Below, piece by piece: positions 1-64,000 of a stretch of DNA of 64,000 nt (position 1 is its first letter; the number at the start of each line of letters is the position of its first letter). The translations under genes were made by a program, and so were the position numbers. The stretch is from Candidatus Micrarchaeota archaeon CG1_02_47_40 (GTDB lineage: Archaea; Micrarchaeota; Micrarchaeia; Anstonellales; CG1-02-47-40), in the NCBI GenBank assembly GCA_001871475.1, contig MNVE01000002.1:124001-188000 (forward strand), written 5' to 3'. The notes beneath the pieces were generated by a model. That model was given only the letters and a program-made list of their open reading frames with translations, had not been told where the DNA came from and did no database searches.

Positions 1-3
1 GCG

Positions 4-261
4 ATGGAGCGGCTGGTCAGAGAAAAAAGCGCAAAAAGCATTATGGATATGAAAAGGGGCGAATGCGGAAGGGTGGCGCTCATCTCTGCCGGAAGGGCTG
101 CGAAGAGGCGGCTTGTGGAGATGGGGCTGACCGATGGAACGAGAATAAGGATTGAAAGGCAGCCGTCGCTTATCGGGCCCATTGAGATTTCAGTCAGAGG
201 CTCCATGCTTGCCATAGGCCGCGGGCTTGCGGCAAAGGTTTTCGTGAAGCCATGCGTTTAG
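4..261 (+). CDS. feoA: FeoA-like ferrous iron transport SH3-fold protein
   Basis: Small FeoA-like protein (GRVALISAGRAAKRRLVEMGLTDGTRIRIE) directly upstream of feoB. The start lies at the window edge, so the N-terminus is uncertain. Confidence 0.85.
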   Translation: MERLVREKSAKSIMDMKRGECGRVALISAGRAAKRRLVEMGLTDGTRIRIERQPSLIGPIEISVRGSMLAIGRGLAAKVFVKPCV

Positions 262-270
262 GGTTTTCAA

Positions 271-1986
271 ATGAAAAAACTGAATATCGCGCTTGCCGGA
301 AATGCGAATGTAGGAAAATCGGTTATTTTCAATTATTTCACAAGGCTTAGCCAGCACATAGGCAACTGGCCCGGCAAAACCGTTGAGAAGGCGGAGGGCA
401 CTCTCATATACGGAAATTATGAGATAAAAATAATCGATCTTCCCGGCATATACTCACTTCAAGCGCAGTCGCCCGAGGAGACGGTTGCCAGGGAATACTT
501 AAGGGAGGGAAAGCCGGACGCAATCATCAATGTGGTGGATGCATCGGTTCTGGAAAGAAATCTCTTTCTGACTTTCCAGCTCCTAAAGACCAGCGTTCCA
601 TTGATTGTACTGCTGAACATGGCCGATATTGCAAAGAGAAAAGGGATAACAATAAATAGGAAAAAACTGGAGAGGGAGCTTGGCGTGCCCGTTGTCGAGG
701 GAGTTGCGATACACGGGAAGGGACTGGAGAACGCCATACAAAAAGCAATAGCGATAAAAGAAAAAGGGAGAAAGACCGGAAAGCCAGCGAAACTCCGGAG
801 CGCCAAGGAAATCTACCGAAAAGCCGAGTCCGTTTCCAGAAAAGTAGAGGTAAAAACGAGCGGCAGGATGCCGCTTGACGAAAGAATCGATTCCATTGCA
901 CTGCACAGGATATACGGATATTTCCTTCTGCTTCTTGTGCTTGCTGCCGTGTTCTATTCCATTTTCACTTTCGGGGACTGGCTTTCGGCGCTGTTTTACG
1001 GTTTTTTTGACTGGATGAAAATCGCCGCAGAAGGCGCTTTTGGAAGCGAAGCCGCATCCGGCATTCTCTGGAACGGCATTGTGATGGGCATTGCCGCCGG
1101 CTTTGCGGTTGCCATCCCTTACATTCTGCCGTTCTACATTGTTTTTTCCATTCTGGAAGACAGCGGCTATGTCGCCAGAATGGCATTTCTGATGGACGGG
1201 TTCATGCACTCCATCGGTTTGCACGGAAAGGCATTTCTCCCACTGTTCCTGGGCTATGGCTGCAATGTTCCCGCCTGCATAGGTTGCAGGATAATAGAAA
1301 CGGAGAGGGAAAGATTCCAGGCATCCTTTCTTGCAACTATGGTGCCGTGCGCGGCAAGGAGCATCATAATACTTGGCTTGGTGGGCGCCTACCTCGGCTG
1401 GCACTGGGCGGCTGCCATCTACCTCTTCAACATCGCGGTGGTGTGGATTTTGGGAAAGGCAACAACCAAATTCCTGCCCGGGGAGCCGACAAGCCTCATC
1501 ATGGAAATGCCGTCCTACAAGATGCCGCAGCCAAAAGGCATATTGAAAAGGTCTTTTGAGCGGGTGAAGGCGTACATAACTGTCGCATTTCCGATAATAA
1601 TCGCCATGACATTTCTAATATCCCTGATGGATGCGCTTGGGTTTGTCAAGCCAATTGAAGAGCTGTTCTCTCCCATCACAGTTGGCTGGCTTGGCTTGCC
1701 TGCTGCCGTAGGCATAACCCTTCTTTTCGGGGTATTGAGAAAAGAGCTGGCGCTGATAATGCTTGGAAGCATTTTTGGAACTACAAACTTCGGGGCATTC
1801 CTCTCCCCCCTGCAGATGCTGGTTTTCACCCTGGTGATGGTATTTTACATTCCTTGCAGTGCGACCATCGCCACACTGGTAAGGGAATTCGGCTGGAAGA
1901 AGGCGGCTGCGGTGACGATTTTTGAAATAATCTTCGCGCTGCTTTTGGGCGGCATAGCGCTTCGGCTTCTCGGGCTGTTTTTCTAA
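271..1986 (+). CDS. feoB: Ferrous iron transporter B (GTPase + permease)
   Basis: G1 motif GNANVGKSVIFN, DLPGIYSL, and FeoB Gate domains (GYGCNVPACIGCR; PCAARSIIILGLVGAY). Confidence 0.95.
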   Translation: MKKLNIALAGNANVGKSVIFNYFTRLSQHIGNWPGKTVEKAEGTLIYGNYEIKIIDLPGIYSLQAQSPEETVAREYLREGKPDAIINVVDASVLERNLFLTFQLLKTSVPLIVLLNMADIAKRKGITINRKKLERELGVPVVEGVAIHGKGLENAIQKAIAIKEKGRKTGKPAKLRSAKEIYRKAESVSRKVEVKTSGRMPLDERIDSIALHRIYGYFLLLLVLAAVFYSIFTFGDWLSALFYGFFDWMKIAAEGAFGSEAASGILWNGIVMGIAAGFAVAIPYILPFYIVFSILEDSGYVARMAFLMDGFMHSIGLHGKAFLPLFLGYGCNVPACIGCRIIETERERFQASFLATMVPCAARSIIILGLVGAYLGWHWAAAIYLFNIAVVWILGKATTKFLPGEPTSLIMEMPSYKMPQPKGILKRSFERVKAYITVAFPIIIAMTFLISLMDALGFVKPIEELFSPITVGWLGLPAAVGITLLFGVLRKELALIMLGSIFGTTNFGAFLSPLQMLVFTLVMVFYIPCSATIATLVREFGWKKAAAVTIFEIIFALLLGGIALRLLGLFF

Positions 1987-2092
1987 TGCTTCTTTCTTGT
2001 GCGGCTGTCTGCGCTTCTTTTTAGTTGCATGCGCACGAACATCAAGTAAAATTCGGGCAAACTTTTTTATCCGAAGAAGGAAAAATCAATGC

Positions 2093-3901
2093 ATGGACAC
2101 TTTAAGAATGCTGCAAGCAGGCGCGCCGCAGCTTGCAGAAATGCTCTGGAAAACCGACTCGGAGCTTTTCCGCATACTGCGCTCCAGCCATACAATTGAA
2201 GAGGCGAGGGAAGGGCTTTTTTTGCATCTCAACTCAATCGAGCGCTCGCTTTACAAGATAAATTCCAAAAGGGAACTCAAGCACCTGCATCCGCTTGAGA
2301 AAAACAACGCAAAGCACTGCGCAAGGGTGCTAAAAAATCTGATAAGGACCGAATATGAGGGGGTTTCGGGCGCCTCCGCCCTGCGCGAACTTTTCCTTCT
2401 TTCCTGCGGCAAAAACCCCGCAGCATCTTCAGGTTTTCTCTGCGAGATGGCGGCACTTTTTTCAGGGCTTTACGGCAAATCCCGCATCTATTCCGGGCCG
2501 CATCCTGAATTCCTAAAGCTGGAGGGAAGGAAGGCGGCGCTTATGCGCTCGGAGTTCCTTGAACGGTATTCAACGGACATGGAAAAACATTTCAGTAAGT
2601 ATGGCAGTGGCTTTGACGGCGCCATTATCAGGGAAAGGGCCGCCTCAAAAAAAAGAATAATGCACTTTTTCGGCGCAAGCGAAAAGAGCTGGAACGATTA
2701 TGCCTGGCACATAAGGCATGCGATAAGCGATTTGAAAACCCTCAAAAAACTGGTGAAGCTGACGCGGGAAGAGGAGCGAGGAATTGCGCTTGCGGAAAAA
2801 TACGGCATACCCTTTCAAATAACTCCCTATTATCTCTCCCTTTTTCTTTCCCCAAACCCCCTAAAGAAGGGAAGGGCGATTCGTGCGCAGGTGCTCCCAA
2901 GCGCGAAATACTGCCGCGGTTGCATGCAGGCAAAGCGCAGCGGTGCATCTCTTGATTTTATGGAAGAGGGCTCCACGAGCCCGATACGCTGCATCACAAG
3001 GAGATACCCCAAAATACTCATACTAAAGCCATACGATTCCTGCCCCCAGATTTGCGTCTATTGCCAGCGCAACTGGGAGATAAAGCGCCTTTGCGATGCG
3101 AAGGTGCAAAAGGCGCCGCTTCTGCGCGCATTGCGCTGGATAAGGAAAAACAGAAACATAAGCGAGGTGCTCATAACCGGAGGAGACCCGCTGACCCTTT
3201 CGGATTCTTTTCTTGACTGGATAATCGGAGCGGTTGCAAAAATGCCTCATATAAGAAGGATACGCATAGGCACAAGGACATTGGTAACAGTGCCTTTCCG
3301 GATAACTCCAAGGCTCGTGCGCATCCTTTCGAAATACCATGTCCCCGGAAAACGCGAGCTTTGCATAGTCACGCATGTGGAACATCCAACCGAGCTGACT
3401 CCCGAAACTCTCGCCGCGTGCACCCGCATCAGAAAAGCGGGCATAAGCATATACAACCAGCAGGTTTTCACCTATTTCAACAGCAAGAGGTTTGAAACAT
3501 GCGCCCTGCGGAGAGAGCTGAAGCTTTTCGGAATAGACCCGTATTACTCCTTCAACACGAAGGGAAAGGAGGAGACAAACGATTTCCGCGTGCCCATCGC
3601 GCGCATCGAGCAGGAGAGGAAGGAGGAGGCAAGGCTGCTTCCGGGCATAGAGCGCACAGACGAGCCAGTCTTCAACGTGCCGCGCCTCGGCAAATCCCAT
3701 CTTCGTGCATGGCAGGATCACGAGCTTATCATGGTGCTGCCTGACGGAAGGAGGGTTTACCGCTTTTACCCATGGGAGTCAATGCTCGAATCCGTTCCTC
3801 CCTACGATTACACGGACGTTTCAATATACGATTACCTAAAGCGCCTTATGAAAGACGGGGAGAATCTGGAAGAATACAAAACGATATGGTATTACTTCTG
3901 A
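2093..3901 (+). CDS. KamA-family radical SAM protein (lysine 2,3-aminomutase-like) with ~250 aa N-terminal extension
   Basis: CPQICVYC radical SAM cluster motif, ITGGDPLTL, THVEHPTELTPE. ATG at 2093 is preferred over the track start at 1997. Confidence 0.85.
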   Translation: MDTLRMLQAGAPQLAEMLWKTDSELFRILRSSHTIEEAREGLFLHLNSIERSLYKINSKRELKHLHPLEKNNAKHCARVLKNLIRTEYEGVSGASALRELFLLSCGKNPAASSGFLCEMAALFSGLYGKSRIYSGPHPEFLKLEGRKAALMRSEFLERYSTDMEKHFSKYGSGFDGAIIRERAASKKRIMHFFGASEKSWNDYAWHIRHAISDLKTLKKLVKLTREEERGIALAEKYGIPFQITPYYLSLFLSPNPLKKGRAIRAQVLPSAKYCRGCMQAKRSGASLDFMEEGSTSPIRCITRRYPKILILKPYDSCPQICVYCQRNWEIKRLCDAKVQKAPLLRALRWIRKNRNISEVLITGGDPLTLSDSFLDWIIGAVAKMPHIRRIRIGTRTLVTVPFRITPRLVRILSKYHVPGKRELCIVTHVEHPTELTPETLAACTRIRKAGISIYNQQVFTYFNSKRFETCALRRELKLFGIDPYYSFNTKGKEETNDFRVPIARIEQERKEEARLLPGIERTDEPVFNVPRLGKSHLRAWQDHELIMVLPDGRRVYRFYPWESMLESVPPYDYTDVSIYDYLKRLMKDGENLEEYKTIWYYF

Positions 3902-3950
3902 ATGGAAAGTCTGCACAGGAATTTAAAGCAAGCGCGTGATTATACCTCCT

Positions 3951-4463
3951 ATGGCAGACTGGAAAGAAAAGTACATGCATCAGCTCTTAAACGCCTTCTC
4001 CTTCGGCTTAACTTCCGGTGTCATTACCGCGCTTGGGATGCTTGTCGGGCTTTACTCCGCCACCTCCTCGCGCCTTGCAGTAGTCGCCGGAATAATAATC
4101 ATGGCAATCGCAGACGGGCTTGCGGATGCTGCCGGAATGCACCTGGCTGAAGAAAGCGAGATGGAAAACGGGAAGGCAAAGCACACCCACAACGAGGTTT
4201 GGGTAAGCACAATTTTCACCTTCATTGCGGTCGGGGGCAGCATAATTACGTTTGCAGTCCCTGTCCTTCTTCTTCCGCTTGAAGAGGCAATCGCAGTCGG
4301 AATTCTCTGGGGCGTCCTGATACTCGTGCTCTTCAACTATTACAGCGCCCGCATGAAAAGAGAAGAGCCGCTCAAACCCATAATAGAGCACCTTCTCCTG
4401 GCGGCTTTTGTCATAATAGTCTCTTACTTTGCAGGGATTTTCGTAGGCAACCTTCTCGGGTGA
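3951..4463 (+). CDS. VIT1/CCC1-family metal (Fe/Mn) transporter-like membrane protein
   Basis: FGLTSGVITALGMLVGLYSATSS and DGLADAAGMHLAEESE pattern of the VIT/CCC1 family. Confidence 0.7.
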   Translation: MADWKEKYMHQLLNAFSFGLTSGVITALGMLVGLYSATSSRLAVVAGIIIMAIADGLADAAGMHLAEESEMENGKAKHTHNEVWVSTIFTFIAVGGSIITFAVPVLLLPLEEAIAVGILWGVLILVLFNYYSARMKREEPLKPIIEHLLLAAFVIIVSYFAGIFVGNLLG

Positions 4464-4471
4464 AATGAAAA

Positions 4472-5212
4472 ATGGCTTTTTTTGATTTGTTCCTTGGGGC
4501 ACTGGCGGTTTTTTTTGCCACCTCAATAGGTTCAGCAGGTGTTTTCTTTTTCTGCAGGCGCGGGCTGATGCGGGGCAGTTACCCCACTCTTCTTGCAATC
4601 TGCGCAGGCATCATGCTCTACACCTCCGGTGAAATGCTCCTTGGCTCTTTTGGAGAGGCAGGGCTTTTAGGTGCAAGCATGAGCTTCCTTTTAGGGCTTG
4701 CCTGCCTCTTTTTTGTAGAGAAGTGGCTGCCCCATCTTCACTTTGCCATAAGAAAAAAGAAGCTGGACGATTCCGGAAAGAAAACCGCCCTGATTGCAGG
4801 CACAATCGCAATACACAACATTCCCGAAGGATTTGCAGTCGCCTCCGCATTTGCGCACTCAACTCCTTTGGGATGGCTCATAACCGCGACAATGGCTGCG
4901 CAGGACGCGCCCGAAGGGCTGCTCGTTTCCACTCCGCTTGCCTGCTATGGAGTAGGTAAATACAAAGCTTTTTTTCTGGGGGTCTTTTCCGGTTTCATTG
5001 AGGGCGCGGCGGCAATAGCGGGCTTCCTCTTCTTAAGCTTCGTTTCCTTCCTTACTCCTTTCGCGCTTGGCTTTTCCGCAGGCGCGATGTTCTACGTGGT
5101 TTTCGCGGAGCTGCTTCCCGATTCCTTCAGGGATGGAAAAATAAAGGCTATAATGTTCCTTGCTTTTGGCGCAATTGCCGGGTTTGCGCTGGCAACTTTT
5201 TTCAGGATATGA
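4472..5212 (+). CDS. ZIP-family metal transporter
   Basis: HNIPEGFAVASAFA and AAQDAPEGLLVSTPL motifs, ~8 TM segments. Confidence 0.85.
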   Translation: MAFFDLFLGALAVFFATSIGSAGVFFFCRRGLMRGSYPTLLAICAGIMLYTSGEMLLGSFGEAGLLGASMSFLLGLACLFFVEKWLPHLHFAIRKKKLDDSGKKTALIAGTIAIHNIPEGFAVASAFAHSTPLGWLITATMAAQDAPEGLLVSTPLACYGVGKYKAFFLGVFSGFIEGAAAIAGFLFLSFVSFLTPFALGFSAGAMFYVVFAELLPDSFRDGKIKAIMFLAFGAIAGFALATFFRI

Positions 5213-5498
5213 AAAAGAATGCCCCTCCCTCTATTTTTATCGCCTTCCCGTTTGTCAGCGCGTCCGAAATCTTCTTTCTTGCCGAAGAAAGCAGCCTATG
5301 GAATGTCGGCTGTGAGATTCCCATCCTTTTGGCAGCTTTTTTCTGTTCCAGCCCGAGGGAATCCTTGAGCCTGACCGCCTCAAACTCGTCCATGCTTACA
5401 ACTACCTCCTTGAGCATCACCAGCGGTATTCCCGCCGGCTTGAAATAGACGGCAGGCGGCTTTGCGCCGACGCGCCTTATGCAGAGGGGCCTTGGCAT
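5202..5498 (-). CDS. DUF134 family putative DNA-binding protein
   Basis: MPRPLCIRRV...MDEFEAVRLKDSLGLEQKKAAKRMGISQPTFHRLL: DUF134-type HTH. Confidence 0.85.
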   Translation of the reverse strand: MPRPLCIRRVGAKPPAVYFKPAGIPLVMLKEVVVSMDEFEAVRLKDSLGLEQKKAAKRMGISQPTFHRLLSSARKKISDALTNGKAIKIEGGAFFFIS

Positions 5499-5502
5499 TT
5501 TC

Positions 5503-5739
5503 TCACTTTTTCAGTTCTTTCAGCATTTTTTCTATATTCTTTCTTTCTTCCTCAATCATTTTGAGCCTTTCCTTCAGCATTTCCGCCTGCTCCTTCTCGT
5601 CCGCGGCTCCGCCCATACCCCCATAGACGGCTGCATACGTGCACCCGCAGCCCATTCCTTCTGCGCAGTAGCCTCTGCCCCTGCCCGACATTCTTCCCAT
5701 TCCCCTTGGTCCAGTCCCGTCCAGATTAGGCATTTTCAT
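5503..5739 (-). CDS. DUF5320-like small Gly/Cys-rich protein
   Basis: MPNLDGTGPRGMGRMSGRGRGYC N-terminus and a coiled-coil tail; adjacent to DUF134. Confidence 0.75.
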   Translation of the reverse strand: MKMPNLDGTGPRGMGRMSGRGRGYCAEGMGCGCTYAAVYGGMGGAADEKEQAEMLKERLKMIEEERKNIEKMLKELKK

Positions 5740-5847
5740 GCACCTCGGTTATGAATACATATCCAAAACTATATAATGGTTCTCCCTGAAAGGGCTTTTT
5801 GCAGTGGGGAAGATTCTGCGGCAAACTCAAATATTCTTCGCCACTTT

Positions 5848-5899
5848 TGTAGTGCCTAAAAATAAGCAGCCAAATCTCGTTTAACTTTTAGGCACTACA
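5848..5899. repeat. Perfect 14-bp inverted repeat with 24-bp spacer
   Basis: TGTAGTGCCTAAAA (5848-5861) ... TTTTAGGCACTACA (5886-5899), intergenic. Confidence 0.9.
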
Positions 5900-5949
5900 T
5901 TCTTTTCCAGTCTCCCAGATGCGACTGCATTCCGCAGGGAAATGATTTC

Positions 5950-6501
5950 TCAAGAAATTTTTTCCTTAATCGCTGAAAAAAGCATTGTCCGCCCGTCGTA
6001 ATTCCAATAAGTCACATCCTGTTCTATGAACAGCCATTTCAAAACCTTCAATACCAGCTCAACGCTCAACCCCTTCTCAAATTTCAGGTTGGGGTGCTCT
6101 TTTGCAACTTCCGAAGGACTTCTGCATTCATAAACCTCTTTTATCATTCTCATCAATTCAGTCGTTTTTTCGGGATTTTCCTTCCTTTTAATCTCCAAAT
6201 CCTCCACAATATCTTTATGGCTTGGTTTTTTGTCCTCATTTTCGGAGAATCTTTCAACCCAAACCTGAAAATCTATCCCCTTATTCAGAAAAGTAGGCCT
6301 GTAAAGGTAGATTCTTCTTCCATCGCTTAACTTTTCAACAAAATACTTATATCTCGTTACGTGTTTTTTTCCATCCTTCCAATAACCCGGTTTTTCAGAC
6401 AAGAAAGCTTCCACAATCCTCTTTCTTAGTGCATTTCTGTCATTATCCGCAAGATTCAACTCAATCTCATGCTCTTCATACACTTTCTCATTCTTTTTCA
6501 T
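5950..6501 (-). CDS. Hypothetical protein overlapping the 3' end of dam; candidate restriction partner
   Basis: 183 aa ORF overlapping the dam stop by 14 bp in the same orientation; no recognised motif. Confidence 0.6.
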   Translation of the reverse strand: MKKNEKVYEEHEIELNLADNDRNALRKRIVEAFLSEKPGYWKDGKKHVTRYKYFVEKLSDGRRIYLYRPTFLNKGIDFQVWVERFSENEDKKPSHKDIVEDLEIKRKENPEKTTELMRMIKEVYECRSPSEVAKEHPNLKFEKGLSVELVLKVLKWLFIEQDVTYWNYDGRTMLFSAIKEKIS

Positions 6502-7372
6502 ACAATCGCGTGCCTGCGGCTATTTCTTCCACGAGCTTCCCCTTGCTTACCTCGGGCTCCCAGTTCCTGACTATTAATTCTTTCACCTTCCCCCTCCTGT
6601 CCCCCTTGCAGTTTATCATTCTATTCGCATGGACTACTTCAGGCTCAAATTCAGCGTAAAGCTCGCTTATGAAATCCGAGTGCGAATTGCTAAGCAAAAC
6701 AAAGCAGCCTCGTTTATCAAGCTCCTTAAAAGCTTCCAATAATCTCAACTGATCCTCTTCCGTAAAGCTGTCTTTAGTATATCCTGTAAAGCTGGAAGTC
6801 TTGGAAATCGGAAAGTAAGGAGGGTCAAAATAGACCAAATCCCCTCTTTTTGCGTTGTTCAAAACTATGGTGAAATCCCCATTGTAAAGCGCATCCTTCT
6901 GCAAAGCCCGATGCACCAGGAGCAAATTCTTCCCATCCAGTATTTTCGGGTTGGAATACCTGCCGAAAGGAACATTGAACCCGCCCTTTGAATTCACCCT
7001 ATACAATCCATTGAAAGCAGTTTTATTCAGGTAAATGAAACGCGCCGCCCTCTCCACCCTGTCAAGGGGTTTGGAGGAGCGTATCGCATAATACGCTTCT
7101 TCATCATTTGAGTATTTTGGAATGGAAAGCTCGTTTATAAGCTCAAAAACATTGTTTTTGACTGCGGAATAAGTGTTAATCAGCTCTTCATTTGAGTCGC
7201 TAAGGTATGCTCTTTTTATCTTTCCAACTGCCTCCAGCCTGAAGAAAAGAGCGCCGCCTCCTAAAAATGGCTCATGGTAATTCTCAAATTCCGGCAAGCC
7301 ATCAACTAACTCTTGCAAAAGCTGTCTCTTTCCCCCTGCCCACTTCACAAATGGCTTTACTTCCTCTAACAT
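6488..7372 (-). CDS. dam: DNA adenine methylase, D12 class (Dam-like)
   Basis: FVKWAGGKRQLL (motif I), EPFLGGGALFF, DLVYFDPPYFPISKTSSFTGY (DPPY). Confidence 0.95.
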   Translation of the reverse strand: MLEEVKPFVKWAGGKRQLLQELVDGLPEFENYHEPFLGGGALFFRLEAVGKIKRAYLSDSNEELINTYSAVKNNVFELINELSIPKYSNDEEAYYAIRSSKPLDRVERAARFIYLNKTAFNGLYRVNSKGGFNVPFGRYSNPKILDGKNLLLVHRALQKDALYNGDFTIVLNNAKRGDLVYFDPPYFPISKTSSFTGYTKDSFTEEDQLRLLEAFKELDKRGCFVLLSNSHSDFISELYAEFEPEVVHANRMINCKGDRRGKVKELIVRNWEPEVSKGKLVEEIAAGTRLYEKE

Positions 7373-7401
7373 TTATATCAGCGACATTAGTCAAGCTTCC
7401 G

Positions 7402-7434
7402 GGCTTTTAAAAGCTTCTTAGGGTGGAAGTCCGA
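7402..7434 (-). promoter_or_regulatory. Upstream element of dam, shared with the PIN-GNAT-ASCH gene
   Basis: Minus strand TCGGACTTCCACCCTAAGAAGC-TTTTAAAAGC; a near-identical element lies at 9488-9518. Confidence 0.55.
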
Positions 7435-7437
7435 CCT

Positions 7438-7896
7438 CTATCTCCTTGCAATATCCATTACTATCTCTTTTGGCGCATACCTGTAATCCTGTGGCGGAGT
7501 TAACCCATAACTCTGAAGTATCTTCCTGCTAATCGACTTTTCCAGCGGCAAAACCTTCTCAATTATAAGCGCCACGCTCTGCTTTGAACCGCGGTAATAT
7601 TCATTGAAATAAGTTTTGGATATTGCACATTTATTTCTATATCTCTCCCAGATGACTTTTGCAGGCGCCGCATCAAATTTCTTTATTTTTATGAGAAATG
7701 TCGCCTGTTTCTTGGGGGCGCTCTCATAAACTATGGCGAATTTTGGGAGTTTTTTAGGCAGCCTTTTCCTTAACTCAACGGTTTTCTCTCCGTTTAGTAT
7801 AAGCTCTGAAAACCTGGGCTGAATTGAAATAAGGAGTAGCTCGTTATTTTTTTCAACGCGAAAAGCATCTTCAATGCAAAATTTTTTTGCTTTCAT
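7438..7896 (-). CDS. ASCH/PUA-like domain protein
   Basis: LISIQPRFSELILNGEKTVELRKRLPKKLPKFAIVYESAPKKQATFLIKI is characteristic of the ASCH fold family. Confidence 0.75.
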   Translation of the reverse strand: MKAKKFCIEDAFRVEKNNELLLISIQPRFSELILNGEKTVELRKRLPKKLPKFAIVYESAPKKQATFLIKIKKFDAAPAKVIWERYRNKCAISKTYFNEYYRGSKQSVALIIEKVLPLEKSISRKILQSYGLTPPQDYRYAPKEIVMDIARR

Positions 7897-7951
7897 GTGC
7901 GTTGCCCATAATACTGACAGCCTTGTCTGTTATAAATACAATAGATGTCGC

Positions 7952-9463
7952 TCATTCTATGGTAAGCGCACGGTCAAAATTGCCGAGTTCTTTTATTTTT
8001 TGGTACTTTTCTTCGCTGAGTTGCTGGATTGATTGCGGCGGACCAGCAAGAACGCCTGCTCGTTTTAAATTTTCATAATCCACTGGTTTCTTGAGGTTGA
8101 AATGCCATCTAAATATAATCACCAACGTTGGTTTTTTTGTCATTTCTTTTATTTCTGCAAATGAATATACTGTTCTCTTTCCAACCTGTTTTTGCACTTG
8201 GGAAGAATCTGTCTGTCGTGAGTATGCCTTTTCCACGCTTCCAACACACGTTATTTGGCTGCGTCCTCCGGACAGATAAAAAAGCAAGACATCTCCAGGC
8301 TTCAGCCTAAGAGTTATTGCATTTGAGAGATAAGCTTTCGTAATGCTGTTGCCTTCAATAATCATTTCACCTTGGTATTCCATTAACTTTGGAGTTCTTG
8401 GTTGCTCAATAAACAAACGTTCATGAAATTGTGGTTGGATTGGTATTAGGAATTTGTTTACTTTGGTGCCGTCATAGAGGGCAGGATAAAATAGCTTATC
8501 CATCGAAACTGACTCCAGCGTTTCCTGCTCCTTCCCTTCTGGATAAATCCTCTTGTAGAAAACTCCATCTCCATATTTTTTTGTTTTTCCAATGCAGTAA
8601 AATCCATAATCTTGTATCAGATTTACAAGCCGGTCTTGCTCTGTGACAAAGTGAGTCAAATATAAATCGCGCACTCCGTTTTTTAGCGCAAACTCAAAAG
8701 CCATTTTAAGGAAGAGTTCGCCGATTTTTTGCCCCTGCGCTTCGCTCTTAAGCAGGCAAATCTTAAGCCTTTTTTTAGGCTCAACAGTTTCGTTCTGAAG
8801 TTCCAGGGCATCTTCTTCCAGCTTGTATGTCATTATGGCTCTGAGCTTCATTTCTGAATCGTGGTATACCCATGCTTTTCTGCCCTTTCTTGAGATTTTT
8901 TTGAACCACTCATCAAAATCATAATACTCTTTTCTTAATGTGCCAAGGATAGGCTCGTTGATATCTATCATGCTTATTGGTATTTCCTGAAGAGCAGGCG
9001 GCGCAGCTGGTCTAGTGCCATCGGGATAAAGTCGTCTGAAAAGGTCAAGTGCGTCATCAATTTCCAGAACTCGGTCAGAGAGGTCTACCTTAGCGGCTTT
9101 CTTGATTATTTCTACGTCGTTTGTAATAAAATAGTCAATCGCATTGCGATAAACCGAATAAAGAAGAGCGTTGTCGGTTTGTTCATTCTCGTTTTTTGGT
9201 GCTCCTATTTTTGAGTCAAATTCCGTGTCTTTACCAAATGCATAAGTCGGACCTTCAAGGGTTGGATATGCAGTTATTTTGGATAGATTTATTTCTCTTC
9301 TTTCTTCATTAGCGTCCGTTTTTACTTCATTAAGTGATTCAGGATGCACAAGTATCTGGATAGCATTTTCCCTAAGCTTTTTTTCAAGCTGTTGGAGGTT
9401 TTCCGGGAGAACAGAATGCCCTTCCCGATAGATGAAGATATTTGTGTCTACGAGTACTCTCAT
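7952..9463 (-). CDS. Fusion protein: N-terminal PIN nuclease-like, central GNAT acetyltransferase-like, C-terminal ASCH/EVE-like domain
   Basis: MRVLVDTNIFIY...FITNDVEIIKKA (PIN-like acidic positions); KICLLKSEAQGQKIGELFLKMAFEFALKNG...LIQDYGFYCIGKTKKYG (GNAT-like); FLIPIQPQFHERLF...LKPGDVLLFYLSGGRSQITCVGSVEKAY (PUA-fold-like). Confidence 0.75.
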   Translation of the reverse strand: MRVLVDTNIFIYREGHSVLPENLQQLEKKLRENAIQILVHPESLNEVKTDANEERREINLSKITAYPTLEGPTYAFGKDTEFDSKIGAPKNENEQTDNALLYSVYRNAIDYFITNDVEIIKKAAKVDLSDRVLEIDDALDLFRRLYPDGTRPAAPPALQEIPISMIDINEPILGTLRKEYYDFDEWFKKISRKGRKAWVYHDSEMKLRAIMTYKLEEDALELQNETVEPKKRLKICLLKSEAQGQKIGELFLKMAFEFALKNGVRDLYLTHFVTEQDRLVNLIQDYGFYCIGKTKKYGDGVFYKRIYPEGKEQETLESVSMDKLFYPALYDGTKVNKFLIPIQPQFHERLFIEQPRTPKLMEYQGEMIIEGNSITKAYLSNAITLRLKPGDVLLFYLSGGRSQITCVGSVEKAYSRQTDSSQVQKQVGKRTVYSFAEIKEMTKKPTLVIIFRWHFNLKKPVDYENLKRAGVLAGPPQSIQQLSEEKYQKIKELGNFDRALTIE

Positions 9464-9487
9464 ACTTTTTAATCGGGATTTTGCCCC

Positions 9488-9518
9488 TTTAAATGCTTCT
9501 TAGGGGGTAGAAGTCCGA
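9488..9518 (-). promoter_or_regulatory. Upstream element of the PIN-GNAT-ASCH gene, shared with dam
   Basis: Minus strand TCGGACTTCTACCCCCTAAGAAGC-ATTTAAA. Confidence 0.55.
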
Positions 9519-9532
9519 TGGGGTGAGGCTTA

Positions 9533-10441
9533 CTACTCTCCTGTCTTTATTTCACTCCAAACAAGGTAATGGTCAGATATTGAAGAGTTTATCCCGTCTG
9601 AAAAGACTCCTGATGCAATATATTCGTTTTTCATGTCAGAATTGAAAATCATCCTGTCATATGTACAGTTGGTATTTCCTGTCGTGGTGTCAGTGCCGGT
9701 TTTTAAAGCCCAGAACCAACTCCCCTTGAAATCAGTTTTATTTGTATAATAATTGCAATCTGCATTCAAATCGCCAAGAACCACCAAGTTTCCTGACATA
9801 TTTGATGCGAGGGCATTCAGCGCCGACATCTCTTTTGGTGCGTCATCAGGCTTCGCATGTTCTACCAAAGCGGTGAACGTATAATTGCCGCGTTTGAAGG
9901 TAATTTGGAATGGCGGGCGCTCCCAGCGGTCTTGGATATCCGGATTGTAGTCTTTCATGCTCACTATACTTACTTTTTTGTAGATAACCCCATATTGCTC
10001 CTTGCTGGAGCTTCTGCCGGCTCTGGAAGAATTGAGACAGTTGTAACCCTCCATCAAAGCGCAGAGTTTGGGGAATGCCGTCCCGCTTGAGTCGCGTATT
10101 TCTTCTATGAATGTGATGTCATACTGCCGCATGGTGTCTGCATAAAAAGCCATAAGAGTTGCATTTTGCGCTTTCTTCTCTCCAAAAATCTGTAAATTCC
10201 AAGAGGCAATCTTAAGCGTTTCATTATTGCTAATTTTGGATTGAGCGGATACATTTGTTTTGGAATAGTTTGTTTGATTGGTTAATGGTTTTATACTCGG
10301 TGTTGCTGGCGGAGCAGATACGTTTAAGTTGGATGAATTTACGTTTGATGCTGTCGGTTCTACGCTCGAAGTTTGAGAGGCACAGCCAAAAATAAGCAAG
10401 CTTAACAGAATTGCGGAAATAAAAAGGAATCCTCTTTCCAT
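9533..10441 (-). CDS. Secreted lipoprotein of the endonuclease/exonuclease/phosphatase (DNase I-like) superfamily
   Basis: Lipobox LLIFGCAS; LKIASWNLQIFGEKK, VVLGDLNADCNYY, SDHYLVWSEI motifs. Confidence 0.85.
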   Translation of the reverse strand: MERGFLFISAILLSLLIFGCASQTSSVEPTASNVNSSNLNVSAPPATPSIKPLTNQTNYSKTNVSAQSKISNNETLKIASWNLQIFGEKKAQNATLMAFYADTMRQYDITFIEEIRDSSGTAFPKLCALMEGYNCLNSSRAGRSSSKEQYGVIYKKVSIVSMKDYNPDIQDRWERPPFQITFKRGNYTFTALVEHAKPDDAPKEMSALNALASNMSGNLVVLGDLNADCNYYTNKTDFKGSWFWALKTGTDTTTGNTNCTYDRMIFNSDMKNEYIASGVFSDGINSSISDHYLVWSEIKTGE

Positions 10442-10500
10442 ACGTTATGGTTTTCCCTATAAGCTTTTTAGGGTAATGCCGAGCAGAGAGGCATCACTCT

Positions 10501-11697
10501 CTACTTTTTCCTCATCCTCCTAACCCCAACTATCACCGCAATCACAACCGCCACCGCTCCCACATACCAATACTCAAGCAGTTTCTCCTCAAGGCTTTTC
10601 TGTTCTACCGAAAGGGAGAAATCAGCCGAGTCTGAAAATTTCTTCCCATCCGCATCCTCAAAATCAACAAGCAGGCTTGCAAGCTGCTGCCCAACCGTCC
10701 CGTCCTTATCCACGTGCACTAAATAAGCCAGTTTCACGGTTTCCCCTGCCCGCAAAGATTCCACATACCTTACAGTCCCATCCGTGCTGAAGGGGAAAAG
10801 AGGTTTAATCCTAACCTTCAAATTGCGCGCCTCACCATACCCAACATTCGTCAGCAATAACTCTACCTCCTTATCTTCCCCGCTTGCAAGCACCACTCCC
10901 TCCTCAAGAGAAGCTGAAAAGTCCGCCTTCTCCTTTACCGGAAGCTCAAATGAAAAGGAGGCAGTTTGCGCATCCCCCTCCTCGCTTGCATATTTCAGCG
11001 TGGCAGAAAGGCGGTAGTTTCCTGGCTTTATGCTTTTTGGAACCTCAAGCACAAAAGTGGCAGAAGCGCTTGCACGGGGCTGTATTTGCCCTAAAACCTG
11101 CTCCTCTCCAGCCCACTTCACCTCAATCCCATTTGAAGCCGAAAGAACAGCAACTGCAGACTCAATCCTGCTGCTTCCATTATTATGGAATTTTAACGTA
11201 ATAGCCGCAGTATCCCCCGGATAAATATCAACAGGGGAAGAGGAAACAACCGAAGCAATCACCGAAGGCGCCCCCCCAACGCGCACATTAATCACATTGC
11301 TCTCTGAAAATTTGGAAAATCTCTTCTCATAGCCGGCAACCGCCGTTATCTGGTAAGTTCCGCTTTGCGCAAGCGAATCCACCGGCAGCAGGAAAGTGAA
11401 AGTGCCCTTCTCCGCAGTATCATTGAAGCACAATCCATCCACATACTGCGTATCCGGACCCTGCACTGAAAAAGGGTTTGAAGCTGAAAGCTGAACCGAA
11501 ATTCTTTCCGCGCAATTATCCCACTCCACGCTCTTATACTTCAAAGTCAATGCAACCGTATGCCCTGGCTGTGCAGGCGTTTCGCTAACGGAATAATCAC
11601 TAAGCTGTAATTTAGGGTTTATGGAAGCAAAAGAAACAGAGCAGAGCATAACCAATGCGAACATTCCAATCAATATTTTTCCAATTCCGTTTTTCAT
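10501..11697 (-). CDS. COG1361-like extracellular protein with CARDB/NEW3-like repeats and C-terminal TM
   Basis: Signal peptide, repeated Ig-like domains, C-terminal VGAVAVVIAVIVGVRRMRKK anchor; adjacent to an ABC-2 exporter. Confidence 0.7.
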   Translation of the reverse strand: MKNGIGKILIGMFALVMLCSVSFASINPKLQLSDYSVSETPAQPGHTVALTLKYKSVEWDNCAERISVQLSASNPFSVQGPDTQYVDGLCFNDTAEKGTFTFLLPVDSLAQSGTYQITAVAGYEKRFSKFSESNVINVRVGGAPSVIASVVSSSPVDIYPGDTAAITLKFHNNGSSRIESAVAVLSASNGIEVKWAGEEQVLGQIQPRASASATFVLEVPKSIKPGNYRLSATLKYASEEGDAQTASFSFELPVKEKADFSASLEEGVVLASGEDKEVELLLTNVGYGEARNLKVRIKPLFPFSTDGTVRYVESLRAGETVKLAYLVHVDKDGTVGQQLASLLVDFEDADGKKFSDSADFSLSVEQKSLEEKLLEYWYVGAVAVVIAVIVGVRRMRKK

Positions 11698-11708
11698 ATA
11701 AAACACCT

Positions 11709-13370
11709 CTATAAAAGCTCCCTCTTGAACAGAAGGATGCTCAAAGCAATAGTAAGCATAGCGAATGCCAGCAGAAATAAAATATCCGGCATCACCATCC
11801 CAAGCTCAAATCCCTTTATCATAACCCCCCGCATTGCGTCAGCGGCATAAGTTATCGGAAGCGCCTTTGCAAGCCCCTGGAGTGCCTGCGGCATGGTTTC
11901 AATAGGCAGGAACACCCCTGCCAGGAACATCGTCGGCAAAGTCACAATCATCCCAATGGACATATACTGCTCCTGCGAGCGCGCAATCACCGACAAAATC
12001 ATTCCCATTCCAGTAGCGCCTGCTGAATAAATGGCAATTAAGAATAATATGGAAAGCACGCTTCCCTTTATCGTAACCCCGAAGAGGAGCATTGCTGCAA
12101 ACACTATCAGGCTTGAGCGGACGGATTCAAATATTATGTAAAAGAGAAGGGTGCCGGTAATAATTGTAATATTTGAGGTAGGCGTCAGGAAAACTCTTGT
12201 CAGCGAGCCGTCCCTTCTCTCCCCTGCGACCGCCCTTCCCATTCCCATCACAGCCCCCTGAAAGACTATGAGGGAAAGTATGTTCGGAATCAAAAAATCA
12301 AGCCCTGGCCTGCCGCTGCCATAAGGCTCTATCTCATTAAGGGAAAGCGGAGTTGAAGCTGCTTTTTGCGCCTCTTTCCCAACCTCTTCCATCTTCTTTC
12401 CCGCCGAATCCAATATCTCAAGCGAAACCGCAAGCTTCGCTCTGTCTCCTGCTGAAGCCGCCTTTAACTTCTGCGAGCCGGAGTAGATGCCTGCCGAATC
12501 AGAATAAAGGCGCGCATTCGCAGCCTTCAATCCCCCATACGCACCAATTTGCTGCATCACCGACTGCTGTGCGTCCCCTGCTGAAAGCGCGGTAAGCGAG
12601 GCAGTAACCTCATTATCAGACAGGCTGCTAAAGCTGTCCGCAATCTCATTTTGGTCTATTACATATCCGAGTGAATTCTCAAGGCTCAAAAGAGTGGAGG
12701 AAAGAGAAGTGTCCGTTTTTGAGTAGATTGATTTCGCGTCCGCGAAGTTATTTTCTATTTCAGCCAAAACCACCTCATCGCTCCGTGTTGCAGCCTTTCC
12801 AACTGCACTGCCAGCCTCTGCAACCATCCCCTCCGCCTGTCCTGCCCCAAGAGAAACTTCCGCAATCCTTTTCGCGGTTATCTGCCCTGAAAGCTGCTGT
12901 ATGAATATCTGCGTTGAGGCGCGCGTTGCCTGCGCAATTGTCGGGTCGGACTGGTCTATTATCACTGAAAGGGAGGCGGTTCTTCCCTCCTCAATATCCT
13001 TCCCGAAATCCGGCGGAATGATAAACAATATTTTTATCTCGCCTGAATCAATCAGCTTCCTCCCCTCATCCTGGCTGCCAAGCTGGCGCTTTATAGAAAA
13101 AAGCTCGTTTGCATAAAGTTGAGACGCCACCTCAAGCGAGGCAGGGGAATTGTCATAATCCACAAGCGCTGCCGGAATGTGCTTTGGCGCCTCTCCCGAA
13201 GTATAGCCGAATATGGTTATCATCACAAGGGGGAAGAGAAGGAGCATCACAAGGCGCAGCTTGTCCCTTTTCAGCACCATCCAGTTCTTTTTTACAATGG
13301 CGCCTATCTTATTCAAATCAAGCATCTTCTCTACGGAGCCGTTTCCATTCCTGCTGCCTGCCATAATCAA
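11709..13370 (-). CDS. ABC-2 type transporter permease
   Basis: N-terminal TM followed by large extracytoplasmic domain, then VAGERRDGSLTRVFLTPTSN...LPTMFLAGVFLPIETMPQALQGLAKALPITYAADAMRGV. Confidence 0.9.
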   Translation of the reverse strand: MIMAGSRNGNGSVEKMLDLNKIGAIVKKNWMVLKRDKLRLVMLLLFPLVMITIFGYTSGEAPKHIPAALVDYDNSPASLEVASQLYANELFSIKRQLGSQDEGRKLIDSGEIKILFIIPPDFGKDIEEGRTASLSVIIDQSDPTIAQATRASTQIFIQQLSGQITAKRIAEVSLGAGQAEGMVAEAGSAVGKAATRSDEVVLAEIENNFADAKSIYSKTDTSLSSTLLSLENSLGYVIDQNEIADSFSSLSDNEVTASLTALSAGDAQQSVMQQIGAYGGLKAANARLYSDSAGIYSGSQKLKAASAGDRAKLAVSLEILDSAGKKMEEVGKEAQKAASTPLSLNEIEPYGSGRPGLDFLIPNILSLIVFQGAVMGMGRAVAGERRDGSLTRVFLTPTSNITIITGTLLFYIIFESVRSSLIVFAAMLLFGVTIKGSVLSILFLIAIYSAGATGMGMILSVIARSQEQYMSIGMIVTLPTMFLAGVFLPIETMPQALQGLAKALPITYAADAMRGVMIKGFELGMVMPDILFLLAFAMLTIALSILLFKRELL

Positions 13371-14321
13371 TCAGCCCCTCGCATCCTTCTTTGTGAGATT
13401 TATGAAAACATCCTCAAGCGAAGGCTCCCTCGTTCTCATTTCCTTTACCTCTACTCTTTTTCTTGCAAAGAAATTTGACGTGCGGTGCAGCACATCCCCG
13501 TGCACGCTTGGCACCGAAAGCTCAATCACTTTCCCATCCATCTTCATTTCCTTTGCCCCAACCAGCTCCTTCAGCTCCGAAAGCACTTTTCCCTCGTGCC
13601 TGCCAAGCTCAAGCTCTATCTTGTGCATTCCTCCGTATTTGTGCTTGAGTTCTTCGGGAGTCCCTTCGGCTATTATCTTCCCCTTGTCCATAATGGCAAT
13701 CCTCTCGCACAATTTATCCGCCTCTTCCATGTCGTGCGTGGTATACACAATCGTAATTCCCGATTCATTGAGCTTTTTTGTCAGCTCGCGCAGTGCAATT
13801 CTGCTCTGCGGGTCAAGCCCGGTGGTGGGCTCGTCCATGAACACAATCTCCGGCGTGTGCAGCAATCCTGCCGCCACCGAAAGCCTCTGCTTCATCCCCC
13901 CGGAATACCCCTCCGAAGGGAGGTTGCGATGCTCGTACAATCCTACAATCTTAAGAAGCTCCTCCCCCCTTTTCTTCAGCCCTGCATCACTCATCCCAAA
14001 GAGCTTTCCAATATACCATAAGTTTTCGGTTGCAGTCAGCTCCCCGAAAAGCGCAAACTCCTGGGGCACAACCCCAATCCTGCTGCGCACGAATTCAGGC
14101 TCTCCCTTCAAATCAAAGCCCGCGACTTTCGCCTCCCCTGCATTAGGAGTCAGGAGGGTGGTAAGCATCTTTATCGTGGTTGTCTTTCCCGCCCCGTTGG
14201 GACCCAAAAAGCCGAAAAGCTCGCCCTTTTTTATCTTGAGATTTATGGAATCCACTGCCTTAAACTCTCCGAACTTCTTTGTCAGCCCTTCGCACTCTAT
14301 CGCGTAATCCGCCCCTTTCAT
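13371..14321 (-). CDS. ABC transporter ATP-binding protein
   Basis: Walker A GPNGAGKTTTIKML, signature YSGGMKQRLSVAAGLLHTPEIVFMDEPTTGLDP. Confidence 0.95.
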   Translation of the reverse strand: MKGADYAIECEGLTKKFGEFKAVDSINLKIKKGELFGFLGPNGAGKTTTIKMLTTLLTPNAGEAKVAGFDLKGEPEFVRSRIGVVPQEFALFGELTATENLWYIGKLFGMSDAGLKKRGEELLKIVGLYEHRNLPSEGYSGGMKQRLSVAAGLLHTPEIVFMDEPTTGLDPQSRIALRELTKKLNESGITIVYTTHDMEEADKLCERIAIMDKGKIIAEGTPEELKHKYGGMHKIELELGRHEGKVLSELKELVGAKEMKMDGKVIELSVPSVHGDVLHRTSNFFARKRVEVKEMRTREPSLEDVFINLTKKDARG

Positions 14322-14329
14322 AAACTCAC

Positions 14330-14365
14330 ATACTCCATTTATTGGAGTATTCCATTTATTGGAAT
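14330..14365. promoter_or_regulatory. Tandem palindromic operator in the ABC transporter/PadR divergent promoter
   Basis: ATACTCCATTTATTGGAGTAT (14330-14350) overlapping ATTCCATTTATTGGAAT (14349-14365), followed by TATATAAAG from 14369. Confidence 0.8.
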
Positions 14366-14398
14366 AAGTATATAAAGCTTGCGCACGAAACTCTTCTC

Positions 14399-14752
14399 AT
14401 GGCGCCAGCCAGCGACGCAAAGCTCTGCCACGAAGAGATGAAAAGGAAGCACGGGCCCCGCTTTCTGGGGCTGTTCCTAATCTGGATGCTGAAGCGAAAG
14501 CCCCTCTATGGATATTCCATCATAGAGCAGATACGAGGGCTTGGGCTGATTCCGGTGCGCGCCTCCACCATCTACATGGTGCTTTCCAAGCTTGAGAAGG
14601 CGGGTTTTGTGAAAAGCTCACGCAAGGAAGTGAAAAAAAGGGTGCGCAGGGTATATTTTGCCACTCCAAAAGGGAAGCAGGCGTTTGAGAAGGTGAAAAA
14701 GAACAAGATAAAGGGCGCAGTGCGCGAATTCCTGAAGGCTCTGCTGGAATGA
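14399..14752 (+). CDS. PadR-family transcriptional regulator
   Basis: LFLIWMLKRKPLYGYSIIEQIRGLGLIPVRASTIYMVLSKLEKAGFVKSS; ATG at 14399 is preferred over the TTG at 14342, which lies in the operator. Confidence 0.85.
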   Translation: MAPASDAKLCHEEMKRKHGPRFLGLFLIWMLKRKPLYGYSIIEQIRGLGLIPVRASTIYMVLSKLEKAGFVKSSRKEVKKRVRRVYFATPKGKQAFEKVKKNKIKGAVREFLKALLE

Positions 14753-14818
14753 GAAACGTTTTTTAATCCTCCACGCATTCACATATCCAAATATTAAGAA
14801 AATAGGAGGCGGTTAGTA

Positions 14819-15034
14819 ATGGCAAAAGCAAAAGAAGTGCAATGCTGTGTCGGCGGAATGGGAAAGGGCTGCAAACTCGCGATGGGGCTTTTCATGCTCG
14901 TGGCAGGGCTTGCATTCATTGCCGCCGAGTTTGGAATGCTGAAGGGCGGCGCGCTCATAGGGGGGATTCTCCTTGCGCTTTTCGGAGGATGCAAGCTTAT
15001 GCACGTGCTTGGAATGTGCTGCAAGTGCAAGTAA
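14819..15034 (+). CDS. Small membrane protein
   Basis: 71 aa, two hydrophobic segments, Cys-containing termini. Confidence 0.6.
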   Translation: MAKAKEVQCCVGGMGKGCKLAMGLFMLVAGLAFIAAEFGMLKGGALIGGILLALFGGCKLMHVLGMCCKCK

Positions 15035-15053
15035 GTTTTAGATAAACTAAGCG

Positions 15054-17183
15054 ATGGTTCGCTTGATACGACAGTTTCTGCCGGTATTTGCCGTTGTTCT
15101 TCTTTTTGCATTCAGCGGATGCGCCCAGCAGGGGAATACGGAAGAGCATCCCTTTGGCGGAAAGCCAGGCGGAGCTGAACAGGCATTTGCAAACGGTTCA
15201 AGCAATCAATTCCCTCCATCGCAAAACCAGTTTCCGCCTTCGCAGAATCAGCCATCCCAGCAAAATCAGCCTCCCCCGAATCAGTTTCCTCCTTCTCAAA
15301 ATCAATTGCCCCCCTCTCAAAACCAGTTTCCTCCTCAAAATCAAAACAATCCTCCTTCGCTGCAGGAGCAGGTTCTCCGCTTCGTGAATCCGAATGCTTC
15401 TCTACCCTCACCTCCAGAGGGCTTTCCAGAAAGCAAGCTCATTACAAAGATGCTCGGGGATGTGGAGATAAAATATTTCACAACTGCAATCACGCGCGGC
15501 TTGATGGAAAGCGGAACGGATTATTTCATAACAATCAAGAATACCGGCGCGAATACGCAAACCGTTTCCATCACGAATTACGGAGAGCTTAGGGAAAAAT
15601 TCGTCCCGGCATGGAATTTGCACTTCTTCTCTCTTCAGAACTCACCCATACAATTACTCGCGGGAGAGGAAAAAAAGCTCTGGTATTTCGCCTCCCTTGA
15701 TAAAACAGGAAATTTCACGGTGAATTTCACCATCTGGCTTGGCAGCCAGGAAAACCCTACTGCCGAAATAACCCTTCCGGTTGTTTTTGCAAGCACGGAA
15801 GAGCGCTTTTGGGGAATGGATACAAGCTACATATACGGAACAATAAAAGATGAAGAAGGCAATCCCATCCCAAATGCAAGGGCAATTGCGATAACCGGCT
15901 GCGGAAGGGCGAATTTTGAAGGGGAAAGCGATGCGAAAGGAGAATATTTCATACCTCTGCCGGGGATGGAGGATATAGACGCAATCTACCTTGGAAGGGA
16001 GCTTGCCTGCGATTCAAAAGATTACTGGGTTTCGCTTGAGGAGGAAGGGTATGAGTACTATTATTACAATAGCATTTCCCCATCAAGAGGCAAACCGTCA
16101 AATTTAAACATTACTTTAAAGAAGAAAGGGGAAAGCCTGAATTACTCTTTAGAATGGGAGAAGCAAGTTTCAGACAATTACGGCTTTTTCTGGGTGAAGC
16201 CGTCCGAGGACTGGAGCGTTTTCGCGGCAGTGCAGGGAAAACACCCGCCGATGCTTGGAAAGCCGACCAACTTCTACCTCCTTGACGCGCAGGGAAATAT
16301 TCTCTGGAAGCAGCCGACAGAAGACGAGTGCTGGAGCATTGACATAAAAAAGGACGGAAGCGAAGCGGTTGCCGGCTGCCATGACGGGAAAGTTTATGCA
16401 GTAAATAAAGAGGGAAGCCTTCTCTGGAGCTTTGATACTGGCGGAATGGTCAGAAGCGCGTGCTTCTCGCAGGACGGGAGCAAAATACTTTCAGGCGCAA
16501 TGAACCCCCTTTACTTATTCAATTCCATTACTGGAACAAGGCAGGAAATCAGCTGGAACGGGGACTGGCTGCGAAACTGCGCATTTTACCCTGACGGCTC
16601 GGGCTTTGTAGTTGGCTCAAGGGAAACGGCAGGCTTTGACTCTTCAGGGAAAGAACTGTGGCGCAATATAATAGGTGAATTTCCAATGTTTCTTGGAGTA
16701 GATAATGAAAAGAATACTTATGCCACCGGAAAGGTGCGCACCTTCTTTTCCTTCAATTCTTCCGGGGGATTGCGCTGGAAGCATAAAATCAACGAACCAT
16801 CAGCAACAGCAGGCGCCCTAACCCCTGATGGAAATAGAATTACGCTTGGCAGCGTAGGGGGAAGCGTATACCTATACAATAAGGAAGGAACTCTCCTTTG
16901 GAGAAGGGGCACGATGGAAGTAGGCAATCCCGGCGCAGTTGGGCACAACGCAATGGCAATTTCGCAAGATGGCAAAATAATACTCGCAGGCACGGCTCCC
17001 AGCAACTGCATCATTGCATACAACGAGAATGGCACACAAATATGGAAGAACTGCCTTTCACCCGATGCCTCCAACCCGGAGCTTCTCCTCGGAGTCAACA
17101 ACCTCCAAATCTCAAAAGACAAGAAAAAGATAATTGCCTCTTACGGGGACAATTACATAAGAATGTTCAAACTGGATGAATAA
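15054..17183 (+). CDS. Surface lipoprotein with Q/N/P-rich linker and PQQ-like beta-propeller
   Basis: Lipobox FAFSGCAQ; NQFPPSQ repeats; propeller blades (GSLLWSFDTGG, GNILWKQP, GTLLWRRG). Confidence 0.75.
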   Translation: MVRLIRQFLPVFAVVLLFAFSGCAQQGNTEEHPFGGKPGGAEQAFANGSSNQFPPSQNQFPPSQNQPSQQNQPPPNQFPPSQNQLPPSQNQFPPQNQNNPPSLQEQVLRFVNPNASLPSPPEGFPESKLITKMLGDVEIKYFTTAITRGLMESGTDYFITIKNTGANTQTVSITNYGELREKFVPAWNLHFFSLQNSPIQLLAGEEKKLWYFASLDKTGNFTVNFTIWLGSQENPTAEITLPVVFASTEERFWGMDTSYIYGTIKDEEGNPIPNARAIAITGCGRANFEGESDAKGEYFIPLPGMEDIDAIYLGRELACDSKDYWVSLEEEGYEYYYYNSISPSRGKPSNLNITLKKKGESLNYSLEWEKQVSDNYGFFWVKPSEDWSVFAAVQGKHPPMLGKPTNFYLLDAQGNILWKQPTEDECWSIDIKKDGSEAVAGCHDGKVYAVNKEGSLLWSFDTGGMVRSACFSQDGSKILSGAMNPLYLFNSITGTRQEISWNGDWLRNCAFYPDGSGFVVGSRETAGFDSSGKELWRNIIGEFPMFLGVDNEKNTYATGKVRTFFSFNSSGGLRWKHKINEPSATAGALTPDGNRITLGSVGGSVYLYNKEGTLLWRRGTMEVGNPGAVGHNAMAISQDGKIILAGTAPSNCIIAYNENGTQIWKNCLSPDASNPELLLGVNNLQISKDKKKIIASYGDNYIRMFKLDE
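15204..15359 (+). repeat. In-frame NQFPPSQ-type tandem repeat (Pro/Gln/Asn-rich linker)
   Basis: NQFPPSQNQFPPSQNQPSQQNQPPPNQFPPSQNQLPPSQNQFPPQ. Confidence 0.85.
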
Positions 17184-19389
17184 AATGGAAAACATTTTTT
17201 TATGCAGGAAATTTTCCTTCTTTCTTACCCTCATATTTCTTCTTTCCTTTTCCCTTCTCTCTTTTTCCGAGGACAAATACTCTACTGAAATAGTGCCAAA
17301 GCTGACAGATGCGGAAATGCAGGATGCCCCTTTCCTATACGATGCAACCGTTTATCCGGAATGGGGCGTTCCCTGCACGAATTTCACCTACCGCGTAGTC
17401 TATTCAGATACACAAGGCAGGCCTCCCTCCTACGTGCGCATATGGCACAACGGACAATGGCATGATATGCAAAAAGCAAGCGGGAATTACGATGCAGGCG
17501 CGCGCTATGAATACAGCTTCGTGCCAAATTCCGGAAAGCAAAATTTCTACTACTTTGAGGCAAGCAACGGAATAGGAAAGGCAAGGGCGGGAATCATAGA
17601 CAGCCCGAACCAAGGCCCTCTCATGTATGCGCAGAAATTTGACAGCAACCAGATAATACTTCTGAAAAAAGACAGCAATACTCCAGTATGGACATACCAC
17701 ACGGGAAAGGACATTCCAACAGATGTTGCACTCTCAAAGGATGGCAAATACCTTGCTGCGCTGACATCAGATGCAATTTATCTTTTCTCAACCGCAAGTT
17801 CAACTCCCTTGTGGAAATTCTGCCTTTCCTGCGGCGAGCCCCCAATGCCTTTGCAGGGCGCAGGAGGGATTGCCATTTCAAGCGACGGCAAATACATATC
17901 AGCCGCGCTTAGGGACGGGCTTTACTTTTTTGGGAAAGATTCCAACATATCAAACTGGAGTGCAAACATAGAATCAAATGCAATAGGCATAGACATGTCC
18001 GATGACGGAAAGTATATTGCATTAGGCACCGGCGACAAGGCTCTTCTTTTCAGCAATGAAGGAGAGCTTTTATTGAGCTACAAGCCGGAGCACCCCGGCT
18101 ACTCGCAAAGCGGAAATTTCTACAGGCCTGACATGACTTCCAATGGAGAGTATTTCGCCACCACCACCGGCTGCCCTGACAGGCGCGCCTACCTTTTCTC
18201 TAAAAACGGAACTCTTCTTTTCAGAAGCGAGCAGCTTACAGAAGACAGCCCGGTGCACAAATCCGCAATTTCAGATAATGCGAATTATATCGCCTACTCC
18301 CTTGATCATTCTACCGGAAAGGAAATAGTGATGCTCTTTTCAAAATCAGGAACAAAACTTTGGGGCTTCTCCTCGCAGGAGGATGGAACTGCAAGAGCGG
18401 TTTCCATTTCAGCAGATGGACAGTACATAGCAGCCGGCACAACAGCAGGGCACATCTACCTCTTCTCAAAGAACAGCGCAATTCCATTATGGAAATTCAG
18501 CGCAACAAGTGCAACACAGCTGAATCACATAGGGGACATGAAATTCAGTTCCGATGGAAACTATTTAGTAGGGGGAGGGACGGCGCGCAAGCTTTACCTC
18601 TTCTCAAAGGCAAGTGCCGCCCCTCTTTGGGAATATACTGCAAACGAGTGGATAGGCGCGGTTGATTTTCAGGGGGATTACATAGCTGCGGTTACGGGAA
18701 TGAAGGAATTTGCCTTTGAGGGGAATGAAATAGGGGAAACTCCAGTTACCTGCAATTCAATAATACAGCCGCCTTCACGTGAGGAAGTTGAGCGATTCTA
18801 CTCAATGGGTTCCGGAGGCGCAGGTGCAAATGCGCAATGCGGAAATTCAATATGCGAGCCGGACGGGGGGGAAACTTTGGAAACCTGTCCTTCTGACTGC
18901 GCGGGAGGAGGAAACGTGCCTTTTCTTCATGACTGCGGGGACGGGATTTGCGGAACGGATGAGACTGCAGATAACTGCAACCTGGACTGCTTTGGAGGAG
19001 GGGAGAATGGTGCTCCTGCAAACTGCGGAAATGGGATGTGCGAGATGGGCGAGAATGCACAAAACTGCCCGCTTGACTGCATAGGGGGAGGAAACGGCTC
19101 ACCCCAGGGCATCATCAACACCGGAAAATATGCTTTAGTATGCAACGATGAAGACTGCGTGCAAGCCGTAAAATCGGGCAACCAGTCAATCACTTACTCT
19201 GCAAACGGAACAAACAAGACGAATATTCCTTCCACAAACACGACGAATACCCCTGCCGCAAACATGACAAACAAAACTAATGCTCCTTCCGAAACCCCTG
19301 CCCACGAACCCCTTTCCGCCTGCAATAATTTCCTTGAGCAGATGCTGAATGCGCTGCTTGGCCTGTTCGGCGGGGGATTCTGCAGCTGA
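17176..19389 (+). CDS. Secreted PQQ/WD-like beta-propeller protein with C-terminal Cys-rich CGNGxCExGE repeats
   Basis: Signal peptide; repeated SxDGKYIAxGT...LFSK...PLWKF blades; three Cys-rich repeats at about 18838-19080. Overlaps the upstream paralogue by 8 bp. Confidence 0.75.
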   Translation: MNKMENIFLCRKFSFFLTLIFLLSFSLLSFSEDKYSTEIVPKLTDAEMQDAPFLYDATVYPEWGVPCTNFTYRVVYSDTQGRPPSYVRIWHNGQWHDMQKASGNYDAGARYEYSFVPNSGKQNFYYFEASNGIGKARAGIIDSPNQGPLMYAQKFDSNQIILLKKDSNTPVWTYHTGKDIPTDVALSKDGKYLAALTSDAIYLFSTASSTPLWKFCLSCGEPPMPLQGAGGIAISSDGKYISAALRDGLYFFGKDSNISNWSANIESNAIGIDMSDDGKYIALGTGDKALLFSNEGELLLSYKPEHPGYSQSGNFYRPDMTSNGEYFATTTGCPDRRAYLFSKNGTLLFRSEQLTEDSPVHKSAISDNANYIAYSLDHSTGKEIVMLFSKSGTKLWGFSSQEDGTARAVSISADGQYIAAGTTAGHIYLFSKNSAIPLWKFSATSATQLNHIGDMKFSSDGNYLVGGGTARKLYLFSKASAAPLWEYTANEWIGAVDFQGDYIAAVTGMKEFAFEGNEIGETPVTCNSIIQPPSREEVERFYSMGSGGAGANAQCGNSICEPDGGETLETCPSDCAGGGNVPFLHDCGDGICGTDETADNCNLDCFGGGENGAPANCGNGMCEMGENAQNCPLDCIGGGNGSPQGIINTGKYALVCNDEDCVQAVKSGNQSITYSANGTNKTNIPSTNTTNTPAANMTNKTNAPSETPAHEPLSACNNFLEQMLNALLGLFGGGFCS

Positions 19390-19430
19390 AAAACTGCCTT
19401 TCTTTCTTAACTGCTCTCCCTCTAATGCGT

Positions 19431-19540
19431 GCCGCTTCCTAAATGCTTAATGCGTGCATTATCTTTCCACTTACAATGCACACGCTGCGCCGCTTCCTAC
19501 TCGCTTAACGCACGCATTATCCTTCCGCCGCCAATGCATC
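19431..19540. repeat. ~50-bp imperfect tandem duplication spanning the 3' end of mnmA
   Basis: GCCGCTTCCTAAATGCTTAATGCGTGCATTATCTTTCC (from 19431) versus GCCGCTTCCTACTCGCTTAACGCACGCATTATCCTTCC (from 19489), spaced 58 bp. Confidence 0.7.
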
Positions 19541-20663
19541 TTCTTCCCTTGTACAATGCGCAAATCTGCCCTGGTGTTATCCCCTCAACAGGCGCATCAC
19601 ACACAATTCTCAACTTTCCTTTCTCCTGCACCACGCATACTTTCACTTCCCTCTGCCCAGAGCGTATCTGCGCGGCAGCTTGAAATTTTCCCTGCGGCTT
19701 TTTGCACAGCCAGTTGAAGCGCTCCACGATAAACTCCCTTCCAAGCAGTTTTTTGCGCTCGCGCGTAACCACAAGCGCGTTCCTTTTTGCATCCATGCAT
19801 TTCACAAAGCAGGTGAAAGGCAAGCCAAGCCCGTGCCTCTGCCCGATAGTGTAAGAATACAACCCTTGATGCGTGCCTACTTTCTTACCTTCATCATCAA
19901 TTATTTCCCCTTCCCTCTTTCCGATTTTTTCTCTGATGAATTGCTTCATTGCCTTTCCCGAAACAAAGCACAAATCCTGGCTCTGGCGCACCTGTGCGAA
20001 AAATCCCAATCCCTCTTTTATTGCAATTTCATATACCTGCTGCTTTGTCAGACTGCCAAGGGGCAGCACGAGTTTTGGCAGCCATGCGCGCGGCAGCAGG
20101 CAAAGCCCGTATGCCTGGTCTTTTTTCCCATCCTCCGCCCTCTCAAGGCATGCCTCTCCTTTCACTCCTATTTTTATTTTCGCATAATGCCCGGTTGCAA
20201 CATGGCGTATGCCGTGCCGTTTTGCCCACTCAAAAAGCTTGCGGATTTTGAGCTCGCGGTTGCAGATAAGGCAGGGGTTCGGGGTGCGGCAGTGCGAAAG
20301 CTCGCTGATGAAATATCCTATAACTTTGCGCTCAAAACTGCGCTTCACATCATATATGTAATGAGGCACCCCAAGCTTTTCACATACTTTCCTTGCGTTT
20401 GCAAACGATTCGCTGGTGCAGCATGCGTTTTCCCTAAGCTCGTTGCACGGGTTTTTCCACACCGGAAGCTCAAGTGAAACCCCCACCGGCTCCCAGCCCT
20501 GTTTTTTGAGGAGAAGAAGCGCCACGGAGGAGTCTACCCCTCCCGACATACCGACTACTATTCTTTTTGCTTGGCACTCCGACATTCTTACTGCACTTCT
20601 TTTTGCTCCGCTTTCAGGCATTCCTATTGCCATTCTCTTTGCCTTGAGTTTCTTTCGTGCCAT
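19497..20663 (-). CDS. mnmA: tRNA-specific 2-thiouridylase MnmA-like
   Basis: VVGMSGGVDSSVALLLLKKQGWEPVGV PP-loop; TPNPCLICNRELKI; FVSGKAMKQFI; GQRHGLGL. Start uncertain because of N-terminal repeats. Confidence 0.85.
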   Translation of the reverse strand: MARKKLKAKRMAIGMPESGAKRSAVRMSECQAKRIVVGMSGGVDSSVALLLLKKQGWEPVGVSLELPVWKNPCNELRENACCTSESFANARKVCEKLGVPHYIYDVKRSFERKVIGYFISELSHCRTPNPCLICNRELKIRKLFEWAKRHGIRHVATGHYAKIKIGVKGEACLERAEDGKKDQAYGLCLLPRAWLPKLVLPLGSLTKQQVYEIAIKEGLGFFAQVRQSQDLCFVSGKAMKQFIREKIGKREGEIIDDEGKKVGTHQGLYSYTIGQRHGLGLPFTCFVKCMDAKRNALVVTRERKKLLGREFIVERFNWLCKKPQGKFQAAAQIRSGQREVKVCVVQEKGKLRIVCDAPVEGITPGQICALYKGRRCIGGGRIMRALSE

Positions 20664-20792
20664 ACAAAATAATATTGTGCGGTGTTTTTATTAAATCAGG
20701 TGCGAGTGAAAACCAGCCCGCGCAAGCGGGCTATCCCGCCTTCAGGCAGGAGAGTACCTTTTTATATTTTTCGGGCGAACCTTAAGCATAAG

Positions 20793-21494
20793 ATGAAAAA
20801 AATATTTGCCTCGCTTCTCTTTGCATCTGCCCTATTTTTGTTATTCGGCTGCTCCCAGCTTCTGCCGCAAACAAAGTATGTATGCGCTGACGGAACAACG
20901 GTTGCAGATTCATCTCTTTGCCAAACTACTCCTCTTTTCGCACCTCCGGCAGCCCCGCCTGCCGCCCCGACGCTTACATTGGACATGGAGTTTGAAGTGT
21001 GCTCCGGAATGCCGGAATTGCAGCAGATGTCCTATGAGGAGCTCTGCATATCAGGGCTGGCGGCAAAGCACAACAATGCCTCCTTCTGCAAGAAGCTCAG
21101 CTATGAAGCGAAAAAAAACTGCTACCTGATAGTCGCCACTGCGGCAGAAGACCCAAATGTGTGCGGAAGCGCAGCAAGCGGCTCTGACAAGAATTACTGC
21201 TACTCGCAATACGCCTCAAACGCAAAAGACGCCTCCATATGCGAAAAAATTACCGACATAAACGAGAAGGACAACTGCTATTACAAGCTTTCAACCGAAC
21301 TTGCCGACCCTGCGCTCTGCGACAAGATGAAAACGGGCGGGCAGAAAAACAGCTGCTACTGGAACATTGCAATGCGCCTCCGCGACGTTTCCTACTGCAA
21401 CAAGATAACGGAAGAAGGGCAGAAGCAGAACTGCCTGCAGAACATACAGCCCAGCCAGCAGCCGAGCCAGCCGATGCAGCAGCTGCCGAAATAA
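20793..21494 (+). CDS. Lipoprotein with repeated Cys-pair motifs
   Basis: MKKIFASLLFASALFLLFGCSQ lipobox; repeats such as DASICEKITDINEKDNCYYK and DPALCDKMKTGGQKNSCYW. ATG at 20793 preferred. Confidence 0.7.
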   Translation: MKKIFASLLFASALFLLFGCSQLLPQTKYVCADGTTVADSSLCQTTPLFAPPAAPPAAPTLTLDMEFEVCSGMPELQQMSYEELCISGLAAKHNNASFCKKLSYEAKKNCYLIVATAAEDPNVCGSAASGSDKNYCYSQYASNAKDASICEKITDINEKDNCYYKLSTELADPALCDKMKTGGQKNSCYWNIAMRLRDVSYCNKITEEGQKQNCLQNIQPSQQPSQPMQQLPK

Positions 21495-21532
21495 GCCGAT
21501 TGATTTCAAATATTTTTTTGTTGGGTGAGAAT

Positions 21533-22111
21533 ATGAACCGCAGAATACTCTGGCATGCAATAGGCGTTGGGCTGATATGCGCCATCCTTCTTGCAGGCGC
21601 ACTAGGGGAGCCTAAAAGGCAGATTCTTTTCTACGTCAGCGGGTTTGGATTTCTGGCGCTTCTTTCTCTCATCTTCATAATCTCAATACCGCTTTTGGCG
21701 CGTGCCTGGAAGAGCCCGCATGCGGAAATGCTGCTTGCAAACAGGCGCCAGATGGGAATCTACTCATTCGTCTTCGCCCTTATACACGTTATTTTGGTTT
21801 TCAACTTCTTTTTCGCTTGGGATGCGGGCAAGATTCTTGCAAATCCGAACTCTCTTTTTCTGATTATGGGCGCAGCCGCTTTTCTCATGCTGGCGCTGAT
21901 GGCCGCCTCCTCAAATGATTTCTCCATGAAAGCCTTGGGGCGGAATTGGAAATATCTCCAGTACCTTATTTACTCCGCCATTCTCCTCATTCTCGTCCAT
22001 TTCATTGCAGTTGGGAAGATATTCGCCCAAAATACCGTAATTGTCGCAATCCTTCTGCTTGTTGCATTAGCAGTGCTTGCGCTAAGGTTCATACTCAAGC
22101 AGCCGAAATAA
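21533..22111 (+). CDS. Ferric-reductase-like (MsrQ/YedZ-type) transmembrane protein
   Basis: Multi-TM; NRRQMGIYSFVFALIHVILVF...GRNWKYLQYLIYSAILLILVHF with paired His positions. Confidence 0.6.
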   Translation: MNRRILWHAIGVGLICAILLAGALGEPKRQILFYVSGFGFLALLSLIFIISIPLLARAWKSPHAEMLLANRRQMGIYSFVFALIHVILVFNFFFAWDAGKILANPNSLFLIMGAAAFLMLALMAASSNDFSMKALGRNWKYLQYLIYSAILLILVHFIAVGKIFAQNTVIVAILLLVALAVLALRFILKQPK

Positions 22112-22169
22112 GGCAACCTGCTTCTTATGTCGTATGGCAATCAGTCGTTATTTTGTCTGTTCGCTTGGC

Positions 22170-22628
22170 TCACTTGGCATCCCAGGAGAACCTCTTTTTC
22201 AGCCTGTTTCCCTCGTAAAGCGCATACATGAGCGCAAGGGCGGCTCCGGCAAAAGACACGAGCCTCCAGTCCATTCTGGGCGGGAAAAAGCCGTTTAGAA
22301 AGGAGGCAAGGTTGAACGATGTTATCCCAATTCCCCAGGCAATCGCCACGCAGGTCATCGCCAGCATTTCCAAAGCCTCCTGCTTCTCCTCTTTTTTTGT
22401 TTTTTCCCCTTTTACGCCCCACCGGCACAAAACCTTCACAAGCAGGTAGAGAAACAGAAGGGAAAGAAGAATTGATGCAAAATAGTAAAGGGGGGTTATG
22501 GAAACAAAAAATGCCGGGATGGGGTTTGCCTCCCTTAAGCCGTAATAAACGACGGCGATGTAAGAGTATATATTATCAAAAGTTATCATCCCCGCCATCA
22601 GAGCCCATAAAATTTTTTTGCCTGGCAT
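22170..22628 (-). CDS. Polytopic membrane protein (DUF5658-like)
   Basis: Four hydrophobic segments; TFDNIYSYIAVVYYGLREANPI. Confidence 0.5.
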   Translation of the reverse strand: MPGKKILWALMAGMITFDNIYSYIAVVYYGLREANPIPAFFVSITPLYYFASILLSLLFLYLLVKVLCRWGVKGEKTKKEEKQEALEMLAMTCVAIAWGIGITSFNLASFLNGFFPPRMDWRLVSFAGAALALMYALYEGNRLKKRFSWDAK

Positions 22629-22752
22629 TTTATCCCGGATTAATAGCCTCCAAAGTCCTTAATAAATACTGCGCCGAAACCGGCTGTTCCGCCGCGGCTT
22701 GATTTTTCCGGCTGGGCAAATGCCTTTTATTGCTTATCGGCATAAGCCATCT

Positions 22753-23166
22753 ATGAAATTCAATAAATTAATTCCGGAATTGCGCGTTTCCAGTCTGCAG
22801 AAGAGCCTGCACTTCTATAAAGATATTCTCGGATTCAAAGTAGAATACGAAAGAAAGGAAAAGAAATTCGCATTTATTTCTAATGAAGGCGCGCAGATGA
22901 TGCTTGAGGAAAACCCAAACTCAAAATGGAAAACCGGAAAGCTTGAGCACCCATACGGGAGAGGGGTTAATTTCCAGATTGCAGTAAAGGATTTGAAGGT
23001 TTTGCTTGGGAAGCTGAAGGAGAATAATTATTCTCTGAAAACGGAACCAACGGAAAACTGGTACCGGCAGGAGGATAATCTTCTCGGAGTTAGGGAACTC
23101 CTCATCCTGGACCCCGACGGCTATCTTCTGCGGTTTTCGCAGGGGATTGGGAAAAGGAAAGCCTGA
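22753..23166 (+). CDS. VOC/glyoxalase-bleomycin resistance family protein
   Basis: IPELRVSSLQKSLHFYKDILGFKVEYERKEKKFAFI ... ILDPDGYLLRF. Confidence 0.85.
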   Translation: MKFNKLIPELRVSSLQKSLHFYKDILGFKVEYERKEKKFAFISNEGAQMMLEENPNSKWKTGKLEHPYGRGVNFQIAVKDLKVLLGKLKENNYSLKTEPTENWYRQEDNLLGVRELLILDPDGYLLRFSQGIGKRKA

Positions 23167-23224
23167 ATGGAAAATTACCACGAGCATTTCAAAAGAAAAT
23201 CTGCTCAAAAAAGGCAATGAAAGC

Positions 23225-24475
23225 ATGGCAAACGGAAAGCTGAAAAAAACGGTTTCGCTCCTGGACGCGACTTCAATAGGCATAGGCGCCATAGTGGGCG
23301 CGGGAATATTTGTCGTCCTTGGGGTGGCAGTCGGGCTGGCGGGTCCTGCCGTCATCGCATCAATCCTCATAGCCGGGGCGGTTGCCGCGCTTACCGCATT
23401 GAGCTTTGTGCGGTTGAGCAGGGCAACGCAAAAAGAGGGGGGCGCCTACGGGTTTGCGTACGAGTTCCTTCCGCCGTTCTGGGCTTTTTTAACCGGCTTT
23501 CTCTGGATTGCGTCAAATGTCGTCGTGGGTGCAACGGTCGCGCTCGGCTTTTCACTATACCTCTCCCGCATCTTTCCCTTCCTGCCTGTGGCGCCCATAG
23601 CCGCCCTTGCCTGCCTTGCGGCAGCCGCCCTGAACTGCTGCGGAATGAAACAGTCAGTTTCAACCAACAACGCGCTCGTGGCTGCAAAGATTTTAATCCT
23701 CCTGTTTTTCGTGCTTGCCGGATTCCTTTTCTTCAAAGCCGGCAATTTTTCGGGATTAAGCAGTGTGCCAGCCGGCGGCGCGCTTTCAGGCGCCGCGATT
23801 ATTTTTTTCGCATACGGGGGCTTTGCCAGGGTGACGGTGGTTTCAGAGGAAGTGAAAAACGCGAAAAGGAACGTGCCTAGGGCAATCATCCTGGCGCTTG
23901 CATTCTCCACCGCGCTATACCTGCTTGTATCCATAGTTGCGGTCGGGCTCGGCGGCTCAAGCCAGCCTTCCTCCGGCGCATTTCTGGCAGAGTCAATAAG
24001 CTCCACCGGAATACCGTATGCCGCGCTCATCATCTCCCTCGGGGCGCTGGCGGCTACCGCAAGTGTGCTTTTGACCGGCGTGATGGGGGTTTCCCGCGTG
24101 GCGTTTGCAATGGCGCGCAACAGCCAGGCTCCAAAGGCATTTTCCAGCGTGGATTCCGCAAGCGGTGTGCCAAGAAATGCCGTCCTGGCGACAGGCGGTG
24201 CATCCGCGCTCCTCGCACTTTACGGGGACCTGGCGCTGGCGGCTTCAATAAGCAGTTTTGCCCTGCTTGCCTACTATTCGGCTTCCAATTATGCGGCGCT
24301 CAAGCTGAAGGGTGGACGTAATTCCAAAATCATTTCCACAGCAGGGCTGGTTTCGTGCTTTGCGCTCATGGCATTCCTTTCATGGCAGTCCCTCCTTGCC
24401 GGTGCTTTTGCAATCCTCTGCGGAACAGCATACTACTTTCTCGGAAAAGCCGCAAAAAAGAAGGGAGTTCGGTGA
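23225..24475 (+). CDS. APC-family amino acid permease
   Basis: LLDATSIGIGAIVGAGIFVVLGVAVGLAGPA; ~12 TM. Confidence 0.9.
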   Translation: MANGKLKKTVSLLDATSIGIGAIVGAGIFVVLGVAVGLAGPAVIASILIAGAVAALTALSFVRLSRATQKEGGAYGFAYEFLPPFWAFLTGFLWIASNVVVGATVALGFSLYLSRIFPFLPVAPIAALACLAAAALNCCGMKQSVSTNNALVAAKILILLFFVLAGFLFFKAGNFSGLSSVPAGGALSGAAIIFFAYGGFARVTVVSEEVKNAKRNVPRAIILALAFSTALYLLVSIVAVGLGGSSQPSSGAFLAESISSTGIPYAALIISLGALAATASVLLTGVMGVSRVAFAMARNSQAPKAFSSVDSASGVPRNAVLATGGASALLALYGDLALAASISSFALLAYYSASNYAALKLKGGRNSKIISTAGLVSCFALMAFLSWQSLLAGAFAILCGTAYYFLGKAAKKKGVR

Positions 24476-25737
24476 GATGTTTGGAAATTCCTTTACTTTC
24501 CGAAATAGGGCAAATACACATCCTTGTGCGGGAAAAAAGCGAGCTTGAGGCAAAACTCCTCTCTGCTGGCGGGAAGGATTACTTCTTTCTTCTTGAGGAC
24601 TGCCAAGAGCTTTCCGAAATAATAGAAGACATAAAGGAAATCTCCAGCAAAAGAAGCGAGAAGGAGCGCGCCGCATTCATGGAAAAGGTAAAGTTCTCGC
24701 GCAAAATCAGGCGCAAAGCAAAGGATTTGGCTGCTTTTGAGCGCAGGCTTGTGTCCGAATACGAGAATAAGCGCATCTCCCTTTCGCACGGGAGGAAGAT
24801 GGTGGAAATAATAAAACTGCTGCGCTCAAGCAAGCTGGAAGAGGCGCAGGGCAAAGCAGGCGAATTCCACTCCCTTCTTGAAATGCGGGAGAGGCTTGCC
24901 TTGTTGGATGAGCAGCTTTCCAAAAAACGGGCACAGGCAGAGCGGGCAAGGCGGGTTATACTTGAGAAGATTTCAGACATTTCCTGGCTGGAAGAACAGC
25001 CTCCCATTGACATGGAGAAAATACGCAGGCACGAACAGGGGGAACGCTTGCGTGAAATTCTTCTTGAGGCAAGGCTTGAAATGATTCATTCACTCCAGTC
25101 AATGCCCCTATGCGAACTTTTCGGGAAATATAAAGAAGGGGAGCTTGAGAAGTTAGGCTTTCCGCAAATTCCCGCGCAGGAAATAGATGCGCTTTCCTCC
25201 TTCCTGAAAAAGTCAGGGCTTGAAAAAAAATCCTCCCTTCAACTTTACGAGATGCTGGGTTTCAGTAAGGAAAAGCTTTCCCATCTTGGCATTGATTTGG
25301 CAAGTTTCAGGCAGAATGTGGAGGAGCACAAGAGTTTCCTTCTTGAAATATCCTCCCTTCATTTGGGCGATTTCCTTACAGACCTTTCTCCTGACTCGGC
25401 TTCCCTTTCATATCTTGCAAAAAACTCACCGGAAGCGAAAAAGGCAGTAGATGAGCTGGCACTCCTTTCAGGCACTTTTGCAGAAGATGAGAAGGAATGG
25501 GAAAGGCGGAAGTTTCTTGAGGAAAAGAAAAAATTGGTTGGAGGGGAAATCAAGCCGGAGCTTGAAAAGCTTTTAGAAGAGATTGAGTCGGTTGAAATGG
25601 CACTGAACGGAAAGGAAGGTGAAGGGAAGAAATCTGCTGAAAAAGCCCCTGATGAAAAGGAAGATATACTGCCAACTAAAACCGGAAAGGAAAAAGGTTT
25701 TCTTGAATCGTTTTTCGGGCTTTTCAGGGAGAAATGA
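24472..25737 (+). CDS. Coiled-coil rich hypothetical protein
   Basis: Long charged coiled-coil ORF; the likely GTG start overlaps the permease stop. Confidence 0.6.
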   Translation: MRCLEIPLLSEIGQIHILVREKSELEAKLLSAGGKDYFFLLEDCQELSEIIEDIKEISSKRSEKERAAFMEKVKFSRKIRRKAKDLAAFERRLVSEYENKRISLSHGRKMVEIIKLLRSSKLEEAQGKAGEFHSLLEMRERLALLDEQLSKKRAQAERARRVILEKISDISWLEEQPPIDMEKIRRHEQGERLREILLEARLEMIHSLQSMPLCELFGKYKEGELEKLGFPQIPAQEIDALSSFLKKSGLEKKSSLQLYEMLGFSKEKLSHLGIDLASFRQNVEEHKSFLLEISSLHLGDFLTDLSPDSASLSYLAKNSPEAKKAVDELALLSGTFAEDEKEWERRKFLEEKKKLVGGEIKPELEKLLEEIESVEMALNGKEGEGKKSAEKAPDEKEDILPTKTGKEKGFLESFFGLFREK

Positions 25738-25770
25738 TTTTGAAACTTTGTGCCGCAGGAAAAAAACATT

Positions 25771-26703
25771 TCAGATATCTCTGATAAATCTCCCGTAAAC
25801 AAACTCCACAAACGGCTTTTCATTTTTTTTCTCCACTGACTTAATCAAGGCATCAAAGTAAGCCTGCGTTTCTTTTGATATGTTCAGGAGAGGGTAGCCG
25901 GCGTCAAAAAACGCCTTGTTTAGAAGCAGCCTTGATACTCTCTTGTTGCCGTCGTCAAATGGATGAATCATATATATGCGCAGGTGCAAAAGCGCCGCCA
26001 GTTCCATCGGGTTGATTCTGCCAAGATTGGAGTTGTACCAGGAAACCACTTCTGCAAGCCTGTTTTTTATTTGAGCCGGAGGGGGCGGCCTAAAGCCGAT
26101 TTCCTCCACTTTTTCGCAGCTTCTTAAGTAAATGTAAGCCTGTTTTTGCCTGAATTCACCTGGATGCTTCCCCTTATATTCTGCCATAATAATACGATGC
26201 AAGTTGAGGATAAATTCCAGGGAAATGCCTTTTTCGCCCTCTTTCGCATACCGCAGCCCCTTTATCATATCAAGCGCCACGCGCAGATTCTCATCCCTTA
26301 TGCTATGCACATTCCTTTGGCTGAACCTGTATGCAATGCCGGCATCTTCCTTTGTTATCGGCACCCCTTCCGTGGAGAGGGTGGTGTAGACGAAATTAAC
26401 CGCGTCTATCTCATTTTTTTCATCCTGCGCGGTCTTTCCAAGCTTCTTCATCCTTGCGGCATATCTGCGCTTTCTTTTCTCAGCTTCTATGAGCTGCTCT
26501 TTTGTCAGGTAAAGCAATGCTGTTCCGCCCAGCAGTCCATCGTAAATCTTATCAAGAAGTTCCTGTTTCTTTTTCTCAAGCCGGCTTTTTTTTGGAATAT
26601 GCCTGCCCAAATAGATTGAGAATACCCTGATTTTTTCCAGCCTGACTGACTCTTCAAGATAATAATATTCCTGCCCGTTTACCAGCTTTTTCCTTAATGA
26701 CAT
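25771..26703 (-). CDS. Fic/DOC family protein (paralogue 1)
   Basis: Fic motif HPFDDGNKRVSRLLLNKAF (HPFxxGNxR). Confidence 0.9.
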   Translation of the reverse strand: MSLRKKLVNGQEYYYLEESVRLEKIRVFSIYLGRHIPKKSRLEKKKQELLDKIYDGLLGGTALLYLTKEQLIEAEKRKRRYAARMKKLGKTAQDEKNEIDAVNFVYTTLSTEGVPITKEDAGIAYRFSQRNVHSIRDENLRVALDMIKGLRYAKEGEKGISLEFILNLHRIIMAEYKGKHPGEFRQKQAYIYLRSCEKVEEIGFRPPPPAQIKNRLAEVVSWYNSNLGRINPMELAALLHLRIYMIHPFDDGNKRVSRLLLNKAFFDAGYPLLNISKETQAYFDALIKSVEKKNEKPFVEFVYGRFIRDI

Positions 26704-26733
26704 GCGGTTATTTGGGTGGCAAGATTATTAAAC

Positions 26734-26819
26734 TTATCTTACATTTATAATTAAAATGTATGACTAAAAAACACGAGATAGAAACTTATCTTACATTTTA
26801 TCATTCAGTTGTAAGATAA
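26734..26819. promoter_or_regulatory. Operator-like motif cluster for Fic paralogue 1
   Basis: TTATCTTAC at 26734-26742 and 26786-26794, inverted GTAAGATAA at 26811-26819; the first copy abuts the minus-strand TATA TTATAAATG. Confidence 0.7.
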
Positions 26820-26887
26820 TGCTGTGCTTTTCAGGGGAAAATGAAGAATGTGCCCCTAAACCTTGAAGTTGTGCAGTGGCGAAGATG

Positions 26888-26918
26888 GGTGACTACAATC
26901 TGCGCTTGCGTAGTCACC
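26888..26918. repeat. Inverted repeat GGTGACTAC/GTAGTCACC overlapping the stop codon of Fic paralogue 2
   Basis: 26888-26896 and 26910-26918. Confidence 0.85.
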
Positions 26919-27855
26919 TCTTTTTGAGCATTCTTTTGAGCGCACGATATTCCTTGAGCACGAGTTCAATAGTTTGCCGGAGATTATGCTCGTTTTCATA
27001 TGCCTGCAAAGCCGCATAATATTCATGTCTGTTTCTTAGTTCAATATTAAGCGGAGGCAGGTTATGCTTTAGCAGGATGTTGTTCAGGAGAATCCGCCCA
27101 ATTCTTCCATTGCCGTCCTGGAAAGGGTGGATGTTCTCAAACTGGTTGTGCACAACGCCAGCCAAAACCAATGGGGTGTATTTTTTCCTGTTCTTTTTGT
27201 ACCATTTCACCAGCTCCAGAAGGAGACTTCGCACCTGTGCAGACGGCGCCCCGCGATGGACGACACGCCCATACTGGTCAGCAACAACAACTTCCATGCC
27301 TCTTGAGCGCAATTTTCCTGCAAAGGGCTTGGAGTTCTCAAAAACAATGCGGTGAAGCTCCAGAATAAGCGGCAAAGAGATATGCTCTTTTGTTTTCCTT
27401 ATGAATTCAACTGCCTTGGCAACCCCGTAAGTTTCTGAAATGTCCCCTTTCGGCTTGTCGGGCCATTTGTCCATTTTCAGTATATTCACCACTTCCTTCT
27501 CTTCAAGGCTTGAGCCTTCTATCGCATTGGTATTGTAAGCAAAGCTTTCGGTGAACTTTTTCCAGTCTTCCTCTGAAAGATGGGTTATTTTTAGGTGCGC
27601 ATTTGCCTCAAGCGTTTTGAGTTCTTCAAGCTCCTTTTTTGATAAAACGGTTTCAAATGGGTCGCGAATAAGCCTTGCTGAGCTTATGCGAAACATGAGT
27701 TTTTTTTCCGCCTCCTTCTTGTGCCTTTCAATCTCCGCCGAAGAAAGTTCTGCCCCAAGATAGACTCTTATTTTCCTGATTTTTCCCGCCTTCCGGTAGG
27801 AATGTGCAAGATAATATTTCCTTCTCTTCCCCTCTTTGCGCATTTCAACGTGCAT
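26914..27855 (-). CDS. Fic/DOC family protein (paralogue 2)
   Basis: HPFQDGNGRIGRILLNNIL Fic motif; N-terminal AxTNAIEGSSL-like segment (AYNTNAIEGSSLEEKE). Confidence 0.93.
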   Translation of the reverse strand: MHVEMRKEGKRRKYYLAHSYRKAGKIRKIRVYLGAELSSAEIERHKKEAEKKLMFRISSARLIRDPFETVLSKKELEELKTLEANAHLKITHLSEEDWKKFTESFAYNTNAIEGSSLEEKEVVNILKMDKWPDKPKGDISETYGVAKAVEFIRKTKEHISLPLILELHRIVFENSKPFAGKLRSRGMEVVVADQYGRVVHRGAPSAQVRSLLLELVKWYKKNRKKYTPLVLAGVVHNQFENIHPFQDGNGRIGRILLNNILLKHNLPPLNIELRNRHEYYAALQAYENEHNLRQTIELVLKEYRALKRMLKKR

Positions 27856-27865
27856 GAGAAGATTA

Positions 27866-27905
27866 GGTGACTACAACTTATAAACATTTGCTTAAAGGTG
27901 ACTAC
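27866..27905. promoter_or_regulatory. Direct repeats GGTGACTAC flanking the TATA box of Fic paralogue 2
   Basis: GGTGACTAC at 27866-27874 and 27897-27905 with a TTTATAAG TATA (minus) between them. Confidence 0.8.
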
Positions 27906-27946
27906 CTATCCGATATCCGTTTGCAATCTGCTTTGGCTGGCAGGAA

Positions 27947-28138
27947 CTACCTCCCTTTCAGCTCTTTCTCAAAAAGCGTGCATAAAACCGAAAAGAAATA
28001 TTTTTTTCCAACCGCCTTGAAACCCGCCCTTAAAAGCATCTTCTCAGCAGGGACGTTTCCCTTTGCAACGTTTGAGATTAGTTTCTTATACTCAAGCTTC
28101 CTGCCCCTCTTTTGCAGCCGCCCCCCGAACCCGTTTTC
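27947..28138 (-). pseudogene. 3' fragment of a GNAT acetyltransferase
   Basis: Minus-strand reading ENGFGGRLQKRGRKLEYKKLISNVAKGNVPAEKMLLRAGFKAVGKKYFFSVLCTLFEKELKGR*; no start codon or upstream GNAT core. Confidence 0.5.
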
Positions 28139-28424
28139 ACATCGCCAAAAATTTCATCAGCTCATAGACCAGGACTGCGGGCCAGAAAATTGCCTTCGCC
28201 ACCCCTATAATTCCCATCCAGAGGCTGGTTGCAGTCGAAAGGTAATAAAAGAGCGCGCCCAGGAAGCCCATTCCGTAAAAAGCCCCTCCGCTTCCGCACC
28301 CGCGTGCGTGCTCTTTTACATTCCACTGCCCGCACTTGCCTTCCTTGCATCCCGTTTCCATCTTCGTTCCTATTGCCTTTCCAATCTCGTCCCAGCTTGG
28401 TTCCTTGCCTGTTTTCTCCTTCAT
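28137..28424 (-). CDS. Small membrane protein
   Basis: MKEKTGKEPSWDEIGKAIGTKM...GCGSGG...YYLSTATSLWMGIIGVAKAIFWPAVLVYELMKFL. Confidence 0.55.
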   Translation of the reverse strand: MKEKTGKEPSWDEIGKAIGTKMETGCKEGKCGQWNVKEHARGCGSGGAFYGMGFLGALFYYLSTATSLWMGIIGVAKAIFWPAVLVYELMKFLAM

Positions 28425-28531
28425 GATAATCACCTTTAGGATAGTTGCCTAAGAAGCTTTTTAATAATCTGCATCAGTCCGTCCGCTTTGTGAGCAACAC
28501 TTTGTCAGACGCTCAAAAGATACTTCATTTC

Positions 28532-29281
28532 CTATGAAATCAGATGCGCCAGCTCCTTTTTTGTAAATCCCCTTTTTCTCAATTCCGCAATTGCATTTTC
28601 TTTTTTCATGCCGTGCGAAAGCATGCGCGCATACGCTTCCTCAAGTATTGATTTGCGGTCAAGCTCCAGCAAATCCTTCATTATCGGAGCGCTTATCTTA
28701 TGCTTTTCCTCAATTTCCGCAAACTTGTTGTAAAGCAGCCCGTACCATTTGTGCTCCATGCTCTGCGCCTTGCATTCGTCCAAAACCACGTCCCAGCCTA
28801 CATCCGCTTGGCTGATTATTGCCGCAATGTCGTTTGCGTCATCCTGCCTTTCCGTTATTCCCTTGAAGAGTATAATATCCTCGTTTGAAGCAAGCTTTAC
28901 TGCCAGTTTCCCATAGTCGGCAAGGGGCTGCGCCCTTTTCACCATTCCATCCGACAGGTGAAGGGCGCGGCACACGGTATTTACAAACATGTCAATGCGG
29001 AAATCTTCGCTGTTTTTCCAAATGCCGGCAGCCATCAAGTCTTTGTATTCGGTTTCAACCTGTTTTGCCTCAAAAAAGCCGATTTTTTCAATCGCAGAGG
29101 CAAAGCTGCGAAAGTCCTGCACGCTTCTGAAAATCAGGTCAAGGTCCTTTGTGCCTGCTTTCTGGTTGCGAAAGCACATGGCGCCCCCGCCTATCAGGTA
29201 TGCCTCAACCGGAGTTTCCAGCGAGCAGCCAATTCTGCGGAATGCGGCATTTAGCTCTTCTTTGCTGAAGCTCTTTCTCAT
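28532..29281 (-). CDS. Nucleotidyltransferase-fold protein (AbiEii-like/DUF6036-like)
   Basis: AYLIGGGAMCFRNQKAGTKDLDLIF (GG...DLDL NTase core); 4-bp ATGA overlap with the upstream wHTH gene. Confidence 0.7.
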   Translation of the reverse strand: MRKSFSKEELNAAFRRIGCSLETPVEAYLIGGGAMCFRNQKAGTKDLDLIFRSVQDFRSFASAIEKIGFFEAKQVETEYKDLMAAGIWKNSEDFRIDMFVNTVCRALHLSDGMVKRAQPLADYGKLAVKLASNEDIILFKGITERQDDANDIAAIISQADVGWDVVLDECKAQSMEHKWYGLLYNKFAEIEEKHKISAPIMKDLLELDRKSILEEAYARMLSHGMKKENAIAELRKRGFTKKELAHLIS

Positions 29282-30165
29282 TCAAATCCCTTCATTTTCT
29301 CATAGAACTCTGCTTTTCCCCTTATCTCCTCAAACGCAGTCTCAACCAGATATTTCTTTGCCATGCTTTTAAGAGCCGCAAGATTGAGGCGCTTTCTGTT
29401 TTTTGCAAAGAAAATCCCAAGCACGGGCATATCCTGATGCTGCTGCAAAGTCGTTAAAAGCAAGGCATGGATGAAAGCCTCTTCTATGCTTACGTTTCTT
29501 TTCTGTCCGTCAAGGTTGAAATAAAAATCGCTGTATGAAGTCAGCGCTGCCTCCAAGCCTGCGTTTGCCAGGGCAGAAAGTCCGGTTTGCGTGAAATGTT
29601 CTGGCACTTCTTTCGCATCCGTTCTCAAGACAACGTGCTTTCTAATCCGGATGGAGGTATTAAACCCCCTAACATTCTTTTGGGCAAGAAGCTGGAGATT
29701 GTCTGCATAGGAACTGCCAAACTCTTTTACTATATTGTTTGTTACCTCTATTTTGCCTTTTTTCCTGCTTATTGCACCTGCCGAAATCAAGCGCCTCAAA
29801 CTTTTGTAAAGCGTGGTTGGGGAACAGCCGGTTTCCTCCAATAAAAGAGAGGTTTCGGCACCTTCAGAGGCGATTGCTAAAATATCCATCGCATAACCAC
29901 AAATCCAATTTTCTATTTTTGAATTCGGGCGCGAATCGGAAAGTTTCCTGAATGCCTGGGCGTGGGATGCCGGGGAAAGACTCGCTATCCTTGAGGTTCC
30001 CTGCTTCTCAAGAAGCACAAGCCCTTTGCTTTCAAGGCTTTTCAGCACCCTTGAAATGAAGCTGGGTTTTGCCGTAAGTTTTTCCGCCAGCTTTCCTGCC
30101 GGCATATTATTTTGGCACAACTGGCGCAGAGCGATTATTTCCATTTTACTTAATTTTATTGACAT
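29278..30165 (-). CDS. winged-HTH regulator (putative antitoxin/repressor of the NTase)
   Basis: Two wHTH-like segments (ALRQLCQNNMPAGKLAEKLTAKPSFISRVLKSLESKGLV; LLEETGCSPTTLYKSLRRLISAGAI). Confidence 0.65.
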   Translation of the reverse strand: MSIKLSKMEIIALRQLCQNNMPAGKLAEKLTAKPSFISRVLKSLESKGLVLLEKQGTSRIASLSPASHAQAFRKLSDSRPNSKIENWICGYAMDILAIASEGAETSLLLEETGCSPTTLYKSLRRLISAGAISRKKGKIEVTNNIVKEFGSSYADNLQLLAQKNVRGFNTSIRIRKHVVLRTDAKEVPEHFTQTGLSALANAGLEAALTSYSDFYFNLDGQKRNVSIEEAFIHALLLTTLQQHQDMPVLGIFFAKNRKRLNLAALKSMAKKYLVETAFEEIRGKAEFYEKMKGFE

Positions 30166-30176
30166 AAGTTAATTTT

Positions 30177-30204
30177 AGTTAAGTAAAAGAATATAAACTT
30201 AACT
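30177..30204. promoter_or_regulatory. 8-bp inverted repeat bracketing the TATA box of the wHTH-NTase operon
   Basis: AGTTAAGT (30177-30184) ... ACTTAACT (30197-30204) flanking TTTATATT on the minus strand. Confidence 0.75.
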
Positions 30205-30443
30205 ATTTTTAATGTGTAAGATTGTTTTATCTTGGGAGCAAAAACCAAAGGTTGGCAAATTGCCTAACTATTCTTCCCAAAAATCAGCCAAAAGCCTGAT
30301 GCTCCATGTCGCTTGGGCAAATGAATTCTTATCAGTCCGTCCGTCTATCCTCATCGGGAATAATCCCTCAGTGATCACCTTTATCATCACGAAATAGGTT
30401 ATGGCGGGCATGGTTTATTAATCTCCTTTGCGGAATTTTTCAC

Positions 30444-30839
30444 ATGCTTCCTCCTGAACTTGAAAGGCTCAAATCGTTCCACGGGCATTTAGGTCCATAC
30501 GCGGCGGCAGGCTACAGGATGGGAATGCTTGCCTGCAAACTCCTTTGTGCGCGCGGAAAGAAACTGCGGGCAGAGGTAAAGACAGGCATTTCACCTCCGA
30601 TTTCCTGCATGATAGACGGGATACAGCTCTCCTCCTCCTGCACTCTTGGGAAGGGGAATATTACTGCTACGGATGAAGGGATTCCGGAAGCAATCTTCAA
30701 AGGGGAGAGGGAACTAATCATAAGCCTGAAGGAAAATGCCCACGAGATTGCAAAAAACATGCAGAAAGAAGATGAAGAAGCCGCCGCCCTCAAGATTTGG
30801 GAGATGACAGATGAAGAACTCTTTGAGGTAAAGGGGTGA
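30444..30839 (+). CDS. FmdE-like (formylmethanofuran dehydrogenase subunit E family) protein
   Basis: LKSFHGHLGPYAAAGYRMGMLA ... CMIDGIQLSSSCTLGKGNI. Confidence 0.85.
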   Translation: MLPPELERLKSFHGHLGPYAAAGYRMGMLACKLLCARGKKLRAEVKTGISPPISCMIDGIQLSSSCTLGKGNITATDEGIPEAIFKGERELIISLKENAHEIAKNMQKEDEEAAALKIWEMTDEELFEVKG

Positions 30840-30846
30840 AGGACGG

Positions 30847-32919
30847 ATGGCAGATGCTCCTCAAATGGCGCAGACTCGCAAAACTACTCTAAAGAACGAA
30901 GGCGAGAAAACAAAGAAGATAGCGGAAAAAACGAAGGATTTCGTGAAAAATTTAGTTAAGGCAGGAGGGAAAAAATGCGCAGGTCAAGACAGGGAACAAG
31001 AAAAAAAAGAAAAAGCAAAAACAGAGCCAACCCACAAAAACAAGGACGAAAAGCCAAATCAATTTTCATCTTCTCTTTCCCAATACGAAAATGAAAATAC
31101 GCCCGAAACGCAGAGGCAACACATCCACAACAACATAATGCAAAGCATAACCGACTCCAATGCGAATCTGCGGATAGACAACATAAAGGAACTTGCCAGT
31201 ACGTATAGTGAAGCCGCATGGGTTTTTCTCAAGGAAGTTGCAAAAGATACAAAATTTATGGGAGAATATGCGAATAGGCATTTTATGATGTGGCAGACAG
31301 CAAAAGTCATTGGCAAAAGCAATTTTAAAGAAGCCGCGGATGAACTAAATAAACTTCTTCCAAAAGAAACAGATGATAAACTTATTCCAAAAGAAATCAA
31401 TGAGCTAAAGGGGCGCCTTTTGAATTTCATGCAGGAAAATCTTCAGAAAAAGGGAATAGAAGGCAGCCTCTCCTTTGAAAACTCCGTTCTCACCCATTCA
31501 TTACTTTCACGCGCAGAAAATATTCCACCGCAGGAATTTTCTCCCAAGAGCGGAATGATGCCTGCAAGTCAGTCGTTAGAAACATCTGCCGTCATTCAGG
31601 TGCCGCAGTTTTCAGAAGTCTATCTATCTCGGCAGGAAAGTGCATCGCCTCTCCAAAACCCTTCCGACTCGGTTTCCCTTGAGCTCGTTGCAAAAATACG
31701 CGAGGAGATGGCAAGGAAAATGCGGGAGGAAAAGGCGAAAACAGCACAACCAAAGAAAAATCTCGAACCGCACGCGCGGGAACAGGAAACCAAACCACCA
31801 AAGCGCACGGTCGAGTTGCAAAGCGCCGCAATCCAAAGGCAAATACCTCTAATTGCCGACAAGGCTGAATTCGAAAAAACCATCATCGAACTTTACAGGA
31901 AATTCAGCACTCCCTCAAAAATCGGGAAGAGCCGCCAGTCAAAAAGCGGAATTAAGGTGGCAAAAAGTGAGTTTGAAATGCCAAAAAGAGAAGAGAAGGG
32001 GGAAAGGCAAAAAACGGCGGAAAAAAAGACAAGGTTGGCAGAAAAGAAACAACCTAAAAAATGGCACGCAAAAAAGGCGGAAGAGCCAAAAACGGAAAAA
32101 TCCAAAAAAGAAAAAACGAAGTCAGAAACAAGGGCAAAAATACCCAAAAAAGAGGAAAAACCGGCTGAAAAGCCCAAAAAAGAGGAAAAAACCGCTGAAA
32201 AAAAGGAGAGTCAAAGGCAGAAGGAAAAAACCGCACAGAAAATGGAAAAGAAAACTATTCAGGAAAAAAATCAGGTGGAAAAACCCAAAAAGCAAGAAAC
32301 TGCAAAGAAAAAACAGGAGGAAAAAACGGCAAGGAAGCAAGAAGAAAGGCAGGGGGAAAAACACTCAAAAAAGGCGCAGAAGGAAAGAATGCAAGCAAAA
32401 ACAAAGGCAGAAAAATCAGAAGGCAAGAAGCGCCGGGAACGGGATGAGAAAAAGGCAGGAAAACAAAAAGAAAAGCAAACTTCCCAGAAGAAAAAGGAGG
32501 AAAAAGCAAAGGAAAAGCAGGCTCTTCAAGGAGAAAAAGGGCAATCCAAAAAGCAGGCAAAAGAAAAGAAGCAATCCGAAAAAGGGCAGGCAGAAAAAGA
32601 AAAAACGCAGGCAGGGGCAAAGGCAAGCAAATCCAAACGGGAAAAAGGGCTGGCGCAAGCAAAGCCGAAAAAGCCTGCTAAAAAGCGTGTGCGCAAGGAA
32701 GAAGGGGAGAAAGCAAAAAAGCACACGGCAAAAGAAGAACCCTCAAAAAATCAAAAGAAAGGAAAGCATGAAAAAAAGGCAAGAAGGGGCAAAGAAATCC
32801 AAGGCAAAGGGAAAACCCTCTCAAAAAAGGGGCAAAATCCATCTCAATTCCGCAAGAATGCGCAAATCTCCCTCTCCTTTTTAATTTTTCCCTGTTTAAT
32901 CCTGCATGGGGTGGTGTGA
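30847..32919 (+). CDS. Large Lys/Glu-rich low-complexity protein with short hydrophobic C-terminus
   Basis: 690 aa ORF; the C-terminal half is almost entirely K/E/A/Q/R; ends ISLSFLIFPCLILHGVV. Confidence 0.6.
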   Translation: MADAPQMAQTRKTTLKNEGEKTKKIAEKTKDFVKNLVKAGGKKCAGQDREQEKKEKAKTEPTHKNKDEKPNQFSSSLSQYENENTPETQRQHIHNNIMQSITDSNANLRIDNIKELASTYSEAAWVFLKEVAKDTKFMGEYANRHFMMWQTAKVIGKSNFKEAADELNKLLPKETDDKLIPKEINELKGRLLNFMQENLQKKGIEGSLSFENSVLTHSLLSRAENIPPQEFSPKSGMMPASQSLETSAVIQVPQFSEVYLSRQESASPLQNPSDSVSLELVAKIREEMARKMREEKAKTAQPKKNLEPHAREQETKPPKRTVELQSAAIQRQIPLIADKAEFEKTIIELYRKFSTPSKIGKSRQSKSGIKVAKSEFEMPKREEKGERQKTAEKKTRLAEKKQPKKWHAKKAEEPKTEKSKKEKTKSETRAKIPKKEEKPAEKPKKEEKTAEKKESQRQKEKTAQKMEKKTIQEKNQVEKPKKQETAKKKQEEKTARKQEERQGEKHSKKAQKERMQAKTKAEKSEGKKRRERDEKKAGKQKEKQTSQKKKEEKAKEKQALQGEKGQSKKQAKEKKQSEKGQAEKEKTQAGAKASKSKREKGLAQAKPKKPAKKRVRKEEGEKAKKHTAKEEPSKNQKKGKHEKKARRGKEIQGKGKTLSKKGQNPSQFRKNAQISLSFLIFPCLILHGVV

Positions 32920-33348
32920 ATGGGAAAGGCAGAATTAATCGGCATGTTGAATAAGGCTCTTGAGTTTGAGCACGCGGCAAGGGTGCAGTATCTTTCGCAC
33001 GCGAAAATAGCCGCAGGAAGGGACAGCGAGCCTATAGTCAAACGGCTTGAGGAAATAGCAGGAGATGAAGAGAAGCACGAAGGGCTTTTCCGCGACTGCC
33101 TTGAGATACTGGACGCAACTCCTTCAATGGGAATTGAAAAGGTTTATAGTGCGAATGGCACGGACGAGATACTAAAAGTGAATCTGAAAGGGGAAAAGGA
33201 AGCGGTTGATTTCTACAGGAAAATAGTGGAAGAGCTAAAGAAAAGCAGGGATGAACTCCCCTACGAATACGAATTCATAGAGCACAAGGTGCGCCACGTA
33301 ATAATGGACGAGGAGGAGCACATACTGGAAATAAAGAACATTCTTTAG
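32920..33348 (+). CDS. Ferritin-like/bacterioferritin-type four-helix protein
   Basis: ALEFEHAARVQYLSHA, AGDEEKHEGLFRD, HVIMDEEEHILEI (ExxH patterns). Confidence 0.75.
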   Translation: MGKAELIGMLNKALEFEHAARVQYLSHAKIAAGRDSEPIVKRLEEIAGDEEKHEGLFRDCLEILDATPSMGIEKVYSANGTDEILKVNLKGEKEAVDFYRKIVEELKKSRDELPYEYEFIEHKVRHVIMDEEEHILEIKNIL

Positions 33349-33370
33349 GCGTTAGAGGGAAAAGGATAGC

Positions 33371-34984
33371 ATGGAAGAAGAGAAAAAAAGCCTTTTTTGG
33401 GCTGACCAACTGGCAAGGCAGACAATAGAAAGGGGTAAAAGGGAAGGAAGAACCCCCAATATCAAATGCCAGCAAACCCCGTCAGGAGGAAAGCATATAG
33501 GCAATTTAAATGACGTCCTGCGCGCCTATTTCGTCTACAAATCAATAATTGAGAAAGGGGAAAGATGCGATTTCGTGCACGGCTCTGACGACCGCGACCC
33601 GCTCAAGGACATTCCCGCAAAAATAATGGATTTGGAGGGAAAATGGCATTCTTCAGGCGAATTCCAGTCAATACAGAATTATCTTGGGCACCCCCTCTGC
33701 CATGTTCCGGACCCGTTCGGATGCTGTCAGAGTTGGAGCAGGCATTTCACGAAAATATGGATGGAAGGCATAGAACAGTTGGATGTGCATCCCGAACTGT
33801 ATTACAATGACGATTTATACAAAGAGGGAAAATTTGACAGGTATGTTGAGACTGTTTTCAGGAAAAAAGAAGAAGTCTCAAAAATAGTGCAGGAATTCCA
33901 GGGAAGCAAGCAGGAAGGATACATTCCCTTTGATGCAATCTGCCCAAAATGCGGAATGCTTACAAATGTTAATGGGTTTGATTTGGAAAAAAAAACAGTT
34001 TCCTTTGTATGCGGAGGAAAGGCGATTAAAGAGAAAAAGACGCAAGGATGCGGCTTTGAAGGGGAAGCGCCCTGGAGAGAAGGAAAACTGCAATGGAGGT
34101 TTGAATGGCCCGCCTTGTGGTGCATCTGGAACACGGCTTACGAGCCGTTTGGAAAGGACCATTGGGAGGGAAGCTGGAAGAGCGGCGTGGAGATAATGAA
34201 GAGGGTTTACGAGGTTGAGCCGCCGATTCCCTTCGTGTATGAATTCTTCCTTGTAAATGGAAAGAAGATGAGCGCGAGCAAAGGTAACGTGTATGTCGTG
34301 CAGGACATGCTGAAGGTAATGGAGAAGGAGGCTTTCCTTTTCTTCTATGCGAAAAGGCCGGAGAAGCAGAGGGACTTGGAGTTGGGGGAAATTTACAGAT
34401 TAATAGACGAGTTTGACCTTGCCGAGAGGATTTATTTCAACCAGGCAGAGGACAGGAGCGAAAACCGGGAGGAGAACACGAAAAGGATGTATGACATGAG
34501 CGTTCCGGAAAAGCCCCGCGCCTGCCCAAAGAGGATAAATTACTCATTTGCCTCCTCCCTTGCGCAGGTTTATAATATTGATGAATGCATGAAGAGGCTG
34601 AAAGAGCTCGGGCATGTTTCGGAAAGCCCGCTTGATGAGAAGCTTGCACGAGAGCGCTTGGAATTGGCCAGCTTCTGGGCAGAAAATTACGCGCCCCCGG
34701 AAATGAGGGTTAAGGTAAATGCGAAAGAAGAGGCGCAGAAAATAAGAGAGGGAATGGATGCGGGCGTGAAGGAAGTTCTGATTGAATTTGCGCTTCTTTT
34801 GGATGAGGAAGAGAAAGAATTATATGAAAAAATGAAAGGGGAGTGCAAAGAGAAAGGAGTTGAGATGGCAAAATTCTTTGAATCCGCTTACACGGCGCTT
34901 CTCTCAAAAAACAAGGGGCCGAGATTAATTCCCTTTGCAAAAGCTCTTGGGAAGGAAAGAGTGATGGAGCTGATGGGGGCTTAA
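33371..34984 (+). CDS. lysS: Lysyl-tRNA synthetase, class I
   Basis: Class I fold: TPSGGKHIGNLND (HIGH-like), GKKMSASKGNV (KMSKS-like). Confidence 0.93.
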   Translation: MEEEKKSLFWADQLARQTIERGKREGRTPNIKCQQTPSGGKHIGNLNDVLRAYFVYKSIIEKGERCDFVHGSDDRDPLKDIPAKIMDLEGKWHSSGEFQSIQNYLGHPLCHVPDPFGCCQSWSRHFTKIWMEGIEQLDVHPELYYNDDLYKEGKFDRYVETVFRKKEEVSKIVQEFQGSKQEGYIPFDAICPKCGMLTNVNGFDLEKKTVSFVCGGKAIKEKKTQGCGFEGEAPWREGKLQWRFEWPALWCIWNTAYEPFGKDHWEGSWKSGVEIMKRVYEVEPPIPFVYEFFLVNGKKMSASKGNVYVVQDMLKVMEKEAFLFFYAKRPEKQRDLELGEIYRLIDEFDLAERIYFNQAEDRSENREENTKRMYDMSVPEKPRACPKRINYSFASSLAQVYNIDECMKRLKELGHVSESPLDEKLARERLELASFWAENYAPPEMRVKVNAKEEAQKIREGMDAGVKEVLIEFALLLDEEEKELYEKMKGECKEKGVEMAKFFESAYTALLSKNKGPRLIPFAKALGKERVMELMGA

Positions 34985-35526
34985 CCCCCTTCCACAGAAA
35001 TTACCTGCATTGTTATCGCTTCATCCGATACGCTTGCAATTCCAAACTGTGCCTCTTTCTTATTGCCAAAAAGCGGGCGCACGCAGAATACTCCGCCTGC
35101 TTCTGCGTTTATTGCGCTTCTCGTGGCAAAATTGTTTTGAGGCGCATACCCTTTGGGAATGTCGGCGCATGCAAAAGGATAAATCTCAAAGGGCTTCCCT
35201 TCATAAATTCCTTCTATCTCATCCCGCAGGAAAGAGGCGTCCGAAAGCAGATAAAGGGGCTTTTCATTGAAGTGCATCGTATTTGCGGGAAAATGAATGT
35301 AAAAGAGAGGCGCCCCCTCAAACACTTCAATGGAATTCTCCTGCATCACATTATTGTATGCAAACGAATTGTTCAGTGCAATATACCCCCCCGGCATAAG
35401 GGGCTTAAACTCGCTTTCCTTCGGAAAAAGAAGGGAATACTCGGTTAAAGTGAATATGCCGGCTCCCAAAATAACAATAAAAAAGGCGATTTCGCCAATA
35501 CCTATGGGATTATATGCAACTTTCAC
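34981..35526 (-). CDS. Hypothetical membrane-anchored protein
   Basis: N-terminal hydrophobic segment IGEIAFFIVILGAGIFTLTEYSLLF; convergent 4-bp overlap with the lysS stop. Confidence 0.5.
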   Translation of the reverse strand: MKVAYNPIGIGEIAFFIVILGAGIFTLTEYSLLFPKESEFKPLMPGGYIALNNSFAYNNVMQENSIEVFEGAPLFYIHFPANTMHFNEKPLYLLSDASFLRDEIEGIYEGKPFEIYPFACADIPKGYAPQNNFATRSAINAEAGGVFCVRPLFGNKKEAQFGIASVSDEAITMQVISVEGG

Positions 35527-35583
35527 GATAAATGAGTAGGCGGAAAAGGTTAAAAGGGAATGCGAAAAAATACTACAACTTGC

Positions 35584-35713
35584 GGGCTCGTAACTCAGTT
35601 TGGCTAGAGTGTCTGGCTTTTAATCCACTATTCCGGTGAAGAAACCAGAAAGCCGTGGGTTCAAAAGCATATGGGGTTCCACTCCCCAGAATTTGAAAAT
35701 CCCACCGAGCCCG
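35584..35713 (+). tRNA. tRNA-Lys(UUU) with two apparent introns (35623-35643 at 37/38; ~34 nt within the T-loop)
   Basis: Perfect stems: GGGCTCG/CGAGCCC, ACTC/GAGT, TCTGG/CCAGA, GTGGG/CCCAC; anticodon loop CTTTTA|A; T-loop starts TTCAA and ends with T before CCCAC with ~34 extra nt. No encoded CCA. Confidence 0.88.
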
Positions 35714-35738
35714 TATTTATTTTCTCAAAGTGCATTTT

Positions 35739-36395
35739 ATGGAAAAGATTTTTGAAAATGTGTTTTTAGTGCAGGGAAAGATTGCCACCAAAAACTTAGC
35801 GGAAGGAAGCAAGGTATATGGGGAGAGGCTTGTAAGGGAAAGGGAAGGGGAATACCGGATTTGGGATTTGTACAGAAGCAAGCTTGCGGCGGCAATAAGG
35901 AAAGGGTTGAAAGAGCTGCCAATAAAAGAAGGGAGCAGGGTGCTTTATCTGGGTGCGGCAAGCGGCACAACCGCATCGCACGTTTCAGACATTGTAGGGG
36001 AGAAGGGAGTCGTTTTCTGCATTGAATTTGCGCAGCGCTCAATAAGGGATTTGATTGGCATATGCGAGAAAAGGAAAAACATGGCGCCTATTCTGGCTGA
36101 CGCAAGAAAGCCGCGGGATTACTCCGATATAGGGCAGGTTGATGTGATATATGAGGATGTGGCGCAGCCAAATCAGGATGAAATTCTTCTTGCAAATGCA
36201 AAGGCTTTTCTCAAAAAAGGCGGGTTTGCGATGATTGCGATAAAGTCGCAGAGCATTGACGTTACCGCCGCGCCAAAGAAAATGTACGAGCAGGTGAAAG
36301 TTAATTTACAGGGGGATTTCGAAATCCTGCAGGAGATAGAGCTTTCCCCCTTTGACAAGGACCATCTTTTCCTTCTTTTAAGGAAAAAGGATTAG
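35739..36395 (+). CDS. flpA: Fibrillarin-like rRNA/tRNA 2'-O-methyltransferase
   Basis: EYRIWDLYRSKLAAAI, VLYLGAASGTTASHVSDIVG, DVIYEDVAQPNQDEILLANA. Confidence 0.93.
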   Translation: MEKIFENVFLVQGKIATKNLAEGSKVYGERLVREREGEYRIWDLYRSKLAAAIRKGLKELPIKEGSRVLYLGAASGTTASHVSDIVGEKGVVFCIEFAQRSIRDLIGICEKRKNMAPILADARKPRDYSDIGQVDVIYEDVAQPNQDEILLANAKAFLKKGGFAMIAIKSQSIDVTAAPKKMYEQVKVNLQGDFEILQEIELSPFDKDHLFLLLRKKD

Positions 36396-37171
36396 AATGG
36401 CGGATTGGAGCGGTAAGAAACCCCTTTCACCCCCTCTCCAAACTCCTTTAAGAGAATTTTGTGCACTCCGCTTCCATACTGCATTGCTTTTTTCGGGCGG
36501 GTGTAAGCTGTTTTTGGCACTCCAAGGAGTTTTGCCGCCTCCCTTAAGAGGGGTTTTTTGTTTTTTCTGCTTCCAAGGCGTGCGGAAAGAGGCAGCGAGA
36601 GGGCAAAGGAGGAAAGGGGCTGATAAAGGAAAGGGTAGAGTGTAGAAATTCCAAACTCTCCTGCAACCGCATCCAATCTTTTGCAGTCCCTTTCCTTAAG
36701 CGTTTCAACTTCCCACGAGAGTATTTTCTGCAAATCCATTCCCTCTTCCAGATACTCAAAATAGCGTCCGTACCCTATGAACACTTCTTCCGCTCCGCTT
36801 CCAAGCATAATGGTTTCAAAACCGCGCTCGCGCGCCTTTTCGCAGACAAAATAAAGAGGCACCATCAGCTCCACTTTCAGCAGTTCCCCCGGCATTATCT
36901 TTTTGCATTTCTCATATGTGGAAAGTATTTGCTCTTTATCCATGATTACGGTTTCATGGGGCAAACCCATTTCTCCTGCTACTTCCCTTGCCGCTTTCAC
37001 ATCAGCGCTTTTTTCCGTTCCCGCAGTAATGAGCAAAACCTCCGCTTTCTGTGAGGCGATTTTCGCGAGTGTGGCGCTGTCAAGCCCGCCTGAAAAGGGA
37101 ACCGCAACCTTCTTTGGGAGGTTTGCATAAACCGCTTCCTTGAGCAATTCTGCAATTTTTTGTGCGTGCAT
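36392..37171 (-). CDS. Asparagine-synthase-like PP-loop ATPase
   Basis: KKVAVPFSGGLDSATLAKIA PP-loop; GSGAEEVFIGYGRY. The upstream 40 aa of the track ORF are tRNA-Arg sequence, so ATG at 37171 is used. Confidence 0.8.
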   Translation of the reverse strand: MHAQKIAELLKEAVYANLPKKVAVPFSGGLDSATLAKIASQKAEVLLITAGTEKSADVKAAREVAGEMGLPHETVIMDKEQILSTYEKCKKIMPGELLKVELMVPLYFVCEKARERGFETIMLGSGAEEVFIGYGRYFEYLEEGMDLQKILSWEVETLKERDCKRLDAVAGEFGISTLYPFLYQPLSSFALSLPLSARLGSRKNKKPLLREAAKLLGVPKTAYTRPKKAMQYGSGVHKILLKEFGEGVKGVSYRSNPPF

Positions 37172-37193
37172 AGTACTCCTCAAAAACAAAAAG

Positions 37194-37398
37194 CGGGCCC
37201 GGTGAGATTTGAACTCACGACCTTCACCTTTCTTCACAAACTCCTTTGCAAATAGCAGGACCGAAGATTTCATTTCAAAAGTTTCAACCATTCTCTTTTT
37301 CTTTTGGAGTGAAACCCTCAGAACCTTTTCTTTTTTCCAAAAAGAAAAGGTTATATGGGTAGGAGAGTGCCGCTCTATCCAAGCTGAGCTACGAGCCC
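37194..37398 (-). tRNA. tRNA-Arg(CCU) with ~130-nt intron (37230-37359) at 37/38
   Basis: Acceptor GGGCTCG/CGGGCCC, D-stem GCTC/GAGC, T-arm GTGAG TTCAAAT CTCAC; anticodon loop CTCCTA|...; the anticodon stem GCACT/GGTGA has one G-A mismatch and one T-G wobble. Confidence 0.8.
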
Positions 37399-37436
37399 TT
37401 ACGATATTTATTGAAGAAACTATTTAAAAAGGTAAA

Positions 37437-38045
37437 ATGGCAAGTCTGTATATGCCAGAACCAAAGGAAGTTGCACCTTATCTTTTTTACATGGCTTTCA
37501 TGCTCCTCTTCTGCTCCCTTATCTTTGCAATTCCTCTCCTGCAGATGCAAAAAACCCCTCTTTCCGGCTACGCATACTCTGCATTTTCATACACGTGCCA
37601 TCAGCTCAACGCGCGCTCCCTGTGCATATTTGAAAGAGGAGGGAATTTTGCCCTTGAGGACTGCGCGAATGAGGGAGAGAATGGCATTCACGCAATACAT
37701 GAGCGAACTGCCGAAGTTGAAAAAAACGGAGAAATCGGCTACAAACTCCCGGTATGCGCGCGTGACATAGGGATTTATTTCGGAATGCTTCTTGGCGGGT
37801 TTCTGCTGCCCTTCCTTTTGGGAGTAAAGCGCACCGAAATACCAAACAAGTGGCTTTTTGTAATTGCACTCATCCCTATGGCGCTTGACGGGGGCACCCA
37901 ATTAATCGGCTTGAGGGAAAGCACCAACTTTCTGCGCATAATCACCGGCGCAATAGTAGGAGTAGCAATGCCTTTTTATATTATCCCGATTTTAAACGAA
38001 TTGACTGGTGGGTTATTTGCAAATAAGAGAGGTTCTTCCAAGTGA
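37437..38045 (+). CDS. DUF2085-like membrane protein
   Basis: YTCHQLNARSLCIF...LPVCARDIGIYFGMLLGGFLLPF...MALDGGTQLIGLRESTN. Confidence 0.75.
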   Translation: MASLYMPEPKEVAPYLFYMAFMLLFCSLIFAIPLLQMQKTPLSGYAYSAFSYTCHQLNARSLCIFERGGNFALEDCANEGENGIHAIHERTAEVEKNGEIGYKLPVCARDIGIYFGMLLGGFLLPFLLGVKRTEIPNKWLFVIALIPMALDGGTQLIGLRESTNFLRIITGAIVGVAMPFYIIPILNELTGGLFANKRGSSK

Positions 38046-38827
38046 AATGCTACAAGCACCATGAAGAAGAGGCGGTTGGAATTTGCACCAACTGCGGCAA
38101 GGCAATCTGCCTAAACTGCACAAGGGAGAAAATGGGAAAATTGGTTTGCTTCAGGTGCGCAAACAAGGTGGATTACGAGGGTTTCAAATCAGACAGGCTG
38201 GTGAGCAAGGAGCTTTTATATGAATTTCGCAAATGGGAAGAGCTTCACAAGGATGAGGGGAAGGGAAGATATGCGGGAGAAAAAAGATTCGGTCCAAACG
38301 AATTTTTAGGCGGGCTTTCGACTTTAATGAAACTGGTTTTTCCCCACGACCCCCGGCTGCCGGTAATGAAAGAGCACGGAGTGGATATGATAATGCCCAT
38401 ACTCCTTGGCGGGCTTGTGGCGGGCGTGCTTGCAAGCGTGCCTGTAATCAACCTCCTCTTCTTCCTGACCGTTCCCATAGGTGCTGCGGCGGCAATCGCC
38501 TTCCTGCGCCTTGAGGGGTATTTCCAGTACCGCATAAGCGAGGCAGAGGGGCTGAAGGTGGGAATTCTTTCAGGAATAGCTGCCGCAATCGTATCCATTT
38601 TCATCGCAGCCACCTTTGCCACCTTCTTTGCCGAGAACACATTTCTGATTCTCAACGGCACTTTCCCGAACATTCCGACGCAGGAGATGGAGGGGATGAT
38701 GAAAATAGTCGGGCTGAACAGGCATCTTTCTCTTGACGGCATAATTGAAATGTTCAGCATTAATCTGGTGCTCTTCTCATTCTTCGGGGGAGCGGGAGGG
38801 CTTTTCTTTGCGGAGAAGATGAAATAA
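38042..38827 (+). CDS. B-box zinc-finger plus multi-TM (Yip1-like) protein
   Basis: CYKHHEEEAVGICTNCGKAICLNCTREKMGKLVCFRC then TM segments. Confidence 0.7.
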   Translation: MKCYKHHEEEAVGICTNCGKAICLNCTREKMGKLVCFRCANKVDYEGFKSDRLVSKELLYEFRKWEELHKDEGKGRYAGEKRFGPNEFLGGLSTLMKLVFPHDPRLPVMKEHGVDMIMPILLGGLVAGVLASVPVINLLFFLTVPIGAAAAIAFLRLEGYFQYRISEAEGLKVGILSGIAAAIVSIFIAATFATFFAENTFLILNGTFPNIPTQEMEGMMKIVGLNRHLSLDGIIEMFSINLVLFSFFGGAGGLFFAEKMK

Positions 38828-38948
38828 ACCGATATGCACTATGCTTTTCATAATATATAAATAACTTTTTATTTCATTTATCTGATTAAGGAAAGGTAAG
38901 AAAGGTTTATATACCTCCTCCTCCAAATTCTACACGGGAGGTTGTTCT

Positions 38949-40718
38949 ATGACTGACACCAAACTTCAAAAATGGGCTGAAACGCGCTACGCATATCTAT
39001 GGGACGCTTTCAAAAACAACTCCTTCTCTTTTGAGGCGGCGCTCAAACTCTTAAGCGATAAGGAGGGTGACAGCAAAGACAAGGCGCTTGTCCTTTTTTC
39101 CGAACTGCGAAAAGTCGGTCTTGTTGTTTCAGAGTTTGACTCCAGCGACTCCAGAAAGAGAGTATATACTCTAAAAAGCAAAGCAGACGTGATTAAGGAA
39201 ATGAAAGAGCAGGCATACCCGCAGAAGGAAACCTTAAACAGGGGAGAGCTTGAAGGCATACTAAAGAAAGCCGCCGACCTCATACGCACAAGCGTTGATT
39301 ACAAGTTCATTCTGATAATGCTCTTCTTGAAACGCATAAGCGACAGGTGGCAGCACGAATATGAGAAAGAATATAAAAAAGCCCTTGAGGACGGTTTAAG
39401 CGAAAAGGATGCGCGGGCAGAAGCCAAAAACCCCGCATACCATTCCTTTGACCTTCCGGAAGAATACACATGGGATAATATAAGAAAAGACGTGGCGCAG
39501 CTTCCTGAAAAGTTTTCCTCCGCGCTGAAAACACTTGCGGAAAGAAACCCCGACCTTAAGGATATACTTGATAATACTGATTTCACCCAATTCACTTCAA
39601 ACCGCGAGAATGCAGAAATTTTGCGCCAGCTCGTTGAGCTTTTCAGCGAAAAAAATCTTCATGGCGTTTCTCCTGACATTCTTGGCGATGCCTACGAGTG
39701 GATACTGCGCTATTTCGCTCCCTCAAAGGCAAAGGAAGGGGAGATTTACACCCCCCGCGAGGTAATAAAACTCCTTGTAAAAATGCTTGACCCAAAACCT
39801 GGCGAGAGTGTGTATGACCCTGCTGCCGGCTCTGCGGGAATGCTCATACTTTCTTATGAACATGTAAAAAAGAATCACCCAGGAAAAGAAACAAGGCTCT
39901 TTCTTTATGGGCAGGAGCGAAACACCAAAACCCTTGCGCTTGGGAAAATGAATATGTTCATACATGATATTCGAGATTGCAGGCTTGAGGGAGGGGATAC
40001 TCTTCTCTACCCGAAGCTAAAGGAAGGAGAGGGGATAAAAAAGTTTGACTCGGTTATTGCAAATCCTCCCTGGAATCAGGATGGTTTTGGGGAGGAAGTG
40101 CTCAAAAAGGCAGAATACTGGGAGAGCCGCTTTTCCTTAGGCTTTCCACCCCAACAGTCTGCGGATTGGGCATGGATTCAGCATATGCTTGCTTCTGCAA
40201 ATGAAGAAAAAGGCAGAATTGGAGTTATAATTGACAACGGCTGTCTCTTTAGAGGCGGAAAGGAAGGGGCGATAAGGCGCAAAGCGATTAAATGGCTTGA
40301 GTGTGTCATCCTTCTTCCGGAGAAACTATTCTACAATACTGGCGCTCCCGGCGCAGTGCTGATTTTCAGGAAGAAGAAAATACAAAGGAGAGAGGAGAAG
40401 ATACTCATAATAAATGCCTCTTTGGAATTTGAAAAGCACCCTGATGTGCGCAAATTAAACCGCCTTGGGGAGGCAAACATAATAAAAATTACTAATGCAT
40501 ACCGCGAATTTTCAGAGGAAGAGGGCTTTTCGCGCATTATTTCACGCGAGGAGCTTCAGAAGAATGATTTCAGCCTAAACGTTACCCTTTACGTTTCTCC
40601 CCAAGAGGAGCAGGAGGAAATTGACATTGAGAAGGAATGGGCTGAATTGAAGGAGCTTGAAGGGCAGTTAGGCGAAACAGAAGGGAAGATTGCCAAGCAT
40701 TTGAGGGAGATAAAATGA
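38949..40718 (+). CDS. hsdM: Type I R-M methyltransferase subunit HsdM with N-terminal wHTH-like extension
   Basis: GEIYTPREVIKLLVKMLDPKPGESVYDPAAGSAGMLI; SVIANPPWNQDGFG (NPPW). Confidence 0.95.
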   Translation: MTDTKLQKWAETRYAYLWDAFKNNSFSFEAALKLLSDKEGDSKDKALVLFSELRKVGLVVSEFDSSDSRKRVYTLKSKADVIKEMKEQAYPQKETLNRGELEGILKKAADLIRTSVDYKFILIMLFLKRISDRWQHEYEKEYKKALEDGLSEKDARAEAKNPAYHSFDLPEEYTWDNIRKDVAQLPEKFSSALKTLAERNPDLKDILDNTDFTQFTSNRENAEILRQLVELFSEKNLHGVSPDILGDAYEWILRYFAPSKAKEGEIYTPREVIKLLVKMLDPKPGESVYDPAAGSAGMLILSYEHVKKNHPGKETRLFLYGQERNTKTLALGKMNMFIHDIRDCRLEGGDTLLYPKLKEGEGIKKFDSVIANPPWNQDGFGEEVLKKAEYWESRFSLGFPPQQSADWAWIQHMLASANEEKGRIGVIIDNGCLFRGGKEGAIRRKAIKWLECVILLPEKLFYNTGAPGAVLIFRKKKIQRREEKILIINASLEFEKHPDVRKLNRLGEANIIKITNAYREFSEEEGFSRIISREELQKNDFSLNVTLYVSPQEEQEEIDIEKEWAELKELEGQLGETEGKIAKHLREIK

Positions 40719-42055
40719 AGCTGTCAGAAAGCGAAAAGCTGGAGCTGAAAAAATCCACCTCCGAACTAAAGGAAGGGATTATCTCAATAGCCTCAATTCT
40801 GAATAAGCACGGCTCCGGCGAGCTTTACTTTGGAATAAATGATAAGGGAGTTGTTTTTGGGCAGCCAGCCGGCAGTAAGACGCTTCGCGAGGTTTCCCAT
40901 ATCATTTCCGAGAACATCGAGCCAAAAATATATCCGAAAGTGGAAGAGCGGAAAATTGAGGGCAAAACCTGCATTTATGCCTCTTTCAGCGGCGAATCCG
41001 CCCCGTATTTTGCCTATGGCAGGGCATATATGCGCGTTGGGGATGAAGACAGGCAGATTTCAGCGCGGGAGCTTGAAGCGCTTTTTATAAAGAAGAATAA
41101 GGAAGCCCTGCGCTGGGACAATAAAATCTGCAAAAATGCCTCTTATGCGGACATTTCTTCCTCAAAACTGCGCGTTTTCTTGAAAAAAGCCAATCTTGCA
41201 TTTGATTCGCCTGAAAACTCCCTTAAAAAACTCAATTTAACCCAAGACGGAAAACTTCTGAATTCCGCGATTTTGTTCTTTGGCAAACGCCCGCAGAAAT
41301 TCCTTGCGAATGCCCGCCTTCGCTGTGCGGTGTTTGCAGGAAGCGGAACTGCGGAAATAATAGACCGCCAGGAGTATGAGGGAGAAGTTTTTTACCTTAT
41401 TGAGTCGGCGCAGAAGTATATACTGAAAAATATACACATGGGGATGCGGGTTGAGGGGCTTGAAAGGATAGATGTGCCTGAAATAGACATGGAGGCTGTA
41501 AGGGAGGCAGTCATAAACGCCTTCTGCCACCGCGACTATAACCTTTATGATTCGGTGAATATTGCGATTTTTGCCGATAGGGTGGAAATACGAAGCCCCG
41601 GACTGCTTTATGGAGGGCTTACAATAGAGCGCATTCTCAAAGAGAGGGTTTCGGAAAGGAGGAATGAGCTTATCGCAGAACTTCTCCACCGCGTTCATTT
41701 CATAGAGCGCTGGGGCAGGGGAGTGGAGCTTATTCTTTCAAAGGAGCCTTCAGCCTCTTTTAAGGAGGTCGGGAGGCAGTTCATAAGCGTTTTCCCGCGA
41801 ACCCCCAAAGCTGCCCCCCAGAAAAGGGTGACTGAAAAGGTCACTGTAAAAGTCCCAGAAAAGGTCACTGTAAATCAGTCAGCAATCCTTAAGGCGATTG
41901 CAACAGATTCCGCAATAACCTCAAAAAGGTTAGCCGGACTTGTAGGCATATCAGAGAGAAAAATAAAGGAGAATATCAGAAAGCTCAAGGAGAAGGGATT
42001 GCTTAAGCGCGTTGGGGCGGATAAGGGAGGATATTGGGAAGCGAAGGAAAGGTAA
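40715..42055 (+). CDS. AlbA_2/Schlafen-like ATP-binding + HTH protein (COG2865-type)
   Basis: ELKKSTSELKEGIISIASILNKHGSGELYFGINDKGVVFG; INAFCHRDY; EKVTVKVPEKVTVNQ linker and C-terminal HTH; 4-bp overlap with hsdM. Confidence 0.85.
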   Translation: MKLSESEKLELKKSTSELKEGIISIASILNKHGSGELYFGINDKGVVFGQPAGSKTLREVSHIISENIEPKIYPKVEERKIEGKTCIYASFSGESAPYFAYGRAYMRVGDEDRQISARELEALFIKKNKEALRWDNKICKNASYADISSSKLRVFLKKANLAFDSPENSLKKLNLTQDGKLLNSAILFFGKRPQKFLANARLRCAVFAGSGTAEIIDRQEYEGEVFYLIESAQKYILKNIHMGMRVEGLERIDVPEIDMEAVREAVINAFCHRDYNLYDSVNIAIFADRVEIRSPGLLYGGLTIERILKERVSERRNELIAELLHRVHFIERWGRGVELILSKEPSASFKEVGRQFISVFPRTPKAAPQKRVTEKVTVKVPEKVTVNQSAILKAIATDSAITSKRLAGLVGISERKIKENIRKLKEKGLLKRVGADKGGYWEAKER

Positions 42056-42080
42056 GTTAAACATAATATAGGTGATTAAT

Positions 42081-42710
42081 ATGGGACAAGAAATAGAAAT
42101 TGCAGCAGTAATTATCTCTGTATTTGCTTTAATCATTTCAATAACAAAAGACTTCATCATGCCCGCAATTTTCAAACCTAAATTAATATTGAATGCAGAA
42201 AATGATGAAGAATGTGTACATGAAGCCAGTTGGTATCCGCAAAAGAAGGTCAAATTAAAAGAAACATTTGAATTTAACCCCAAATTCGGAAAAAAACAGA
42301 GGTGGCTTAGATTTCGTTTAAATAATAGGCAAGGATTTTTCTCAAGAACAGCAGAAAATTGTTATGTTAAAATGTTAGAAATACGAAACAGTAAAAACCA
42401 ACCGGTTCAGCCATTCAATATGATTTATCTGGGCTTGTTTTCTCCAGCAGTTTGGAAGAATAATTTAGCCAAAGGAGAATACCAAATGATAAATCTGGTT
42501 TATGAAACGCAAAAAGAGAGAGTACTAAATTTAGTGCCAGTTGGTCCGCTCGGATTACCCCTCTCTCTTTTGGAACGTAAAAATGAAAAATTATGCCCCG
42601 ATGTTTATACATTAAAAATTGGTGTTTATGGAGATAATTTTGAACCAACTTTCAAAGAGTTCAAAGTTGAACTGACCAAAAAATTCGGAGAATTAAAGTT
42701 CGTAGAGTGA
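42081..42710 (+). CDS. Single-TM hypothetical protein inside the type I R-M locus
   Basis: N-terminal TM IAAVIISVFALIISITKDFIM then a soluble domain; overlaps the in-frame upstream part of the hsdS ORF. Confidence 0.6.
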   Translation: MGQEIEIAAVIISVFALIISITKDFIMPAIFKPKLILNAENDEECVHEASWYPQKKVKLKETFEFNPKFGKKQRWLRFRLNNRQGFFSRTAENCYVKMLEIRNSKNQPVQPFNMIYLGLFSPAVWKNNLAKGEYQMINLVYETQKERVLNLVPVGPLGLPLSLLERKNEKLCPDVYTLKIGVYGDNFEPTFKEFKVELTKKFGELKFVE

Positions 42711-42715
42711 TTTTT

Positions 42716-43960
42716 ATGAAAAGTCAGATTTACAAAGACACTGAACTCGGAAGACTGCCGAAGGAGTGGGAGGTTGCAAAATTCGCGGATAATTTTGAGT
42801 ATGCTAAAGGAAAGAAGCCGAATGAAGTAGCTGATGAAAGAAAAAGTAACTTTCTTCCTTATCTCTCAACAGAATATTTACGGGAGAACATACTAACAAA
42901 ATTTGCAGATTTTAGCGAAGGTGTAGAAGTTGTTGCTGATGGTGAGCTTATCCTGTTATGGGACGGTTCAAATGCTGGAGAAATATTCTATGGAAAAAAG
43001 GGGGTACTCTCCTCAACAATGGTCAAGATAAAACAAAAAACGGACAAATTTCAAACAAATTTCTTATTTTACCTCTTAAAATCAAAACAGGATTATTTAC
43101 AGAGTCAGACTAAAGGAACGGGCATTCCCCACGTATCTGGCAATGTTTTGGATAATCTGTTATTGCCGCTTCCCCCTCTTTCCGAACAGCAGAAAATCTC
43201 CGAAATTCTTTCTACTGTTGATTCTGCCATCCAGAAAACAGATGAAATACTCGCCAAAACAGAGAGGCTCAAAAAAGGAGCGATGCAGAAACTGCTTGCT
43301 AAAGGGATTGGGCATAAGGAGTTTAAAGACACGGAAATAGGAAGACTGCCGAAGGAGTGGGAGGTTGTTAAGCTTGGCAAAATCTCTGAATTAAAAAACG
43401 GAATCAATTTTAGTAAAATTCAAAAAGCGGAAGGCGGTCTCCCGACTATTGACGTTTTGAACATGTATGGAAATAGCATTTATGCTGACCTTTCCTCACT
43501 TTATAGTGTTCAGATAAACCTTGAAAGCAATTCCGATTTCGTTTTAAAAAATGGAGACATCCTTTTTGTAAGGTCATCAATGAAACGCGAGGGTGCGGGA
43601 TGGGCATGCTTGTTCAAAGAGAATGAAAAACGCGTAACCTTTTGCGGTTTTATCATAAGAGCAAGACTAACCACTAATAAGATAATACCCGAATTTATTA
43701 CCTATTTTTTACGAAGCCCTAAGGCAAGAAAAATTATAATCGCAAACGCAGGGCAAGTTGGAATAGCTAACATTAATCAAAACGCGCTATCAAATCTAAA
43801 TGTCCCTCTTCCCCCCCTCCCCGAACAGCAGAAAATCGCCGAGATTTTAAGCACGATTGACGGGAAGCTGGAGCAGGAAAGAAGGAGAAAAGAAAAATTA
43901 GAAAGAGTAAAGAAAGGGCTGATGAATGAATTGCTGACGGGAAGGAAGAGGGTGAGTTAG
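42716..43960 (+). CDS. hsdS: Type I R-M specificity subunit HsdS
   Basis: Two TRD halves each starting GRLPKEWEV and ending LPPLxEQQKIxEILSTxD. Confidence 0.93.
   Translation: MKSQIYKDTELGRLPKEWEVAKFADNFEYAKGKKPNEVADERKSNFLPYLSTEYLRENILTKFADFSEGVEVVADGELILLWDGSNAGEIFYGKKGVLSSTMVKIKQKTDKFQTNFLFYLLKSKQDYLQSQTKGTGIPHVSGNVLDNLLLPLPPLSEQQKISEILSTVDSAIQKTDEILAKTERLKKGAMQKLLAKGIGHKEFKDTEIGRLPKEWEVVKLGKISELKNGINFSKIQKAEGGLPTIDVLNMYGNSIYADLSSLYSVQINLESNSDFVLKNGDILFVRSSMKREGAGWACLFKENEKRVTFCGFIIRARLTTNKIIPEFITYFLRSPKARKIIIANAGQVGIANINQNALSNLNVPLPPLPEQQKIAEILSTIDGKLEQERRRKEKLERVKKGLMNELLTGRKRVS
42749..42776 (+). repeat. 28-bp exact direct repeat in hsdS, copy 1
   Basis: GGAAGACTGCCGAAGGAGTGGGAGGTTG. 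Confidence 0.95.
43340..43367 (+). repeat. 28-bp exact direct repeat in hsdS, copy 2
   Basis: GGAAGACTGCCGAAGGAGTGGGAGGTTG. Confidence 0.95.
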
Positions 43961-43981
43961 ACGGAACAAATACCTGAAGAA

Positions 43982-45139
43982 TTGCTACACACAATTTCAT
44001 CATCAATATTCTCATTGTCTAAGACTATGATTGTTGAAGAACCAAATAAAGAGAATACTTCCCATAAGAGTCCTTATACATCATATCAGCATCAAGAGAA
44101 TAAAGTAATTAGATACAAAGATGACGAAACAGCACAGAATGCGTTTCGCATAATCAGTGATTTGACTGTCAAAATTATTGAAGCTTCATCAAGTCGAATC
44201 TCCGGACGCAAAACCTTCAATTTAGATGCGCGTTATGTTCAGTCTGTAATTGACAACCTAACTGTAAAAACTGCCGTTAACCAACTTTCAGAAGAAGATA
44301 TCAAAAAAGAACTACACAAATTTTTGAATGACTGCATTGAATATAAATTTTTCTTTAGAATACGAGGCATAAGCATGAAAAGTAAAAAGATAAGTTTTGA
44401 TAAGGCGACTTTTTGGGAAGATATAACCGCATTGAAACAGGATTATGATGAGCGGTCTCTCCTCTTTCTTGGAAAAGATGAAGAAGGAATCATTCTTCAA
44501 ATTTCGATATCAGCAAGCAACGACCAAGACGTAGCCTTTCATATGGCGTGCGACTCTGCAAAATTTTATATTGGATGTCTGACCTTCCTGGGGTTCTATA
44601 AATTCTCTGCATTGGATATTGGAGTTAGAATTTCCCTTAATTTTGATTTTCTTCCCTATTCCATACAATATTCATATTTGACCAATGGACAACCACGCGG
44701 AAACTCTTCGGCAAGATACTTCCAGCCGGATTTATTTGGCCTTTATTTGGAAGATTTGCTTGAGGCGGAAACTGTGAAAAAATTTGAGAAGATACTAAAC
44801 TTTGAAGAATCAGACGCTAAAGAAATATTATCTGCAATTTCTTGGTTCCATAAGGCTTTTGTTGATACAGAAAGATACAACACAATACTATTCTTGTGGG
44901 CATCGCTTGAGTCATTGCTCGGCAGAGAGCAATCTAAACATAAAGCAAAGGCAGTGTATAACGAGATATTTGCAAAAGAAGACGGTTCACTCATTGATGA
45001 CGCTTATGAATATCGCAATATGATACATGGGGCAGACCCGCGAAGCTGTTTTATCCCATCACTCTACTGCAAAAGGCTTCAATGGTTTGTCTACAGGCTC
45101 ATAAAAAAGAAAATGGATGATTTTCATGCCTCTAACTGA
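43982..45139 (+). CDS. HEPN (Apea-like) domain protein in the R-M locus
   Basis: C-terminal WFHKAFVDTERYNTILFLWASLESLLG...DAYEYRNMIHGADP (RNxxH-type HEPN signature). Start uncertain (TTG, in frame with the hsdS TAG). Confidence 0.6.
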   Translation: MLHTISSSIFSLSKTMIVEEPNKENTSHKSPYTSYQHQENKVIRYKDDETAQNAFRIISDLTVKIIEASSSRISGRKTFNLDARYVQSVIDNLTVKTAVNQLSEEDIKKELHKFLNDCIEYKFFFRIRGISMKSKKISFDKATFWEDITALKQDYDERSLLFLGKDEEGIILQISISASNDQDVAFHMACDSAKFYIGCLTFLGFYKFSALDIGVRISLNFDFLPYSIQYSYLTNGQPRGNSSARYFQPDLFGLYLEDLLEAETVKKFEKILNFEESDAKEILSAISWFHKAFVDTERYNTILFLWASLESLLGREQSKHKAKAVYNEIFAKEDGSLIDDAYEYRNMIHGADPRSCFIPSLYCKRLQWFVYRLIKKKMDDFHASN

Positions 45140-48128
45140 AAAATCCCTAACTGAAACTCCTTTTGCAAGGAAATTAATCAGCTTGGGCTGGACTGAAAAA
45201 ACTCCTGACGAATTGGAAAGGGAAAGCATGGAAGAGCCTCTCCTAATCAATAATCTAAAGCAAGCAATAGAGAGGATAAACGGGAGAATAGGGCAGGAGG
45301 AAATAAAGAAAGTCCTAAACGAAATCAGGCTAAGGAGTTCCGGACAGGAAGACGGCAAAAAACTATTAAATAACCTAAAGAACGGCATTTCCGTAGTCTT
45401 TGAGAAAGAAAAGGTAGCAAAAAGAATCTACCTCTTTGATTACGAACACCAAGAAAACAACGAATTCATTTTAGTTCGGCAGATGACCTTCAAGAAAAGC
45501 CAAATAATCCGCCCGGACATCCTCTTATACATAAACGGAATACCTTTAGTCAATATAGAATGCAAAAACCCCGCAAGCATTTCCGCGACTTGGTATGACG
45601 CATACAAGGAGATACAGAGATACAAACTTACAATCCCCGAGCTTTACAAATACGTCCAAATCGGAATCGCAATAGACCAAAAAGCATTCTACTTTCCCAT
45701 AGTCGGTTGGGCGGAAAATGAAAAAACAAGCGAGTGGAAAAGCGAAAGAAGAGGAGGAATTGAAGGAACTTTAGACATGCTAAAACCCCAAGCTCTCCTG
45801 AACATACTCAAAAACTATCTTTTCATAAGGGCGCAGGCAGGAGCAACTGGCAAAGTCATTGCAAGGCACATGCAATACCAAGCCTCTGAAAAGATTGTAA
45901 ATAGAGTGTTTGACAATCTGAAAGGAAAAGAAAAGCTAAAGAAAGGGCTTACGTGGCACTGGCAAGGTTCAGGCAAAACATTAACCATGCTCTTCTCCGC
46001 AATAAAGCTCTTCAACTCAAAAGAGCTTGAAAACCCCACCATTTTCTTCATAGTGGACAGGGACGAGCTTGAACAGCAGCTTTTTGAGGAGTTTGCAGGA
46101 GTGGATGTTCCAACTCCTGAAATAGTCCCTTCCATTGAGGGATTGAAAAAACTGCTTCTTTTTGACGGGGGAAGGGGAAAAAGGGGGCTTTTCATTGCTT
46201 TAGTGCACAAATTCAGAGTAGAACAGCTCGCATACCTCCAAAAAGAACTGGAAGAAATCTCAAAAACCGCCCCAACCGTTCTTACAAGGAAAAACATAAT
46301 CGTATTTGTGGATGAGGGGCATAGGACACAATACGGAACTCTTGCTTCCCAAATGCGCACAACTCTTGCAAACGCCTTCTTCTTCGGCTTTACCGGCACG
46401 CCCATCTCAAAGAGCGGAAGGGACACTTTTATGGAGTTCAGCAATCCCCCAAAGGAGAATTACCTTGACAAATATTCAATGAGGGAATCAATTGAGGACG
46501 GATATACTGTAAAATTCTCTTATCAGCCGAGGCTTGAGAAGCACGTGCACCTTAAAAAAGAGCTTTTGGACGCATTCCTTGAATATGATGAGGAAGAACT
46601 GCCGGAAGAGATAAGGGAAAAAGTAAAAGAAAAAGTGAAGAAGAGGCTGAACGAAATCAACGTTTTTCTCTCCGACCCAAAGAGAATAAAGGAAATATCA
46701 AAAGACATCGCCGCTCATTTCAAGGAGAGTTTGGATGGAAAGTTCAAAGCAATGGTGGTGGCAGCAAACAGGGAAAGCTGCGTCCGCTACAAGGAGGAGC
46801 TGGATAAGCTTCTCCCAAAAGAGTATTCCGAAGTGGTTATAACCTATAATTTAGACGATAAGGAGCCGTTAAACAGTTATAGAAAAGGAGTAGTTTCGCG
46901 CTTTGGCGATTTGGGTTTTGATGAGATAAACAGGAGGATAAAGGAGAATTTCAAGAATAAGGAGTTTCCGAAAATAATTATAGTAACTGAAATGCTGCTT
47001 GCGGGTTTTGATGCCCCCCAGCTTCAAACCATGTATTTGGACAAGCCCCTTAAGGAGCACCGTCTCCTGCAGGCAATCGCAAGAACAAATCGCCCATATA
47101 AAGAACTGAAAGAGGCAGGGCTTATTTTGGATTATGTCGGAATTCTTGAGAACCTGAAAAGGGCTTTTGAAAACTACGCAGAGGGAGAAGATATTTCAAC
47201 AACCCTAAACAGGATTGACACTCTTGCGGATGATTTTGTGCAGACTCTTGAGGAAACAAAAAAGAGCCTGTCAGACGCTCTGAAGGAAAAGAATGAGGCA
47301 AAAATGCTGATTAAGGCGCTTGAAGGCATTTCATCCGATATTGAAACCGCGAACGCTTTCATTGAAAATTATAAGAGATTGAGGCGGATATTTGAGCTTT
47401 TGGGCCCAGATAAGGTAAAGGCGCAGTATTACCCTGATTTTCATCTGCTCTCAAAAATTTATTTTGCATATCTTAAGAACATAAGAAACATTGGCGAAGA
47501 GGAAGCTTATCTTGAGAAATATTTTGCCCGCACCCTAAAGCATATTTACAAAAGCATAGAGTTTGGGCAGATAAGAACCGACCTGCCGCATTCCTCGTTT
47601 GATTTGGATTATTTACGGAAGGTAGAAGAAAAGGCAAACTCAAAGGAGGAAAAGGCTGCGAACATTCTTTTCGCATTAAACAGGCTTGTGAATGTTGAAA
47701 GAGAGAAAAACCCAGTTTACGAGTCGGTTTTTGACAAAGTGCAGAAGCTCGTTGAGAAATGGAAGCAGAAAACAGAGGATTATGAAAGCCTTTACCGGGA
47801 AGGGGCAAAGATACGCGAACAGATTGAAGAGCTAAACAAAAGAAAAGAAGGGCTTTGCCTGTCAAATAATGAATACGCGATACTATTATCCCTTGAAAAC
47901 GAATTTGGCGAAAAAAAAGAGCTTGCTGATGATGCCAAGGAGCTTTCAAAACTCTTAACACCCTTTCTTTTTGATGGCTGGCTTATTCAGCACACCGCAA
48001 GAAGGAATGTTGAAAGCACGGTGCGCAAGTTTGTGCGAAGATACGTGCAAAAATACGGAAAAGGGTTTTCCGAGCTTGATAAAGTTTGTGAAAAAATCTT
48101 TGAGAACGTGAAGACATATGCAATCTAA
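45126..48128 (+). CDS. hsdR: Type I R-M restriction subunit HsdR
   Basis: PLVNIECKNP nuclease; TWHWQGSGKTLTMLFSA; FVDEGHRTQYG; FFGFTGTPI; QAIARTNRPY. Confidence 0.95.
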   Translation: MPLTEKSLTETPFARKLISLGWTEKTPDELERESMEEPLLINNLKQAIERINGRIGQEEIKKVLNEIRLRSSGQEDGKKLLNNLKNGISVVFEKEKVAKRIYLFDYEHQENNEFILVRQMTFKKSQIIRPDILLYINGIPLVNIECKNPASISATWYDAYKEIQRYKLTIPELYKYVQIGIAIDQKAFYFPIVGWAENEKTSEWKSERRGGIEGTLDMLKPQALLNILKNYLFIRAQAGATGKVIARHMQYQASEKIVNRVFDNLKGKEKLKKGLTWHWQGSGKTLTMLFSAIKLFNSKELENPTIFFIVDRDELEQQLFEEFAGVDVPTPEIVPSIEGLKKLLLFDGGRGKRGLFIALVHKFRVEQLAYLQKELEEISKTAPTVLTRKNIIVFVDEGHRTQYGTLASQMRTTLANAFFFGFTGTPISKSGRDTFMEFSNPPKENYLDKYSMRESIEDGYTVKFSYQPRLEKHVHLKKELLDAFLEYDEEELPEEIREKVKEKVKKRLNEINVFLSDPKRIKEISKDIAAHFKESLDGKFKAMVVAANRESCVRYKEELDKLLPKEYSEVVITYNLDDKEPLNSYRKGVVSRFGDLGFDEINRRIKENFKNKEFPKIIIVTEMLLAGFDAPQLQTMYLDKPLKEHRLLQAIARTNRPYKELKEAGLILDYVGILENLKRAFENYAEGEDISTTLNRIDTLADDFVQTLEETKKSLSDALKEKNEAKMLIKALEGISSDIETANAFIENYKRLRRIFELLGPDKVKAQYYPDFHLLSKIYFAYLKNIRNIGEEEAYLEKYFARTLKHIYKSIEFGQIRTDLPHSSFDLDYLRKVEEKANSKEEKAANILFALNRLVNVEREKNPVYESVFDKVQKLVEKWKQKTEDYESLYREGAKIREQIEELNKRKEGLCLSNNEYAILLSLENEFGEKKELADDAKELSKLLTPFLFDGWLIQHTARRNVESTVRKFVRRYVQKYGKGFSELDKVCEKIFENVKTYAI

Positions 48129-48711
48129 AGGAATTTCCAACAGCGGAATGCCGTATCGCGCGGATTTTCGCAGAATTAGGCATCCACGCCTTGAGCTAAA
48201 GACCGGCAGTTTGGTGCTTGTCCTGCCAGACGGCTACAAAGACCCGGAAACGCTGATAAAGAGGCATGAGAGATGGGTAAATGGCAAAAGAGAGATGATA
48301 AAGGAGCTTCTGAAAAAATCAAAAATAAAGAGGCTTGGGAAGGCATTGGCTGAAGACGAAATGAAGCTTTTAATGCAGAATTTGGTTGAAAAGAACTCAA
48401 AAGAGATGGGTTTTAAGGACTTTTCTCTGCGTTTTCAGAAAATGAGCTCAAAATGGGCAAGCAGAGGCAGAAGTGGAATTTTTACCTTCAATACGATGAT
48501 GGCAATGCTTCCAAAACATCTTATAAAATACGTGGTTTTTCACGAATGCCTGCATTTCTTTGAGAGAAAGCACAACTCCTTTTTTTGGAAGCTTGTCAGC
48601 AAAAAATACGGCAATTATGCGGAATTGGAGAAAGAACTGGCATTGTACTGGTTTATGTCGCATAGAAAGAGAAGCAATATTCAACCGCATAATGAAAAAG
48701 GCGTTTACTGA
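48118..48711 (+). CDS. YgjP-like (DUF45) metal-dependent hydrolase
   Basis: KYVVFHECLHFFERKHNSFFWKLVSKKYGNY (HExxH-like HECLH, downstream H). Confidence 0.75.
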   Translation: MQSKGISNSGMPYRADFRRIRHPRLELKTGSLVLVLPDGYKDPETLIKRHERWVNGKREMIKELLKKSKIKRLGKALAEDEMKLLMQNLVEKNSKEMGFKDFSLRFQKMSSKWASRGRSGIFTFNTMMAMLPKHLIKYVVFHECLHFFERKHNSFFWKLVSKKYGNYAELEKELALYWFMSHRKRSNIQPHNEKGVY

Positions 48712-48842
48712 TGGCGCACATAACAATAAAAATCAAACCAGAAACGAGGGGAAAGCTGGCAAGGCTCAAGTCAAGCAAAAGTGAAACTTATGACGAACTG
48801 CTTAGTAAATTGATAATGCTCGTTGACTTTGAAAAGAAATAG
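48711..48842 (+). CDS. 43-aa small protein, RHH/antitoxin-like
   Basis: MAHITIKIKPETRGKLARLKSSKSETYDELLSKLIMLVDFEKK*; ATG overlaps the upstream TGA; too short for the supplied track. Confidence 0.5.
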   Translation: MAHITIKIKPETRGKLARLKSSKSETYDELLSKLIMLVDFEKK

Positions 48843-48845
48843 CAG

Positions 48846-50741
48846 CTACTTCAGCCTAATCGCGTCCAGATTCATCGGCGCCCTTGTTTCAATCCGCATG
48901 AACCTGTTTATGGAGCGCGCCAAATCCTCCGTCTTATTCTCATCCCCGTGAAGAGTAAATATTCTTTCAGGAGTAGGGCGCATATTGCGCACATAAGAAG
49001 TCAGCTGATGCCTGTCCGAATGCCCTGAAAACCCCTCAACAGTTGCAACCTGCATGTTCATCTTAAGCGTGTGCGTCTTTTCGCTCCCATCAGAAAGAGG
49101 TATCTCCTTCGTGCCCCTCTGTATTTTTCTCCCAAGGGAAAGCGCGCTCTGGTACCCGACGAATAGCAGTTTGTTTTTCTCCCCTTCAGCCATCAATTTA
49201 AGAAATTCAAGGACAGGCCCGCCTGACATCATTCCTGAAGGCGCCAAAACAACGCAGGGGTCAGCGCTCTCAACAATTGTTTTGCGGTCGTTTTTTACAA
49301 CCTCAAATATTTCCGATTCAAACGGGCTGTCATTTGAAAGTATTCTCCTCTGCACGGTGTGCCTCAAATACTGCGGGTAGGCAGTGTGTATGGCGGACGC
49401 TTCCAAAACCATCCCGTCAATGTACACCTGGAAATTCAAATCAGGGTTTTTTGCGAACTTCTCCTCCAAAACAAGCATTATCTCCTGCGACCTTCCAACA
49501 GAGAACACAGGTATAAGTGCCTTTCCCTTATTTTGTATGGTGGCGGTTATCTCATCCACAAGCCGTTTATCCGTTTCAAACCGATTCGGGGTGATGTCAT
49601 TCTTCCCCCCGTAAGTGCTCTCAAGGAACATCGTCTCCACGCGCGGGAAAATAGTGTTTGCCTGGTCAAAAAGTTTCGTAAATCCGTATTTAATATCGCC
49701 TGAAAACACCATGTTGTGCAGCCCCTGCCCTATGTGCAGGTGCGCCATTGCGGAGCCGAGTATATGCCCTGCATTATAATAAGTCAGCTTCACTTCCGGC
49801 GTCACATCCATCACCTCCCCGTAATCAATTGGGATGGTGTGCGCAAGCTGCTTTTGTATGTCTTTCACTCCGTATGGCGCCTGTGCTGTTGAGTTTTTGT
49901 TTATCACATCAAGATAATCCATCTGCAGCAGTATCATCAAGTCCCGCGTGGGTGGCGTGCAGAAAACAGGCCCCTCAAACCCATATGCGAATAAATACGG
50001 CACAAAGCCGCAGTGGTCAAGGTGCGCGTGCGTTATTATGACTGCATCAAGCTGCGAGGGGGAAAGGTTCATCGCATTAAGGTAGGGGTATGCCTTCTGC
50101 GGCTCGCTGGTTTCCGGATTTATCCCGCAATCCACGAGTATTTTGCTGTTTGGCGTCTGCAAAAGCGTGCATGAGCGCCCAACTTCCCTAAATCCCCCAA
50201 GCGCCGTAACCTTCACCCAGTCGCTTTTCGGGGATTCGGCGCATATTCGTTTTCCAAGCGCAAGCAGGAATTTCTTCCTTGTTGCCGCTTCCTTAAGCTC
50301 CGATTTTCTTATCCCGTTTATAGTAGAAGAAGCAATTGTGGGGGTGCGCAGAACCTGCGGCGCCCATCCGGTTTTTTGTATTATTTCTTTAAGCGTCATG
50401 CCCCCTTTTCCGATAACAAGCCCTGGCTTTAACGCTTCTATATTCACTTCCGCAAAAAGCGGGTTGAAATTTATTGCCGCAACACCCGCCTCTTCAGGAA
50501 TCGCCCCCTCAATGATTTTCTTTGCTTCCACAACATCAAGCAGGGAAGAGGAATCGGAGCGGATGAGCACCTTCTTCCGTAAAGTGCCGGCAATCCTCCT
50601 TATAAGCTGGTCCTCATCGTAAAATTTCGCAATGTCCTTTAGGTATATTACAATATCCAGCCCCTCTGCCTCAACTTTTTTAAACTGGCAGGAGGAGGGG
50701 AGCATTTCCTGTAATTTTTTCTCTATTTCCTTTAAGTCCAA
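48846..50741 (-). CDS. aCPSF1-type KH-metallo-beta-lactamase/beta-CASP ribonuclease
   Basis: KH region VIGKGGMTLKEI; ITHAHLDHCGFVPYL; FSGDIKYG; SGHSDRHQL. Confidence 0.93.
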   Translation of the reverse strand: MDLKEIEKKLQEMLPSSCQFKKVEAEGLDIVIYLKDIAKFYDEDQLIRRIAGTLRKKVLIRSDSSSLLDVVEAKKIIEGAIPEEAGVAAINFNPLFAEVNIEALKPGLVIGKGGMTLKEIIQKTGWAPQVLRTPTIASSTINGIRKSELKEAATRKKFLLALGKRICAESPKSDWVKVTALGGFREVGRSCTLLQTPNSKILVDCGINPETSEPQKAYPYLNAMNLSPSQLDAVIITHAHLDHCGFVPYLFAYGFEGPVFCTPPTRDLMILLQMDYLDVINKNSTAQAPYGVKDIQKQLAHTIPIDYGEVMDVTPEVKLTYYNAGHILGSAMAHLHIGQGLHNMVFSGDIKYGFTKLFDQANTIFPRVETMFLESTYGGKNDITPNRFETDKRLVDEITATIQNKGKALIPVFSVGRSQEIMLVLEEKFAKNPDLNFQVYIDGMVLEASAIHTAYPQYLRHTVQRRILSNDSPFESEIFEVVKNDRKTIVESADPCVVLAPSGMMSGGPVLEFLKLMAEGEKNKLLFVGYQSALSLGRKIQRGTKEIPLSDGSEKTHTLKMNMQVATVEGFSGHSDRHQLTSYVRNMRPTPERIFTLHGDENKTEDLARSINRFMRIETRAPMNLDAIRLK

Positions 50742-50836
50742 TTAAATCTACCTTCAGTTAGCTTTCCTTTTCTACCTTCAGTTAGCTCTTAATTTTTTTC
50801 TGCAAACGGGTGTTTCTTAACAATATTCACCAAACA

Positions 50837-51472
50837 TCAGAGCATTTTCTGCACTTCTTCCGGCTCGTAGCGCCGAAATCCACTTTTTGAAATGCTGATT
50901 ACTTCTATCCCTTCGCCGGTGGCGGCATCGCGCTTCATTGCAATGGATATCGCCTTTGCAGCCAGTTCAACATTCTCCTTGACCGGCCTTCCCTTTTTGT
51001 AAACGCTCTCAAGAAAACCGTAAGCCATCGGGGAGCCGCTTCCTGTTGAAACATAAGTCTCTTCGGTTATCCCGCCCAGCGGGTCAAGCGAATAGAGCTG
51101 CGGCGTTTCGCCCACTCCGCCTATGATAATTTGCACAAGGAAGGGGAATACCTTGTACTGGTACATGATAGTTGCCAGTATATGCCCTGCCGCGTTCGGG
51201 GACATGTTCCGCCCGTGCTTTAATTTGTACAGCTTTGCCTCCGCTTTCATTATGCGCACAAGCGTCTGCGCATCCGCAACCGAGCCCGCAATAGTCATTG
51301 AAAGAAAATCGTCTATCTGGTGCACCTTGAGTATGTCCTTTGAAGCGATAAAATACCCCATGGATGCGCGCTTGTCCGAAGCCATTACAACCCCGTCGGA
51401 GCAGACAAGTCCCACCGTAGTGGTGCCGGTTTTAAGCTGTTTCATTTTTTCATCATAAATTTCTTTTTCCAT
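50837..51472 (-). CDS. psmB: Proteasome beta subunit
   Basis: KTGTTTVGLVCSDGVVMASDKRASMG; STGSGSPMAYGFLE. Confidence 0.95.
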   Translation of the reverse strand: MEKEIYDEKMKQLKTGTTTVGLVCSDGVVMASDKRASMGYFIASKDILKVHQIDDFLSMTIAGSVADAQTLVRIMKAEAKLYKLKHGRNMSPNAAGHILATIMYQYKVFPFLVQIIIGGVGETPQLYSLDPLGGITEETYVSTGSGSPMAYGFLESVYKKGRPVKENVELAAKAISIAMKRDAATGEGIEVISISKSGFRRYEPEEVQKML

Positions 51473-51600
51473 TTGCTCACCAAAACCGTTTATTTGCTTC
51501 TTAAAAATCCTTCAGAAAATCCGCCAAAACCCCTAAAGCCATTGCGTTAATATGAAAACAATATTTTAAAAGCATTAACCTGCTTTTTGGGGTTTTGGTC

Positions 51601-51662
51601 GCTTTGCAAATATAGGGGAGTGATGGTAGACCCGAAGGCTCCATCCCTCCTCCCACTCGCCC
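51601..51662 (-). ncRNA. Candidate structured ncRNA between rps3ae and psmB
   Basis: Minus-strand TATA-like TTTAATATA ~26 nt upstream of GGGCGAGUGGGAGGAGGGAUGGAGCCUUCGGGUCUACCAUCACUCCCC, which folds GGAG-G-GAUGG...CCAUC-A-CUCC with a CC-UUCG-GG tip. Confidence 0.35.
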
Positions 51663-51739
51663 AAATTTCTTCGGGCAGCTATATTAAATTGAAAAGGTTT
51701 AAATAGGTTTATTTGGCGGTGCCGCGCAAGGAGAGCGCC

Positions 51740-52363
51740 TTACTCCTTTCCGGCTTCCTTTGTGCTCTCAAACTTTTCCAAAACCTCGCTTCTCCTTACC
51801 TCTATCCTTCTTATTGGCGCAAGCGTTTTCACCTTAATAAATATCCTCTTTTGCAGCTTCCCAAAAATTATCTCCTGCATGAAGGTCGGAAAATCGCACT
51901 TTGTGGCAGCCTCCAGGAATTCGGCTGAAATCGCATTTCTTGCAACTGTCTGCAGGCCGTCAGACGTCTTATTGCCCGCAATCACCAGGTATTTTACGCG
52001 CACCTGCATTCCGTCCTGCGTCTTTACGTCAATCACTCCGGTGATAAGCGACCTTCTCCTTCTTATTATCGTTTTCACATAGCCGGGTATGAGCTCATGC
52101 CCTATAAGCTTCGTGTATGCGTTTTTTCCTTTCACTTCCTTCACGCGAAAATCAAGCCTAGTGTATACGTCCGCCTGCGAGCCGCCTTCGGACACTTCCC
52201 CAAGCCCGACACGCACTATGCGGTTTAGCATATTCTCCTCTTCGCCGGAAACGATTTTTCCCACTTCCTTCTGGCTGAACATGTCCGGCGCTATTACCGC
52301 GTACCACTCCTTCTCCTTCCAGTTGTCAATTACCTTTCCCTTTTTCTTTTTTTCAATAGCCAT
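51740..52363 (-). CDS. rps3ae: Ribosomal protein S3Ae (eS1)
   Basis: KKKGKVIDNWKEKEWYAVIAPDMF...DLV/VYTRLDFRVKEVKG pattern. Confidence 0.93.
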   Translation of the reverse strand: MAIEKKKKGKVIDNWKEKEWYAVIAPDMFSQKEVGKIVSGEEENMLNRIVRVGLGEVSEGGSQADVYTRLDFRVKEVKGKNAYTKLIGHELIPGYVKTIIRRRRSLITGVIDVKTQDGMQVRVKYLVIAGNKTSDGLQTVARNAISAEFLEAATKCDFPTFMQEIIFGKLQKRIFIKVKTLAPIRRIEVRRSEVLEKFESTKEAGKE

Positions 52364-52372
52364 TTAATCACT

Positions 52373-52828
52373 CTATTTCACAAGCAACGCGGCCTTCCCC
52401 GGGTCATATGCCCAGTAGAATGGCAGTTTTCCGTTGTCGCGGTAATATTTTACGAGCCTCCTTATCTTGGACTCGGTGTAATGCAGTTTTGTCCTGTTGT
52501 GCACGTCCCTTTTGTTCACCTGGATGTGCTTTCTCATTCCCACTGCGCACTTAATGAGCGCCATCAAATCATCGGGGTATTCTATTTTGATTCCCTTCTC
52601 AACCATTATCTTGCTTATGGATTTTCCGCAGAGGTTCTTTACAAGCGGTATTCCGTAGCAGTCTCGCAGGCGCAAGCCAATCTGCGTAGAATTCATCCCT
52701 TCTTTTGCGAATTTCTCAATCAGCTCTTCAGCCTCATGGGCGGAATACTCAACCCATTCAGGGTTTACTTTTGCAGCCGGCTTTTTTGAGCCTGATTTTC
52801 CCCTTTTTCTCGTGTGCATTCTTGCCAT
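52373..52828 (-). CDS. rps15: Ribosomal protein uS15
   Basis: MARMHTRKRGKSGSKKP...LIKCAVGMRKHIQVNKRDVHNRTKLHYTESKIRRLVKYY. Confidence 0.95.
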   Translation of the reverse strand: MARMHTRKRGKSGSKKPAAKVNPEWVEYSAHEAEELIEKFAKEGMNSTQIGLRLRDCYGIPLVKNLCGKSISKIMVEKGIKIEYPDDLMALIKCAVGMRKHIQVNKRDVHNRTKLHYTESKIRRLVKYYRDNGKLPFYWAYDPGKAALLVK

Positions 52829-52899
52829 TCATTCACTTCCTTTATTTTTTCCCTTTCCTTCTTTTTAAGCCCTATTTTTTCCCTTCTTTTAGATTCCCT

Positions 52900-53508
52900 T
52901 TATTTTTCCCCTCTACTCTCTTTTTTCAGCCATTTGGCAAATTTCATCAACGCCATTTTCCTGTGCGAAACCTTTTCCTTGAGCTCCACATCCTGTGCAA
53001 ACGTTTTTCCGCTTCTCTCCGGAATAAATACCGGGTCAAAACCGAATCCTTCCTTTCCCTTCATTTCTTCTGCGATGCTTCCGAGGCATTCCCCGCTGAA
53101 AACCTTCACTTTCCCTTCCCCTGCAAATGCCACACAGGAAACGAATTTTGCGCTTCTCTCTTTTTCTTCCTTTCCTTTCATCAGCTTCAGTAACCCTTCA
53201 TTTCCTATCCTTTTGAATGCAAACGCCGAATAAACTCCGGGAAACCCGTTCAGCGCATCAATAAACAAACCCGAATCCTCAACAAAAAGCGGCTTTTTCA
53301 GTTTTTCATATGCGCACACCGCCGCTTCTCTTGCGACCGTTGCGCAATCCTCCGCTCTTACTTCCTCCACCCTCTCGGGATGGTGGGCTATATTTATCCC
53401 CTTTGCTTTTAAAATCCTTTCGGCTTCGGAAAATTTGTGCTGGTTGGAAGTGACGAAAAATATTTTTCCTTCTTTCAAAATACCACCTTGAACTCCCCCT
53501 TCTTCCAA
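52900..53508 (-). CDS. XTP/dITP diphosphatase (RdgB/HAM1 family)
   Basis: IFFVTSNQHKFSEAERIL; FVEDSGLFIDALNGFPGVYS; EGFGFDPVFIPE. Start uncertain (overlaps valS). Confidence 0.9.
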   Translation of the reverse strand: MEEGGVQGGILKEGKIFFVTSNQHKFSEAERILKAKGINIAHHPERVEEVRAEDCATVAREAAVCAYEKLKKPLFVEDSGLFIDALNGFPGVYSAFAFKRIGNEGLLKLMKGKEEKERSAKFVSCVAFAGEGKVKVFSGECLGSIAEEMKGKEGFGFDPVFIPERSGKTFAQDVELKEKVSHRKMALMKFAKWLKKESRGEK

Positions 53509-55850
53509 ATTACCCCCTTCACTTTTCCCGTCGCATTTATCTCTTCTGCAATTTCGTTAACTTCTCCTTCTTCAATTGTAATCTCCGCCTTCAGAAGCTC
53601 TGCATTCAGCGCCATTTTATTCACAGCTTTGTGCTGCCTTATTTGCGAAATAATCTCATTCAGCAGCTTTCCCTTTTTCTCCGCTTCATCATCAATCATC
53701 TTCGTGTCGCAAACAGGCCAGGGAGAAAGATGCACGCTTTCTTCCTTTCCCCTAAAGAGCGAATAAACTTCTTCCGAGAGGTGCGGCGTGAAAGGCGCAA
53801 GCATTTTTACGCAGGAAAGCAGCACCTCATACAAGCAATACTGTGCAGCCCTCTTGCTTTTCTCCCCATAAACTTCCGGCTGGTAAATGCGGTGCTTCAC
53901 ATACTCCAAATAATAATCGCAAAACTCGTGCCAGAAAAACTCATGCATTTTTGAAATTGCGGGATGATACTCAAAATTCTCAAAATCATTTTCCATTCCT
54001 TCTATGAGCTTCTGCAGGCGCGAGAGAATCCACTTATCCGCAGTTCGCAGTTCCTTCCCCTCCTTCCCATTTGGTACATACCCTTCAATCGCCTTTTGCA
54101 CCAGCTTTGACGCATTCCAAAATTTCGTAATGAAGCTTTTTGCAAACTTTATATCCTGATAGGAAAACGGCCTGTCAACTGCCTTTGCGCCTGACATTGC
54201 CGCCCATTGCCTGACGGAATCAGCGCAATATTCTTCCACCAATTTATCAGGTGCAATGACATTCCCAAGTGATTTTGACATCTTCTTCCCGTCGGGCGCA
54301 AGCACATTTCCATTAAGAAGCAATTCCTTAAATGGCGGCTTTCCCGTAAGCTCGCCGCACCTGTAAATGGTGTAATACGCCCAGGTGCGTATTATTTCCA
54401 CTCCCTGCGGGCGAAGTGAAGCAGGGTAAGTCTTCTTGTGGAATGCCTCGTCTTCGCCCCACTTTGAAATCACAAGCGGAGTTATGCTTGAATCCACCCA
54501 GCAGTCGCAGGTGGATGTTTCCGGAGTAAGTGGTGAAGAGCAGGAAGGGCACTTGCGTGCAGGTGCCGAAGAAGGATTCACCGGCAATTCCTTTTCCCCT
54601 GCAGCCACAATTTCTCCGCATTTTTCGCAATGCCAGAAAGGAAGGGGGGTGCCAAACACCCTCTGCCTTGAAATCACCCAGTCCCATTCTACAAAGTTTG
54701 CCCAATCCTCCAAATAAGAAATGGTAAATGCAGGGTTCCACTTCATCTTTTTTGCCTCATCAATTATTTTCCCCTTCTTATCCTTCACTCTTGCAAACCA
54801 TTGCCACGAGGTTAAAAGTTCAACACGGTGGCTGCACCTGTCGTGCACTTTTGGGTTTTGCATGAGTTTTTCCTTTTTCTGCACCTTTCCCTCGTGCTCC
54901 AGCTTCTCAACAATCTTCTTCTTTGCCTCCTCGCATTTCAATCCGGTAAATTCATCAGCATTAATCAATTTTCCGTATTTATCCATCGCCTCAATGAAGG
55001 GAAGGGAGTGCCGATACATCCACACTACATCCTGCTTGTCCCCGAAGGTGCAGACCATCACCAAACCGCTCCCAAATTCCTTATCCACCTCTTCATCAGA
55101 AAGTATCGGCACCTTCTTTCCAAGCGGGGTAATCGCATTCTTCCCTTTCAGTTTAGTGTAGCGGGTGTCAGCTGGATGGTATAAGACGGCAACGCATGCG
55201 TGCAGGAGTTCCGGTCTTGCAGTCGCAATCTCAAGTTCCCCCCCATCACTTCCAAATTTCAAGTAATACAATTTCCCCTCTTTCTGCACCTCTTCAGTAT
55301 CCGTTTTTGCCAATGCGCTTTGGCAGTGCGGGCACCAAAAAACAGGGTGGGATGCGCGGTAAATCTCCTTCTTTTCATACATTTTCAGAATGGAAAGCTG
55401 CACTTTTTTCCAGTATTCCGGCGACATGGTACGGTATTCATACCTCCAATCAGGTGAAAAGCCAAGCGCCATCATCTGCCCCTTCATTTTTGCAATGAAC
55501 TCGCCAGTCCATTCCACGCAAAGTTTCCTAAATTCTTCCGGAGACTTTCTGCCATATTTCTTTTCCACTTTCGTTTCCGTGGGAAAGCCCTGGCAGTCCC
55601 ATCCCTGCGGGTAATACACATTATATCCCTTCATTCTCTTGTATCTTGCAATGAAATCAAAATAGCAGTAAGAGAGCACATGCCCCATATGCAGCTCCCC
55701 GCTTGTGAAGGGAGGCGGGGTATCTATTGAGTAAACTTCCCTCTTCCCATCTTTTTCATCAAACTTATAAACTCCATTACTCTCCCAAAACTCCTGCCAC
55801 TTTCTCTCAGTCTGCGGGGAATATGTTTTTTCCGAATCCCATTTATTCAT
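53475..55850 (-). CDS. valS: Valyl-tRNA synthetase
   Basis: TPPPFTSGELHMGHVLSY; GKKMSKSLGNV; CHS/CGE Zn motif. Confidence 0.93.
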   Translation of the reverse strand: MNKWDSEKTYSPQTERKWQEFWESNGVYKFDEKDGKREVYSIDTPPPFTSGELHMGHVLSYCYFDFIARYKRMKGYNVYYPQGWDCQGFPTETKVEKKYGRKSPEEFRKLCVEWTGEFIAKMKGQMMALGFSPDWRYEYRTMSPEYWKKVQLSILKMYEKKEIYRASHPVFWCPHCQSALAKTDTEEVQKEGKLYYLKFGSDGGELEIATARPELLHACVAVLYHPADTRYTKLKGKNAITPLGKKVPILSDEEVDKEFGSGLVMVCTFGDKQDVVWMYRHSLPFIEAMDKYGKLINADEFTGLKCEEAKKKIVEKLEHEGKVQKKEKLMQNPKVHDRCSHRVELLTSWQWFARVKDKKGKIIDEAKKMKWNPAFTISYLEDWANFVEWDWVISRQRVFGTPLPFWHCEKCGEIVAAGEKELPVNPSSAPARKCPSCSSPLTPETSTCDCWVDSSITPLVISKWGEDEAFHKKTYPASLRPQGVEIIRTWAYYTIYRCGELTGKPPFKELLLNGNVLAPDGKKMSKSLGNVIAPDKLVEEYCADSVRQWAAMSGAKAVDRPFSYQDIKFAKSFITKFWNASKLVQKAIEGYVPNGKEGKELRTADKWILSRLQKLIEGMENDFENFEYHPAISKMHEFFWHEFCDYYLEYVKHRIYQPEVYGEKSKRAAQYCLYEVLLSCVKMLAPFTPHLSEEVYSLFRGKEESVHLSPWPVCDTKMIDDEAEKKGKLLNEIISQIRQHKAVNKMALNAELLKAEITIEEGEVNEIAEEINATGKVKGVIWKKGEFKVVF

Positions 55851-56685
55851 AAAAATCACTCAAGTTCTTTAGTTCAGCGTCTTTTTTTCCCTTTCTCTCG
55901 TTTACCTTTCCCTCGTCTACGCTTATTATCATTCCATCCTTCGGCGCAATCGTTTTCACTCCGCTTTCCTCACTTATCCTTTGTGCATCCACTTCTGCCG
56001 GCACCCGAAAAAATTTCATCCCCAAATGATTCAGCACGCACAATTTCGGCTTTGCTGCCTTCAGTATCTTTATCGTATCCTCGCTTGCAAGGTGGTCAGG
56101 TATGCCGTCATGCATGGGCTTTAAATTGTTCACCACAAGCACGTCGCATCCTGCAAAATTCTTGCCTAACCCCTCAAAATATTCCGTATCTGAAATATAA
56201 CCAATCACTTTTCCATCCATGTGCAATTTGAAGCCGAAACTCGTTTTTTCATCGTGCTTCATCTGGAAGAATTCCATTTTGAATTTTACTCCCTTATACT
56301 CCTCTTCAATTGTCTTGCCCGGCAGAGCCGTTATCCTCTTTGCAGGCAATCCCAGATGATATGCAGAAAGCGCCTTATCTCCTTTCTCATCTCCTTCTAT
56401 GGAATTCTTGCTTCCGATAAGAATTCCCTGCTTCTTGAAGCCGTAATTGGTCATCGCCTCGCAGAGCACAGCTGAATCAGAGCAATGGTCTATGTGATAA
56501 TGCGAAACCACAAGCACGTCTATTTTTGTCGTGTCCTGTCCCAATTTCACGGAATGCACGAGCGCTCCTGGTCCGGGGTCAATATGAAAAGTCAAGCTTC
56601 CGTTTATCCTAAAACCACCTGTACCCCTAAACTGTTTTATGAGGTTTACCCTGCCTCCTCCGGTGCCGATAAAGACCAATTCCAT
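55843..56685 (-). CDS. Metallo-beta-lactamase fold hydrolase
   Basis: VLVVSHYHIDHCSDSAVL; IDPGPGALVHS; start at ATG 56685. Confidence 0.85.
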   Translation of the reverse strand: MELVFIGTGGGRVNLIKQFRGTGGFRINGSLTFHIDPGPGALVHSVKLGQDTTKIDVLVVSHYHIDHCSDSAVLCEAMTNYGFKKQGILIGSKNSIEGDEKGDKALSAYHLGLPAKRITALPGKTIEEEYKGVKFKMEFFQMKHDEKTSFGFKLHMDGKVIGYISDTEYFEGLGKNFAGCDVLVVNNLKPMHDGIPDHLASEDTIKILKAAKPKLCVLNHLGMKFFRVPAEVDAQRISEESGVKTIAPKDGMIISVDEGKVNERKGKKDAELKNLSDFYE

Positions 56686-56739
56686 ATGGAATATTTCCGT
56701 CAATAATAGTTTTATACCCTCCCCCTCAAATCTTTCTTC

Positions 56740-58380
56740 ATGAATAAGAGAATACTCGTAACCGCAGCCCTGCCGTATGCAAACGGCCCCCTTCACCTAG
56801 GGCACATAAGGAGCACCTATCTTCCTGCCGATATTTACGCGCGCTTTCAGCGCCTTATTGGAAATGACGTGCTCTACATTTGCGCAACTGATGAGCACGG
56901 CACCCCCATAGTGGCCGGTGCGGAGAAGGAAGGAAAAACCCCGCAGGAGTTTGTTGATTACTATCATGAGCGCGATGAGCGCGAATTCGGACAGCTCGGC
57001 TTTTCCTTTGACATATTCCACCGAAGCTCAAGCGAAGAGAATAAGAAAATGACACAGCACTTCTTTGAGAAGCTAAAGGAGAACGGGCACATCTACGAGC
57101 AGGAGGTTGCCGCGCTTTACTGCGAGAAATGCCGCCGCTTCCTTCCCGACAGGTTTGTAATAGGTACCTGCCCAAACTGCTCTTCAGAAGGGCAGTATTC
57201 CGATTACTGCGATTCCTGCTCAAAAAGCCTCAAAACAGGGGAGATACTGCACCCAAAATGCATAACCTGCAAAACCACTCCCGTAACCAAAATTTCAAAG
57301 CATTACTTCTTCCGCCTTGGCTCCTTTTCGGCAAAACTGGAGAAATGGCTCACCACAAACCCATATTTGCAAAAAGAAGTAGCCAATTACCTCCTCAACT
57401 GGATAAGGGAGGGGCTGGCTGACTGGGACATTTCCCGCGACCTCTCCTGGGGTGTTCCGGTTCCCGGGGAAAAGGAGAAGGTATTCTACGTTTGGTTTGA
57501 TGCGCCTATTGAATATATTTCCGGTACTGTTGCGCACACAAAAAAATGGGAAGAATACTGGAAAGGGGAAAGCGAAATAACACATTTCATCGGGAAGGAT
57601 ATTATCTACCATCACTTCCTTTTTTGGCCGGCTATGCTCGAGGGAACGCAGGACGGCTTTCGCGCACCGGACAAAATAGCAGTTCGCGGTTATCTTAATT
57701 TAGAGGGGAAAAAATTCTCAAAGAGCAGGGGCTGGTTTGTTTCATTAGACGATTACCTTTCCGCCTTCCCTGCCGATTATCTTCGCTACTATCAAACCTC
57801 AACTACTCCGCATTCCGTTACGGATGCGGACTTCGTTTGGAAGGAATTTGCCGCAAAAATAAATAATGAGCTTGTGGCATCGCTTGGAAATCTCATACAC
57901 AGGACGCTTGTGCTATTGCAAAAGCTGAATAATTCTACAGTGCCCTCACCAGAAGGGCTTGAAGCGGATGACAATACACTCCTTGCAAAAATAACTTCTA
58001 CAAAAGAGGAGATGGAAAAATCAATGCTCTCCTTCCAGTTCAAGGATGCGCAGGAGAAACTGATGGCGCTTTCCGACGATTTCAACAAATACCTTTCTTC
58101 CAAACAACCCTGGAAGGAGAAAGACAAAAAGAAAATAAACAACTGCCTCTACGTTTGCACTAGGGGAATTTCCGCATTCGCAGTGCTTTTGCAGCCGTTT
58201 CTTCCATTTACTTCAGAGAAATTGGCCGGTATGGTGGGGCTTGGCGAGAAGAAGCTTCTCTGGAAGGATGCAGATGCAGAGCTTCTTCTTCCCGGCGTTA
58301 AAATAGAGAAGTTTGAGCCATTATTTAAGAAAATAGAGGATGAAAAAATACGCGAAATGGAGAATAAACTTGGGAAATAA
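56740..58380 (+). CDS. metG: Methionyl-tRNA synthetase
   Basis: ALPYANGPLHLGHIRSTYLPADI; KFSKSRGW. Confidence 0.95.
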   Translation: MNKRILVTAALPYANGPLHLGHIRSTYLPADIYARFQRLIGNDVLYICATDEHGTPIVAGAEKEGKTPQEFVDYYHERDEREFGQLGFSFDIFHRSSSEENKKMTQHFFEKLKENGHIYEQEVAALYCEKCRRFLPDRFVIGTCPNCSSEGQYSDYCDSCSKSLKTGEILHPKCITCKTTPVTKISKHYFFRLGSFSAKLEKWLTTNPYLQKEVANYLLNWIREGLADWDISRDLSWGVPVPGEKEKVFYVWFDAPIEYISGTVAHTKKWEEYWKGESEITHFIGKDIIYHHFLFWPAMLEGTQDGFRAPDKIAVRGYLNLEGKKFSKSRGWFVSLDDYLSAFPADYLRYYQTSTTPHSVTDADFVWKEFAAKINNELVASLGNLIHRTLVLLQKLNNSTVPSPEGLEADDNTLLAKITSTKEEMEKSMLSFQFKDAQEKLMALSDDFNKYLSSKQPWKEKDKKKINNCLYVCTRGISAFAVLLQPFLPFTSEKLAGMVGLGEKKLLWKDADAELLLPGVKIEKFEPLFKKIEDEKIREMENKLGK

Positions 58381-58458
58381 GCGTATTTTTTCAGACTTGT
58401 CCGAAGGACAAGCAGAGGGGGAAATAAAGAAGATGGAAGAGAAGCTGAAAGGCGCAGT

Positions 58459-58734
58459 TTAGGCAATTTTCATTATCTCGGGAGTGTCAAGCACCTTTAT
58501 CTTTTTTTTGTTGTTCTCCTCGTGCCTTTTTCCAATGCCTTTCCTTATGCGCCTTCCAATGCTAATAGCGTCTGCTTCGCTCATTTTGCTTTTTGAGGTT
58601 ATGGATTTTAAGAGCTTCAAATCCTCAACCGTTTTTGAGAAGGCTTCCCTTGCAATCTCGGACCAGTTTATCATTCTAAGCCCTTCCATCTCCCTTTTCA
58701 GGCTGTCCGAAACCGAAACTGTGACGTTTGCCAT
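58459..58734 (-). CDS. VapB-like RHH antitoxin (no adjacent toxin seen)
   Basis: MANVTVSVSDSLKREMEGLRMINWSEIAREAFSKTVEDL. Confidence 0.7.
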   Translation of the reverse strand: MANVTVSVSDSLKREMEGLRMINWSEIAREAFSKTVEDLKLLKSITSKSKMSEADAISIGRRIRKGIGKRHEENNKKKIKVLDTPEIMKIA

Positions 58735-58796
58735 TCAAACCACCTGTCAATTTTTGACAATAAGTGTATTTAATACTTTCTGTGAGTTCACGTATT

Positions 58797-60128
58797 TCAT
58801 ATCCTCGGCAGGTAAGTCTCAACCTCCCAGGGCGACACCTGCAATTTATATTCATTCCACTCCTGCCTCTGTGCCTGGCAGAGCTTTTCAAACACGTGCG
58901 CCCCAAGCGCCTTCTGCACCATCTGGCTCCCTTTCATTTCCTCTTTTGCCTCATGCAAATCCCTCGGCAGGGTGCTCACGTAAAATTTCTTCAGCCTATC
59001 ATCATCAAAATCATACAGATTCTCCTCAACAGGCTCGGGCGGCTTCATTCCCTTTTCCATTCCATCCATCCCCGCTTCCAGCATCACCGCAAATGCAAGG
59101 TAGGGATTGCACGACGGGTCCGGGCAGCGAAGCTCACAGCGGGAAGCGCTCACTTTTCCAGGCGCGTATTTCGGTATCCTAATCAGTGCAGAGCGGTTCG
59201 TTTTCGCCCAGCAGATGTAAATGGGCGCCTCATAACCCGGCACGAGCCTTTTGTAAGAATTCACATTCGGCGCAATCACCCCGCAGAATGCACGCGCATG
59301 ATTCAGCTGCCCTGCCACAAACGAGAGGGCGCTTTCCGACAAATCATATTTTCCGCTTCCGAAAAATGCGTTTTTTCCATCCTTCCAGAGCGACTGATGC
59401 ACATGCATTCCCGAGCCGTTTATTCCTGAAATCGGCTTTGGCATAAAAGAAGCAAACAAATTATTCTGCTTTGCAACCATTTTCACAATCGTTTTGAAAG
59501 CGTTTATGCTGTCCGCAACGTAAAGCGCATTCCCGTATTTGAAATCAATCTCGTGCTGCCCGGGCGCAACCTCGTGGTGTATCGCCTCCACCTCTATTCC
59601 CATGCCTGCCATGAATGGAACGGTAGCTCTTCTTATTTCAGCAGCCAAGTCATTCGGCGCCAGGTCAAAATATCCGGCATTATCGTGCGTCTTTGGCACA
59701 ATTTCCCCGTTTCGCGGGTGGAATAGGAAAAACTCCAATTCCGGCCCGGTTTTGTACTCAAATCCTTTTTCCTCTGCCTTTGCAAGCGCCCTTTTTAGCA
59801 CATACCTCGGATCCCCCTCAAACGGCTTATTCTCCGTAGTGTAAACGTCGCATATCAATCTTGCCACTTCCGGAGCCCATGGCAGCTGCGCGTAAGTTGC
59901 CGCATCCGGCTTTAGCAGCATATCCGATTCATATATTCTTACAAATCCCTCTATGGAGGAGCCGTCAAACCACACCCCGTCCGCAAATGCCCCAAGCAGC
60001 ATTTTCGCGTTTATTTCTATATTTTTTGCAGTCCCGAAAATGTCCGTAAACTGCATTGAGATGAATTTTATCCCCTTTTTTGAAACATCCTCAAGCACTG
60101 CCTCTGGCGTCATTTTTTCCCCATTCAT
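58797..60128 (-). CDS. glnA: Glutamine synthetase
   Basis: FTDIFGTAKNIEI; FDGSSIEGF; GSGMHVHQSLW; NSYKRLVPGYEAPIYICW. ATG at 60128 preceded by GGAGGT. Confidence 0.95.
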   Translation of the reverse strand: MNGEKMTPEAVLEDVSKKGIKFISMQFTDIFGTAKNIEINAKMLLGAFADGVWFDGSSIEGFVRIYESDMLLKPDAATYAQLPWAPEVARLICDVYTTENKPFEGDPRYVLKRALAKAEEKGFEYKTGPELEFFLFHPRNGEIVPKTHDNAGYFDLAPNDLAAEIRRATVPFMAGMGIEVEAIHHEVAPGQHEIDFKYGNALYVADSINAFKTIVKMVAKQNNLFASFMPKPISGINGSGMHVHQSLWKDGKNAFFGSGKYDLSESALSFVAGQLNHARAFCGVIAPNVNSYKRLVPGYEAPIYICWAKTNRSALIRIPKYAPGKVSASRCELRCPDPSCNPYLAFAVMLEAGMDGMEKGMKPPEPVEENLYDFDDDRLKKFYVSTLPRDLHEAKEEMKGSQMVQKALGAHVFEKLCQAQRQEWNEYKLQVSPWEVETYLPRI

Positions 60129-60141
60129 AAAACTACCTCCG

Positions 60142-60242
60142 CAAAAGTTTGAACTTTTGGCATCTGATGCCAAAACCAACGGCAACGCCGTTGGGCAGTG
60201 TCCCGCAGGACACTCAATTCAAATTTTGTCCAAAGGACAAAA
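60142..60242 (-). promoter_or_regulatory. Array of five short palindromes in the glnA 5' leader
   Basis: 60142-60159, 60155-60175, 60176-60194, 60197-60214, 60224-60242, all perfect arms; minus-strand TATA AGTATATATTAA lies just upstream. Confidence 0.75.
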
Positions 60243-60386
60243 GTTTGACGTGTTGCTGGCGCAATCAATTAATATATACTTTTTTGAAAAAAAGAAAACA
60301 AAAAAGAGAAAATACACATAAAAAAGAAACAAATGAATAAGAAAGGCATAAAAATACCGCATGAATAAAACAAACGGGGTGTTTTT

Positions 60387-60836
60387 TTGGAGCTTTCAAA
60401 AAACGAGATGAAAATACTCAAAGTGCTTGCGAAAAATGCGAATTACTCATATAGGCAGATTGCAAAGGAAACCCGCCTCTCCCCATCCACCGTTATGAAG
60501 AATGTGGAAAAACTCAAAAAAGAGGAAATAATAAAAGCGCAAATCTCCCTTGTGGATTACGAGAAGCTCGGCTATGACGTGCAGGTAATCATACAGCTTA
60601 AGGTTTCAAAGGGAAAACTCTTCGAGGTGGAGGGAAAAATCGCCTCGGACAGGCATGTATTTGCAATATACGACCAAACCGGGCAGTACGACGCCGCCAT
60701 TCTTGCCCGCTTTAAAACGCGGCGCGAATTGGACGGCTTTTTGAAGAAGATACAAACATTTCCCTTCATAGAAGATACGGAAACCTCATTAGTGCTGAAT
60801 GTGATGAAGGAGAATCCAGTAAGCGTGTTCGAGTAG
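60387..60836 (+). CDS. Lrp/AsnC family regulator
   Basis: LSKNEMKILKVLAKNANYSYRQIAKETRLSPSTVMKNVEKLKKEEII + RAM-like C-terminus; TTG start. Confidence 0.9.
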   Translation: MELSKNEMKILKVLAKNANYSYRQIAKETRLSPSTVMKNVEKLKKEEIIKAQISLVDYEKLGYDVQVIIQLKVSKGKLFEVEGKIASDRHVFAIYDQTGQYDAAILARFKTRRELDGFLKKIQTFPFIEDTETSLVLNVMKENPVSVFE

Positions 60837-60919
60837 ATTCAAGCGGGGGTTTGAATGATTCTTTATAAAGATTGTGAGAGTAAGACTGCCATTGATAGTT
60901 GTTTAGGAGGTGCATTTTC

Positions 60920-61693
60920 ATGCAGATTGGCGAAGCGGTAAGGCTCTCAAGAATAGTAAAGAGGGGAAAGATTCTCCTTCTTGCATACGACCAGGGAATG
61001 GAGCACGGACCTTCAGATTTCAACGAGAAAAACACCAACCCCGAATACGTGCTTGACATTGCAAAAAAAGGAAGGTATACTGGCGTAGTGCTGCAAAAGG
61101 GGGTTGCAAAGCACTACTTTGAAAATTACGCTGGCGACGTGCCGCTTGTGCTCAAGTTAAACGGGAGAACAAACCTTGTGCCAAAGGATGATATTTACTC
61201 CTCTCCTGTAGCTTCAGTGAAGGATGCGGTGAATTTTGGTGCGGACGCGATAGGATACACCATATATATAGGCTCCCCGCAGGAGGCAAGAATGTTTTCG
61301 GATTTTGCGCAAATAGAAAAAGAAGCGCGCGATTTTGGCATTCCCACAATACTCTGGGCATACCCGAGGGGGAAGCACGTGCAGAATGAAAAATCCCCGG
61401 AGGTAATTTCATACGCGGCGCGCACGGCGCTTGAGCTTGGCGCGAACATAGTAAAGGTGAATTACACCGGAAGCGTGGAGAGCTTCAGGCACGTCGTTCA
61501 GGCGGCGCAGAAAACTCTCGTAATTTCGGCAGGCGGCAGCAAGCAGACGGATGCGGAATTCATTGAAAAAGCAAGGGAAGTGATGAAGGCGGGCGCCGCC
61601 GGCTTTGCCGTTGGAAGGAACGTCTGGCAGAATGAGGAGCCTATGAAAATTACGGAAGAGTTGAGAAAGGCAGTGTTTGGCAAGGTTGAATGA
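60920..61693 (+). CDS. fba: Archaeal class I fructose-bisphosphate aldolase (DhnA-type)
   Basis: LLLAYDQGMEHGPSDF; IVKVNYTGS; GFAVGRNVWQ. Confidence 0.92.
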   Translation: MQIGEAVRLSRIVKRGKILLLAYDQGMEHGPSDFNEKNTNPEYVLDIAKKGRYTGVVLQKGVAKHYFENYAGDVPLVLKLNGRTNLVPKDDIYSSPVASVKDAVNFGADAIGYTIYIGSPQEARMFSDFAQIEKEARDFGIPTILWAYPRGKHVQNEKSPEVISYAARTALELGANIVKVNYTGSVESFRHVVQAAQKTLVISAGGSKQTDAEFIEKAREVMKAGAAGFAVGRNVWQNEEPMKITEELRKAVFGKVE

Positions 61694-62619
61694 GTGTAGT
61701 GAATTTTATGGCAGAAGAAATAAGTTTGCACGAACACTTGGGCACGCTCAAAAGAAAGGAGCTTGCAGTGCTCATCTACTCCTTTTCACAGCTTGCCATT
61801 GACATACGCCGCGAACTGCCTCACAAATTAAGAGGGGGGGCGCACCAAAAAAACAAGTATGGGGAGATAAGAAAAGAGCTTGACGAGTGGACGAACAAAT
61901 TCCTGATTGAACAGCTTGGGAACACGAAGCTCGTGAACAAAGTGTATTCTGAAGAGCTTTCCGAACCAGTAGTGTTAAACTCAAACGCGCCCTTTTTTAT
62001 TTCCCTTGACCCTCTGGACGGCTCCTCCAACATAGAAACAAACAACCCCTTTGGAACGATAATGGGCATTTACGAAAACGACCTTCCCATTATAGGCACA
62101 AAAATAGTCGCTGCCGCATACATTCTATACGGGCCCATCACAACTCTTGTATACCGCGCAGGCGGGGGCACGCATGAGTTTGTAAAGCACCGCAAGGGAA
62201 ACGAGGATTATTACCTCATAAATGAAAACATGAAGCTTCCCGAGCCGGGCAGGGTATTTGGAATAGGGGGCAACCCACTTGACTGGGACGGAAAATTCTT
62301 AAAATTTGCAAAAGACCTTTTCAGAAAGCACAAGCTGAAAGTCAGATACTGCGGCGCGTTTGTAGGGGATTTTTCGCAGATACTGCACCAGGGGGGCTTT
62401 TTCTCTTACCCCGCATCCCTTTCGCTTCCAGGGGGGAAGCTTCGCCTGTTTTTTGAGGCGCAGCCCATGAGCTATCTGATAGAGGGGGCGGGAGGGGCAG
62501 CTTCAAACGGGAGGGAAAGGATACTGGAAATAGACTCCACCTGCGTTGATGACACCACTCCTCTTTACATGGGCAACAAAAAAATCGTGAAAGAGCTTGA
62601 AGATGTTTTGGAAGAATGA
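61690..62619 (+). CDS. fbp: Fructose-1,6-bisphosphatase class I
   Basis: FISLDPLDGSSNIETNNPFGTIMGIY; VGDFSQILHQGGFFSYP. Start may be the internal ATG (MAEEISLHEH). Confidence 0.92.
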   Translation: MSVVNFMAEEISLHEHLGTLKRKELAVLIYSFSQLAIDIRRELPHKLRGGAHQKNKYGEIRKELDEWTNKFLIEQLGNTKLVNKVYSEELSEPVVLNSNAPFFISLDPLDGSSNIETNNPFGTIMGIYENDLPIIGTKIVAAAYILYGPITTLVYRAGGGTHEFVKHRKGNEDYYLINENMKLPEPGRVFGIGGNPLDWDGKFLKFAKDLFRKHKLKVRYCGAFVGDFSQILHQGGFFSYPASLSLPGGKLRLFFEAQPMSYLIEGAGGAASNGRERILEIDSTCVDDTTPLYMGNKKIVKELEDVLEE

Positions 62620-62751
62620 AGAAAAAGAGTTTGAAGTGATTTTGGGGGTATGAAGATGTTTTAGGGTAATGAAGAAAAAGAAGGCATAATAGGATTTAGG
62701 GGAATAAAAAAAGGGAGTGTAAGAGGTTTTGGGAGAATGAAGAAAAAAAAC
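62599..62751 (+). repeat. Three imperfect ~31-bp repeats from the fbp stop to the next start codon
   Basis: GAAGATGTTTTGGAAGAATGAAGAAAAAGAG; GAAGATGTTTTAGGGTAATGAAGAAAAAGAAG; TAAGAGGTTTTGGGAGAATGAAGAAAAAAAAC. Confidence 0.7.
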
Positions 62752-63771
62752 GCATTTGTAAAGAGGCGCACGAATGCGTTGCGCTTTGCCGATTTTGGGG
62801 CGATGCTTGTTTTTTCAGGCGATTTTGAGAAAATGGGGGAGGATTTCTTATATTTCACTGGAAAGCATATTGACAGTTCAATTCTTCTTTTGAGAAAGAA
62901 GTGCCCTCCAATTCTTTTCTCCTCAAAACTGAATGCGCGCCTTGCAGGCAAAACCGGCATCCGCACCGTAATTTATGAGAAGAAAAAGCCATTTTTGCTT
63001 ATTGTAAAATTCCTAAAAGGAGTGAAACAAATAGGGGTTGATTTTTCATTCATTTCCCATGCGCAGTACAGACGCCTTAAACTCGGCTTGAAAAGAAAAA
63101 AGTTTTTGGACTGCGGAAAAAAAATGCTTTTGCAGAGAATGGTAAAGGAAAAGGGAGAAATAAGGCAGATTGCGCGTGCGCAAGAAATGGCGCGCAAAAT
63201 AATCACGGGGATAAAGCTTTCAAAAAATATGACTGAACAAGATGTTGCGCGCATTATTCTGCAAAAAACACTTAAAGCCGGCTGCACCCCTGCCTTTCCT
63301 CCTATAGTCGCATCCTCCTCCTCCTCTTCCAACCCTCACTACCCCCCGCAAAACAAAAAGCTAAAGGGAATAGTGATGATAGATTACGGGGTGAAATTCG
63401 GCGATTACTGCTCCGATATGACGCGCTGTTTTTTCCTTGGAAAGTGTGAAAAGGAGCGCGCGCTTTATGCAAAACTACAGGAAATTTCCCGCGAAATTTA
63501 CTCTGCCATTCCAAAGCTGAAATACGTGCGCCAGCTTGATGCGCTTTACCTTTCCCTTTTCAAGAAACACTCCCTTCCCGCGCCAATACACCTCCTGGGG
63601 CACGGAGTGGGGCTAGAGCTACATGAATATCCCTCCATACGCTCCCGTGCAAGGGAAAGAATATGCCCGGGAATGGTTTTTACCATAGAACCTGGAGCCT
63701 ATCTTAAAAGATACGGCGCGCGCTACGAGAACCTCATTTACTTTGACGGGCGCAAGGTTAAAGTTTTATAA
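62737..63771 (+). CDS. Xaa-Pro aminopeptidase-like (M24) peptidase
   Basis: IDYGVKFGDYCSDMTRCFFLG; HLLGHGVGLELHEYPSI; GMVFTIEPGAY. Confidence 0.93.
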   Translation: MKKKNAFVKRRTNALRFADFGAMLVFSGDFEKMGEDFLYFTGKHIDSSILLLRKKCPPILFSSKLNARLAGKTGIRTVIYEKKKPFLLIVKFLKGVKQIGVDFSFISHAQYRRLKLGLKRKKFLDCGKKMLLQRMVKEKGEIRQIARAQEMARKIITGIKLSKNMTEQDVARIILQKTLKAGCTPAFPPIVASSSSSSNPHYPPQNKKLKGIVMIDYGVKFGDYCSDMTRCFFLGKCEKERALYAKLQEISREIYSAIPKLKYVRQLDALYLSLFKKHSLPAPIHLLGHGVGLELHEYPSIRSRARERICPGMVFTIEPGAYLKRYGARYENLIYFDGRKVKVL

Positions 63772-63827
63772 ACATAGAGTTGCAAAAAGGAGATGCTTCT
63801 TATATTAAACTAAAGGAGGAAGTAATT

Positions 63828-64000
63828 ATGAAAGTAGTAATATCTGACAAAAACGGAAAATCGTACCAGGCTGAACTGCCCCCCGAGCGCATTTCTTCCC
63901 TTCTTGGGATGAAGATAGGCGACGAGGTTGAAGGGGCATTTGTAGGCGCCGCGGGCTACAAGCTGAAGATTACCGGCGGCTCAGACAACTCGGGCTTTCC
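63828..64000 (+). CDS. rps6e: Ribosomal protein S6e (5' part, cut by window end)
   Basis: MKVVISDKNGKSYQAELPPERISSLLGMKIGDEVEGAFVGAAGYKLKITGGSDNSGF. Confidence 0.9.
   Translation, partial: MKVVISDKNGKSYQAELPPERISSLLGMKIGDEVEGAFVGAAGYKLKITGGSDNSGF

Follow-up and report, generated by a model that had tools for sequence, protein, structure and literature searches.

An archaeal four-gene cluster best read as two separate defence modules, PIN-GNAT-EVE/ASCH and Dam/U183, with a common promoter element

Introduction

A cluster of four minus-strand genes lies within the 64-kb stretch of archaeal DNA that we analysed (the window). The genes encode a protein with PIN and GNAT domains, an ASCH-like protein, an adenine methylase and a 183-residue protein that we call U183. 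A preliminary description proposed that they make up one modification-sensing system, in which the ASCH-like domains read the mark of the methylase and thereby gate a PIN/GNAT toxin. The question that the locus raises is whether the four genes are a single system of this kind, or separate systems that are neighbours. Judged from sequence, the reading that fits best is one of two separate modules, A (PIN-GNAT-EVE and ASCH) and B (Dam and U183). We consider it likely that these are independent defence modules lying side by side under a common promoter element, A being a toxin-antitoxin or abortive-infection pair and B a GATC restriction-modification (R-M) pair. The module boundaries, the homologies, the linkage of U183 to GATC R-M and the element itself were computed, and are taken up in turn below.

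Results

Layout of the locus

As had been described, the four ORFs are consecutive on the minus strand; all are real, and each has an ATG start (Table 1). The PIN-GNAT-EVE and ASCH genes are separated by 55 nt and the ASCH and Dam genes by 65 nt, and the start of U183 overlaps the stop of Dam by 14 nt. A promoter-like element stands before the PIN-GNAT-EVE gene and again before Dam which, together with the two gaps, suggests that the cluster is transcribed as two units and not as a single operon.

Table 1. Features of the four-gene cluster, in window coordinates
Feature	Position	Strand	Basis
PDC-M11A-type PIN-GNAT-EVE protein (503 aa); putative module A toxin	7952..9463	-	PADLOC, Pfam EVE, Foldseek
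PIN domain, aa 1-146; acidic D6, E/D near 45, D97, D116	9026..9463	-	homologue alignment, weak TIGR00305
GNAT domain (aa 158-310, approximately), with loop Q243-G-Q-K-I-G248-E249	8534..8992	-	Foldseek, alignment, NAA50 profile
EVE (PUA/ASCH superfamily) domain, about aa 327-503	7955..8485	-	Pfam PF01878, Foldseek
PDC-M11B-type ASCH protein (152 aa); putative module A antitoxin or regulator	7438..7896	-	PDC-M11B, ZmASCH, adjacency
DpnM/Dam-type adenine methyltransferase, 294 aa, module B	6488..7372	-	TIGR00571, PDB 2dpm
U183, 183 aa, GATC methylase partner; candidate restriction component	5950..6501	-	80/84 loci, AF2 model
Element TCGGACTTCTACCC upstream of PIN-GNAT-EVE	9505..9518	-	TATA-like TTTAAA at 9488-9493
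Element TCGGACTTCCACCC upstream of Dam	7421..7434	-	TATA-like TTTAAA at 7406-7411

Module A resembles described putative toxin-antitoxin systems

The PADLOC profile PDC-M11A covers aa 1-502 of the 503-aa protein (E 1.8e-142). The domain call made earlier, PIN-GNAT-ASCH-like, stands for the PIN domain, the GNAT domain and the PUA-superfamily fold; the fused C-terminal domain, on its profile match (Pfam EVE, PF01878; 24.1 bits against a cut-off of 23), is EVE rather than ASCH proper. In Foldseek searches of the PDB, the AlphaFold model matched ZmASCH (5y6c, E 1.5e-7), bearing out the PUA-superfamily fold, as well as the EVE structure 1zce and the GNAT toxins AtaT/KacT. The PIN active site was also found: D6, N8, D97, T114 and D116 are invariant in 18 homologues, an acidic residue near position 45 is present in the alignment, and the PIN toxin profile TIGR00305 gave a weak match (E 0.012). 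The GNAT domain, weakly matched by Pfam, was recovered by the NAA50 profile (E 1.2e-5), and its residues G244, G248 and E249 are invariant. Of the acetyl-CoA loop Q/RxxGxG/A, Q243 and G248 fit, but the fourth position holds K246, a residue that is K or R throughout the family.

The 152-aa protein, earlier described as ASCH-like, proved to be ASCH, matching PDC-M11B (E 6e-26) and ZmASCH 5gus (E 5.2e-11), with a Pfam ASCH score (20.3 bits) slightly below the cut-off of 21.2. ZmASCH of Zymomonas mobilis (5guq) is a single-strand RNase in vitro, with residues Tyr47, Lys53 and Ser128 (PMC5615036). The first two are kept as Y57 and K63 in the homologous window protein, whereas the Ser128 position is Asp137. 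This residue and the K/R of the GNAT loop count against our preferred reading. YqfB-type ac4C amidohydrolases have Lys21, Thr24 and Arg26 (PMC6972931); motif alignment placed K38 and R43 in the ASCH protein and an invariant Glu41 at the Thr24 position. An acetyl-removing amidohydrolase of the YqfB type was ruled out, since the nucleophile position is Glu. A GNAT-RHH toxin-antitoxin system (AtaT/AtaR, KacT/KacA) was also rejected: the RHH antitoxin is absent, and the partner is ASCH.

No described system of this composition had been known to the preliminary description, which was mistaken as regards the PIN-GNAT-EVE/ASCH pair. Bell et al. 2020 (PMC7641849) described (PIN)-GNAT-EVE proteins with ASCH as putative toxin-antitoxin pairs and, on the homologies above, module A is of this kind, which is also the PADLOC candidate PDC-M11A/B. 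It has in common with them the domain order, the adjacent ASCH gene and nearby R-M genes. Unlike the systems of Bell et al., it neighbours the Dam/U183 pair rather than type I R-M, and has neither the AAA_17 ATPase nor the HTH-ASCH fusion; the 55-nt gap likewise differs from most relatives, in which the two genes overlap. GevT and GevA of Escherichia phage PhiR47_2 (PV340567.1), a GNAT-EVE and an ASCH homologue, keep this gene order, although GevT lacks the PIN domain of the window protein; the depositor annotates GevT as toxin and GevA as antitoxin, a function taken from the record annotation alone. In the Methanothermobacter prophage psiM100 (ORFD/ORF5), a PIN-GNAT-EVE protein 38% identical to ours is followed by ASCH, and this pair, unlike the window locus, is provirus-borne on an inserted fragment and lacks Dam. 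A literature search on PDC-M11 and GevT found no relevant paper, and a first scan of genome contigs with the PIN-GNAT-EVE protein as query gave no match. In a genome of the same family, synteny with the window had diverged too far for an empty site to be recognised. The toxin or defence theme first suggested for the locus is supported.

Module B pairs a Dam methylase with U183

That the 294-aa protein is a D12-class adenine methylase was upheld by TIGR00571 (Dam/D12, E 5.6e-88) and by the nearest PDB chain, DpnM (2dpm, E 1.4e-69), with DPPY aligned and intact. U183 matched no named family in family-profile searches, and its AF2 model, a confident one (pLDDT 94.6), had no PDB fold match at E<=0.001. 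The single match in a viral fold search was a Streptomyces phage protein, itself uncharacterised (E 3.6e-3; TM about 0.5). Assignment of U183 to PD-(D/E)XK or another known nuclease was rejected, there being no family, PDB-sequence or PDB-fold match.

Dam, DpnA-like, DpnII or MutH-like genes lie within 6 kb of a U183 homologue in 80 of 84 loci, and PIN-GNAT-EVE is absent from all 84. Two of the homologues are fused to Dam. Judged by this linkage, the real partner of Dam is U183, and module B looks like GATC restriction-modification. Within DpnII-type R-M (DpnM, DpnA, DpnII), the window Dam is closest to DpnM, and U183 homologues occur inside operons of this type, for example in Streptococcus ferus (L051) and S. 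sanguinis (L059). Unlike these, the window has neither the DpnII nuclease nor DpnA, leaving U183 as the only candidate restriction partner. Searches of the source genome for a DpnII or MutH/Sau3AI-like nuclease matched neither PF04556 nor PF02976 at E<=1; the metagenome-assembled genome (MAG), at about 93% completeness, may however lack a nuclease gene that the organism has. The SsuDAT1I system of Streptococcus suis has two methylases and two GATC nucleases. The order methylase-methylase-U183-DpnII in S. ferus and S. sanguinis resembles the presumed layout of SsuDAT1I, one of whose nucleases may be a U183 homologue. SsuDAT1I is a type II system that exists in S. suis (PMC5198162); a literature search on SsuRA found no relevant paper.

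A DpnII- or MutH-like nuclease is also present in 49 of the 84 loci and U183 has no recognisable nuclease motif, so U183 may be accessory: not a nuclease, but a target-binding or other factor that serves GATC methylases or nucleases. The two fusions of U183 to Dam, of which at least one shares its locus with DpnII, fit this possibility, as does a Prevotella methylase that needed an overlapping unknown protein for methylation activity (PMC5608340). Against it, Dam is the sole recognised R-M gene in 14 loci, and DpnA-type methylases stand beside U183 without detected Dam (e.g., L035, L041, L047), which argues against an obligate Dam subunit. On balance we find an accessory role somewhat improbable.

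GATC occurs six times in the window against 143 expected (observed/expected 0.04), and the ratio in 110 kb elsewhere in the source genome, 0.08, is the lowest among the genomes sampled. Dam-less relatives are also low (0.34-0.37), and some genomes with U183 are not (0.64-0.94). As depletion does not track U183 cleanly across relatives, we treat it as supportive only.

A 14-nt element precedes both units

A 14-nt element precedes the TATA-like box of each unit directly; it has 14 copies in the source genome (0.31 expected) and no more than three in any of 300 other genomes of the phylum. Every copy sits about 8-12 nt upstream of such a box, and the downstream units, on seven contigs, show a strong bias: they include methylases, Cas1, TnpB, UvrB and a RadA unit. 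From this common element, modules A and B are probably co-regulated. Alternatively, the element might have spread or been inherited as a promoter sequence that no dedicated regulator serves, and the units would then not be meaningfully co-regulated. Its restriction to the source genome and the lack of an identified regulator are compatible with that explanation, but the fixed spacing in 14/14 copies and the bias of the downstream genes make it rather doubtful. No viral contig scanned carried the element with a TATA box. In archaeal viruses, early genes share regulatory sequences (PMC11065993); there too, many conflict genes of a single genome carry one conserved sequence in the promoter region, although those are viral anti-defence genes and ours are cellular genes for defence and repair in a single archaeal MAG.

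Relatives of module A keep ASCH and not Dam

The ASCH gene adjoins PIN-GNAT-EVE in 30/30 other loci. The expected association with D12 methylases did not emerge: a Dam-like gene is near just one of the 30, and there in two broken pieces. Other R-M methyltransferases (Eco57I-type, HsdM, type ISP) are often beside PIN-GNAT-EVE units, which means that methyl-mark reading may occur and Dam is not required. An association with type I R-M has been reported (Bell et al. 2020).

Such neighbours could also mean that module A guards R-M, PIN-GNAT-EVE firing once the adjoining R-M unit is inhibited or lost. In three relatives from the same phylum (L024, L126, L127) 5-118 nt separate the pair from an R-M methylase of the Eco57I type, and PrrC beside EcoprrI is a precedent. 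We nevertheless think a guard unlikely: in at least 20 of the 30 loci, including alphaproteobacterial plasmids, no methylase was detected by motif in the flanks examined, and PIN-GNAT-EVE and R-M proteins have no known contact.

The originally proposed four-gene system, with EVE/ASCH reading Dam 6mA marks, draws on the adjacency of the genes, the same promoter element on both units, the frequent presence of other adenine methyltransferases near PIN-GNAT-EVE, the occurrence of Dam in 3/6 genomes of the phylum with PIN-GNAT-EVE (Fisher p 0.018) and a prediction, unconfirmed, of ASCH domains as 6mA readers (PMC11037411), but is very improbable. We rejected it as the leading explanation since none of the 30 relatives' loci has an intact Dam, since Dam lies on a different contig in the other genomes with both, and since its partner is U183. 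Dam-gated toxicity is unsupported.

Discussion

On the reading of two independent modules, we infer toxicity, its neutralisation, U183 activity, GATC specificity and co-regulation as follows. In module A, which most likely acts by a toxin-antitoxin or abortive-infection mechanism, ASCH would restrain PIN-GNAT-EVE until a nucleic-acid signal meets the EVE and/or ASCH pocket; the GNAT domain, with its AtaT/KacT-like fold, would then acetylate and the PIN domain cut RNA, probably tRNA, so that translation stops. In module B, most likely a compact GATC R-M pair, Dam would mark the GATC adenines of the host, and U183, of a family with a new predicted fold, would act on unmarked GATC DNA as a nuclease or an essential restriction factor. 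Each unit would be driven by its own promoter with the common upstream element. A bolder proposal, which we offer tentatively and hold to be on the unlikely side, is that U183 is a GATC-specific restriction factor of new fold and that, in this archaeon, probably a micrarchaeote, the one element drives a dedicated anti-mobile-element and DNA-repair regulon (PIN-GNAT-EVE/ASCH, Dam-U183, other methylases, Cas1, TnpB, UvrB and the RadA unit).

The kind of system to which module A belongs is already known, as a widespread, putative defence candidate; what is new here is the regulatory link, the element common to both units. U183, with no PDB fold match, points to a widely distributed, uncharacterised candidate component of GATC restriction. 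The common element suggests that defence genes throughout the genome of this uncultured archaeon are under lineage-specific control and, if that control is real, new defence genes would be recognisable from their promoter sequence alone.

A cluster of two neighbouring modules

All four open reading frames of the preliminary description, which had combined the Dam, ASCH-like, and PIN-GNAT-ASCH genes into one possible modification-sensing toxin or defence island, are present in the window sequence (see table), on a 206 kb contig of a 1.15 Mb genome (16 contigs, 93% complete). We conclude that the cluster falls into two adjacent modules that share a promoter element: module A (PIN-GNAT-EVE and ASCH) and module B (Dam and a 183-aa protein, U183). 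Immediately upstream of PIN-GNAT-EVE is the gene for a predicted lipoprotein with an endonuclease/exonuclease/phosphatase domain, which is probably unrelated.

Coordinates of features in the window and at compared loci
Feature	Sequence	Coordinates	Strand
PIN-GNAT-EVE (503 aa)	window	7952-9463	-
ASCH (152 aa)	window	7438-7896	-
Dam methylase (294 aa)	window	6488-7372	-
U183 (183 aa)	window	5950-6501	-
Predicted lipoprotein	window	9533-10441	-
Element copy upstream of PIN-GNAT-EVE, TCGGACTTCTACCC	window	9505-9518	
Element copy upstream of Dam, TCGGACTTCCACCC	window	7421-7434	
Small genes after an element copy	L138	1239-2226	
U183-Dam fusion	L083	5962-7449	
U183-Dam fusion	L087	1-1548	
Split PIN-GNAT-EVE gene	L004	5001-6502	

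Module A

The comparison set comprised 30 PIN-GNAT-EVE loci outside the window, from phage, provirus, plasmid, viral-contig, and archaeal sequences (three are near-identical). ASCH adjoins PIN-GNAT-EVE in all 30, and a Dam-like gene occurs in one only (L124), where it is split into two frames; one Dam-linked system is for this reason not the preferred reading. None of 84 U183 loci has PIN-GNAT-EVE. The expectation of methylases beside PIN-GNAT-EVE was borne out, at several loci, for restriction-modification (R-M) methyltransferases, but not for Dam. Eco57I-type enzymes lie 5, 118, and 67 nt away in L024, L126, and L127, HsdM-type enzymes are nearby in L129 and L150, a type ISP enzyme in L135, and further DNA methyltransferases in L122 and L123. 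PIN-GNAT-EVE is associated with R-M generally, not with Dam. Among 301 genomes of the phylum, 6 have PIN-GNAT-EVE, 32 have Dam above cut-off, and 3 have both (Fisher p 0.018), the two being adjacent only in the window. On the Halalkaliarchaeum plasmid pAArc-CO (L004), the PIN-GNAT-EVE gene is split in two ORFs, a few kb from cas3.

Module A belongs to an already described putative toxin-antitoxin class of PIN-GNAT-EVE architecture, in which ASCH is nearly always present and type I R-M is often close by (Bell et al., 2020; PMC7641849). Its homologues in PV340567.1 are annotated in that record as GevT toxin and GevA antitoxin. Toxicity and antitoxicity are inferred for the module. PADLOC matched the 503-aa protein end to end to the candidate defence family PDC-M11A, and its partner to PDC-M11B. 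The PIN active-site residues D6, D97, and D116 are invariant across 18 homologues; Q243 and G248 are kept in the GNAT loop, but motif position four is Lys or Arg throughout. An AlphaFold model (12 sequences, mean pLDDT 81.7) matched GNAT proteins, AtaT and KacT among them, as well as ZmASCH and an EVE structure. The C-terminal module is ASCH-like in fold, as proposed, but the domain itself is EVE, above the Pfam cut-off.

The 152-aa ASCH protein is a homologue of ZmASCH (5gus, E 5.2e-11), which in vitro acts as an RNase on single-stranded RNA (PMC5615036). Its Y57 and K63 correspond to ZmASCH Tyr47 and Lys53, and D137, at the Ser128 position, differs from nearly all relatives. Identity as an amidohydrolase was considered and dropped, because in our motif alignment an invariant Glu41 stands at the position of the YqfB nucleophile, Thr24 (PMC6972931).

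The shared upstream element

TCGGACTTCTACCC and TCGGACTTCCACCC each precede a near-identical stretch ending TTTAAA. The element class was set after these two copies were seen; the genome-wide count and downstream genes played no part in the choice. Allowing ≤1 mismatch, the genome contains 14 copies (0.31 expected; reversed control, 0), in the window and on contigs C1, C4, C9, C11, C12, C13, and C15 (L138-L149). Two mismatches added only five more, about background, one with a LAGLIDADG nuclease downstream, and each of 300 other phylum genomes has ≤3 copies. A TATA-like box follows every copy by ~8-12 nt, and the start codon is mostly 53-81 nt after the copy.

Besides PIN-GNAT-EVE and Dam, copies precede two N4/N6 methylase units, a D12 methylase, an HsdM-like R-M protein, and a C5 methylase; Cas1, TnpB, UvrB, and a RadA-containing unit; and DUF6847, a unit resembling a toxin-antitoxin array but without Pfam support, and one unknown. 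Small genes after the L138 copy resemble, by eye and with no Pfam support, an RHH antitoxin, a RelE-like toxin, and an MqsA-like protein. Nine of the 14 units can be firmly assigned to defence or mobile genes; assuming a base rate of 5%, the probability of eight or more is 9e-8. The element may mark a lineage-specific regulon of mostly defence, mobile, and DNA-repair genes, in which the two modules would be co-regulated. A conceptual precedent is the regulatory sequence shared by archaeal viral anti-defence genes (PMC11065993).

Module B

The nearest PDB relative of the Dam methylase is DpnM. Searches of Pfam, PADLOC, NCBIfam, PHROGs, and PDB sequences gave no match for U183, and its confident model (73 sequences, mean pLDDT 94.6) gave no significant PDB fold match. 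Its relatives, gathered with patterns from U183 alone, occur in archaea and in many bacterial phyla. At 80 of the 84 loci, a Dam, DpnA-like, DpnII, or MutH-like gene lies ≤6 kb away; DpnII- or MutH-like nuclease genes are present at 49, and at 14 Dam is the sole recognised R-M gene. Two loci, in two bacterial genomes (one Oscillibacter sp. PC13), encode fusions of U183 to the Dam N-terminus. Distant relatives within the phylum are convergent to Dam in 4/5 cases, and in this superfamily (L029-L033) only P93, H95, D101, P129, L157, and E160 are fully invariant, a possible functional core.

The window contains 6 GATC sites vs 143 expected, and 110 kb elsewhere in the genome contain 23 vs 283, the strongest depletion among the sampled genomes (observed/expected 0.13 to 0.94 in relatives; near 0.35 in Dam-less genomes). 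Because such depletion is common across the phylum, it supports, but does not prove, GATC restriction. CTAG, GGCC, TCGA, and GTAC are also strongly depleted (0.16-0.45; whole window and L193-L196), which fits the genome's several methylases.

The DpnII and MutH families had no match at E≤1 in this genome. Module B is a candidate compact GATC R-M system, whose second gene comes from an uncharacterised family and which would include GATC cleavage. Streptococcus suis SsuDAT1I has two GATC nucleases; if one of these is a U183 homologue, the activity of U183 would already be known.
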